Source of the DNA: Tubulanus polymorphus
Taxonomy: Eukaryota; Nemertea; Palaeonemertea; Tubulaniformes; Tubulanidae
DNA: 64,000 nucleotides
NCBI RefSeq assembly: GCF_964204645.1
Contig: NC_134031.1
Location: 20,953,307 to 21,017,306 of the forward strand
Direction of reading: 5' to 3'
How positions within the stretch are numbered: position 1 is the stretch's first letter; every line of letters begins with the position of its first letter. Under the pieces are notes generated by a model. It did not search any database and had not been told where the DNA came from. It saw only the letters and a list, made by a program, of their open reading frames with translations. Position numbers and translations under genes: made by a program. Shown here in pieces: positions 1-64,000 of the stretch.

Positions 1-562
1 TGAAAGAGAATGAACCATACAACTTAAAAAATAAACAGTTTAAAAAAAACTTGTTTTCGCGACACGCGTTCAAGATCTGTTGGGATCTACGAAATTCATT
101 TAGTTTATGAGTGAGCGATATATAATAGGCTTACATCTCTTTCCATGTAATAATCCGTAATAGAATCAGTACAAATTAAAAGTTGAGCCAAGTATTGAAA
201 TAAGACACATGAGATTTTAATCGGTTTTAAAAGTATTAGTCTCTCTTATGATTGAATCGGATTAAATCGGCTTTTGAGTAACGGAGGCTTGATTAGTTAT
301 TTAATCTGCCTACGACGTGAATTGGAACTACAATACACAATGTCTAATCAAGGCAGGGCCCCCCTACATTGAAACTCTAACTACCATTGTTACCGAATCA
401 ACTGAACTGGTATTGTTTCAATTGGATACATTATAGAAATGTAAATAGCTCTTTCGGGCTTGTGTCGCAGGTTTACACAATATGTTGGGTTTGAAAGACG
501 AATAAACCTCAAATGTGGGCTGAATCAATGTGTAGCATCCGTTCATTACTTCCCCGGTTTAA
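1..562. other. Sequence beyond the CENPF stop codon
   Basis: Expected 3'UTR of CENPF if the last exon reads through to the TAA at 563-565. No canonical minus-strand AATAAA is evident; ATTAAA variants occur near 558 and 300. If the GTTAGT donor at 586 is used instead, a terminal exon would have to lie here or to the left of the window. I found no convincing one. Confidence 0.4.
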
Positions 563-3500
563 TTAAAAGGATTCACAACGACTAACCTTCACAGTTTCCG
601 ATGCTGATTGATCTTTAGTTTCCGTAATTGTACATAATGAGGGAGGTGTGGATGGTATCGTGTCCGATTGACGGGCGGTTGACGAACGAGTAATTCGAGA
701 TGAGTCCGGTTTATCGCACGTCGAAAACAACGAACGCTGCGACGTCTAAAATAAAATAGATACTCAATATATCGACGAGCTTAATTTACTGATCAATTTA
801 CAATCGATGAAATAATCTGTTCGTGTTGTTAAGATTATTATAGAAAAATCCCACGCTTTAGAATAGAAAGTCTGAAATGTGTGCTTGAGCTGAAATTTAT
901 TTGATGTTTCGACTTTATCCTAAAAATTCATTTCCAGGATTACCGGGGTTGTAACAAAATTATGAATGCCATCGGGAACAAAAATACCACCAGTAGGCCG
1001 GCCATCTTGATTCTGATCCACAATAACAAAATGACTTCTGAAAATTGCTAAAATTCTCAAAAGGCGATGAATTTTAATGATAACGTACTTTAGTTGCGTT
1101 TGGCGGATCGGTTGAAGAATCGTCTGTCATTGTAGCAGATGGTTTTTTAGAACTTGAACGTAACGCCAGTCGAGAGGTAACAGTTGATCGTCGTATTATC
1201 CCCGGTGATGCCATCACTTTAGGTATATCTGAAAATCCTTACGACAGGAAAAAACAAATATTGAATTATTAACTCAACAAAGAGTACCTTTTTGAAACAT
1301 TTTCCAAGCAAAAATCCCTGGTGCGTAAATTCGGAGCTCAGTTGATTGCATAAGGGGATCTAAATGTTTCAACGCACACTTCTCAAATTTGTCAAATCTT
1401 TTTCACATCATTTATTTTCCACAATTTTTAGCATCAATTTGAACCGTGCTGTTTTGACAGCACAGTGAAGACCAGTCTTAGCGCATGTTGGTTATGTAGT
1501 AAAACTAAGACTAAGATTTAATAAACTTTCAGACTGTTCAAAGCCTTAATAAATCCTCCAATTTTTACCAGCAGCCTTTTTGAGAAGCCTATCAAAATTT
1601 TGGACACCTAATCTACCCTTGTATGAGGAAAATGAATTTGTAAATACAATACCTTTGATAACAACATCGGGTAAACCTTCAGGTACGACATCCGGAGATT
1701 CAATCTCTGATTTCAGTTTTTTCCGATCTTTACCGGGAGTGGCGTCTCTTGCACGTTTACTCGATGGGGGTAATGATGTCACAACTCCAGTATCAAGCTG
1801 CAAAAAGATTATCATATAATATCGATATAATCATATTCATTTGAAAATTTGTCGATATAAGATGAAACTGGCGACGGACGAGGGAATATTCATTCAAAGA
1901 TCTATCCTATAATTATCTAACTACTGGTATGTAATTGTACAGGAATCAGTATTACTGAGACTATTTTTACCTCTGGTATTTTTCTTGAACGAGTAAAATG
2001 TCTACTACTCGTTGTAGGAAGCTCGGGTTCACTTTTCTCTGGAGCGGGACACAATGGTTTTGTAGGAGCCTTCCTCGTGGAGTTTGGTATCATCGGTTCA
2101 CCAGCTTTAGCTCGATCCACCATCTTACCTGAGAAATGACAATCGAATTCAATAATGAAGTTTTTACTGTTAACTCAATCACAAAGATGTCTCTGTCAAA
2201 TTGGCTATAAATTGTTAAATCAGAAATTCTGTGACACGATTAAAATATCGAAACTAAATCAAGAACTGCGATGGCTGCAAGTAGGAGATGAGGGAATGTA
2301 AAATTTTGGACTTGTGGGCATCATTACATTTCTGGAAACATACCGAGACATTCTACTTTAAATTTCAGCGAGCGATTTTCTTCATCCGTATCATTGAATC
2401 GTTTTATCAGTTTGCAATATTTTTGTAAGTATTCTTCCGATTCTTTCGTCGCCTGCGCTAGTTTTGTTTTCAAATCGTCAATCGTCGATCCATCTTCAGT
2501 CGTCTGAAAGGAATAACAGACTTCGTCAAAAACATTCAAACACCCGACGACTAAACCGCTTCATAGCAAGTGTCGTCCTGAGAGAATCTTTAAATTTACA
2601 ACAGATTAAATTCTATGCCTAATATCAGCAGCATAAAAAATTAATTAATGAATTTCACCAACCAGAAAGATTTTCTGATTTTGAGAAATATTCATATTCC
2701 AATCAATGCCTTGATCAAAGATTAGAAATAAATGAAAAGTCATAATCGAATCTACATGTTTTAGTTTTAGTTGATTTACCTTCGAGTCATTCTGTTTTTG
2801 GTGTAGTTGTTTTTTAAGGGCACTGATTGCCTCAGTCGATTCAGTTAATTGTGTCTGCAGTTTCATCATCTCGTGTTCCATTTTCTTGGCATTGGTCATC
2901 GCGAAAGTCAATCGAGATTCCTTATGAGACAATTCTTCCTTCGTAGCCTTCAGAATCGTTTCTAGTTCAGATGCCTGTTTGAAATTCAATAGAAATTTTC
3001 CTTTACTCTTTTATAATAATCTATAAAATCTATTAGATGTTTCGATATTGCCTTTTCCTGGGCGCTGCCATTTTGGAAATGGCCCACATGAGTGGATATA
3101 ATTTTGCTCAATGATTCATAGCAATGGCAATAAATACAAGACATCGAGATGAATCCAATACAGGGATGCAAGGACATTTCTAAAGAAAGAACATATGGCT
3201 TTCAAATAATGTCTAATGTTAACCCGCAATGGATGGCTTAATGAGGGTATTTCTAATGAATGATTGTGAAAATTTGTCAGTCCAATCAAACGACGTACCT
3301 TATTCTTTTCCGTTTCTAGACATTGTGCAGTTTCTGTGAACGTCTCCAACTCATTTCGGGCTGTGTTTAAATCGGATCTCAGCGAATTTACTATCGCATC
3401 TTTTGCACCGATGTCGGATTTCAGATTATCGACGTTCACCTGGAGCTGATTGATTTCATTTTTTAGCCGTTTTTCAGATTCGTCTGCGCGTAGTTTCTCG

Positions 3501-6500
3501 TCTTTCAGTCGGTTCGTGGTCGCTGTCAACTCGTCAATTTCTGACTGCATGACTGATTGTACTTCCCGCAGTTCGTGGCATTCTGACTGAAGACCAGCCA
3601 CCTGAAGTAAATAAGAACATCAGAAAATAAATTCAACTTCTAACAAATTGTTCAAATACTAGCCGCCTCCTCAGACAGTAATCTTTTTGGTTCATATTTT
3701 GATTTCAAGAAAAAAAACTTTCAAAAGTACTTAGAAAATTATCATAAGCAGCGGAAGAATGGAAGTAAATATAGCACTCACCTGGTTAACAAATTGCTCA
3801 TTTCTCTTGGTTGCAGTATTCAAATCTGCGTCAATTTGAATAACCTGACTAGTCAATTCCTTCTTTTCTTCAAGCAATTTTGCATTAGTCGTTTCAATGT
3901 CTTTAAGTTTTGTATTAGTAGAAGTGTTCTCGTTTAGCGATGCTTGCAAGTCTTCTCTGATGTTCTTTAATTCAGTTTGGAGTCCGGACAAGGTCGTTTC
4001 GAGTCCTGCTTTCTCAGTACTCGCCGTTCCGAGTTTATCTTCCATTTCGAGAAACTGGTTCAAAGCTTCTTTCGACTGTCGTTCTTCGAAGACTAATTTT
4101 TCTTCTGTACACTGCAAGCTTTTTCGCAGAACCTCCAATTCGTATTTCAGCCCTTGAATTTCATCATTTGCACAAGTTGATTCAGTCTTGACCTCCTTTA
4201 ATCTCAGTTCAATTTCACATTTTTCAGATTCTAATTCCTGTATAATTTTCTCCAAGGCGCATTTATCTGTTGCCAGTTGCTGAATAGTAGATGCCTGCTC
4301 TTTGATAACCGCGCCGCTGTCTGTGTTATCTGAATTTATCAAAGCCACTTCACTCGATAAAGCTTCAACGCGTTCTTTAAGACTATCTTTTTCAGCCGTT
4401 ATGCTTCGCATTTCTGCATCGACGTCACATTTCTCTTTCTTCAAAGCTTCCAATGCCGAGTCTTTCTCTTGAACAACATATTTCATTTCACTTATGATTG
4501 ATCTTGTTTGGTTTAGTTCTGTTGACAAGGATTCTACTCGACTTTCTAAATCTATTTCAGCGTTTTTCAAGGTAGAAATTTCAGCCCGTAATGCTTTATT
4601 TTGCGACGTAGATTCTTCAACGAGTAACGTTTGAACCTTAATTTCATCTTCTAGATCTGATTGAACCGAGTTCACATATTGCATTTGTGTTTCCATAGTT
4701 GCAATTTTCACTTCGAATGTATCCTTTTCGATTGTAAGCTCATCAATTTGACGTAATTTTTCAGTAATATCTCGATTTAAACCTTCATTGTTGTCCTTTT
4801 CTTTTCGTTGTTCGTCGATCAAATCTCTGATTTCGGCGTCTTTTGCCTCGATCAAGAGAACTTTTTCCGACATTTTATCTTTATACATTTGTTTATCCTT
4901 TTCACACTTTGCGAGACATTTCTCTAAACTCTGACAACAGGTTCTTATTTCGCTAACTTCAGCCTCAACTATTGACAATTGTCGGACAACGTGGTCACGT
5001 TCTGCTTTTATCGTACTATTTTCTTGTTCAAGTGCGGTTAATTTTTCCTGTTCCAATTCAAGATTTGAAGATATCTGATCGCTTTCAGACAATTTATTCG
5101 TAAGCGTCACATTTTCAGCTTCAACGGATCGAAGTCTCTCTAGCAGTTCCATTTTCTCGGCTTCTAATTTGTTCTCAGTCTGTTTCGATTCCGCTAAATA
5201 TGATTCAATCTCATCGTTATTCCTTTCAAGTAGATCAATGTGTGACTGAACCTTCGACAGCGAATGCACCAATTCGTCTCTCTCCTGCCCAAGTTCCGTC
5301 AAATTCAAATGTAATTTTTCGTTCTGTTCCCGTAGTTCAACTGACTGTTTTACATATTGTTCTTTTTCATCTAACTCCATTTTCACATTAGCAAGCGCCA
5401 TTTCAAGCTCCTTTAATTTTGTGTCTCGTTCAATATTATGATCATCTGTATCTACTTTCAAGGAAAGCATATCATTGCGTAGTTCTTGACAACCATTTAC
5501 TAATGTATCATTTCTCGATTGTTCATTGGTCACTTGATTTTCGAGTTGCTGTATTTGAGTACGCAGATCACACATTTCTTGTGTTTGAGATTTCAATTTA
5601 TTCTGACAATCCGTTAACTCGGCCTTGACGTGATCCATGTTTTCGATCATTTTTGCACAGTTGTCTCGATTAACCATCAAATCCGAGTAACTGCAAGTCT
5701 TTTCCTCGAGTTCTTTTTCCACTCTATTCGCTCGACCTAACAATTCACTATTTATGTCTTCAAGCGCTTTAATCTTCTCACTATAACTCACACAATCAGC
5801 CTCTAATTTGCTGCACTTTTCTTTCATTTCCTCAACAAACAAAAGGGAAGCTCGATGATCATTCTCAGTTTGTGTGATCCGGTATTCTAACTCAATTTTA
5901 GTCGACTGAATCTCACATTTTTCCTCAGAGATTCTACTACATTCAATTTCCCTTTCGCTTATTTTATTTTCTAATGTATTCACTTGATTAAGAATCTCTT
6001 CTTTCTCAAGTTTGAGAGCGTCGTAACTTGTACCTAATGACGTGTACTCCAATTTTGATGTCTCTATTTCGCTACTGAGCCGTTCTTTTTCTTCAGTAAG
6101 TGAGACAAGTTGAATTTGAAGCTGGCTAGATTTTACTTCTTCGCCATCAAACAAAGTCTGTAACTCGCTCAACTGATCTTTCAGAATACCTATTTCTTCT
6201 CGTAAAGAATTATTGTCCATTTGTTTGATATCCTGCATAGAAACCTTTGCTTCCTGGGCACTAGCCAACTCAGTTTTTAGGGACTCTATTTTATCCATGA
6301 GTAACTGAATTTCAGCTTTACCAGCAACTTCAGCTTTATTCAACATTTCGAACTGCTTCTCGATACCGTCGACGTAAGACAAATATTCTTGGTATTCTTC
6401 ATTTAACGATTCATTCTCGGTCGATAATTTATCGTACTTCTCAATAAGTTGTTCATGTTTGTTGTTCACATCAGAAATAACTTGATCTTTTTCATCGATC

Positions 6501-9500
6501 AAAAGACGTAATGAATCAAGCTCTTCATTCGTGCGGTTGATATTAACTTGAAGATTTTCCATCTGTTGGGCTGTTTCGTTCTTCTCACTTTCCATTGCAA
6601 TTAACTGAGTTTGACATTGCGTAAGTTTTTCATCAAGAGAGCAATTCTTTGAAACTTGCTCATCTAATTTAAGCTGATGCTCTTCATTTAGTGAAGCGAT
6701 TTTATTTTCGTGAAGTTTGTCCCTATCTTCTGCATTGCCATTCATTTCACTAACAGCAGACTCTAGTTGCTCGAGTCGTGACTGCCAAGTGGCTTTTTCA
6801 ATGACATAAGTCTCTTGAGTGGCTTTTAGTAAATCTTTTGTTTCATTCAACTCGTCTGACAAGGCCACTGTTTTCATATCAAGTTCTTGCTTCTCATTTT
6901 CTAGCATCTGTTGGATTTTCTTGGATTGCCCTTCATTTTCACTTATCTTCACTTCCAGCAGCTGAATATTCTTACGCAGTTCCAGAATCTCTTTTTCACG
7001 TTCGACTATCAAATTTTCTTTTTCACTCAACTCAGTTGCTCGAGTCATAGATTCTTGCGATAGTTCTTGATTTTTGTTAAGGAACTTCTCTTCCAGTTCT
7101 CTGAAGTTCTCTGCTTTTTTATTCATTTCTTGTTGCATTGTGGACACTTCGAGACATTTGGCATCATAATTTGAATTCATAGTTGCAAGCTCCAGCTTCA
7201 CATCCAACATATCTTGTTCATACTGATGAATTGTACCTTCCAATTTCTCTTTAAGGTTATGAAGATCATCGTACTTCTGATTGAGTTTCGTACTTTCATC
7301 TGCCCATCGCAATTCACATTCTTCAATTTCCATCCTCAGATCACTCACGACACTATCTTTCTTCTCTAATTCAATATTCAATTTTTCAATTTCACAATTG
7401 ATATCACGTAGTTGAGCTTCTTTTTCTTGGACTAATTTGGATTTAGAAGTCTGGCTAGTTGAAATCAATTCTTCTGTCTTGGCTACTTCATCAACCAATT
7501 CCTCGATTCGTTTCTCCTTATCCACAATAACCTGTTCATAAGTGGCTACCGTATTATCTCTCATCAATAAGCGTTCTTCAATTGCTTCACATTTAGCTCC
7601 AGCAACCGCTAGATCACTGCGGAGTTCATCGCATTCAACGAGTAAATTTGATTTGGTATTTTCAAGCTCCCTGACATTAGCCTCGGCACTTTTTAACATC
7701 TCAGATAGTTGAGTTTGTTGAGTTTCGGCGCTATCATTTAGTGTCGTTAGTTTTTCGGTCAAATTTTCATTGCTGCTCTTCAATTGAGTACATTCTCGTT
7801 CCAATTCTTGATTTTGCAACGTTATCTCCTGAATTTCTTCGTCGACAGTCTTTTGTACTTTCATCATCTCTCGCATTTCTGATTCGGCTGCATCAACTCG
7901 TTCTTTCAATAAATCTGCTTCCCTGCAGATATTATCCCTGGATAATTGTAACTCCGTTATTTGTTCAGTCAAGTCAATCTTAGCCCGTGCAAGGTCATCC
8001 ATTGCTTTCAATGATTTTTCCAAGTCACTCTTACATTCTTCTAGTTCGATGCTTTTCTCTTCTTTATTACACTTAAGTTCTTCGATATTTTGTTCGAGTG
8101 CATCACATTTTTTCTCCAAATTCACTCTGATGCCAGCTATTTTTTCGCATTCGTGAACTTTTTCCTCCAAAGAGCTGACAACTTCATTCATCTCCGATTT
8201 CTTTTCTTCCATCTCGGCTAAATGACGGTTAACTAAGTTCTTCATTTCACTGTCAAGATATTCAGTTCTTTTTAACAAGTGCTGTTTATCTTGTTGCTCC
8301 TGTTGTGACTCGTCTTTGAGCCAGTTATTTTCCGTCGTAAGTTTTGCCACCTCTGCATGCGCATGCGTCAAATCATGTTCAAATTCACATAGACGTTTCT
8401 TTTCATTTTCGTACAATTCCTCTAGATTTGTTTGCTGGAGTTTCAGGCTTTCGATAATCGAGTCTTTATCTTCGATGTCCATCTGCAGGAGTTCATTTCG
8501 AGCTTCAATCGCAGCCTTTTCTTGATCGAGTTGATCTTTATGAACCTTTATGTCAGAAGAAACATTGCACATTCGATCTTCCAAATCTTTCAATTGAGTA
8601 CAAACATCTCTATACGCAACATCTTTCTTTTCTAAGTCAGCTTTAACGTCTGATAGTTGCTGTTGTAACGCATCCATCGTCTGAGTTGTTTCATTAAGAT
8701 CCTCACGAAGTTTAGACTCTGTCTCTTTATGTAAACTAATGGCATTGCGAAGCTCACCAACAGTCATTATATGATTGCTGAGTTCTGTCTTTTTATTACC
8801 AAGAACCTCTTCCTGGTAAGAAAGTCTCGTCTGTAAATTATCAATCAAGTTTTGCATTTCTACTGACAAATCAGACTTCGCTTTTTCTTTAGCAGCTAAT
8901 GAAGTTTGAAGTGCATGGATTTGTTGCTGCATGTCATTAACAGTATCATTGTGGTCGGATGCAGCTTTTTTGAGATCATCAATAGTTCCGACCATTTCGG
9001 CACAATGACTTTCAAGTTGATTCTTTTCTTGCTTAAGCTGTTCAACATCGTGTTTATGAGATTCAACTTCCAATCTCAGAGTTTCATTAAGATTTTTTGT
9101 ATCTTCTAAGTGAATGGATATAAGCTTGTCTTGTTCTGTCAACTCGGTATATTTGCTTTGTAGAGATTCAAGTGCACTTTCATATTCTGTAACTTTTTCT
9201 TGTAATTCAGCGATTTTTCCACTGCTCTCAAGGCAGGCATTCTTAGACTGTTCATTGAGTATCTGTGTCTGATTAGTCAATTTTTCGACAATTTGTGCAT
9301 TGAGGGATGCTTCCTCTGATAGAGTCGCACACTTCTCATTCAAAATTTGAATCTCATCCACCTTTTCTTGCACTTGACAAAGCAATGCAATCTTTTCTTC
9401 TGCTAATGCTTGTCGAAGGTTTTCTTCTCGTTGTAAATCCATTGTTATCTTTTCTAGCTTATCATTTGCAATTACCAAATTTTCAGATAAGTCTTTTAAA

Positions 9501-12500
9501 GTTTCATCTTTTTCACTGATGACCGATTGCAGCTTGCCATACTCAGTTTCCTTTGAACTACACACAGTTTGAAACTGGCTGCGAATTGTTTCTATCTCAG
9601 CAGACGACTGTTCAATATGTTGCTTCAAGTCATTATTTTCCTTCGTGACTGATTCACACTTGGTCTCTAAGTTGCAAATTATTTGCGACTTCTCCCCCAT
9701 TTGAGTAGCAAGAATTTCTTTTTCTTGTCGCAAGCTTTCTTTCAGAGCCAAAGTTTCTGCATTTCTTGATGTCATCTCATCAAGCAGACGTTTCGCTTCG
9801 ACTATATTGATTTCTTTTTCCTGTAATTGTTCCTGTAACTTGCTTAATTCGCTACAAACATTTTTCAGCTGTTCATCTTTTTCCTGCAAGATTTTCTCTC
9901 CTTCCTCTTTAGTCTCATTTTGCGATCTGCCTAATGCAACCAACTGATCATTCGCCGTATCTAAGTCATCTTTTAATGCTTTGATTTCATTTTCATAAGT
10001 TTCCGACTTTTCAAGAAGGCATGTATATTTTTCATTCAACTCGAGCTTAGTCGATACCAACTCATTATTCATTGACTTAACATCATTTGTCTCTGAAATT
10101 ACTTTATCCATAGATTCTGCTTTCTCAGTCAGTTCATCGCATAAATGCTCGTACTTTTTCTCCAAAACACTGATTTCATTTTTCAAAGACTCGAGCTGTG
10201 ATACCAGCAACCCCTTTTCTGATTTTAGGCTCTCCTGCAAACCCATAGTTTCCTGATAATTCTGTTCTGCAGATTTAAGTTTTTTAAGCGTTTCATTGTT
10301 TGTGTCTTGAACTAATTTCAATTGGTTGTCAGACTCTGATAACTTTTCTTGAAGGTTTTTCACGTCATTTTCTTTAGTCAACAATGCTTCAGAAGTTTGT
10401 TCCTGCGTACATCGAAGTGTTTTCTTTAATTGTTCCAGTTCACTTTCCAAATCTTTCACATGTGAATCAAAACCCTCTACTTTTTCTTCCAGTAGCTGTT
10501 TATATTGATGCTGCATTTCTAAATCCTGATCAACCTTTGCTTTTTCTGCTATAAGCGATTCCTCCAACTCCGATAATCTCGCAAATTCTGCTTTTGCAGT
10601 CTTAAGTTCTGCTCTTGTGGCGGCAAATTCCATTTCTTGTTCACACAATGAATCTTCTACATTATCGAGAGATTCTTGTAATCTTGAAATTTCGGTATCC
10701 TTTAAACGAAGAGCTTCATCTTTCTGCTGTTTCCTTGTTTCCGATTCAGCCTGAAGATCAGATAAACTTTTTCTTGACTCAATCAACTGTTCATTCAGTT
10801 CGTCACAATTTTTCTGCTGTTGATGAAGTTCTGAATTGATATCGTCAATTTTCTCGTGCAACGATACATTTTCACTGCGTATTCCATCATTCAATTCAGA
10901 TAGTTCAATAAATTTACATCTGGTGTCTGACAATTCCTTTTCATTTGCTTCAAACATTTGTTGTATTTTGTTTAGTTCATTTTTCAATTCCTTGTTTCCA
11001 GATTCCAATTCTTGCATCTGCATTTCCCGAGTCTCGTTAACAGTCTTTTGATTTTGCATCAACTGATTTATCTTCTCCTCTAAAAGTTGGTTATGCTGCT
11101 CAGATTCTAAACTCTTCTCAGAAATTTCATTATATTTCTCAGACAAATCATTTCTCTCGACAATGATTGCTTCGTAGTCTGCTTGAAGAGAAAATTTCTG
11201 CTGAACCAGAGTTTCGTGCTGGTCCATCTGATTTTTCAATTTTTCTGTCTTCTCAGTGATTTGCTGAGCTAAATCCTCGAGTTTCGTTTGCATTTTGACC
11301 AAGTTTTCTGATTGCTGACCAATTTCTGATTGTTGCGACTGGATTCGAGCTTCCTTGCTGGCAATAACTTCGTCTCTCTGCCCAATGATTTCTTCCAGCG
11401 AAGTAGTTTTACTAGAAAATTGGTCAACCTGATAAGAAGAAACAGTATCAATCTGCTATTCAGCCTTATATTTTCATAAACCAAGATGACTACCAGTCAA
11501 CCACCTTGAATGACATTATAACCTTAATTCAAATACAGATCCTAAATGTCATTTAACATTTTCATGAGAAAGTTCAATGCTCAACATCAAATACAGTTAT
11601 AGGCCAAAAACTAAACATTAGGAATCAAAGACCACAGGTCAGCCATCTTGAATGCAATTACTTTCAAATTAACTAGGGTTTATTGTATGCCACCACATCC
11701 ATCTAACTAACATGAAAATCTTAAGGATTGTATCTCAACTGGTTTTAAGTGATTGTGGTAACACAAACTTCATGCGGACACAGTACAGTGAGGTCATAAT
11801 TGACAAGCTGCCATTGACAACAATAGATAATATTCACCTGATCAGATAGACCTGCTAGTTTTCCAGAAAGTTCCACAGTTTGTTCCAGTAAATCTGAACT
11901 CTTTTGTTGCAATGAATTGCGCTCTCTTTCCACCTCAGTTAAAGATCCTGAAAAATAAATGTCATTGTTGAAAGAAACAGATCAATCCAGCAGTTCAATG
12001 AGTCTTTACACTTTTTCTCGTAGATGAAGGGCTTCTAGTGATTTTCATTGTCAGTCAGAAACTCACCTCGTAAATTAGCTTCAATCTGTTCATGTTGAGA
12101 TTTTGTTGTTTTCAATTCTTCCTCAAACTGCATCAACTTGGCAGATTTTTCTTCTAATTCAGATTCATATTGAACCTTACCGTTTACGAGTTCCCTACAA
12201 TCAATAGAATATTGAATGAATGAAAGAATTTACAATTCAGATTCAGTTGTCGTAATTGTTCATTAAACATAACTCTTTATTTTCCAAAAAGGAGAAGTTT
12301 TACTGAAAAACTTACTGATGAACTGCTTGAAGTGTCGTATGAGTTTCTTGCAAATGCTGCAATTCCGAAGCATTGCGAGTAGATTTTTCCACTTCAGCTT
12401 CCACCTGAGCTGTCAAAGTTTGAATTTCTTGTTCACTCTTTTCCATCGATTCTTTCAATTCAGTGACTTCTTGCTGCAGTTTCATCAACTCGATGTTTTT

Positions 12501-15500
12501 ATTTTGAACTGTCTGCTCAGAGTTTCCGAGCTGCACATCTAATTCATTCTTCAACTTCTCCATTTTACCGAGTTTTGTGTCGGCGTCTTCGAGTTTCTCT
12601 TGAAGATTGAGAATTTCGTTATTCTTTTCGTTGACCATACGATCGTAATTTTCTGTTTTGCCTTTCATCTGATCGACCGTAACCTGTAAATCTTCTGAAC
12701 GTTTACTCAAAGTGAAATTATCGTCCATCAATCCGGAACTTTCGATTTCTTTCATTTGCAGCTCGTTTCTAACGGCGATAACGTTTCGTTCACTCTCCTC
12801 GTATTTCAACTGTAATTCGTCGAAATCTTTTTGCATTTTTGCGATCTTCGAATCGACGTTCGTCTTTTCCGTTTGTATTTCGGCGACTTCTTTTTTCAGT
12901 TTATCAACATTCGCGTTCAAATCTTTCGATTGTTTTTCGAACGTTTTGCGCAAGGTATCGATTTCTTGTTCCATTTGTTGTTTCTTTGCTTTGAGTTCTT
13001 CGTTGTACTGAGTCATTTTATCGATACGTGATTTTGTGTCACCGAGTTCTTTTTCCATACGAGTACAATCTCGCTGTCGTTCACAAAGATCTTTCGCCAC
13101 AGTATCCTATAAGAGATAATATATCGTAGTGTAAATGTTAGTATATCAATAAGTCATTATCCAGTTTGAATTCAAACACATGGTGATAACAACTTTACCT
13201 TAGATTTTTTCAGCTCATCCGAGTTTCTTTGCATTTCTTGTTGCTGGCTCTGCATCTGTAAGATGAGAAATTCAAAACGTTGACAGTCAAAGTCTGTGAA
13301 TTCCTCAGTTCTTCATTCATTTTATCAACAAGAAACATCCGAAATAATGACTGGGACAAAATATTTACCTTGTAGTTTGCCTGCTCAAGTTGCGCTTTGA
13401 GCTTAGTTATTTCTTCTGAGTGTTTGGTGATAGACTGATCTTTAGTGACGAGCATTTTCTCAGTGCGATCAAAATCCAGTTGCACTTCTTTCACACGGTC
13501 GTTCAGTTTTTGTATATCTTTATCGCGTGCTTGGATTCGCAATTCCAAATTAGCGTTACCCGTTTTCAGATCTACGATGAATAAACAGTTATCGTGGGTT
13601 AAACTTAATGTAAAAGATTCAGACTATCTTGGTATTTCCAATGGTAAAAATACACAAACTACCGACATTTATTTTATTAAAATTGAAAGTATATCTTGAG
13701 CATGTTTTTTATGTTGTCATTCTTAAAAGAAAACAGAACAAATTGTATTAAAAGTCAAGGAATTTAAGTAGTGCGAATGGTCATCAATCTAATTCATTGA
13801 ACTAGAAATTTGATTTTGAGCATTCTTCTCGATTTTAAAAGAGCTACTCCTCTATAATTATAGCATGAACAGTTAGAGTTTGATTGATACCAAATTTTCT
13901 TACGTTCAACTTCTTTCTTGAGCTGGTTGACAATTTTGTTATCATCTGCGCTAGGTTGAGGTAGCGCTGAAGCTACTGGTGTCGAGTTTGTCGTCACATT
14001 GTTGTAACCGCTGAATACATTCGCTTGTTGTTCTTGAGTTGTCGGTGGCGGCGGTTGTTTCATGTGTCTCGACGTCATTAACGATTGATCGTTATTCATA
14101 CACGGTGGCGGCTCCGGTGAATCACGCGCAAATGGGCAACTGCTACGACTATTACTCTATAAATAAATACTTGATTCTAGAACATTGATTGGGTAGGGTA
14201 GAATTTTGACTCAAATTCCAACATGAAATGAGTAGACATTCAAGTCTCTCCTACATTCTTCTAATCGTTGATTGCCCGGGAACCTAAATCACGGGACATG
14301 TTTCATTGAATACAAACTAAGAAACTTCCTTTACTAAACATAGCCTAAATTATTAAAGGAGGTAACTAAGAAATTCTATATAAGCGCATTAGGGATTCAA
14401 AAGTAGGATATATCTAATCTTGCTACTTACATTTTTACGATAATTGTTATAATTGGTCGGTGGTGCTGGAACACCGAGTCCGAATGGGTCATGTTGTCTG
14501 GTAACTGGGGCAGCTGATTCAAAAGACACTAGAGGACCTTCAATGGCTGTCGGTCCATTTTGATACTTATTTGAGTCGGTCGTAAATTCAGCAAGCTTAA
14601 GAAAAATTATATCAAGTTACGTAAAACCAGTGTTAGATCGAAGCCACAATTATGATTTATTCACAACAAAATGAACCACACTATACGCGATCTGATTGAC
14701 TCATTTTGGACAAAAACATCAAGAAATATTACCTTTAACTGTAGATTGTGAAGATTCTGTTGAAGCTTTTGTTGTTCCATCATCGCTTCGTCTCTGGATG
14801 TTTCAGCAGATGACAACTTTGACTTCAAATCGGCTATCAGTTGATTGTTCGTTTCCTTCAAATTGTAAATCAAGACATTAGCAATTTATGTATAGTAGTT
14901 AAACACATGGACATTCTTATGCCATACCCAGCAAGGCGCAATGTTTTGAAATGATATCATCAAATGCCATGAATCTTATATCCCCAGAGCCGGCCCATTT
15001 GATACACAACAAGTCATGACCTTCACATAGTTTGACTTGAGATGTGGCTGAATGACTTTTGTCTACCAATGCCACAAAACGATTAAGCTTGAAATCTTTT
15101 GAAACAATATAATCAAAACAACATACAAAATCACTGTCCGAAGAGCTTCCATGCCCGCTGCGTGATCGTGATCGCTGAACGTTGTTTCCCATACGTCGTA
15201 AGTGATCATTTTCACTGTTCAGTTTCTCATAGCGACGATCTAAATCATGTACTTCTTGTTGCAGACGATCGAGTTCCGTTTGAAGTTTTCCGGTCTGAAA
15301 TAACAACAATAGCAATAGAAAACATGTACATGACTATAAAATTGAACAAGAGTTTTTACTAATTTGCCGTGTCTATATTCCTGTGCACATGATGTAGACA
15401 TTTACAGAAGATTTACCAGTCAATCTGAATTTGTATTTTTTTTTATAAACTACCCCTTATTCGCTAGAAGACCCCACAGTTTGTGATGCTCTGGTTCTCT

Positions 15501-16223
15501 ACTCATTATCTAAATATATCTACTAAAATCATTTATGAAAACTTGACTCATACGAAACTGCTTATGATTCATCGATATTTTTTTTTGCTTAACCCAACCT
15601 TGGATTGAAAATAAATTCATGCGCTCTGGAGATACAAGGCCTAGGTAACAGTGTCTCGCAGAAATAAAATAAACTGTAGCTATAAGTTATTTAAATCTTT
15701 AGGCTGTAGCCATATAACTGAACTTGGATTGGAGATTATTCTCATAGTGCATACTTTATTTGTTTCGTGATCTAATTGAGTTTTCGCTTGGTTCAGTTGA
15801 CCGAGAATGCTTGTTATATACGTTTCCTTGTTGCTTAATTCATGTTGGAATTTCTGAGATTTCTTATTCAACTCTTCGCACTGATCCATTAGCGACTGAT
15901 TCTCACGTTGTATGATTCCTTTCTGCGATCGTTCTTCTTCTATTTTCCTTTTTTGATTCTCCATCGCCTAAACGAAAGACATTTTATTTCACTTAAATAC
16001 AAGTAGATTGATACTAATTTTAGTCCTCCTTTATCTATAGGCTACTGTTAGATGTAATTGGATTGTAACATCAATCTCAACTGACCTGCTCCAGAGTATC
16101 CAAGCGACATTGTTTCATTTGACATTCTTTCTTGAACCTTTCCACTTGTCCCTCGATTTTTTCCACCTCTTGCAACGCTCTGTACGGCAAGCCATCTTTC
16201 CATTCGTTACGAGCCCAACTCAT
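563..16223 (-). CDS. CENPF: CENP-F (centromere protein F / mitosin), complete, 19 coding exons
   Basis: Giant coiled-coil protein of kinetochore corona and nuclear matrix; in vertebrates it binds microtubules and Nde1/dynein factors. Coding exons, 5' to 3' on the minus strand: 16223-16086, 15967-15755, 15294-15127, 14855-14733, 14595-14431, 14156-13904, 13571-13369, 13255-13199, 13106-12316, 12194-12067, 11947-11838, 11428-3782, 3601-3299, 2974-2780, 2503-2344, 2128-1971, 1797-1653, 1228-1089, 745-563. The total is 11280 nt, 3759 aa (human about 3100-3200). The N terminus MSWARNEWKDGLPYRALQ closely matches the vertebrate CENP-F start. Near the C terminus EEYLQKYCKL (Rb-binding-type block, about residue 3530), PEGLPDVV (about 3645) and DIPKVMASPGIIRRSTVTSR (about 3653) match human in order. 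A Pro-rich, weakly conserved stretch lies at about residues 215-340. The start is fixed by homology and lies 20 bases after a 5'UTR acceptor. The last exon could instead splice at 586/587 (GTTAGT); read through, it ends at a TAA at 563-565. Confidence 0.93.
3782..11428 (-). CDS. CENPF: Giant exon 12 of CENPF (2549 codons)
   Basis: A single uninterrupted exon encodes about two thirds of CENP-F (residues about 784-3332). It begins after the acceptor TTCTTATCAG at 11429 and ends at a GTGAGT donor at 3781, phase 0 at both ends. The translation is nearly continuous heptad-repeat coiled coil, rich in Glu, Lys, Leu, Gln and Ser, with very few Pro. I saw no domain other than coiled coil and no long exact internal repeat. 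Human CENPF also keeps most of its central rod in very large exons, so this is shared gene architecture. Open frames on the plus strand inside it are composition shadows. Confidence 0.93.
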
Positions 16224-16243
16224 GGTTGCTCGACGAGATTATC
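16224..16243 (-). other. CENPF: CENPF 5'UTR part of exon 2, directly before the start codon
   Basis: Reading the minus strand, an acceptor TTATTATGTAG lies just above 16243 and is followed by 20 untranslated bases and the ATG at 16223. The start codon is therefore in the second exon, and at least one non-coding exon must lie further up. Confidence 0.65.
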
Positions 16244-16433
16244 CTACATAATAACAATGAATGAAAATTTTTAGGGATGTTAATTTAGAATTCCATAGTC
16301 CAGCCTTTTTTGCTTATAAGCCTAGTCCAAATATTAAAAAATTGAACTTGAAAAGATTAATAATGGAAAATTAGTTTTGTTACATCGTAAAGTGGAGCTG
16401 CTTACAGCCCCCTCTCTCTCAGTCTCTGATGGA

Positions 16434-16979
16434 CTAATGTCTATTTATTAATTGATGAGACCTGTTTTTCTGGGATATTTTGCTTACTTTTTGGGGTACA
16501 TACCTCATTTATGTCTTAACAGAATGCCAAAAATCGCGGACAACAACTGAATATCCGATATATTTCCAGTTCTGTACCAATTAGATGGATTGGCAAAAAG
16601 ACTCCTTAAGTCTAGTTGAATGAGAGAAAATCTTCCATTTTGTCAAATTTCTTGGATTTGAACATTGTTACCATGCCTACGCCACCCTGATTTAGTTGTT
16701 GAGACCCCACAAGAAAAATAACTTCATTTTGTAGGCATGGTGACAATGTAAAAATTCAAGAAATTTGACAAAATGGAGGATTTTCTCTCTCATTCAACTG
16801 GACTTAAGGAGTCTTTTTGGCAATCCATCTTATTGGTACAGAACTGGAAATATATCGGATATTAAGTTGTTGTCCGCGATTTTTGGCATTCTGTTTAGAC
16901 ATAAATGAGGTATGTACCCCAAAAAGTAAGCAAAATATCGCAGAAAAACAGGTCTCATCCATTAATAAATAGACATTAG
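16434..16979. repeat. Large fold-back inverted repeat (arms about 247 and 249 bp, 50-bp loop)
   Basis: The left arm 16434-16680 begins CTAATGTCTATTTATTAA and ends CCATGCCTAC. The right arm 16731-16979 is its reverse complement with only scattered mismatches and short indels, beginning GTAGGCATGG and ending TAATAAATAGACATTAG. The spacer 16681-16730 is unique. I saw no open frame for a transposase and no clear target-site duplication. It may be a fold-back or MITE-type element, or a local inverted duplication. It lies in the presumed 5'UTR intron of CENPF, so it would be transcribed as a hairpin. Confidence 0.92.
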
Positions 16980-17284
16980 AAAAAGCATATCGTGTGGAGG
17001 ATTGGAATCATTCATTCTCACTCACAGTCCATCAAGTTTCACTCAGTTTACCACAAACAAACACAAGATGAGGACGAGGATCATTTTTGTATCAATAAAG
17101 TCCAACAAAACAGTGACGTGTACGTACAACAGACAGCTAACTGTTACCGTTCACTTTACGACACTTTCTGAAGGAACTGATTCCATCCGATGAACTTTCC
17201 AATGAACTTTCTTTTCATTTTTCAGCAAGGCTTAAAGGCCTGGCTCGGAATAAATTATATATTGATTAACCAACGATCCCTTAC

Positions 17285-17400
17285 CTTTTAACAACGATAA
17301 ACCGAAGGGTTAACACACAAAAGCACTAAAAGTGCCGAATTTCCCTGAAAAAAACGACTAAAAACACAACAGCTGAGTTTCAGTTTCCGCTTTGAATTTG
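17285..17400 (-). other. CENPF: Probable non-coding first exon of CENPF
   Basis: On the minus strand the sequence AAAAG followed by GTAAGGG gives a good splice donor whose exon side ends at 17285. It pairs logically with the acceptor at 16244. The upper edge (transcription start) is not visible; about 17400 is an estimate from the nearby NRF-1-like site. The intron it defines is about 1.04 kb and contains the large fold-back repeat. Confidence 0.5.
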
Positions 17401-17415
17401 GCGTACAGTCGTTTA

Positions 17416-17425
17416 GCGCATGCGC
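17416..17425. promoter_or_regulatory. Palindromic NRF-1-type site between CENPF and ACOT7
   Basis: GCGCATGCGC, followed by A, is a perfect 10-base palindrome matching the core of the NRF-1/EWG recognition sequence. It lies just upstream of the inferred CENPF first exon and about 0.7 kb upstream of the ACOT7 start codon. NRF-1 sites are common in animal housekeeping and bidirectional promoters. The assignment is by motif only. Confidence 0.5.
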
Positions 17426-17902
17426 AAACCCGATTCGAATGAAAAGCTAATTCAATTTAGACTTTATTTATCGAACTTTTTTCTCGTTTTAGGTCCTCGT
17501 CTCGTTTTTCCTACCCAGTCTTGTATTGGTAAAATAGACGGTAGTCGGTCTCCGGTTTCAAAAATTCAGCTTGATTATTGGGTTTTGTTCATCTACGCAC
17601 GTTTGTGACGACCTAAAAGACTGGTTGCCTGTGCCATAAGGAAGATAGAGACCGGTAACCAGTCTAGGTGTATATTTACAACCGCCCCCAAGGTCGTTGA
17701 ACGTTGCTACGCTATGCCAAAACAAAAATGTTCATTGTTGTCAGCACTGCTCGATACCAGTTTTTTATTTGCGCTAATTAACTACACTATTCATCGATAT
17801 GTCACATACCAATAGTTAAAGAAGACAAAGAGAAGTTGTTCCCTAAACTAAATAAGAAAGAATTAAAGAAAAAACCTTCCAACTGATGGATTTGACTGAA
17901 TA

Positions 17903-17965
17903 ATAGCGTGGGGTTCGAACCTAGATGACGTTTTTTCACGCACTCTACCGACGATTCAACTTGCA
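17903..17965 (-). repeat. tRNA-like fragment (SINE head or tRNA pseudogene)
   Basis: On the minus strand TCGGTAGAGTGCG resembles a tRNA D-arm/A box. About 30 bases later GGTTCGAACCCC is a good B box. The anticodon arm and acceptor stem do not fold properly, so this is not an intact tRNA gene. A tRNA-derived SINE remnant is the most likely identity. Confidence 0.4.
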
Positions 17966-18130
17966 TCAATTTCGGTTTATACGCCTCTGCAGTAAGAGAT
18001 GCGCCAATCGAAGTAGAATCGCTAGGAAAAATAAACACGGCATCGTTATGGCTGATATTATGATTGACAAGAATCTGATCCACGGGATTACATGTTCCAA
18101 GTAAGATTGTGAAATCAATCACTGAAAGTG

Positions 18131-20892
18131 ATGTCGGTCATCCCGAGCAAAGCCAAACAAAATCATGACGACATCGCTACAGCTGCAGTCGTCATCACAT
18201 CAACTCAGTGGGGGTCCAAACTCATAACTCAATCGATCATGGCACAGTATGCTACTAGCAAACAAAAACAGATGAAAAATTTTAGGCCTAACAGTATTGT
18301 AGTATCATTGTAAGTATTGTATGCTTTGGGGGGATACCCTCACACTGACTGTGGAACTGGACTGTTGGGGACGGATACTTATTGGAGGGCCAGGCATACA
18401 TAGGCCTGTGGTGAACCCACCTGACTCAGGACCACAAGCATATAAACTGATCTTGCCCATATGGTAAAAACACCCAACATGTTTACACTGTTTGAGGCCT
18501 AGTTATTAGTTCTACCCTTGCTCATATTAACCCTCCATGTATCTTGTCACTGCTGTTATTTCGATGATATCTATAAGTACAGTAAGAACAGTCTTGGGCT
18601 TTGCTGCAGAAATATCTTTAAAACCAGATATTGATAATATTTAATTTCTGGTAATTTCAGGCGGATGCTTCCGGACGACGCGAATCCTGCCGGGAATGTT
18701 CATGGCGGGAACATCCTGAAAATGATTGAAGAAGCCGGTTACATAATCACCACGCGATATTGTAATAAAATGATGGCGAAAGATGCGACAGCGGATGATA
18801 TATCGCAACTAGTTCCCGTACAAACGGCTCTGGTGCGAGTCGAGAGGATGGATTTTCTCGAGCCGATGTATATAGGAGAAGTTGCTGAGGCTTCAGCTGA
18901 AATAACCTACACAGCCGCTCATTCGCTGGAAGTGATGGTCAAAGTCTGGGCTGAAAATATCGAAAAAGGTTTTTGTCGGATTTTATGAATCTTTGTGCAA
19001 GTTTTCATGGATATTTGATCAATCAGCTTGTAAATGGCCAGATTAGATTATCACAATGGGATACTAGTACTCACCAGATGGTGCAACGAAACACTGGGTC
19101 ATTTGTAGTGAAAATCAGTTCATTTTCAATGAAATTTAAACTTGAATTTTAGGCTTCCAAATCTGAATATTAGCATTGCCGGTATCCCATTGTGGAGTTG
19201 TAGCCCATAATATCGTGATCTAATTTTCATCAGGTACAAAGCGTTTGACAAATGAGGCCCACCTGTGGTACGTTCCGTGCGATACAGAATGCGGTAAGGT
19301 TGCTACGGTACCGAGAATGTCCTACGATACTCCGAATGCTGAAGCCGAAGGTAGAAAACGTTATCTACAACAGAAAGAAGAGCGGGTTCTCGCTCCAGAG
19401 AGTTTACTTTCTCCATCTCCACCTCATTCAGGAGATATTTCTAACAATAGTCCTTGTAAGTAGGCCATGACCTAATAGCATTGATAACATTTGGATTGAT
19501 CAGTATCCGCCATCAGTATCGGTATTGTTTCCAAACATTTCATAAAATTCTTTTCCGTCATTTCTTTTTTAGTTACATTTCCTGAACGTTACACAGTACG
19601 TTATTCGCAGACGACGTTGTCACACCTAGTAACGCCCTCTGACTGTACGATGTATGGTAATGTAGCAGGCGGTGTACTGATGAAACTGATGGATAACTGC
19701 GCAGGCGTCGTCGCCGCAAAACATTGTCATAGTAACGTAGTGACAGCTTGCGTCGATACAATCGATTTTAAAAAAAGTGCTCGCCTTTGTAAGTTTTATT
19801 TTTTCATCCATCTCTTCAATGTTTTTTTAGACCGAACAGAATTCTACGGTCGGTCCCATTTTATCTCATCCTCCCTCGGCAGGGACCTGATGATTGGTAC
19901 CACAGTGTTTGGTTCCTGGTCTCATGAATTGAGAAATATCAGAATTGAAAATGATCAGGAAACCAAAGAGTTTTTTAAGCCAATACTTTCAAATTTGGGA
20001 TAAGAAAGTTTATCTTTAATTACAATGATTTTCGAAAGTGCTAACCGATTTAGACAACCGATTATTTAACCTTGTCCATTATACTTAACACTGATTTTTT
20101 TCTAAATTCACATTTTTCAGCAAGTTTGCTCACAATTCAGGGCAGGGCAGTATTCACGAGTTCTCGAACTATAGAAGTTGAATTAATCGTCGACGCGGAA
20201 ACAATGGAAAGTTTCATGACCCAAAGTAAAATCCGTGCCGTTCAGGCTTATTATACGTTTGTCTCGTTAGATAAAACTCGAAAAACGCTTCCGATTGAAC
20301 CTTTAAATGTGAGTGGTTCTTACATTGTCAAGTATTCAACCAGTTCCACAGTTGTGAGTTAAGATTTGACTCCGAGTTAAAACATCGAAAATGAACTAAC
20401 TTTAACTGATTCGGAGTTAACTCTAACTCACAACTGTGGAACTGGGTCCTAAACTGTTCATATTGACGTAAGATGAACCTCAAAAATTCCATATTGAAGA
20501 GTTTTGTTTAACAGCTCGTTTACCAACTGACTGCAATGAGTTCATAGTCAATGATGAATGACAGTAGTAATTATTCATTGAAGTACTTTCCTTAGGGATG
20601 ACTGCCGAATTCCCCCAATAAAATTATGTTGGAAATATCGTGCTGCTTTATTAGGGAATCCAATATACTTCCTGATCCATTTCAAAGGGCCCTAGAAATT
20701 GTAGACCATTGATAATAATACGGACCATTCCTTCAGCGATATTCGATGATCTGTTAATCTTTTCATTTTCTCTTTATTTAGTTAATTTCTGATGGTGAGA
20801 AAAAACGGTTTGAGGAACGTCGTCTACGATATGAAAATAGAAAAGCTAATCGCGCAAAACGTAAACAGTTAGCAGAGCAAAGTCAATTATAA
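18131..20892 (+). CDS. ACOT7: ACOT7-type cytosolic long-chain acyl-CoA thioesterase (double hotdog)
   Basis: Hydrolyses long-chain acyl-CoA to free fatty acid and CoA. Exons: 18131-18309, 18661-18968, 19234-19455, 19573-19788, 20121-20308, 20782-20892; 1224 nt, 407 aa, all joined in frame at GT-AG sites (human isoforms about 340-380 aa). The first hotdog domain starts at RMLPDDANPAGNVHGG (residues 61-76), the second at LVTPSDCTMYGNVAGG (255-270). Mouse ACOT7 uses an Asn in the first domain and an Asp in the second; N68 and D260 are at the matching places. The second-domain HGG motif of vertebrates reads AGG here. The C-terminal tail is the basic, helical EKKRFEERR type seen in human ACOT7. 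The first 59 residues are not conserved and the start rests on the first in-frame ATG of exon 1, so an alternative first exon is possible. Confidence 0.95.
19052..19194. mobile_element. Short inverted-repeat element in ACOT7 intron 2 (MITE-like)
   Basis: CACAATGGGATAC at 19052-19064 is repeated as its exact reverse complement GTATCCCATTGTG at 19182-19194. The 143-base interval is AT-rich and non-coding. This looks like a short non-autonomous DNA transposon. The family is not recognised. Confidence 0.5.
20340..20445. mobile_element. 106-bp MITE, copy 1 (ACOT7 intron 5)
   Basis: The terminal inverted repeat CCAGTTCCACAGTTGTGAGT is exact at both ends, and the inner parts also pair imperfectly, so the whole element is a near palindrome. 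It begins about 30 bases after the ACOT7 exon 5 donor. A diverged relative lies at 56386-56490, which shows this is a dispersed family. Confidence 0.75.
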
Positions 20893-20952
20893 AACATTCC
20901 GTAGCTAATTTTGATTACCGGTACTTAGGTAAAGTTCTCTGAAATGATGTGC

Positions 20953-20958
20953 AATAAA
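20953..20958 (+). terminator. ACOT7: Polyadenylation signal AATAAA of ACOT7 (proximal)
   Basis: AATAAA lies 60 bases after the ACOT7 stop codon. A second AATAAA at 21619-21624, with a T-rich stretch after it, could give a longer 3'UTR ending near 21650. Confidence 0.55.
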
Positions 20959-21928
20959 TAATTAGTGAAAAATCAATATCCCAGTAAAATCGTTAACCAG
21001 TATTTCAACTAGAGCAGACAACACAGCTAGGCGCTGCAGGTATCAATCAACACATTCTATACTTTCTGAGGCTCCACCTGTGCTCAGGACATCACTAGTA
21101 CTAATCGATGGTTTACAAATGCCGGACATTTCATCGTAACACTTTTCAAAAGGTGATTATAACGAATGGTGAATATCTGAAAGGGTTGGTACACACTGCA
21201 GATTCATAGCTGCATTAGTTCAGATATTTGTTGTAAACTCCGTCGGAAAAAAATGTCTGCAAAATGTCGAACTGATTACTAACTACTCGTCATAATTCGA
21301 TATAACTGTATTATTATTGTGTCAGTAGATATAATTACATCGTAGTCTGGCAGTTTGCAACTGTATTAAAGACATGTGATGTGGTGAGATGGAAATGATT
21401 TTTCATCCAAAAAAGATTCCACTCAGAATTTACTTCACAGTGAATAATAATTATAGGGGTCAGTGACTATCTGTGGGTAGGAAAGTCTCAGTTGTAAATT
21501 GTTGAATGTTGGTGATACATACAATTTATCAATGGCAACTGATTTATTTTTCGATTTAGATCTCTGTATTTAGATATGATGTATATACTTTATATGTACT
21601 TCTTAGAATCATAACGAAAATAAACATCGATCTATGAAAAAGAAAGTCTTTTATTTCGGACGCCTGCATCGGATGAGTATGATTAGCGTTGAACTCCTGT
21701 GGACTGGATTCTTAGCTGAGCATGGATGGTATTTTTACAATGAATCATCAAATATTCTGTCCACAGAAAACATTGAAGAATCTGTTTCACGGACTCGGAG
21801 AAAATGACTCGAAGTGACCCGCGCCAGGTCGGCGTGAATGATCTTGTAGGGTTGTTGTAGGGTCATGATAATATTCGATAAATGAAGATCGTCCAGTACG
21901 TAGTTACATAGACTTTGTCTTTAAACCC

Positions 21929-22308
21929 GCCGATTAGGAGTATAAACTGTGGTGGTGTACGCGGTTTACAGGAGGTAGTCACCGTCACGCCAGTCGAGAC
22001 TCGAGCCGATTAGGAGTATAAACTGTGGTGGTGTACGCGGTTTACAGGAGGTAGTCACCGTCACGCCAGTCGAGACTCGAGCCGATTAGGAGTATAAACT
22101 GTGGTGGTGTACGCGGTTTACAGGAGGTAGTCACCGTCACGCCAGTCGAGACTCGAGCCGATTAGGAGTATAAACTGTGGTGGTGTACGCGGTTTACAGG
22201 AGGTAGTCACCGTCACGCCAGTCGAGACTCGAGCCGATTAGGAGTATAAACTGTGGTGGTGTACGCGGTTTACAGGAGGTAGTCACCGTCACGCCAGTCG
22301 AGACTCGA
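21929..22308. repeat. Five apparently identical 76-bp tandem repeats
   Basis: Units start at 21929, 22005, 22081, 22157 and 22233, each beginning GCCGATTAGGAGTATAAACT and ending GTCGAGACTCGA. I saw no difference between units, so the array is young or recently homogenised (or an assembly artefact). It sits between the convergent ACOT7 and BMP genes. No open reading frame runs through it. The flanking DNA 22309-22620 is more GC-rich than its surroundings and may belong to the same insertion. Confidence 0.95.
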
Positions 22309-22860
22309 CTTGAACGAGTCCATTGTGTCGCACTTTACCACACGACTGAAGCCGGGAAACTGTTCCATGGTTCAATAACTCTTTGGGTAAAACTATTTTG
22401 TCTAATGGCAGTCTTGCATCTTGGCTTGTCAAGTTTAAGTGGATGTCCCCCGAGTGTAGCCGATGCGTCTACATCACCGCGAGCTCGGGGCGGTTACTGT
22501 AACAATGCGAGTTGGAGCGAGCGAAACGCAATCACAATTCACAGCGCTAGATTGCAGGCTTACGCTCGGTACATGTATACTGAGACTCGTTTACAGGATA
22601 TTCTCTTTCATGTAGCCCCATATACATAAAGGGGCGGATCTAGGGTTGTATTCAGGGCCGGAGATTCCCACCCTAGAATGGGGGATATCATTACAATCAA
22701 AAGGGCACCTGAAACATGAACTCATTTTTGGAAATACAGAGAACATGATTATAATTTCAAATCCCGTGAAATTTCAGGGAAACTCGTCATTTTTGACGAT
22801 TTTGTTTGATAAGAATCAGAAACCGACATAAAAAACTTACATAGATTGTATAAAATCGTT
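22309..22860. other. Intergenic stretch, no gene seen
   Basis: Between the 76-bp array and the BMP 3' end. It holds short unsupported open frames and a GC-richer patch (22450-22600) of unknown origin, possibly a transposon remnant. Nothing functional could be assigned. Confidence 0.4.
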
Positions 22861-22921
22861 GAATATAATTTATTTCCGAGGAGACCGATAAAAATATTTA
22901 CAAATCTTCACAGTTTCGCAT

Positions 22922-22927
22922 TTTATT
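22922..22927 (-). terminator. Polyadenylation signal of the BMP5-8 gene
   Basis: TTTATT on the plus strand reads AATAAA on the minus strand, 108 bases beyond the BMP stop codon. A second one is at 22869-22874. Confidence 0.55.
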
Positions 22928-23034
22928 TACAAGCAGATTAAAACGATTCTGAAATAGTGGAATAAATGCATGATTGATATCATCCCGATATCATTTTTTC
23001 CACTGGAAAATCATTTCACTTCAGACGCAAACCT

Positions 23035-26000
23035 TTAATGGCATCCACAAGATTTGACGCTCATGTTGCGGTATTTTTTCAAGACGACGTTCGAATACTC
23101 GTCGAAATAAAGCACAGATATCGCTTTCAGTTTGGTTGGCGCGCAGCACGGCTTCGGTACGTTTAACGGTTTCATCGAGTGTAGAAGAGTCTGTAACAGA
23201 AGACGATACGGCAGACGATGAAATCCACAGGGAACGATGCAAAATTATGGTGGCTGAATTAGGCTTAACTGAAATATATTTTGTTTACGTAAAATCTAAT
23301 TTTAGGCAATTTGCAAAAATTGTTAAGACACTACATTCAACAATTTAAAAGAAAGTATCTATTTTCTCTATAGGCCTATAATCCCTTGTAGGCCTATAAT
23401 CCCTTGTTTTGTACAATCAGTCCATCTCTCACATTTGTTATTTGTGTTTTCGTAGAAAAATGAGAAAATATACAATCATCAAAATATCGTTTTTACACTT
23501 TTAATGTTATATACTTCGTTTTTGTGCGACAGCAAATGAAAGTTTGTCGAACAACGCGTCTATGGAAACGTTCTGATGGGAAACATAAATTAGTTGCCCG
23601 TTTCTCGAGTGCAAATTGAAAGTTTCGTCGAGCTTTCAGACAACACTTTCTATTATACTGGCTGGCCTGCGTACGTACCTGAATTATAGCGTGGTTAGTG
23701 GCGTTCATGTGCGAGTTCAGAGGAAATGAACATTCACCGTAACAGTAATACGCCGGATATCCTTCAGGGGCTATTATCCAATCCTACATAAATTAATTGA
23801 TGCAATGAATGACGTTCACTTCATGTCGATTTCAGACTCAAGAAAAGATTTTCAAACATTACCTGCCATTTGAGATCTTTAAAACTAACGTATAAAGTTC
23901 GCTTTTGGCAAATCTGATGATTATATCGGTTGTCTACAAAACAAAAATTTCGTTTGGTAAACATGTGGCCCTGTGCAGTATTTTCTTTTTTTTTTAACGT
24001 TTATTTTCTATCTATGTCTCAGCGCGAGAAAACCAATAATTCTTTTTCCAGAAATCTAGAAAACGTGATATAATCCTTCAACAGCTTCGTTATTAGCGAT
24101 GATTGTGGAAATTAAAAATAAAAAACGTTTGTGGAGAAAATGTGATTAAATGCGCGCTTACATGTCATTCGTCCCCAGTTCCAACCACCGGCGTCGTTGT
24201 ACGTGACGTCAGCAGGGTTTTGTCGCCGGCGAGCGGCTCTAGTTCGACGAACGTGAAGCTCTTTAACAACTTTGAATGAACCCACCATAAAGGCTTGTCT
24301 ATCTTTGTGTCCTCTCAAACCGACAATTCCAACATCGTTCAGGTCTAATTCCTCACCAGACTCGCTCAGTATTTTCATCAACAGTCCCAGATTTTCAAGA
24401 GGGTGTATCATCCAGTACAGACCTGCGCTGGTGATGTTCAAATCGAGCCAACCTTCTTCGTCTGCCCTGAATGTTTTATTTGCTTCCAGAACTAATGGTT
24501 CCGCCCTGAAATACATATACACCGGTATTTTTCAACTAAAACTAAATTCAACTGATTTTGATTCTACAATAAACCGTCGATAAATGAATTATCGATAAAT
24601 TCATTACGGAAACTTTTTGGACTTCATCTTTCTCGTTATGTCACGATGATTCTCGCTCAGACAAACTAAGAGTTTATGAGATAAAAAGAATTAAAGTCTA
24701 AGAACTTTGGAGAAAGATCTTGGAATCACGGTGAAAACTGAACCACAAATATAAAATTTCGATGAGGTCCACTTCTATTGGATGTGCTTGACCACGTCTT
24801 TCAATAATGTTTATAGTTTTTGTCTTACTTCGGGTAGTGATTTTCATTTTGAAGCCGGTAAATCTGTATCGTAAAATTGCTTCCGATATATCGATGATGG
24901 CGCCGTTTGAAAAGTCGTAATTCCGCATCGGTTAAAGTTTCGTCCATTGGCACGTCCGCGAAATCGAAGTAGAACGAATTGTCTCTCCTGTGTCGAAGAT
25001 GTTCCTGTTTTTTCGCTGGAAATTGCAAGGCAGTGGCATAGGTTTAGACATGGTATAGGTTTAGAAAGATAAGTCACAATATAAGATATAAAAAAGAAAC
25101 ATTTTTTGGGTACGTTATATAAACAGTAGTGAGAATGAAACAATGATGATATCGTGATTTATTTATCTGTGGATTTTTCTATGACAGAAGACTTTGTAAG
25201 ACAGCGATCTTAGTCCTTATCGAGCTGCCGCGATACAATAGTAACAATCATATTGAAAGGTAAAACTTTAATTCAGAATTCGTTTTAAATTGAATAGAAA
25301 CCACATTGTGTAATGGGCCTTGTGTTGAATTATGGTGGCATAAGGAGAATTCACCTCGATTGATTTATCTCTATGTTAGTGGTGGGATGATTGGAGTTGA
25401 ATTATAGACGTTTTCTATATAGATCTTATCTGAAGACGGAATGGCGTCTTGTTAGTGTTCCGAATACAATAAGCCAGTGATATACGGGTGGTCTTATGTA
25501 CGCTCAAAACGCTATTTCTTTCTGCGAGGAATATGGTTCAAATGCATAAATTCCCAAAGTATAGCGAGGCGCTTTAGTACCATTCGATATTGTTAATAGT
25601 TGTAATAAGAACCAAAATATTGCAAGGCCAAACCGAATCTAGGTTTTTTAATACAGTTTTACTTTTTTTTTATTTTTGAAAAAACTTTGTGTTTTGTTTA
25701 AAAGACTAAGAATATATATATATATTAAAAGCATAAAACCTAGTTTATCTTCTATACCTTTATTAATGAAACTCATGACCAGATCAGCGTGGTCCAATTC
25801 CTCCATGGCCCTCGCACTGGTGTTGAACATCCTCATTAGATGAAGTTGCGAATAGTATTTTTGATCACCTTCATCGCTTTCTGTCGATTTGTACAAATCC
25901 AACATAAACTGCGGGGCGGAATAATCGCGTCTGAACCAGCCTGGTTTCGGTCGCTGTTTCAAACCGAGTAAACTCAAGATCTCGTGTTGCAGTAAACTGC

Positions 26001-26145
26001 GTACTTTCGTCTTCATGCGTTTAATAGCTACCGTGTGTCCTATTCCACCGGCGAGAACGTTGTCGGCAAAAATTCCGCTGAAACCATCGCAAATCGTTAG
26101 AAAACAGGCGAAAATTAGACAAATCTGCAACACGTTCGACGCCAT
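23035..26145 (-). CDS. bmp5-8: BMP5/6/7/8-type TGF-beta superfamily ligand, complete
   Basis: Secreted dimeric morphogen acting through BMP receptors and Smad1/5. Exons on the minus strand: 26145-25758, 25015-24829, 24505-24162, 23933-23863, 23783-23679, 23190-23035; 1251 nt, 416 aa (human BMP7 431). Residues 1-20 form a hydrophobic signal peptide; the start at MASNVLQ is preferred to an upstream in-frame ATG because it places the signal at the N terminus. The prodomain carries [25 protein letters not shown] and HNLGL-like blocks of the 60A/BMP5-8 class. A basic furin-type site RTRAARRR lies at 279-286. The mature part has all seven cystine-knot Cys ([25 protein letters not shown]), the [15 protein letters not shown] block and the conserved N-glycosylation site MNATNHA. 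It converges with ACOT7. Confidence 0.96.
23381..23405. repeat. Short direct repeat in BMP intron 5
   Basis: The segment TAGGCCTATAATCCCTTG occurs twice in a row between about 23371 and 23406. It contains the palindrome TAGGCCTA. A trivial short duplication with no known function. Confidence 0.5.
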
Positions 26146-29100
26146 TGTGGCTGGAAATATTGTGGTAGAATTATACACGCGCAGCCTATAGTCCAGTTCG
26201 AGCACCGAGCGTCAAATATCAATATATAATCAGTGATTCAAAGTAAATCGTTTACAGTATCTCGGTATAATACGGTATGAAAAGAGATTTCAAAACGAGT
26301 CAAAACGTTCGAATAGGCATTAGAGCCAGCAATACACTTTATATCCGAAAACGTTTGTATCAATAGTTGAACAAGTAAAAGGAATATCTCGACGCGGTCA
26401 AAACATGTGTTCGGCTGATGGAAAAAATATCATCGATCGCTGCCAATAATCTATCGAATTAACGACGAATCTTTGATCTGTTATCGCTCTATATCATCCT
26501 TGGATGAAAATTCCACGCATAGCTTTTACATTAGTTCCTGATATCTGTTGCTCCACTCCTCCTAGAAGTGAATTCAAATAACTTCAGTCGTTTGAATCTT
26601 AGTTCCGTTAATATAATACACCGTACAACTGCCTTTTTCCAGTTACTTTCTACTAATCCGCTTTTGAGAGTTTTTATCGAAGTTCTTCACCGGTTATATT
26701 CGTAAATTCGGAGCTCAATCGTTTGGCTTCACGTCTCGTACCTGTCGGCCATGTTTGTTTAGGCTGAACCAGGTAATTCGTAGTTTGTGCGCCAATAAAG
26801 CGATCCTAAAGAGAACAGTAGACAGATACACGCTGTTTGCGCGATATTATTTCCATTACTATATGTCTCTCAGCATGGTTTCGAAATCTGTATCATATTC
26901 GAAAAGATTAAAAGAATGATAAGAAAGCCTCACTTTTCCCCGTAGAAATGAAGCGATTCTACGACGCACCAAAACAATAGAAACCAATGATAAGTGACAG
27001 AGCATCATAACAAAGATGAATGATTGAAGATTAAAGTTAGCAAAATTCTTTGAAGTAGGTACGTAGGCCTAGGCATTCTCTGAATCGACGGCATTGAAAT
27101 GGTTTTGGTTTGCCTCGTGAACGAATCGGTAAAAATGCCAGCCTGTTCGTGTTGATAGTGAGATAATTGACTAAAGCACTTAAGAAGCTATTATAAACGT
27201 AAACTAAACTTAAAGGCTTTGCTTTCAAGATCAAGGGAGAAAAATGGCGTAGACGATGATGATAATTGATGAGTTTCTGTTTTAGATAGAAATTATTTTC
27301 TCTAAGTCAATAAAAGACTGGCGGATTCTTCACTGCGCGGGAATAGTAATATATCTTAAACAGTTGAAAATATGATCAGATCACGAAATATCAGAAAAAT
27401 AAATCAGGCTGCCCTGAGGTGGTGGGGAAACGGGTTCCTTATACAATACACCCTATAATTACCCTAGATTGGAACTCTAAATAGTCCCGCTATCGGAATA
27501 TGCCACAATGAAATAATGTGTTCTCGTAAGGAGTTTCTATATACCATTCCGCAGAAAGCAATAATGAAACTAATAGCGTGAATCCTAAAGATGAATTTTT
27601 GGTGATTTTCATCGACTGTAATTTGCCTTCCATGTTTGAAATCTGCGTCTGAATTTAACAAAAGGCACCATCTTGATATATATTCTACATGTTTGGCTCG
27701 GTATATCTATATATACATATACATATACACGCTTAATGTACACCGTTTTTAGGTTATAGGAGTGTCTAGGGTTTAAAGATTGAATTCGAGTGTTCATCAG
27801 ACCTGTTAGGTTTATGGGGCGGGCCTAATCTTCTAGGGGAAGGTTCAATTTTGAGAAAGTGGGACTGCCCCTGTCTGGAAACATGAACTGGGTGTGAATG
27901 ACACGATCCTGGCTCTCCCCTCCGCCATTATTCAATATTTATAGAATATTCTGGGGCCCGAAATAGCGGTACTCTTTTTAAGGTGACACGTGTTCCCTAG
28001 CCACCCCATCGCTTGCCCCCTTGTCGTGTATTTCCGACGTTACGGAGTTTCTCTAAAGCTAGAATGATTTAACAGATGTTGTTCAATCTTTGAAAATGAG
28101 GAAGAGAAAACCGTGTTGAGGTTTGACTGATGAGTCAACTCGTGAGGTTTACCTCTCGGCGCTGCTGGTGCTGGTGGTTTAATCAGTTTTGACAAGTTAA
28201 TGTTCGCGCTCTTTAGCTGTTTATGTATTACTTTATCTGGCAGGGGCTTTTAGAGGAGCACCTGCTCTAACGCTCACTCACTGTCAGACGTCTATTACGT
28301 GTAGGTACGTAATATTACGCGAAATGGATAATTGAATCATCACAGAATTCCCAAAACAAATACACAAAGGCGGTCAATACAAAAACATCTTCCATCAACC
28401 AGGCTGATTACTGAAGAAAACCTGGTCGGTGCGTCCGATATTTCCACTATTTTTCTCGTCTTTTGAGGAAGGATATAATCAATCTTTCTATTCGGATAGA
28501 TGGATTGATCTAGGCTTATTCATAGATACATATAAACAGATATTTTGAGATATTTCTCGTCCGAGTCACGCGGACAAACCATAGATAGGATTTCCATGAT
28601 AAAGCCTTCAGTCTGATTACTGAACGGCTCAGAATCTCTCAGATACCGACTGCAGAAATATCGCTTAGTTCGATCGACCCACTCTAAATGACTTTATCCA
28701 TACTCGGACAAGCTGAAAATAAAGCGCGAGATGTATGGCCCCATGTGAACATAAAATTAACGTAACGTGTTAGTTTAAGTAATTATGAGCATTTTTTTAA
28801 TTATTTCATTCGTGTGACAAAGATTCTCCAGCAAGTAAAAACAAGCGCTCACACTCACAGCAAAGTAAAGACTATAACCACAGTAACACACCAGTTCTTT
28901 TGGTGTGAATACTATATCAAAATTTAACAGTAATTAAATCAGTGTCTAATCATTATATTAAAATATCTAAGGAATTTAACATCTCAAATTTCATCACACG
29001 TAGAACACTACGGAAGATTTATTTCGACGGGTTGAGAGCTAAATTTCATATTCCCAAAAAATAAATTTGACTCTTGACTTTTTAAACTGTTGTCAAATTG

Positions 29101-29960
29101 TTTACATCGCTTAAACAGTGACGAATATCATGATGTTATCTACCGATTGTTGCAATGATACATGAAATACGCAGAAATGTGTTACAAATTTAGACTCATT
29201 GCAACATTACTGTAGTGGTTGATTTGATACATATTTACCGAACTGACAAGATGTAATGAGCCACAAGAAGGGTGAAACTTTTGTAATGAGCCTGTCTGAA
29301 ATACACTTATATCGTCTTGGTTTTCAGACTAGGAATTAATAAATTCATGGTTTAGGACTTGAGGACTCGTTCAAACGATAAACTCTCTCGTATACTGAGT
29401 TGTATACGGTACTGGAGATTACGTGAAACGTTTTTCTCAATTACTTGTAGTACGGATATTCTAAATAAAAATGAAACCGTTTATTTTTTTTGCGGCTATT
29501 CAACTATTTGAACTGTCTATTGAGAATTCGCCGTTTACAAGACCATTAAAAATATTGTTAGTTGTTTATCCGCTGATGTGAACAAAAGATGAAGTAGAGC
29601 TCGTTGAAAATTAGGAAAAAAAATAAGAAGACTGCAAATCAACCGCATCATTTGTATAAAGCTGACGTAATAATCAAATATTTCAAAACTTGGAAACATA
29701 ACTAAAAATCTAACTGTTTTAGGGGAAATTCCCCTCACAGCATAGTGAAACGAAAACATACAACTAAACAGCTGATCTTAGCCAATTGTTTAATCCTTAC
29801 CAAGTAAGAAAATCAATACGGTGAAAATTAACAAAATCAATACGGATAGGAAGACATAATAAAGTCGTAGTAAAAGTTCAGGGGCTGGTTTCATAGATAG
29901 GTGGCGCCCTGGGGCCCCGATAGATAGGTCAGGGTGGCGCCTCCGGGCTAAAGATAATAC
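26146..29960. other. Upstream region of BMP5-8, no gene seen
   Basis: About 3.8 kb with stop codons in every frame and only short unsupported open frames. It is the natural place for the BMP 5'UTR, promoter and enhancers. No specific motif could be assigned with confidence. Around 27690-27730 there is a short TA/CA-rich stretch. Confidence 0.4.
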
Positions 29961-29965
29961 CAGTC

Positions 29966-30001
<36 letters not shown>
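29966..30001. repeat. (TA)n microsatellite
   Basis: About 36 bases of nearly pure TA. It creates the Ile-Tyr run in a spurious minus-strand open frame. Confidence 0.9.
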
Positions 30002-30003
<2 letters not shown>

Positions 30004-30461
30004 CCGGGCCATGCAGCAATCGGATCAATAACTGCAGTGTATTGCACATTGGCCACTTTAGTGCCATGTGATATCATAAAATACTCATGATCTGTTCTTC
30101 AGGAAAAGATTTAAGTTCGAGGGCTCAGTGGTTCTATACCCAATCCAACAACCTGAGACCAGTCTTCGAGTCCAGGCTGTGAAATCGGGCCTAGAAGTAA
30201 AAAGAGCATTTTCACCATACAGAAATATTTACAAAATGTTGCACACTTGTGAAAACATGAAAATTCATATGAAATTCTCTTATAGACTATTTGTAGGTGA
30301 CTGATTTTTCAGCATACGATAAAACGTAAGAATGAATAATTCTCACAAGTTAACAACAAATACATTTAGATATAAAATACTGTCTCGTTATAATGCTATG
30401 CATTTTAAAGCTAAATAGTTTTCTTAAAAAAATATAACACAATATGATACACAATATGGTA

Positions 30462-30619
30462 CAGTAAACATCGCCTAACTTGGACATGACAAACACGGAC
30501 GGAAATTAAACCATTTTTTTCTGAATTCCTAACCTATTTTCTTACCCTTAACTCGGACCTCACTAACCTCAGACTAAATTTGCCGGTATTAGTTTGTCCG
30601 CGTTAAGCGAGGTTCACTG
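30462..30619. mobile_element. 158-bp pogo/Tigger-type MITE with TA target duplication
   Basis: The left end CAGTAAACATCGCCTAACTT and the reverse complement of the right end, CAGTGAACCTCGCTTAAC, are matching imperfect terminal inverted repeats. Both ends are flanked by TA (30460-30461 and 30620-30621). CAGT-start TIRs of the form ACCTCGCTTAA with TA duplication are typical of pogo/Tigger-class (Tc1/mariner superfamily) elements. There is no coding capacity, so it is a non-autonomous copy. Confidence 0.65.
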
Positions 30620-30621
30620 TA

Positions 30622-33000
30622 GCTCGGATACCAAATAATAAACTGTGTCCACATGATCACAGCCACTTAACAACATGGTTATCATTGTGAAATAAAACAT
30701 CTTCGTTGTTTGATTAAGGGATCATTCATTTATTACGTACACATTAGGGGAGCCGGAGGTGTCAGTGCAATTGTGTACTGTAATTCTTAATGTATATGAA
30801 AAAATGGCCGACTTTTCGTACAGAGGGGGGGTTGACAAATTGTATGCGTATGTTATTAATGAATGATCCCTAAGGCCTAATACATTTACATTGACTTGAT
30901 GAAACTTTGAACTTGCATGTATAAATATTTCGTGGTCGCTGATTTTCACATTCACAAACATATGATTTATTCAAGTGACTTGAACACTATGAAGCACACG
31001 CAGCTTTTATAGATTATATAATTATAGAATAGTCCTGGATAAACATATAGACTGTTCTAGGCACTGTTGTTACCGGTAACAGATAGTAATATGCTGCAAG
31101 CACACGCCCATCAATAGAACACACCTAACAACTTCAAACCATTATATCAAGGACTCTCCCCGAGATATGGTTGGCAGCTCGACCTTGAGCCTACGCAATC
31201 CTACATGCTTTGAATCTTAATTAATTTCAATTTCGAAAGATCATCGCAAGCTACTACTATTTTCCATTTCAAACAAGCAGGATATTATTCAAAATCTATA
31301 TTCTAGAGCATTTTTCGGACTAGCAGGCCATCGGACTAGGGGGACGGTAACCGTCTCGGCTATTCCCTATAATAATAATTGGCTGGTTCATGAGAAAATA
31401 CCTAAAATCTACGTCTACGATGCAACAATAAAATTAAAGAATTTAACGAAAACAATGCAGAATGCAGAAAAGCCGTAGCACCCAAACATTTCATAAATGC
31501 CTCCACATCATAAGCATAAAAATAAATACGAGATATGTAAAAATTCATGGATTGATATTAAATTTTTGATCGGCGCGGCCCGATTCAATTCAACGGTGGT
31601 GAATCAGCGCGATTCAATAACGCGGCGGTGAATCAGTTTTGATTGATTGATAGCGTTGTAGCTATTGTTAATACTGGATTTGATTTGATTTAATTAATTC
31701 ATTCTAATGACTAAAACCAATGAAAGCAAAAACGATATGAATATCAGCGTGACATGTGTGATCTTTTGTTTATGTTTACTAATCTCTCAAGGTTAGTGGA
31801 GGTTTTCCAACTACTGGCAGCAGTTCCCAGTGTAAATCCACGATCGCGCAAACGTTTTTGACTCGAGCCAAATTTGGCCCTTGCCGACAGGACGATTCAT
31901 TTTGATAGCGTTCTAGTAACGAGTGACTGAACACACATCTACGGTGAATAGGCACGGACCAAACTTGATTTCGAGTTTGAACCGGGCGATTGCAGCTAAA
32001 GGATTAAGTTTTAAAAATATGCAATCCACGGCTAGAGTCAACCTCTTCGTATAAACCTTTATCAGTAACAAATTGAAATGTTTTCATCAACAAAATTTGC
32101 AAGAAAATGTTCGAATCAATCAGTAATCACTGATTATACACTCGGTAACATCTCACACGGTATTTCTCTCTTTAAGTCGATATAGTAGCCACTAGCTGTC
32201 TCAGCTAAATGAAAGTTTAAACTTAAAATTGGACAAAAATTTATACATCAGAAAAAACATATGAGATCTTTTTAAAATTACATCATACTATTACATCAGT
32301 AAATCCAGTAGAAATTATCGTTTCATTCGGATCATTCGCAACCGATGAACTTAATCCGGATTAAACATCATTGTTTATGTACATTTGGTGGACTACAACT
32401 ACATGGTAAAATCCGTATCAGATTGAAATCCAGATTAAAGCGATTTGAATCAAGCCGGTTTATGTCTGATTGGCAGTAGAATGTTTGCTAGAACCATTAT
32501 CAAACTACTTGCATTTAAGTTAAATTCATAAGTCGCGATCACAAGAGTATTTTTTACCTGATTTGCCAGATTAGGGTTTTGTCAGAAATGAGTCTGGTCA
32601 GGCCTGCGCGAAATCATTCTGTCGAATTTTTAAACTAATGTGTAGTGAATTTTATTGAAAATTCATGCACATAATTTAATAGAAATAAAATTCAAAAGTT
32701 TAAAATATTCCTCAATTCACTCAAATTCGCCTGAACTCTTTTTCGTGTGCTACACAATGACAGTTACTAAAGGATTCGAACCCATAATCCTAGGATCAAT
32801 GAGGCATGGGCCAAATCTTATCCGGGCCTTGTGTGGATCAGTTTGACCTGGCACAAGTGGTCTCCATGTGATCGCGGCTACAGCGTATAAATAGATGATC
32901 ATCTACTCTTCGCTAGAACATAAAGCTTACAATTGCGCACATGGGGAATGGGGGGTCACGAATCAGCTTAATTTTATGTACATACTATATGATAAGCCCC
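30622..33000. other. Gene-poor intergenic stretch
   Basis: No convincing coding exon on either strand. It holds AT-rich sequence and fragments that look like old dispersed repeats, for example around 32340-32460 with a TTAATCCGGATTAA palindrome. Nothing else could be assigned. Confidence 0.4.
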
Positions 33001-33136
33001 TTACCATATATGGTAAGCAAAAATAATAATCAGTATTTTGAAGGCATTCAGGACATATTTTGAATTATACTTTGTAAGAAAAAAGCAATTTGATTATGAT
33101 TTGAGTTATAATTTCTCAGTGTCGGCTTCATCCTCC

Positions 33137-33202
33137 ATTGGCAGGGATTTAAACCCGATGGCATCGATAGACTCAGCCATGGCACAAAACCCTGCCACAC
33201 AG
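33137..33202 (-). repeat. tRNA-like SINE fragment, minus-strand copy
   Basis: On the minus strand it starts GTGTGGCAGGG and ends with a degenerate B box GGTTTAAATCCC followed by TGCCA, so the ends (GGCAGGG and CCCTGCC) could pair like an acceptor stem. It is shorter than a real tRNA. A related segment lies in opposite orientation about 180 bases away. Confidence 0.35.
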
Positions 33203-33365
33203 TAGCCAGTGTACGCATTAGCCAGTTCTGCTGCAATGAAACTTGAGGCACCACAGATTTCATGTTGTACAATAACTGAGGCAAATTTCATGGAATGGAA
33301 AAACCTGGGCTAAAATAAAACAGGATTTCTGATTGGCATCATGACATCATCTAAGCTGTGCATGT

Positions 33366-33425
33366 GCACTCAGTGGAGTGTGGCAGGGCAATCTCGATGC
33401 CATCAAGTTCGAATCCCTACCGGGG
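33366..33425 (+). repeat. tRNA-like SINE fragment, plus-strand copy
   Basis: It contains GTGTGGCAGGG, CGATGCCATC and a B-box-like GTTCGAATCCC, in the same order as the minus-strand segment at 33137-33202, with an internal deletion. Best read as a related tRNA-derived repeat. Not an intact tRNA. Confidence 0.35.
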
Positions 33426-33500
33426 GGGATGTGTCGGTTTAAAAAACTTTTTTTAAATTCAACTATCAAGCATCGGGACACAAATTCTATATCCTGCTTT

Positions 33501-35134
33501 TTACAATGTAGGTGGAACTATCGTACTATTCGCTTTGATTTTTCCGAAAATGCTCAATTTACTCGAGTATTCTTGACAATCATACTCGAACCGGCGACCG
33601 AGTATAACATTCAGAGCCGACATGTCGTAATGATGGCAGCCCGAATATCGATACAACGGTTTACGGAATTTATTACAAACTGCGTTCTGCGCTCCCGGAG
33701 GTCGGATACATTCCTCCATCAACGAACACTGCACCCACGGCAACATAATATGCGAATGAATCTGTTCTAAATTGTACAAGAGAAGTCGATCGGTCGAAAC
33801 CATCCGATGGAAATAATAGTCTTCCCGACGCGCTTTAAAAAACCGGAAAGTTTTCGGATGAGTGAGTGCCGAAGTTGGCTCGTCGACGGTCCACGCCGTG
33901 ATGCCCACTTTCTCCGCCTGTTTCAACACTTTTTCGATGTCCCCGGTGATGAAGTATTCTTTCTTCTCATTCAGATCGATCCAAAATACAGCTCCGTACA
34001 AGTTCAACAGCTCCTGAAATTAGACCCAAAAGATTACGCGCCATCTTGTTTTGTAGAATATTATCTATGAGGCCATTTCTTTTTAAAAAGTTGGATCACG
34101 GATGCCCCGTACAAGTGATGCAGTTTTGGCGTGTGCGTACCGGTGGTGCGTGAACTGGAAGCAGTTTTGGAGTGCGTGCCCATTTACACCGAAAAAACTC
34201 ATCTGTCATTTTTCAGTTAACTTATTCAAATGGCTACATTCACATGTGCTCAATGAAATTCAAACTTAACTTTTTTCATATAACCAGACTCATCATGGAA
34301 GCCCGTTGATGCTGGGATAGCCCTGACAAGATATAGTTCAAGGTAGAGATACATTTTTTCATCTATCTGTATCTCAAATCATACCTGTATCGCGAGTGGT
34401 TTATATGCTTTGATATCTGTGTTTTGTATATGATATGGAAATTTGTTAAATGGAAAACGCTTCACTTCACAATTGATTGTCTCGTTACAAGTGGATTGTA
34501 GCTGAAAGGAGAAAAAGTAACATCATAACACGCACTATACGGCACTTTATGAGGGGAATAGTAATATTGCAAGGCAAAGTGACTCCTTCAAAATTACCTG
34601 CTTATTGTCGTATGTGCTGAGACCGATGTCGAAGAATACAACCTCGTAATCGGGCAGATAATGATGTACATTATCGGCTAAATCCTTCGCGAAACTGAAA
34701 CTTCTCCACGAGACGGCGCTACCGATCACTGGCCGACTCCTACGTCTGCTGCTGCCTCGTTCTCGCCTTCTTTTCTTCGTCTGTTGTTGATTTATTTTAG
34801 GTGGATTATTCGTCAGGTATAGATTCGGATTGTCGGTGAAACCCAGATAATCGAGATACATTTCGTCAACTTGAAGCTCTTTGAAACCTTCCTGATCGTT
34901 GTGACTTCGCGTCACTTTTAATTTGTGTAAAGTCCGATGCGTTGAAGCGACTATGTTGTGAAAGTCGGGTGTCGGATTGCTGACGAGCCACAGCATGACG
35001 ACCATCGACAACACCAACAATGAGAACAGGATCCAGTTTTTAGTTCGCATTTTCTCGGGAATGTAAATTTTGAAACTCTCGAAATTGGTTTTTAATTGAT
35101 TGTAGAAACTGCTCGATACCTTCGAGTCACTCAT
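33501..35134 (-). CDS. Type II membrane protein, DUF1647/glycosyltransferase-like
   Basis: Exons on the minus strand: 35134-34598, 34501-34385, 34013-33501; 1167 nt, 388 aa. A single hydrophobic segment at residues 33-51 follows a short basic cytoplasmic end, so a Golgi-type type II topology is expected. A Lys/Arg-rich low-complexity linker with KKRRRERGSSRRRSR lies around residues 115-135. The lumenal part has SFAKDLADNVHHYLPDYEVV followed by FFDIGLSTYD, then YGAVFWIDLNE and a C-terminal CHHYDMSALN block. This order resembles the DUF1647 family of invertebrate proteins with a nucleotide-sugar transferase-like fold. The function is unknown and the family assignment is from memory of its motifs. 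An acceptor just above 35172 and a short upstream open frame (ATG GAT CTG stop) suggest a spliced 5'UTR. Confidence 0.72.
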
Positions 35135-35792
35135 TAGATTTTACAGATCCATCTTCGCGATGAAGAAAAATCCTGAAATAAGAAGATAATTAGTAGGCCT
35201 AATTATAATCAATGAAAGTCTCCAACTACATTTATCACACCGCACACAATAATCCAATCCAATTTTAACCGCTGCAAAAATAATACTCCGCGATCTTGAG
35301 TCAAAAAACGACCCAAAACCCAACTTTCTGGCGGAGATCATGAAATAAACTTAACTAGATAAAAGCACTGCAGTAAATTAAACACTGATCACCCTACTAA
35401 TGTCAATACATGCGGCAGAGCATCAGGAACACCAGGAACCAGCCAGTCAGAGGTCTACATACACATACACGGTCACACCTACAAACAAACAACAACACTC
35501 CACTCCTCGTCCCACTCCCAGCCAGTACCTGTCCGTTCTTGACAAGGTGAATTGTTTTAGTTTCTTTGCGACGATAATATTTCTCTTGATTCAAGTTCAA
35601 GCAATTGTTAATTCTCGTCTTCGTATCAAAGATGTAAAGGTCTTACGGCTACATTATAACAGCCTGAGAACTGATTTACGGATCTTGAAGGATTCCTTTT
35701 AGTTATGCATCCGGATACGAATGTTTACGATGTTGAATGAAGATGTAATGAATTTGGGGTTATTACTCGTTCGAAGACGGTTCGTACTACCT

Positions 35793-36155
35793 AGGCCAAC
35801 ACTAGGGTTACTGCGTTTATTAACAGGCCAAAACTAGGGTTACTGCGTTTATTAACAGGCCAAAACTAGGGTTACTGCGTTTATTAACAGGCCAAAACTA
35901 GGGTTACTGCGTTTATTAACAGGCCAAAACTAGGGTTACTGCGTTTATTAAACAGGCCAACACTAGGGTTTCTGCGTTTATTAAACAGGCCAACGCTAGG
36001 GTTACTGCGTTTATTCACCAGGCCAACACTAGGGTTACTGCGTTTATTCACCAGGCCAACGCTAGGGTTACTGCGTTTATTAAACAGGCCAACACTAGGG
36101 TTACTGCGTTTATTCACCAGGCCAACACTAGGGTTACTAATAACTACGTTTATTC
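35793..36155. repeat. 32/33-bp minisatellite, 11 copies, left of CNTD1
   Basis: Copies start with AGGCCAA at 35793, 35825, 35857, 35889, 35921, 35954, 35987, 36020, 36053, 36086 and 36119. The first four spacings are 32 bases and the remaining six are 33. The consensus contains ACTAGGGTTACTGCGTTTAT, so every unit holds a telomere-like TAGGGTTA. The 33-base part is open on the minus strand, giving a spurious repeated NKRSNPSVGL peptide. A three-copy cluster of the same family lies at 39978-40070, on the other side of CNTD1. Confidence 0.95.
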
Positions 36156-36299
36156 AGTGATAATAAATTAACACAATAAAAAGTGTTAATTGAATTTATC
36201 GCGCTACAGTCACTGTGAAATATCCGCCACATCATCAAAAAGTGGACGTTCGAGTGATTATACGACACGGCACGCTGCCCGTTCTCTAATCTCATTGAA

Positions 36300-39200
36300 A
36301 TGACACCTTCAACTGGGGATAATGAAAGTGTTTTTGCATCGCCACCCGAACCGATATTCAACAGCAATTGTGACGGGTTACCTCGAGAAATATTACAAGA
36401 CTGGCTGCTTCTGCTTTCGTCTGAAAACGATAAACAGATTAATTCTCCTCGGGATCAGCCTGGTGACCAGCATCATCAGCGTCTGGTGAATGGGCTAGCA
36501 ATTATTTTATAACCTAAAGAAATAGAAAAACATAAGGGCAAGACGTGTAGCACCTTTTATGCCTTCTTGCTGCAAAAATGATACAAATGCCTGCTCTGTT
36601 TGTTTTGCCTCAATTTCTCAAGTCAGTTACAGTTCCCAAACAACGTTGAGGGTGAAAGTGCACGTTTTAATTTTGAGCGGTTCAGTTCAGCCCTTAAAAC
36701 ACTATCAACCCGCCCTCAGCATCAACAAATGAACTGTTCTCTAATCCATATTTATTCTGCATACAATCAAAAATAATTTTGATAGTGACCCGTAACATCT
36801 GACTTCAGTTTTGAAATCCCATATCTGATTAAATAAGTCCTCTGTTTTGAATTAGGCTAATGAACAACAGTTTTGATCGGTAAGAAATTTCATTTTATTT
36901 AGGGACAAAGCTTCTTCAAAATGGACGACTGTGCAGAATTTGTGTTGTTGATTTGTTCTCGTTTGAAACTTTCAAACCATGCAACATACACGGCTATGGA
37001 ACTTTTTGATAGGTGAGGTTACTATTACGCCTCAGCAGAACGAGGTAAACTGTAGCCTGATTCAAGACTTAGGGAGGGAGTTAATTGTCCTATGGAATAT
37101 GAATAGATTGTAACGTTTTAAACAAAGGAATCCTCGGATTTACTCGGGGAATTCTCAGGGATCTTGTAACTTGATGGAAAGTGGCAACCCTGTATTAGGT
37201 AGGTCTAATAAAGAAATACTACCGGTACTTTTCCCATCTCAATATTGGTGCTGTTGGTTTAAATGTTACATGTAGTTGTTTTGCAGCCTACAAACTGTTT
37301 GCTGTTGCCATGCTTGTTACTGACTGAAACCTTTGTCTTGTAGATTTATGACAAAGCATATAGCTGATTTATATAAGCACGTGAAATCATCTTCTAGTCG
37401 AACTAAGATGTCTGATTGGCAGAGCATTCTTGATCGAATTAGCAATCAAATGGTTTTACGTATCGTGTCGTGTTGCCAGATTGCTTCAAAACTTGTATCT
37501 CATTATAAGGTAAATGGCAATGTACATTGTATAGATTTTACAATTGAGAGTTAGCCTATTATTTTGCCATGTACAGTTCAAACTTGTTTAATCGGGATCA
37601 GTTTAATCACCAGATTATGATATGATACAGATTGTATTTCCAGATCGAAACTTTAATGTTTCGTCCTCAATACCCCTGTTTCTTTTTCGCGTTCCTCACT
37701 CCCACCAACAGCAATAATGGGATCATTGACATCTGGTCCGACAAAGGTCATTAGCAACATTCCGATTGTCGTCAGAAATCGCAGACATTTGATTAACCAG
37801 GCCCTATGACTTTCAGTAATCTGTAAACATGTACCCTCTATTATCATGCCACTATGTGGAACACTGGTGGAACACTACTGAGCCATTTTAACTAATCATT
37901 TTGCCCATTATGACTGGTTTGACCTTTTGTAGAAACTTTATCTCCATTGAAATAAATCTGATGTTTTAGTTAAAAAGTATATATTTCAGATGTTGTGTTC
38001 AATGTTGTAGATTATTACCCAAGCGAGGGCTCGACACATTCTGAAAGAAGCCGGACACCGATATAGTAACGATAGTATTCTTCAATCTGAACTACGAGTT
38101 CTAAAGACTCTCGACTACAATGTGTCAGTCCTGACTCCTATTGTTTACGTTGAAACGCTCTTGGAAATATTAGGTAGGCTAATACTTGGTTTGTAGAATG
38201 CTGGAAGAGGTAGATGCTTAGGACGTTAAGATTTGGTAGATTCCCATGGGGATAGGCGTATTGACTTGAGGGTCAAAGGTTGAGGTTCACTGCGGTTAAT
38301 CATTGGATGATTGATCCTGGTCTTTATTGTAGATAGGAAAGTAGAGCCATGATCACAAGCATTTTTGGTGCGTACCAGATTACCACACTGGTACCAAATG
38401 GGTCTGCGCCTGTTTGATATGGGGCAGAATGACTGGCACAATGTTGTGAGTTCATTTATTTGTATTCTATTTTTACAGGTTACAACCTGAAGAATTGCCG
38501 GGTAAAGATTTATTACGGAGTTTGTATAAAACTGATCGATCTCTTCAGTATCAAACGACAAACTGTTTATGACACCCTCTACAGCATCACCAGCAGGAAA
38601 TCATTTTGTTCCCAGCTTCAAAGGTAAATCCTGTTTAGAAATTGAAATAATTTGCCTAATGCACAATATTTGTGGCCGCTTAGCAGCAACCTGTCCGCCC
38701 CAAGAAATCTTGGGTGGTGGAATAGACCAATGAAGGGTCTTCGGGTAGGGTTTGTGTTAGTGTGAGCTTCGGCAGGAGGCATTCAAACCCTGGCAAGTGA
38801 GGATACGTTTTGGCATGGTGAATGTAAGCTATATATTATTTGTATTATAGGAAGAGGTTTATGAGTGTAGAATGTGATAGTATGTTGTTAGCAGCTGCAA
38901 CAGTAGCCGCCTCTGTGTATATCGTAGACCAAGATAAAGCAGATCAGGTGAGTATTAATTACAGCATGGTCTTCTGGTCAAAATGGAAATGTTCTATCCA
39001 TTTAAAAGTGGCAAAAACAATATCCCATATGAGCATCATAGAATTATGGCTCATTCTGCAGACACTCCTTCCCACGATTGTTTAATGTAGCAATAGAAAA
39101 TTTGAAAAAAATATTTTTTGAAAAATTCAGGAAATACAGAGATAAAAAAAGATGAATGACTATAATTAGCTGATATTGTTGGTATGTTATAGATCACGGA

Positions 39201-39345
39201 TGAACTGGGAAAAACTACACGTCTTGTGACTGATGACATTCTTGATTTTGCTGCCATTCTAGTTCAACTGGTTATCGGTGATGATGATGATGAATTGTCA
39301 GATTCAGGATCTTATACTCCACGTGATAACAACAAACATCAATAA
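36300..39345 (+). CDS. CNTD1: CNTD1 (cyclin N-terminal domain-containing protein 1)
   Basis: Cyclin-fold protein; in mouse and C. elegans (COSA-1) the family promotes meiotic crossover maturation. Exons: 36300-36485, 36903-37012, 37344-37509, 38011-38173, 38479-38623, 38851-38947, 39193-39345; 1020 nt, 339 aa (human 330). Residue blocks ATYTAMELFDRFMTKH, LRIVSCCQIASKL, LQSELRVLKTLDYNV, TPIVYVETLLEILGYN and DSMLLAAATVAAS align in order with human CNTD1. The cyclin box covers about residues 65-235. The C terminus is acidic (GDDDDELSDS) and poorly conserved. Exon 1 joins exon 2 in phase 0 through a GTGAAT donor; a GTGACC 18 bases earlier is a weaker alternative. The start ATG at 36300 lies about 145 bases after the minisatellite, so the promoter may overlap that repeat. 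Confidence 0.93.
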
Positions 39346-39830
39346 TATTCCATCTTATGTTTTGAATTCTGTCTCTTAAAGCATTGACTGTGATAGAATT
39401 ATCTGTGATGGCCGTTCATAAAGCATGTATACATTTTTTGGTAGGAATTAGAAAATAGTATTTTGAGGGTGATTTAGTTGTGATTGTAGCAGAGAATGCG
39501 TAAGTCAGATCGCTTGGAGCTTTAATTGTCTTCAAAATTATATTTAAATATTCCATACTTTACTTGATATTAAATATGATATTATCATACAAGTACATGT
39601 ACCGTTTATAGTATTTTTTGATGTGAAATCTACTAGTATTGAATCCAACCACCTGTCAATCAAAATGATCGTTGTGATTGACAAGCGATTCTAGGAGTGA
39701 CCTCCGATGATTGAGCAATCTCAGTCACTGTTTTATATATGATAGTTATTCATTATGTGCGAAGTCCTTTTTTTCTTGCTTTCTATTTGTAATGTATACA
39801 AAGTTATGCAATGTTTATAAATTGTTAGTA

Positions 39831-39836
39831 AATAAA
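39831..39836 (+). terminator. CNTD1: Polyadenylation signal AATAAA of CNTD1
   Basis: AATAAA at 486 bases after the CNTD1 stop codon, followed by a T-rich stretch. No closer canonical AATAAA was seen. Confidence 0.55.
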
Positions 39837-39977
39837 GCAGTTCTTTATATCTATATATATCATGGTGTGTGTTAATTTCATCTCATTGTTTTTAGTGGTT
39901 CACACTAACTGTTCACACGGGTACCAAAAAACCAAAAATGCTTGATTGTCTGAGCCACCTTTAAGCACTGGTCAAAC

Positions 39978-40070
39978 AGGCCAACACAAGGGTTTCTGCG
40001 TTTATTAAACAGGCCAACACTAGGGTTCTACGTTTATTCACCAGGCCAACACTAGGGTTACTGAGTTTAG
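39978..40070. repeat. 32/33-bp minisatellite, 3 copies, right of CNTD1
   Basis: Copies starting AGGCCAA at 39978, 40011 and 40043 share the GGGTT...GCGTTTATT body with the 11-copy cluster at 35793-36155 and lie in the same orientation. The last copy decays after GGTTACTGAG. Confidence 0.9.
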
Positions 40071-43000
40071 AATATTCTGTGATGGCCGTTCATATACATG
40101 TATAGAAATTTGTCTAGGGCCTGATCCGTGCTGATTTGGCCCAGCCCGTGGCTTTAGTCATTGCGATTCAATCATAGCGACTCAATCGCACATCTGCAGC
40201 CCAAAAACTGGTCCGAATGCCGTATAGAATAGAATCCTACCGGGTTGAAATCTGTCGTGTTTACCTAGCAACTTGCAAACATCTTAAACATCAAGTGGTG
40301 CCGTGGAGAAAAACAGATGCTGAGGAATCATTGAATACACAATTGCCTCACATTTTTAGAGTAAAATGAACTTCATTTACCGGTAGTTAAATGTCCTTCA
40401 CCATAATAAACGAAAACTAAAAAAAACCCTGGATAAACTGGTCACCGAAACATTTATTGCATTGCAAAGTTACAGAATTACATGGTTTTAGAACAAAATA
40501 GACTGTAAGCGGTCTACACAGAGGATAACTTTGAATTTGCAAGCGTCTAGATAAACAGTTTTCTCGTAAAAATTCACGATCAGAAACATCAACGCAACAT
40601 CTTCAAAAAAATGTCAGTAAACATTCTCTATGAGAATTTGTTCAGTCATCTGTAAAAATAAAGAAGCTACTAATATTAACTATGCGATTGTTTTAGTGAG
40701 CGTAGACTTGTGTAGCAATGATAGAATAAATATATTTATATCGTGTCACGAAGTCTCCGAGAATTCGCGTTTATCAGTAATATTTACGTTAGTTTAAGAA
40801 TATATTTTGGCACAATTTTCATTCTAACGGTCTCCGAAATTACACTACGTTAGGGTAGTTTGGCACAAATTTTGGAATGTGCATAAAAAAACATTCTTTC
40901 AGCAGATATCGTAAATATAAATGTTTGTAAAATAGTAGAGACATGTCCCCCACCACGAAACCAGTCACAAATCCGTCAACTATTTCATTGTCGAACTATA
41001 ACGAAATAATTTTCGGGTAAAATTCTAAAAATGTTCACGCGAAAAAAGCAATAATATTAAATCGAAAAGACGACCATTTGATGATCGCCATGATTCTGAC
41101 GAGATATTTTGATTTAATTTCTCCAAACGCCGTTTTAAAAGCTGCAGTACTTTTTTCTTCAAAACGAAAAAAGAAAACATAGTTTTTCGAACCGGTAACA
41201 ATTCCATTGCACCTATAATTGACGATTAATGAATATAAACATTCAATGTATAAGAATATATATGAGCGAATGCGTTTTGGAAAGGCATACGAACTCGATC
41301 ACTAGTTTATCATCTGATGCTGGCGATGTTTCAAATCGTGAATTTTAATAACACAAATTTTATATACATATCGTTGATTTGCAACCATTACATGGCCAGT
41401 TAAATATGTAATATGTATAATCCTAATCCTACACTAAACAACAAAACTACTTTTACATCTTTGATATTGCTTGTAGACATTCGGTCAGATTCTCTCGAAG
41501 GACAATTCCGATACCAAAATATTCTTATCTTAACCTCAATGAAAAAAATAAAATAGCTTTTAGTTCCGGCTAGATTATTTAATCGATTCAATTAACAATT
41601 ATTAATTTTGCATCGAATGCAGAAATGGTAAATAATTGAGTGTAATGAGTTATGAGCGCGTCTGACCGAATGTAGGCTACCTAATAGTGGAGCGGAGTTT
41701 TAATCCGTTAAGTCGAAAAATTATTATTAGAGTGGCACAGGCTGCGAACTTGTATACAAATATAAAACGAATATGAAGTGTATAATTACGTTATGTTACA
41801 CTGCCACTTTACACAAACACATGTGACAAAAAGCATCTATTCCAATCGTAGGTTTCATCATTATTGAAACCTGTTATCAAATTATCGAATCATAGACAAT
41901 TCTGAATATTTTCTCATTGAAAATTGATATATCGTTTCAGATGTTTTGAGAAATAGAAGCTCGTCACGTGTGTTTGTATTTGTTTATATATGATGATAAT
42001 ATTTTGGTATTTCCTATAATATACATATGACAATTGACACATTTTTGATGTATGTAATAAGAATGGGAGGTCTATGGAAAATCCCCACTTGACCAACATG
42101 ATTTGCACTTGTTCCTTTTAAAAGCACACCTATTGTCCTAATAGGAAACATTGCCTCTAGTTTTTGAACGAACTGTTTGTTTCTAAGCATCCCGGCCAGA
42201 AAAGAACCAACCTAACTACCTTTCCTTCATTACTGGTATGGACTGGACATTTTAAGATGCACAGTTATCAATCAGATTATCGTTTCTGGTCTTATTAATC
42301 TGCATGAGCAGTTCATAACCAACATATATGTACACATTATGTACGTGTACATATACACACAGCTCACAACGACAGCAATGTCTTCTTGTGGAAACATTTA
42401 CTGATGTACAGTGATGGTACGTATTATGTATGACTCAATGAACTCCAGAAGTAATCAGGAATCAACACTGATTACTGGCTTCAATGAAAATACCCATACC
42501 ATACATCTAATGGATATAACTAACCCAAGAAATGCAGTAACAAACAATATTAGAAAACATGCATTCAATGCGAATAGTCATCACGCAACTTTCTAAGCAT
42601 CCGATGCCAGGTTAGGCTCTATTTGAAGTTTTATATATAGTTCTTCATTCCCTTACACGCTAGATTTGAGCGAGGCAATGCTTCCAATTTGAACGCATAA
42701 GTATTCACCGGGGTTAAGCTTACTCTTCAAAATCATACATCAAACAGAGATTACAATGCTAATGCTAATTTACAAACAAAACAAAAAACCACGGTGAGAA
42801 CCAATTCAGCACATCGGGGTATTAAGCGAACATGAAATGTCTATAGAACTAGTAAATATATAATGACCGATACAAAAAAAATTAAGAGCTAAACTGCACG
42901 CAAATGCCAAATAGTACATAATGTACCTTTACAAAGCACCAAGCATGTAAAATAATATTGTATAATCTTTTAATATGTTTATATTACATTTACATTGAAT

Positions 43001-43121
43001 GAATGAAATATAGATAATAATCAATAATGACGAGAAAAAAGCTTTTTTTAATGACCTTGCACGTAAAAATTTATACACAATTACAATCGTACAAACATGC
43101 CACTGTTAGTGTTGCAAACTT

Positions 43122-43349
43122 TTATTATCATTATTATTATTATTATTATTATTATTTTTAAACATCGATAAACCATCAACGTATAACACTGAAAACTTTA
43201 TTCCGGCGCAAGTTCATCACAATATACACACACTGTACAAACGCCGCAAATACAAATTCATTTTACTATAATTATCCATACGAACATACAACCACTTATT
43301 CATAATGGTTTAAATATCATCAATCATTTTTTATTATAATTACTTATTT

Positions 43350-43380
<31 letters not shown>

Positions 43381-43456
43381 CATATTTATCATAATAATAT
43401 TTATTATTATTTATTTATTTATAGCATTCTTATTATTATTATTATTATTATATTAT
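43122..43456. repeat. ATT/TTA microsatellite cluster
   Basis: Three near-pure (ATT)n runs at about 43122-43157, 43352-43380 and 43430-43455, separated by AT-rich sequence with further TTAT motifs. Confidence 0.9.
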
Positions 43457-45976
43457 GTCAACAATGTATCATGATTTTAAAGTGACGCAATAAAAATTCC
43501 TGTACACTACTGAACTCCCATGTTTATCACAGAGTCCAACCAGGTTTTTAATATATATAATTGGCTCGATTGTTCATCATCTAGATTGAATAGACAGTTA
43601 CTCAAGTTGGCCCCATTATCATTTTGCTCAGTTGGTTAGTTCATATAGCGATAACAAAAAATCCTTCTACATAAAATCAATTGTGCATATATTACACCAA
43701 AAATCCTTAAATGGAGACTCGCCGTTTCAATAACAGATTGAGTACTGTGTTGCAGGGCAAGTTTCTTGGTCTGGATACATGTACTTAGTTAACACCCAAG
43801 AATAAATATTCGAGCTACTTAGCTTTCTGGGATAGTAACATTGAGAAACCATTGAATTCAACTTCAAAAATGTCTGCTGTGGCTATCATACGTACTAATA
43901 AGTTGGTAAAATGAGCCTAGGATATAATCTGGGGGGTGCGGTACTACACAATTCATGCTTAGTGCATATATTATATTCAGGTCGTTTTAAAAGTGGTATT
44001 TGAGCGGGTGATGACGTATACAAGTATTTTTACTATAATCAAAAATGATCCGTTACGGTAGTAAATCAGATTAAATCTATATAAAATGCATAAAATCATA
44101 TCGATGATAATCATACCGGTCACGTCACGTTGTTAGCAGATCGTGAGTTGCTCTAACGTGGAATTGTACGGTACTTGTAAAAGAGTATATGCTGCGTTAG
44201 GTTATTCAGTATCATGTACTTGAAGGCACACAAATAAGGACGCAATTGACACTGCATTCATCAGTTTATAGTCGTAGAAGTGTTGTACCAGTATTAGATT
44301 TTCAGTTTTTGCTGCTGCCTAGTTTTTGTAGATATATATGAAACCGTGTTGGTCACTTTTTGATAAACATGGGAGTTACATGAAGCGTTTGTCCTTCCTG
44401 TGCAGTTCTACGGCGAAATTCATTTTTCAAAAGTACAGCGGTGTATAATACATGTGAAAATGCCAAAAAGTCAAAAGATCGAAATGATTTTTTGACTTTC
44501 CGTTTCGAGTTTGTTCAGGACTGGGTTTCTTGGAAGTATGTCGACTCGTCAAATGTAATGACAGCCAAGTAGTAACTGATGGGGACCAGTCATCGGAACA
44601 ATTGCCTCGAAATTGGTTTTATCAGTACATACCCCGGAGGTTTTTCGATATACAGATGGTCTTCGCCATTTAATCTGCGGAAAGGACATCGCGCTAATGA
44701 CTCTGATCTACTTCTAACAACTACAAGTTCTTTGCCTGTCTATATAGAATATCGAATTGATCTGAGCATATCGCATTCTACTGATAATTCTACCGGTTCT
44801 AAATTGGAATACTGTAAATGCAGAAAATCAGGATACATTTTGTGGTATCGTCATACTGCACTAGAACATTACTATAGCCACCAATTATTAATCACTCACA
44901 ACAGACTACCAGGTACGTACTATAAGCGACACCAATCTCTAAATAGTCTACCCCACAAACAAGCCCATAATGCAGTAATCTCATTTGAAAAGAACTTACG
45001 AATTCATTGCGTTTCACAAAAATCTCATGGCCGACTGAATAGGGTTGTCAAAAAAAAGTTACAACTTAACTTTTGCTAGTAGCAGAATACTAAACCCACA
45101 AATGTTAAGTCGAGATTGTTGTTAGATAAATAATAATTCTCACCGTAAAATGTCAGATGGTTAGACGCTAGACACGCACGCACTTTGTGAATCTCCTGGT
45201 ATGCAGGATGCATCGCGTATAGTTTTTTCTATAGAGATAACTGTTGTCTTCGATTAAGCACAAACATACCCACACAAGGTACACACAACACCACCTACAA
45301 TAACTCAGATTTACTACTGCTTTATATGCACAAAACGCTAATTATGTTTTAAGCCAATATTACAAGGATTTGGTACGGATCACACCGAACAACATCGTAT
45401 TTCAGTCTATGAGAACTCTCGGATTTCCACTGACAGTTACTATGAATGTATATTCATATAGGATTATTTAAAAAATGAGAATTTCATTTCATGAATGCAT
45501 ATCATCAAAAAAATGTTTCATTTTGTATACAGATTATTATAATGTATCAATTGTATTAATAACCATTATAATAAGAAATAATATAAATTAGTGTAAAATC
45601 GTTCATAACAGTTTTTACCAGTTTAACTGGACTTTTTGGACCGCGGCAACAAATTTTTCAATGTTTTATGTAGAGTTAATGTATAATCTATCGGTTGAAG
45701 TTCAAAGTGAATACAATTGCTGCAATACATGGATACGCTGACTGCTGCATTGCTACTACTGACTTAAGTTGTACATCAACTACTTAATGCTTTTATTAAT
45801 CTTCATATCATTTATAACAATACATTGATTATTGAGAATTATGATTCTTCTTTCTAAACTCAATCTAACTAGATTGATTTGATAATTATGATTATAATAT
45901 AACTCATCAATCTTTGTGGTTTAGATTCTAAATGCGAACCCATAGGCAAATAAGTTTAAATATTCACAAAGGATGA

Positions 45977-46073
45977 GTGGGAGTGAACCGCCTCCCTGAT
46001 GGTACCAGGGAGGTGGAACCATCTCCGTGATGGTACCTGGGAGGTGGGAGTGAACCCGCCTCCCTGATGGTAC
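45977..46073. repeat. Cluster of short palindromes and direct repeats
   Basis: CCTCCCTG and CAGGGAGG flank GGTAC-containing centres at 45991-46013, and variants of the same words recur up to 46073 (GTGAACCGCCTCCCTG then GTGAACCCGCCTCCCTG). The block can fold into alternative hairpins. It is GC-richer than its surroundings, and its origin is unknown. Confidence 0.6.
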
Positions 46074-49000
46074 ATACCTCCAATACAAAATGTTGCAGAC
46101 GTGAACTTGACAATATTTAGTTAAATCTTTAGTTACACTAGTTTTGCTCATTGGTTGCTGATTTTGAGCGGGGGAGGGGGGCGAAGGGGAGAGAGAATGG
46201 ATGTACATGATTATGAACTATATCGGATAATGGTGTAAATATATGAGTGTTGGGTTGATGTGTTTAATTGATTGGTCTTTGATTAGTTCAGCAGCAACAA
46301 TAAGAACAAGAAATACTATCTAACAACATGAACGACGAACTTTGTTACAATAAAGCTGTGGGCATATCAAAAAAATTCATTATTCACTTATGCGCATGAA
46401 TTGTTTTTGTTTGCACGGTAGTTGAACTTTTTGAACTAAATATCAATTCATATACGTCGAACAAAAATGAGGTGCACAAAATGAAAATATGTATGATTTT
46501 CATGCAGCCAAACAACACAATAAAAGTTATGGAAAAACAGACTGAACAGCGATATAATACAGACAGAAATATCAATGCAGCTTTTAGTTTAGAATAAAAT
46601 TCTACAGAATTTCAATACGAGATGTTGCACAGAACATCATTGGTCCCATTAAAACATTTTAACACAGCAGCTTCCAACATATTTTAGTGCCACTGCACTG
46701 AATTTTTCAGGGTTTTGTACCACACCATCGGTACACATAGAATCCAAATACATGTAGTCTTTATGCTATAATGAGCAAATATGGTGTTTCTTCAGTAACC
46801 AGAAACTAGTATGCCTTGTTGTTACTCTTTCAAGTATCTGATCTTATACTGATACGATACTGATACAATTTTAATAAAGGTTTTAAGATGTTCTAAAAAA
46901 AAAAGAAGAAATTTCTGAAAGCTTAAAATGATCATCTTTCAGACACCGGTAATGAGATTATAAATCACAGGGCTGCATTTTTCAAAGAAACATCCACCTT
47001 TCACGGTGATAACTAGATCTGTACTTGTAAATAGCAGCGCTATACGCTGGATCTGTCTGCAGTCGTATCATTTCTGAATACGATATTCCCGAGTCTTTTT
47101 GAGAATAATATTCTGATCTTTTAATATTCTGATCACATCGTACATTTCAATCATACGATCATTTTTGATTTCTCAAATACATGTACGATCTATTTCAAAA
47201 TTTGCGTTACCACTGGGATACCACTTTGAAAAATACTACTCTGAGCTGCAGCAGACGCTATACTGGCAGAGATAGTGGCAACATCGGCCAACTTCTGTAA
47301 CAGAGTCCGTCGTCATTAACCCATCAACATCAGTTACAACTATTCACTATCCTAAGTTAATGGCAATCACACCAAGACCCTAGCAAACAGAAATTACAGC
47401 ATAATGAACCCTGTCGCCAAAAATAGGGCCGAGTGTTTACAAATTCATATACGCAATAAATACCTCGACAAGACACTATACAAACTACGGTATAATCTGT
47501 TGAGCAGAGGCAACAGGGATTCAGACAAATTAAATAACATCAGACAACATTTATCCGATAAACACTACTACAGTAATGATGCATTCTATGTACAATATCT
47601 ATTATTGGTCCACATGTCATGATCACTGATGATTCGAAATAAAAGGCAACTCTAGTGGTAGCATCAGGTTCATGTAACAAACCTAAATATCTGCTGCTGT
47701 GTCGATAGACAAAACGTCTGTTATATTTCCCATTATGTCTGCACATGTACATGTATAAGCATTTTTATACAAGCAAATACAGCTAGTTAAATACAATAAG
47801 GTCAAGGCACCACAGGAATTGTGTGTTCAACAACATATCACCTTAAAACTATACATCCACCAGGTGAATACAACTATTTTTTCTCAATTTCGTCCGAATA
47901 GATGTACCAATTTTTTGAAAAAAGTGTTCATCAATTTCTCAGGAATTGTCGGGGACACACTACCGGTTTATTCGATTGGTCTTGTAGATTTAATCGCAAT
48001 TTTCGAGGCCTGATGAATTTACGATATTCAGCCATCAGTTAAGCATCCAGTCAACACTGTCCCACCAATAACCAATAAGATCTCAACAAAGAGCACGTAC
48101 GCAGCTATTCATCTAGTGTGTCCACCGATTCACTCCAATGTAACCATCGGCGATTATAAATTGTAGCTTATCCCGTAAATTCATTACAATAATCATATTC
48201 ACTGGTAAGTGTACATAAATTAGAGCACCATTGGTGGAGCTTTAGAATAATGAGCGTCCATCTCCGGATGGATTTTTAATATACATAATTTTGTTGGAAG
48301 AACGATTATTCATCTTGTGATTCGATGTTTGGTAATTTCAGTATTCTGAATGGTACACGATCATGAATGTAGACGAACTGTATACATCTATGTCGATCAT
48401 TACAAACATCGAAGATGGTCCAGGTTTATGTAACAAAAGTTGTTGGAAATTCAAGGCTTCCACGGATTAAGTTACATAGTTGTATATTAGTAGAGGAACC
48501 TATACAGTCATATACTCATGGCGTAATTTGTACATTAAATGTAAGTACCATGTTTGCTGCCTATATTCTGCTGAAATTACCAAAGACGATTTTTCTTCTT
48601 TTTTTCGAATTTGTCACAGAATATCAATGCCAGATTCAGGTTTATCAAAAGATGTACGGATTTCATCGATATCGAGGAATGGATTATGAAGTTAATATAA
48701 GATGAAATATTCTTAATCGCCATTGTCATAAATAATATCGTGGTGATAAGCTCCGTGGATTGGAACATGTTTGATAGATAGCTCGCACCTCGAGTTTCTA
48801 TCCACATGAACCGATGAAATGCACTTGTGATAATTCTGTAGGCACATCAGTTCAACTCTAAAAAGGAAATCGTCTACGCTTATCGGATAGCCACGATCAC
48901 GCAGAGACAATTCGTCCCAGGTCACTAACTGGTATTGTATCAGGTTCTAGTGATACTTGGCTGAATTAGAGAGTATTTTAACACAGAAATCACTGCTCAC

Positions 49001-50612
49001 TCATTTCTAAAAATGCTATCAAATCGACGCTGAGATAAATCACTTCTCGAACGAGTCAGTATTCACGCGCAATAAGGTTGGACCCATTCGGCAGCACATG
49101 AACGATTGGCCGGGGTCAAAAACGCTCGTGTGATCATGGCTGACATCTTATAACAGACTGGGATCGATATCCGAGGTGTCGGTAGTTACATCATTTACAT
49201 AAAAATTTAGTTTTAAATTCTGACACAGAATAATTGAAACATAGAACAAAAGAATTAAGACTCATTAAACAAACATCAAACCGATGAAAAAACACACAAG
49301 TACATCATCATTGAACAGAGGAATTAAATACAAAGTTTCACATGAGACAGTTATTTTGAGTCTTTATAAGACGAAGCTGAAATAGGTATTGTAGAAAAAA
49401 ATTCTTACAACTATTTGACCGGATATGCACGTTAAAATTATCTAAAATAACCGACAGTATTTATTGAACTTCAAGTTCCAAGAAAATTTGTTTTATAACT
49501 GATGTTTTAACTATTTAATAGCCATGCGTCAGTTGTTGGATTTACATGAACACAAATATTTTCAGGTATATGTGCAGCATACCACGTATTGTATGGTTCA
49601 CACCGGTTGAATCAGGAACTATTTTGATAGTAACCTGAATATTATTTCAAGTTTTAAGAAGCTATAAATCTCCACCAGACTCCATCACCTGTGCTGCATT
49701 CTTTTTCGACCATCACTTCAAATGTCTCATGTGGAACTCGCTGGTTCAACACTTAAGTGTTTGGTCGGTCACTTCAGAAATTTCAGGTCAGAAGAACATT
49801 TCAACCCAGGGTAAACTCTACAGCATCTAGGCGTCTATTCACTGAAAATATCCTTCATTTCGAGAAGGTCTAGTCTAAAAACACGACACAGATATGGCCT
49901 CGGCCTCGCTTTTTTGTCTTTTTCGGTACAACCAATACATACTCAACTATCACCACACAGTTTTTTCCACAGACTGCAGACAAAACAATACTGACAAAAT
50001 ATGTGTATCACATGAAGACCAGATTCACAATCTGGCCGAGTTACGTACGAGACTTATTTATAATAATAATAATAACAAACTCACATTGGTATGAAACATT
50101 CTTTCTTTTTACACCCAAGAGAGGTGGTCATTGTGACACGCTTTTTTTTCTAATACGGAGACCAAAGTGCGCTATTTACACGTTTATATTCCAAATGATC
50201 GATATGCTTTTTTCGTCCAATAAGCCACACACGTTCCCTCTGAGCATCAGTGCAGGTATAACTAGAGTAGTTACTACTTTTCTATCACTGATTGTTGTTG
50301 TAGGGGATTTTATTTTGATGAACATCGAATATGTTTTGCTATGTCATCATTACACAGTATATCACCATCGCGCATCACATTGTCCAAAAACTTGAGCATT
50401 TACCACATTAAATATAACAAGTGAATTCAACAACATCAAGGCCACTAAGTGTTACTGTTTCCTCTTCTTCTATAGACAGTTTTATATATATATATATTTT
50501 TTTTATATATCATCCTCATTCTTTTTTAATGCCCATGTTCTAGACATAATACAAGGTCTAGACATCACATCGGTAAGTGGGAACCTGATACAAAGCTAAC
50601 CTACAACCATGT

Positions 50613-53600
50613 TCAAGTATTTTGATGATGGCCGTGTGTTTGAGGACTCGGACTACGTCCTAAGGATGACAAGGATGAGCGCTGCGATGTGCCGTAGTTC
50701 AACGAGGAAAGTGCTTGAGCTCTTTGTACAGCCGCGATAGCTGCGGCCGGGATAGGTGGGCTTATTGGAGGAAAACAACGATCTGACAGACGTGATATAG
50801 GTGGCAGCCCGGTATGAGTCCCAACCATTGACGACAACATATTCTGTGATAGTGGACGTTGGTTCGTTGATGATATAGGACTCGGTAGTGGCCCCAATCC
50901 GTCTTGCTGACTATGCGTTGTTCTCAATGACAATGGCGCCATCACATTTGGCGTTGCACACCTATCATCGCTGTGACCCCCGTCGTGCATCGCCTCGCGC
51001 ATTTCTCTCATATTAGCTTCACGCATCTCGCGCATGTTCACATGATCTCGTTGCATATCCCGCATCATATCACGCATGCTCATATCTCGCATACTCATAT
51101 CTCTCATATTCATATCTCTCATATTCATATCGCGCATGCTAGCCTCGCGCATGCTGGCCTCGCGCATATTCGCCTCACGGTAATTCGCCTCAGCTCGTAG
51201 ACTTGCTTCGCGCATGTTTTCACGAACGACTTCACGCATGCTCTCACGTAGAGTGTCCCTTATTACGTCCATGCTCGGTGTAGCCATCGGATTATGTGGA
51301 TTCGTTAGATTTAAACCACCAGTAGGTGATAGTTGATGGCTAGGTGTACTTGGTCCGCTCGACATGTGGTTTGTTGGGCTATTCTGACCAGGTAATGGTG
51401 TAGCTGTTGTTGGGCTCATGGTGGGAGTACTGTTAGCTGATGTTTTGGTTGGCGAGTTGGAATGTTGAGACAAATGAGAGTGAAGCTGAAAATAAATGAT
51501 CAAACAATATATTTTGTCAATCAACAAAATAGCAGAAAACCTCAACTCTATCGATCACTGCGTAACAATATTCCGTAAAACAATCCCATCCCTTTAACTG
51601 AAACCGTAAAACAAAATGCTAGGCCTCATGCAACATATACCAATACTTTAAGACAAATACCATAATTAATTTATGCTGGTGCAAATATATCATTTTTTAA
51701 CGAGCTAGAATTAGCAGATATAAAACTGATATCTAGTATTATTTGGATCTAACCAGCTCGCACGCCAGATAAACACTCAAGACTGACAACGCTGAAAGTT
51801 GGGCACCCAAAATCTGTTAGATCAGTAGGTGGTATATGCTTGTGTACAGAGGCCAAGCCCTCTTTAATCCAGACAACAGGAAAACTCATATTTCCACACA
51901 TTTCAAGGGATCAAAAATATTTGATTATCTACGCCGTAAAATCTTTGTAATTTGCAAATTTTGATGCACCAGTGGCCCTCGCTGATCTGTTCATGCGATG
52001 CAAAACAGACATTGTTTTGAATAAATATTTGATGAAATTGCCAATATCGATGGCCTGAAATGACCTTGATAACCTTGGGGCTCGTTCCACAAACCTTAAT
52101 TAAAGCTTAACTTTAATCACTTTTATGCTCCCTTAAAAGTTCTGGGAATGGATTTAATTCCACTTTGTGAAAGAAGCCACAGGGAAGATCATAAATTAGA
52201 TTTTTTTGCAATTCCATCAAACGGGAAAGTTAGTGAACTTAATAATTGCATCTTGAACATTTTTCGCACGCAAGATCAGCTAGGCCAACTGTTACAAATC
52301 AGCAAATCAGATTAAAGAGGGTTTCAGTGAACACCTTCTCATCTGGACGGCTTACCCTTGAAATATGTTTGTCCAGACTAGACTCGGTGACAAATCCGCG
52401 TTGACATACCGTGCAGTAGAAACTCTTCCGAGACCCCTTGGCTTTTGTGTTGTCATGGTTTCGCTGATGATGCTGTAAATTGGAAAGCTGTGCGAATGCT
52501 TTGTTGCAGTCCGGTATATTACATTTATACGGTTTTTCACCTGAAATCAAATTGAGGTGAAAATGAACGTTAATAAATTATTGTTAAAGCAAAGTGGTTG
52601 TTCTGATACACTCTCCCGGTGTAAAAACATGGCAACATTTTCAACCCGGTGTAAAAACATGGCAACAGTTTCAACCCGGTGTAAAAACATGGCAACATTT
52701 TCAACCCGGTGTAAAAACATGGCAACAGTTTCAACCCGGTGTAAAAACATGGCAACATTTTCAACCCGGTGGAAAAACATGGCAACATTTTCAACCCAGT
52801 GGAAAAACATGGCAACATATTCAAGAGCATTTCTATTCAAACTCAGACAAAAAGTTTGAATAAAAATGTTCGCGAGGAAGTGAAGGCTTCGTGAGGAGAA
52901 ATATTTTGTGCCGGTAAAAGGCCTGTAAAAATGAAAATGCTAATTTCAGAAGTTGTATATGTGTCAAGATAGACAGAAGAAGCCGCTTAAAAGTTCACTT
53001 GTCGCGACGGGTAAAAAAAAAATATCAGACAAATAAAAGACGGATTTATAAGTTCTGAGAACTGTCTCTCAAAGTACCAGCATTCAATCTAAACTTAGCT
53101 TTAAAAATTAGGGAATCATCATCATTATTTGACTGTATAACTGGGTGGCAGTATGACTGGGTGGCAGTATGACTGGGTGGCAGTATGACTGGGTGGCAGT
53201 ATGACTGGGTGGCAGTATGACTGCAAGGGGATTTGATGGCCTCAAGTGATATTGAGTACAAAAACATGGGAAAAATGAAGTGAAATTTAGCTTTCGTATT
53301 GTAACCAGCCTGAAGGAAGATGATGAAACTGTTTTCTTAGGAAGAAAATTCACATCAAAATCTTCAGAACTAGTAGGAACAGTTGTATTACTGAATGTCC
53401 AATTTCAATCTCAATAGGCCTAAGCCATTATGTGTTACTGCCAGCCTTTTGTGAATGTTTCAACTTTCTCCGCGTAAATTTCTATTTGTCTAACTAAAAT
53501 GTCAAATCAATAATTATTTTTCAGCTTTATTAGTTTTTCTGTAGCATTCCAACAGTATTGTCCATTTCATCGATAAAAAAACTTAAAAGATTCATTCAAA

Positions 53601-56600
53601 CTATTCATCTGTCTGGTTTTCAGTACAAGGACTAGGTGAACTTCACAATGTGCAGTTCTATATACAAACACCAGACGACACTTGATCCGTATTTTCATAG
53701 ACTGGAAAAAATCGATATGAATTGAGTAAAATGTGAAATATCTGATAGAACTAAGTGAAATTACGAATCATACGTATCAAAACAGTTGTCATTTTCAGAA
53801 TTTTCTCCACAGGTAGTTTTAACTAGTGCCGGTTCACAAAACATTTTCAGCTGTATATTTCTAGGCCAAATGAGTCATAACGATGTCATCTCCTCTATTC
53901 ATCCCCTTTTATTTATTTTTTCAGATTTTCTAAATTCCTCAATAATAAATTTCATTTTTGGTTTCCAGAAAATAATGAAGCAACGCAGACAAAATCATGA
54001 CATATTTGAAACAAAATCGATCAAAGCATCTTCAAAATTTCTCATTGAAAACTTTGAAAATGTGTGCTGATTTTGCTGAATAACAATGGCCGCCGGTCAG
54101 CCATCTTGATCGTGATGGGGCCAATATTTTGGCAAAAGATGCATCTATGGTAGATACGCACATCAATCAAATAGCACGACCATAAATTGAAAATTTCTGT
54201 CGACAAATGGACGGACAATGGACAAAAACTGTCAAACGCAATAGCCCGCTGGGACAGGTGGGCACAAGACATGTTTTACAGCGCAGAACTTGTGTGAGAA
54301 GATTGGCCTTTTCTCTAGCATAGATGATATACATACCATCCGGGATATTAACTCCATCGAACATTTCAGCACCAGGTGGCGTTGGATCATTTTTATCGTG
54401 GTTGCGTTGATGATGCTGTAAACTCGCCAGTTGAGCGAACGACTTGTTACAATATGGCATTGAACATTTATACGGTTTTTCACCTGAAAATAGATTTTTG
54501 AAAAAAAAATTGAATGCAAAGGAATAGAATCGCAATAAACAATGAAAATACCCAAAATCAGCTTTAAATGAAAATCAAAATGAAATCAAAATCGTCACTG
54601 GTCGACTTTTTTAGTTTTTGATAATTTTTTCTTATGTCGGTTTTGAAGAAACTATCACACCCTATAGCCACACCAGGCAGTTCCCTATAGCCACACCAGG
54701 CAGTTCCCTATAGCCACACCAGGCAGTTCCCTATAGCCACACCAGGCAGTTCCAATCACATGGTAATAGTATAAGCCAATTTCATGTTCGGTCCTCAATG
54801 AAAGTTTCCTTACGGTTTCACAAGCAACAATCACCGACCAACAAATGTAGTGAAACTATCAAATCAAACGATACAGAAACATAAAGGATGAAAATTGATT
54901 CAATTAATCAAGACACATAGAAAAATAGAATAACGTTTTTAAATTGCACATGACACATACACAAACAACTATATAAATATATCTATCTGAAAATATGACT
55001 AAAGGATCCAGAATAAAAGTGTTAGGGGGCAGTTTTGGTTTTGAATGTGAAGGAAATTTGACTAACAACTAAGTTTGGATTTAGGTATGGAGCGCCACTG
55101 TGGTTTACAAACACACACACATATATAATATACAGTTGAAAGTAGTTTGAATCTACGCTACAGAATGGAAATAAAGAAGCGCAAAATATCGACAATAAAA
55201 AAACAAGCACAGCTAAAAAGATGGTTGTTTTTGAATGGAAGGGTGGTTTTTGAATTGAAAAGCCTGCACATACCTGTGTGCAGCCTGGTATGGCGCTGCA
55301 GGTGTGAGAGCTGGATGAAGCCTTTTGGACAGAAGGAGCACTGGTATTTACGTTCCCCTGCAGCAAGAGCAGAGACCAAGAGTACATTTACACATGCCAC
55401 ATTTATTGAAATGATCTACTCTCTAATATCATGTCATTTCGTTCTTTTAATCTCGAATGAATCAATTGTTTTATGGTAGGTTATGGTGGTAAACTAAGGT
55501 GTGTTAGGATATAAATATAAAGTCATGAAAAAATGGCTGCCAACTTGGTCAACTTGATTTTCAAACTTAAATATTCTGCCAACCCCGACTGGAGATATCT
55601 TCATTTGCTCCGGGAGACCCACGTATATGATAAAACTTTCATATATTTTCCGCGAGTATCTTTTTTTGAATACTCGATGAAATCTGGTTTTTATGGGACT
55701 GATTCGATACCGATCCCCGAACAGATATTTTTATCATTCTATTCAAGTATTTCTCTTCAAGCTTGTTTTCCTGAGTTCTAATTAATGTATGTGGAATGCA
55801 GTTTTTACACGTGCCTCTGAAGGTCAGCTTTCACCGTTAAGGAGTATGTAAAAACCAATTATGACTTATGAACTGCGATGTCTCAACGATGAACGAGACA
55901 TCTCACAGTTGGTCGAGAACATACGGGATAATAGAAAAAAGTATGGTTCTTTTAAAAACTGAAATAAGAAAAAAGGGAGCTCAGTAAAAACTTATCAAAA
56001 ACCGAAGTCAATTTTAATAATGAGATTAGTATCGGGATTAGGAGAATGTACTCTTGGTTGACTACTCTTGCGTTTAAATCGATCACTTTGTTTTTCAAAT
56101 TCAAATCAAATAACAAGTCATCAGTAAACAATCCCTCACACACCTTGACACCGGTTTAAACCATGGATTCAAATACATACACATCGCTAAGTTTTACCCA
56201 TTTTAACAAATAGTTGGTAATTGCGAGAAATGCAAAGTATCGCAATTTGAATCCATTTTTCAAGAAAGTTTGTATCCATTTCTAACCCTTACACGGAGAA
56301 GTTCAGATTTTCATCGGCACAAGTCGGGACTGGAGTGAATGAAACAGTTCAGTCCCAGTTGTACTATTCCCCGCTTAATCTGATTCCGGTTCGACAGTTG
56401 TGAGTTAGATTTAAGTCTCTGAATTGAAATGAGTTAATTTTCTATTCGTTAACTCGGAGTCTGATCTGAATTCATAACCGTAGAACTGGGTCCTGATCTG
56501 TTTGTACTTATGCAGCAAGAATGACCATTTCATTTGCATATTTATCAATTTGAATGTAATATGTACATAATGATTAAAGTAACAATTTAAGTAGATGGCT

Positions 56601-57588
56601 TGGTGTCATGTTGCCAATGATACATGATATGTTAATTTTTGATTGCCAGTTAATTGACGCATATGATTTTAATTTCAAAATAAAATAGAATTTCAAATCT
56701 GGTGTAAATATCTCTGAATATAATACAACTATAGTTTTATAATCGTTAATTAGAAAAATGATCAGGGGAGGGTAGGCAGGGTTCTGCGTAAATAGGAGTA
56801 ATCCTTGTACAACTGGGAGATGACGTCAGTATCGTAGACTTGGTCGATGAATAAAACAGTAGCGGTTAGAAATAAATTCACACTCGTGGTTTTGTTTGTC
56901 ACCATCACCTACCAACATTTAAATCATATAAACATGTATTAAAAATAACTTGAATGAGTATTGCCAGAATTAGACCTTTTTGGATCATTCCATACAGTTT
57001 TACGAAGGGTTCAACTCGCGATAAGTGGTTCTTAAAACACAAATAAAACACTTCCTCCGATAAGCCTGATTGGTATTTCCAAATTCAAATTCAAATTTCA
57101 ACACGGTTTCATACGAAGACTGTTTTGGAAACATCCCCGAGATTCAGTACTCATTCAAGTAAAGATCATCTTATCAGAACAGCACAAACACTGCCCCCTA
57201 GTGGAGTATCCATACCCCTAATTCTTGATGGTGCTTACAAACCTATATATGTAGACAGGCATCGGTTATTAACTATGCACCATCCTCAACATAATTGTTT
57301 TTATCAAGTTCAGCCGATGATGTCATAGATACAAATCTGCCCCCTGGTGGCGCAGTTAGACATACCTGTATGGATACGAGTGTGTTGTTGAAGATGAGAT
57401 ATCTGTTTGAAGGCTTTCTCGCAGTATTTGCACTGATATTTCCGGATGCCTGTATGCACGAGCGAATGCTGATGCAGCTGCGATGGACTCGCAAATGATT
57501 TATAGCAATTAGGACACGGATGAGCCTTATCTTGGATGCCGTGTGTTTCTTTTCCGTGGTTGAAAACGTCGGATTTGTTTTCAAATTT
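50613..57588 (-). CDS. C2H2 zinc-finger transcription factor, ZNF362/ZNF384/LIN-29 type (C-terminal 503 aa)
   Basis: Visible exons on the minus strand: 57588-57366, 55357-55274, 54483-54337, 52540-52356, 51485-50613; 1512 nt including the stop. Six C2H2 fingers follow a Lys/His-rich lead: HPCPNCYKSF, YQCKYCEKAF, YQCSFCPKGF, YKCSMPYCNKSF, YKCNIPDCNKAF and FYCTVCQRGF. Fingers 4 and 5 have the C-x4-C spacing and FAQLSNLQ core of the ZNF362/384, rotund/squeeze and LIN-29 group. The second His of the last finger is supplied by the final exon (HISR then LH), which confirms that splice. The tail is Ser/Thr/Pro-rich, then a Met-Arg-Asp repeat, then Pro/Ser/Gln-rich. The first visible exon starts in phase 0 after an acceptor, so N-terminal exons lie further up (57.6-64 kb or beyond the window). 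Confidence 0.88.
50988..51272 (-). repeat. Coding Met-Arg-Asp/Glu pentapeptide repeat in the zinc-finger protein tail
   Basis: About 95 codons dominated by units such as MREAS, MRDMN, MRDMS and MREAN. At DNA level this is a degenerate 15-base repeat (plus strand CATATCTCTCATATT-like words). The peptide is likely a long charged helix. The repeat is in frame and flanked by ordinary low-complexity tail sequence, so it is real coding DNA. Confidence 0.85.
52079..52178. mobile_element. 100-bp MITE-like element in a zinc-finger gene intron
   Basis: GGCTCGTTCCACAAA at 52079 and TTTGTGAAAGAAGCC at 52164-52178 form an imperfect 15-base terminal inverted repeat around an AT-rich core with TTAATTAAAGCTTAA. 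Not coding. Confidence 0.5.
52356..52540 (-). CDS. Zinc-finger exon with finger 5 and most of finger 6
   Basis: A 185-base exon starting in phase 1 and ending in phase 0 at AGG followed by GTAAGC. It encodes GEKPYKCNIPDCNKAFAQLS and the last finger up to its first His. It starts with the same 19 bases as the cassette exon at 54483. Confidence 0.88.
52613..52825. repeat. 30-bp minisatellite, 7 copies
   Basis: Units of the type GTAAAAACATGGCAACATTT then TCAACCCGGT repeat every 30 bases from 52621; the last is degenerate. Early units alternate CATTT and CAGTT, giving a 60-base higher-order pattern. It lies within 75 bases of the acceptor of exon 52540-52356. Because 30 is a multiple of three, it produces long false open frames on both strands. 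Confidence 0.95.
53140..53223. repeat. 16-bp minisatellite, 5 copies
   Basis: ACTGGGTGGCAGTATG is repeated five times without change from 53140 to 53219. It is intronic in the zinc-finger gene. Confidence 0.93.
54337..54483 (-). CDS. Cassette zinc-finger exon (finger 4)
   Basis: A 147-base exon, phase 1 at both ends, with CAG acceptor and GTATGT donor. It encodes GEKPYKCSMPYCNKSFAQL and a 25-residue linker ending NIPDG. It can be skipped without a frame change. Its first 20 codons closely match those of exon 52540-52356, which marks a tandem exon duplication. Confidence 0.85.
54660..54753. repeat. 23-bp minisatellite, 4 copies
   Basis: Units of CCCTATAGCCACACCAGGCA plus GTT start at 54660, 54683, 54706 and 54729. 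It lies about 180 bases upstream (in gene orientation) of the cassette exon 54483-54337. Confidence 0.93.
55274..55357 (-). CDS. 84-base exon encoding a single zinc finger (finger 3)
   Basis: Phase 1 at both ends, exactly 28 codons, one complete C-x2-C-x12-H-x3-H finger of sequence type YQCSFCPKGFIQLSHLQRH. It joins to HTG on the left and GEKPYKC on the right. Skipping it would remove one finger and keep the frame. Confidence 0.87.
56386..56490. mobile_element. MITE copy 2, relative of 20340-20445
   Basis: It starts CCGGTTCGACAGTTGTGAGT and ends with the near reverse complement ATAACCGTAGAACTGGG, with an inner TAACTCGGAGT as in copy 1. It is more diverged than copy 1. It is intronic in the zinc-finger gene. 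Confidence 0.6.
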
Positions 57589-59161
57589 CTGTAAATATTG
57601 AAAAAACGCTCATGAATGAACACAACAGCATTTGAATTAGGTATTATCAAACACTTTTTTAGAAATGTTTTATGTCGGTGGTAAAAGCCTTTTCCCAAAA
57701 AATAAAATAGGCAACTGAAACAACCAGCTTCAGTCTGCACCAGACATCAAATTCACATTTAGAGAAACTGGTTACAAATGGTGTCGATATAAAACTCAAG
57801 TCATGCGAATTAATTGAACTCTGTATTTCTAAATTCTTTATGGCTTCTTTTGCCTTGATATTATTCAGCTTCAACATTCGAAATATTGCTTCACTTCTGA
57901 ACGCCTCTTTCTATATCTGAGTATATCTGAATATTTATAGACGTCAACGATTGAATTTGGGATGAAATCAACTTTACGCTTTTAGCACCTAGCGTATTAC
58001 TGTCGCCTGGTTACAAAGTGTATTCCAATTACAAACACGTGAAACATCTTCAAATGAAAACGATGTTAGAATTTCCAGATAATCGTTAGAAATCCGAGTA
58101 GATCAAAAGATTCCACGTGTTTGTATTAATTACATTAATCAATAATGAGAAGCAAATGAAAAACTGGCCCACATTATACTTGGTTACATGTCCAAAGTAT
58201 CTATGTGCTTACAGGGCTATAGATTCTGTGTTAACCCCGATTGAGGCTCAAATTTGTTGGCCAGTTGTATAATGCAGGTATAATCCCAGTTGTACAAAGA
58301 TTTCCCCAGTTGTAGATTTCTCTAAACACCTCAAATGATAAAATAGGTAAATGTGATAATAATGCGACACCAGAATTATACAGGAATTGTTGTTACAGTG
58401 GACAGTGAATAGATACGCCTAGTGCAAAAAGCATGAAACAAAATCAACGGAAATGTTTTTCTGGTTTGTTTCGTGATGAGCGTGTGTGTGAGTTGCTCCA
58501 GAAACCTTGCTTCTCTCGCTAGAATTGCTGGTATCACAGAAATGTTTCAGTACGTTTCTTGTTTTGAAATACGTGACTGCTGCGAACTAAATGCTAAAAC
58601 AAACACAAACTATGTTTCTCGTTCGCAGAAGTGTTTCTTTCAGCGGTTCAATAAATATGAAGGACTTTAACATAGGTCTAGTCAACTAGTCTAGTCATTA
58701 GATCCAGCATTTTGTACAACTGAGAAATGGACCACTTGGACCTTAAACATAGGAGCTAAAATTTGTTGAACTGGTTACTGGCAGCACAACTATCATAGAG
58801 AGCTCATACTGGAGTTGAGGCATTTGATGCTCATTAGATTTGATTTTTGCTGATTAACGAATTATTTCAATGAGAACACTGAATAAGCAGATATCATTAT
58901 AACTATTTGATCAGAATTTAAGCCGGGATCATTGATAGAAGTGGTCAGAATTATCAAAGAAATATCAGCTCATTTTCTCTGCAACTTTAATGCCTTTAAT
59001 TTCAATATTTCTTCGAAATGGTTCAGAAATCTAGGAGCGAGATTTTCTTGATAATAATCGAGATTTAAAAATGAATAAAAAGTCGCTTAGCAACAGAAAC
59101 AGACGGGCGAAATACAGTTGAAGATTTCACTAATCTTTCTAGAATTTTCACCCACACTATC

Positions 59162-59294
59162 CCGCTTAATTCGGATCGTTCGTGACCTATGAATTTATTT
59201 AGGTTTTATGAGAAATCCAGAATATGAATTTAAGTATAAAAGGTCATATCCCGATTACAACGAAATCTGGATTAAGCCGATCCGAATTAAGCGG
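59162..59294. mobile_element. 133-bp inverted-repeat element (MITE-like)
   Basis: CCGCTTAATTCGGATC at 59162-59177 is repeated as its exact reverse complement at 59279-59294. The CGCTTAATTCGGAT word resembles the inner end of pogo/Tigger-type TIRs, like the element at 30462. The element may extend about 10 bases further on each side. Confidence 0.6.
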
Positions 59295-60041
59295 TTTGAT
59301 TCAACGTGCATCGGGACGATGAAAGGTTTTAGGATAGATCATCATATATCATTTCAGTTTTCACAGAGAGGCTGTAATGACAGTCGCATGCACAAAGCGT
59401 TTTTCTAAATCATGCAGAGTTAGTACGATATCTTATACTCGAGGAAGCAATTTACAGTTGTCCATCATTTATTATATTTTCATCCGAAATTGATTGAAAT
59501 ATGATAAGATGATATAAAAAAGCGTGACACTGAAGAGCATATACCCTACACACCGGAATGAAGGTAATTTCGTGCGCCGACACTGCTAGATAAAGTGACA
59601 CCGTTCAGCGTTGTTTTTTTTCTTCTCATTTCTATTTAATTCATTTTTTTTTCATATCGAAATATCAATTATAAACAGATGAAATAAGAATGTGCGCTTA
59701 TCATTCGATGAAAACTAAGGCCTCATAAATATAATATCGATTGATTTCACAAAATTGAACGATCAACGCTCGAAATGGATCAACATTCATTTATGAGACC
59801 TTCGAAAAAGACATAAAACCCGATATGACATGTATTTGAAAATTGAATCTAGAAATCATCGATTATGACTCATACCGATTCCCCTGCGAACAAAATATAT
59901 AGATTTGATATGATATAAAATACGAATTAAGATACGATAATTTGATATATACTGATCATATATGAGTATAAATATATTTGTTCTATAGATAATGCGACTG
60001 TGTATCATGTCTACGGTTTCATATACTGTGGAAGCTCTTAC

Positions 60042-60113
60042 AGATTTTGTGTCTTTCTTGTGATGTTCCCGTCCTTTATGCTTCCAATGCGGGCACTCGG
60101 AATAGGGGACAGT
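60042..60113 (-). CDS. Candidate upstream exon of the zinc-finger gene (weak)
   Basis: On the minus strand TTTCGTCGTAG (acceptor) and GTAAGA (donor) flank 72 bases open in phase 0, the phase needed to join the exon at 57588. The 24 residues include ECPHWKHKGREHHKK, charged like the start of the next exon. No homology is recognised. It may be chance. Confidence 0.25.
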
Positions 60114-63100
60114 CTACGACGAAAGGGTGAGCGAAAAAATATCAAGAATTTTTACCAGCAGCGTCAGTTCACTCAAAGAAACTGCGCATAGTTAAAAACA
60201 ACAACAAAACCAAAAAAAACAAAAAACGTAAATTTTCTGGGTTCGATACGAAAAAGCGAAACAAATATATAATTCTTTTTAATAGAGAAAATGTGCTTTT
60301 TTTGAGGATCGAATGAAAATTAGGTTCAGACCCAGTTGCCCCTAATCATCCTAACACCGAATCCACCTGGAGCAACCTTTTGATGCTTGTCTCTGGATAA
60401 ATTAGCTTTGCAGCTTGCTTTATTGGATACATGATTGAAAACTAAAAACTGGCTTCATGCGATCATTTAGAAGATAATCACCAGATCAGATCAATAACAT
60501 TTTCAGTATCGTCAGTTTGACTGCGTACTTGCTACTTGTAGTAGCGTATGAATGACTAAGTCCAAGGTCTCGAAGATTCTTAGATTAAATAATAATGTGG
60601 CCAAATCACAACCAGTGACAATCATAAACATGTTGAGCATGATAATAAATTAGTAAACCTAATGTGACATAAAATATCCAAATTCTCATGGATTCCCGAT
60701 TACAGCTATCATAAAACTACAGAACGTTTGTCCAACACTAGCAGACGCAGGGGTAGCCACCACCATAACAAACGTGCAAATATATGAATATTCATAGGAC
60801 ATTAGAGCTGTTATAGCCAATGAGCTATGAGGATGTTTAATAAGCAAACCCACAGTTGATGAGCTAACACCATTCATTTTACTCGATTAAACTCCATCAT
60901 CAGAGAAAAAAACGAAACCATAATATCAAAACTGTCAGGAAACAAAATGGTTAAATCATCAACCGTGGATTTCACTGTGAATATAATGAGATTAATATCG
61001 GTATCTAGAAGTCAGACGCTTGTCCTGAGGTTTTATGAAAAACCATCAATTTGTATATGAATAAAAATGTATCAGTCTGTACCGTATTAGGTACCTTTAT
61101 ATAATATATTAATCTAAAACATTTATCAATTTCTTCAAATAAATGTGCATTTCAGACATTGATCATATTGTTTAATAAGGCATGTATACTAGCCACTATT
61201 ATCACCTGGATCAGGGTTTTAGCTCAACTCGGTTTTTTCATATTCATTATGATAAAACTTATTTCTGGGTTAAGTTGATTTATTTACCAACAATTTGAAT
61301 ATACATATGAAATTTTACATGATATACTTTTGTAATTTTTTAATGAAACCACAGATACGAGTTGTTCAGTCTCATGACTCATTATAACAGGCGTATTACC
61401 GGGTCGGTAATATTCTCAAATTCTAACATCACTATTGCGGTTATCTAGTCATCATTGCGGCTAATGATATTCTAAAACTTTTTTCTATGCAACCGCGATC
61501 TTAGTATTTCACATTAAGTGTTGTACAAGGTATAGATTTCGTCGACTAATGAAAAAAAAAATCCTGGTGTATCTTAACATATCGCGTGTCATCGCGTGAC
61601 ATCGGAGATGGTTTGCTAAGAAAGTTTTTCGGATATGCGAGACGACGCGACCCGACGCCCCAAACTTTCCCCACAAGAGAATGTAAAAAATACAAAGCAC
61701 GACCGACTACTGGACGGATTAAAGGCGTCTTTTTGATGAATTTTTTTTTTCATTTTCGAGCCGAATCTCGTAATTGGAAGCTCTCGAGAGTAACGTTATA
61801 CATCGAGATATGATAAAACGTTGCGGCGATATTTTTTTCCACTAGCTCTGAATATTTGATATATCTTGAGATTAAACAATTGATAAAAAATTTCTAACGT
61901 CCTAAAGCGAAGGGGGGGATTATGTATATACGGTGATGTCAAATGATACGTTCATATCAATTGCCCGGTATTCACAAACTTTTTACACGTATTCAGAAAC
62001 ACTTGGTCACTGGAGCATTTTTCGTATTGACAGCGGGTGGATCGGAATGACGTGCTTGTCGTATCTCGGATGGAAAACAACAATTGGTTCGTTAGTTCGG
62101 TCAAGTGACAGGGGACTGAACACAACTTCAGCAGCGAATATTAACCAACTAAAGATGGAAGAAAAAAACCGATTTTTAAAAGCACAGAACAACGTCAAAC
62201 TTCTCGATTCAGTGGCTGTGAATTTAGCTTCGGTATTTCTATATATCATGTAAACTTTATCAAATGATAGATTTCATAAAATATGTAAAGTGCTCTAATA
62301 CCCAGTAGTTGAGAGCGGTTTATAGATAAGTATCATGTTTTTTCTGTGATCTCCCTAGCGAGGATGTGGGATCTCAGGGAAAACCAAATATGGAAAATAA
62401 TACGAGAGAGTCTGAAGTTTAGATCTACTTTGTTTAAATCATGTACATGTACCAACTGAACCGCTGTATAGAGCCAGGCTCGGATCAACTCACTTACAAT
62501 GGAATTCACTGATCGCTATTTGTTGTGCGACTGACCGCGAGGGCTCACATCAATACCAATTCCTGGTGTCATCAAGAATAGATCGTGATCCACGCCGTAA
62601 AAATATACAACATTTCTAATTCCAATGAATAACAATCTCATTGGCAACAAATAGTTTGAGTTAGAAAAATAATTCGATGAAATGACATGATTCTCATTGA
62701 TTCATCATCACTAAGTATAAATGGTGGAATGTGAATTAACTGTGGTTGTATTTTGTTCAGTTTAGAATTGTCCATTCAAATAATAATACTATTAATTATC
62801 ATAACTCAAAGATGACCAGTTCTATTAATATCGATCTACCCTCAATATTGACTCCTGAATGAAAATATCATCATTTATTTGGAAATATTTATTTCACCAG
62901 TTTCAACCACAGCGTCTAAAAAGTAGTGCGCTCATGTCTGAACCAAATTACACAGTTTTAAGATTTTCCTAAAAAGACTCTTCTATGATCCGTATACTCA
63001 GTATTTCCGGAACTCAGATATCATCTATAATCTCTGAATACTAGTTATAGAATACTAGTTCTATACGTTTATTGTACGCAGAATTATATCATTTCATATC

Positions 63101-63196
63101 TGGAGACAGCTTGAAGACACTTCGTAACACACGGTCAGTTTTTACTCGCTGAAAAACAAATATAATCACGGCAGTACACTGGTAACACCCTTCTCA

Positions 63197-63199
<3 letters not shown>

Positions 63200-63273
<74 letters not shown>
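63200..63273. repeat. (TA)n microsatellite, about 74 bp
   Basis: A pure TA dinucleotide run. The length is likely polymorphic, or imprecise in assembly. Confidence 0.95.
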
Positions 63274-63275
<2 letters not shown>

Positions 63276-64000
63276 TGATGGAATCATTCATAAATGATCA
63301 CATTATCCGGTTTACTATTACATCACGACGTTAAAACACAATGATTAAATGGATTCAACATTCGACGTTAGAAGGAAAAGAGACGTTCGTCGTTCGTCGT
63401 TGTGCTGAGTGTTCGCTTCATGATCGGAACTGACAAAGCACTCACGAAATCAGTTAAAGAATCGCGCGTAGCATTAATAGTTAAACAGACAGACAGCTTC
63501 GCTGAAACAACAACAGCAACGACGCGGAATAGTGCCATATTATATAAACTCGACTTCAATGTGAAACAAGTCACTTACGGCAAACATGGGTGAAAACTCA
63601 CCGGCTTAACAGTGAGCCGCGGAGGAGAATAAAACGTAAATAGCCGCAAGGCAACTTCCCCCCTCCTCCCCTCCGGTCGATTTTGTCAAGGCTATTGCCA
63701 TAACCTATAAACCTATCAGAAGAGATCGCATTCGAAATGAGATTAACTTCGCGTAAATGTAGTTCAGTAAATAGCATCAGCTCAGTAGCGCCACCTAACA
63801 ATCATAGGTAAAAGCATTCATTCCGTACTAATTTTTCTATCGAGTTTCATAAATGATTTTTGTTAAACATTCAACGTTTTAGTGCGGAAAGTTGAGACTT
63901 GTTGTAAACGAGAAACTAAGTTACCGCGATCAGCGATCTTAGTCAACGTTAGATAATCGTGTTATAAGTTACCGTTAAAGACATTGTTTACTAGACGACC

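Follow-up and report, generated by a model that had tools for sequence, protein, structure and literature searches.

A block of zinc-finger exons on the minus strand of the window, the 64,000-nucleotide stretch of Tubulanus polymorphus DNA analysed here, probably belongs to a neighbouring rotund-type gene, as an alternative 3′ DNA-binding module, rather than being a free-standing gene. In the explanation that we favour, the block would have arisen when the 3′ part of this neighbour, a LIN-29/rotund/ZNF362-384-type gene, was tandemly duplicated, would be used when the terminal finger exon of the neighbour is skipped, and would carry a cassette, exon A, that acts as a swap switch. We put this whole explanation at a probability of roughly 0.45, and its two inferred steps are separable. 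The more specific picture of a single transcription unit in which either of two alternative 3′ modules completes one shared first finger, the second module also containing the nested finger-swapping cassette A, is offered more tentatively. The exons of the block, which have AG/GT borders, are as follows.

57588-57366, minus strand: E1, 223 nt, phase 0 to 1; second half of finger F0 (KFENKSDVFNHGKETH) followed by fingers F1 and F2.
55357-55274, minus strand: E2, 84 nt, phase 1-1 cassette with one finger (GERKYQCSFCPKGFIQLSHLQRHTRLHTG).
54483-54337, minus strand: exon A, 147 nt, phase 1-1 cassette; C-x4-C finger F3a and a tail, KNDPTPPGAEMFDGVNIPD.
52540-52356, minus strand: exon B, 185 nt, phase 1-0; C-x4-C finger F3b and most of F4.
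51485 to a stop near 50613, minus strand: E5; end of F4 and the C-terminal region, with Met-Arg-Asp/Glu repeats.

The finger of E2 is 65% identical to F2 of E1. Its exon had been described in the initial annotation as an 84-base phase 1-1 single-finger cassette, and the borders and the frame agree. The same holds for exon A as a 147-base phase 1-1 cassette whose skipping keeps the frame and changes the number and spacing of the fingers: all four combinations of E2 and A inclusion or skipping give an open frame, ending at one common stop. Inside exon B, an in-frame ACG|GTATGT (about 52425-52405) is a possible donor; splicing from it would remove most of the last finger and keep the frame. The Met-Arg-Glu/Asp unit repeat (MREASMRDMNMRDMNMRDM...) of the C-terminal exon E5 is encoded at 51250-50990 of the window.

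A genome search with the E1-E2 fingers located a second finger array 24 kb upstream on the same strand (C7:21034487-21034750). The fingers in its 357-residue frame run in the order CVTC, CNFC...QLSHLQ, CQHPGC...FTQLSNLQ, CNSCYKCF, CHICGKSYTQETYL, with one FTQLSNLQ finger, an order that we take to be the LIN-29/rotund/ZNF362-384 pattern. This finger exon follows a phase-0 acceptor and begins mid-finger (MFESKSDLLVHSHQVH). The front half-finger, KRSYQCKMCDQ, is encoded 1.7 kb further upstream, and the upstream exon (C7:21036827-21036553) ends CKMCDQ|gtatgt.

The LIN-29/rotund/ZNF362-384 family is presumably defined by a QLSHLQ finger and, after it, a C-x4-C QLSNLQ finger. The neighbour has this order in unexpanded form; in the window block it is present as F2/E2 followed by B when A is skipped. 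The block resembles the family in these two fingers and in the gap-free alignment of E1 with the neighbour's rotund-type exon. It differs in the addition of E2 and A, in the spreading of its fingers over several exons and in its last finger, which is single (CTVCQRGFVTESSLDKHISRLH). The F4-F5 pair that follows the QLSNLQ finger (KPYRCNSCYKCF..., THICHICGKSYTQETYL) is encoded solely in the neighbour's exon and is missing from the window block. Because its last finger is single and different and the pair is absent, the block, judged by its fingers, is a second, divergent array: a divergent relative, not a LIN-29 orthologue. The relation to ZNF362/384 and LIN-29 that had been proposed for the window is supported through the neighbour with its one FTQLSNLQ finger, but the window block itself is not that array. 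We assume that the TESSL last finger of the block resembles dati, and the block may correspond to that gene. Drosophila dati (CG2052) is a zinc-finger relative of rotund and squeeze (PMC4188565) with one finger more than most of the LIN-29/rotund/squeeze/ZNF362/ZNF384 family, or ZFAM4 (PMC2889900; family also described in PMC12965309). In flies dati is a separate gene, whereas the window block is possibly an alternative module of its neighbour.

The case for a shared gene lies at the 5′ border of the block. E1 opens mid-finger at a phase-0 junction identical to that of the neighbour's finger exon; in both, a phase-0 intron interrupts the first finger after C-x2-C-x2. From this same acceptor the two exons align ungapped over 74 residues, 36 of which are identical. 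Upstream of E1 there is an in-frame stop at short distance and no in-frame ATG, so E1 needs an upstream coding exon that ends in phase 0. An exon ending C-x2-C-x2|GT with the usual donor form was found in the interval 57588-83494 only in the neighbour itself, and a relaxed donor search of the same interval added just short, non-coding-looking hits and one hit inside the neighbour's finger exon. The exact half-finger code has a single occurrence in the genome, and the stretch from E1 to the neighbour's upstream exon, approximately 26 kb, is free of assembly gaps. Conceptual splicing of that upstream exon to E1 yields a canonical finger (CKMCDQKFENKSDVFNHGKETH), and the upstream exon together with the window block can be read without interruption in each of the four exon combinations, as a frame of 517-594 residues. 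Such a splice, from the neighbour's upstream exon (21036553) to E1, would join TGTGATCAG to AAATTTGAA. The simplest reading of the half-finger, junction and interval-search evidence is that one upstream exon serves as splice partner for both modules. On this sequence evidence, we consider it fairly likely that the block uses the 5′ exons of the neighbour.

Against sharing of this kind stand the 25.7-kb intron that it requires and the need to read through the 3′ end of the neighbour. Alternatively, tandem duplication could have produced two separate genes, in which case the window gene would have a promoter of its own and begin its coding sequence with a short private exon, and F0 would stay a half finger. 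Tandem duplication usually ends in separate paralogues, and rotund, squeeze and dati of Drosophila are separate members of the family (PMC2889900, PMC4188565). Codon scoring between E1 and the neighbour's exon gave no coding stretch above noise; a scan of this type misses short first exons, and here would miss a private one that lacks the C-x2-C half, which leaves room for a separate gene. However, no candidate private exon was found in the upstream interval. The half finger of E1 has also kept all of its structural positions (F, hydrophobic, H, H) despite saturated synonymous divergence from the neighbour, which is unexpected if the finger is never completed. We regard two separate genes as rather unlikely.

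Within the block, exons 54483-54337 and 52540-52356 had been described as encoding nearly the same C-x4-C finger, and this is right to the base. The finger proteins of A and B (GEKPYKCSMPYCNKSFAQLASLQHHQRNHDKN and GEKPYKCNIPDCNKAFAQLSNLQHHQRNHDNT) are identical at 24/32 residues, and 72 of the first 96 nt are the same. Searched against the whole genome (268 Mb), exon A matches exon B best (75%, E 1e-11); finger 3 of the neighbour's rotund-type exon comes second (52%, E 2e-5), followed by weak, unrelated fingers. Because of this genome-wide ranking, the similarity between A and B, as read from sequence, is far above the level of unrelated zinc fingers. Finger identity is 79% between A and B, 68% between B and the neighbour's finger 3, and 57% between A and the neighbour's finger 3. 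This gradation suggests that A separated from B after the two modules had split and then evolved faster, although 28 residues cannot settle the point.

The two exons do begin with the same bases, as the initial annotation stated: the first 20 exon bases are common to both, or 26 including the preceding TTTCAG. This likeness is weaker than it looks, since identical codons at the shared residues are near the number expected from codon usage alone (14/24 versus 13.0). Third-position identity is 15/31 versus 13.7 expected by chance, and the NG86 estimates are dN 0.12 and dS out of range (saturated). By these estimates, saturated dS with a dN of 0.12, the duplication is shown to be old, with both copies kept by purifying selection on the protein. 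The suggestion that it might be lineage-specific, in the sense of recent, finds no support, given the saturation of synonymous sites. A recent duplication confined to this lineage and under little selection so far would explain the 26 identical bases that span the acceptor and the exon start, but it conflicts with the chance-level third positions, the saturated dS and the tails of A and B, whose alignment is no better than that of shuffles (P 0.21); we consider it very improbable. Derivation of the exon A tail from the downstream coding sequence of B, by a shift to a cryptic donor, was also considered and is unsupported, the alignment being at the level of shuffles.

The seven GEKPYKC codons are unusually alike in A and B; under different codon-usage models, the probability of such agreement by chance is about 0.5-5%. 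The exact 21-mer was found solely at A and B, though the genome has 12 unsplit GEKPYKC sites, and the number of identical pairs among these 12 is 1. Local gene conversion or a common splicing signal is a possible source of the identical start, and chance is possible too. Short tandem arrays lie in the introns flanking exon A (52840-52610, 53220-53140 and 54760-54660, minus strand), with units resembling ATGTTTTTACACCGGGTTGAAAATGTTGCC, CATACTGCCACCCAGT and GGAACTGCCTGGTGTGGCTATAG.

Conceptual splicing places different fingers next to E2 depending on exon A. With A skipped, finger B joins the finger of E2 through a TGEKP linker. With A included, finger A joins it through the same canonical linker, and finger B is moved 49 residues away, behind a 26-residue spacer, DKNDPTPPGAEMFDGVNIPDGEKPYK, that comes from the tail of A. 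Finger linkers in the block are canonical throughout, that between A and B excepted. Helix residues -1, 2, 3 and 6 are Q-A-S-H in F3a versus Q-S-N-H in F3b, differing at positions 2 and 3. The linker arrangement and the helix residues lead us to predict, from anatomy, that including A does more than add a finger: the finger next to E2 would be swapped and the rest displaced. As a swap switch, exon A when present would set F3a beside the finger of E2 and displace F3b and F4; when absent, F3b would take that place. Such a switch would alter the DNA subsite read beside the finger of E2, along with the reach of the array.

That exon A is truly skipped in some transcripts we take to be an even bet. 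The DNA is equally compatible with A and B both being always included, the duplication having become fixed as a constitutive extra finger with no switch. The splice sites of exon A are good, with a normal acceptor and a donor, ATG|gtatgt, one position further from consensus than those of E1 and E2, and the purifying selection is strong; constitutive use also has a precedent in the COE factors, whose duplicated HLH exon can be left out in a lamprey and is included in jawed vertebrates (PMC2394523). Against this, the exon borders are frame-neutral (phase 1-1), skipping gives back an uninterrupted TGEKP array, and constant inclusion would interrupt the array midway with a non-canonical gap of 26 residues. 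We give constitutive inclusion slightly less than even odds.

Each element of the proposed arrangement is known elsewhere. In the KTS isoforms of WT1, splicing changes the spacing of fingers, and in Drosophila lola and broad a common 5′ part is joined to alternative 3′ finger exons. Unlike in WT1, the linker change in the window consists of a whole exon carrying its own finger; unlike in lola and broad, the common 5′ part is a predicted one. The longer form of ZNF384 has eight fingers with a duplicated finger pair, the duplication lying in another part of the array than in the window block and not being known to introduce a comparable long spacer. ZNF384 isoform 2 is named for six C2H2 motifs (PMC8589989). 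ZNF384 is a family member with finger-number isoforms, as is possible for the window block. The H2d exon of COE/EBF, present in every jawed-vertebrate product and optional in a lamprey (PMC2394523), is similarly a tandemly duplicated exon in a functional domain of a transcription factor that can be skipped in frame; it codes for an HLH motif, whereas exon A codes for a DNA-binding finger. In common with alternatively spliced duplicate exons, A and B are homologous and adjacent, and the frame survives whether the exon is included or skipped. No paper on lola-type splicing came up in a literature search, and we have not seen the combination of these elements in a LIN-29/rotund-type family.

Developmental timing and the identity of appendages and neurons are controlled by LIN-29, rotund, squeeze, dati and ZNF362/384, and for several of these factors isoform-specific roles have been reported (PMC12965309). 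If our explanation is true, a locus with two finger modules and a swap cassette would illustrate how splice variants of one gene could become separate family members, and the choice of DNA targets through splicing would become testable within one family.

Relatives were sought in other DNA. Viral contigs scanned with both finger modules contained none, and a scan of genome contigs with exon A returned unrelated fingers only, mostly in eukaryotic-looking contigs of bacterial bins. Two contigs of the Endozoicomonas bin Pac_F2a (L009 and L012) carry long C2H2 zinc-finger arrays and are likely misplaced host DNA. A literature search for the QLSNLQ motif and dati in lophotrochozoans found no sequence. 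PDB and Pfam searches confirmed the C2H2 fingers and gave nothing further. Equal-score finger matches at C3 about 3463862-3464257 and C13 about 39665-40060 probably reflect an unplaced haplotype copy. Elsewhere in the window, at 3731-13106 on the minus strand, a very long coiled-coil protein is encoded by a single open frame of 2574 codons and further exons.
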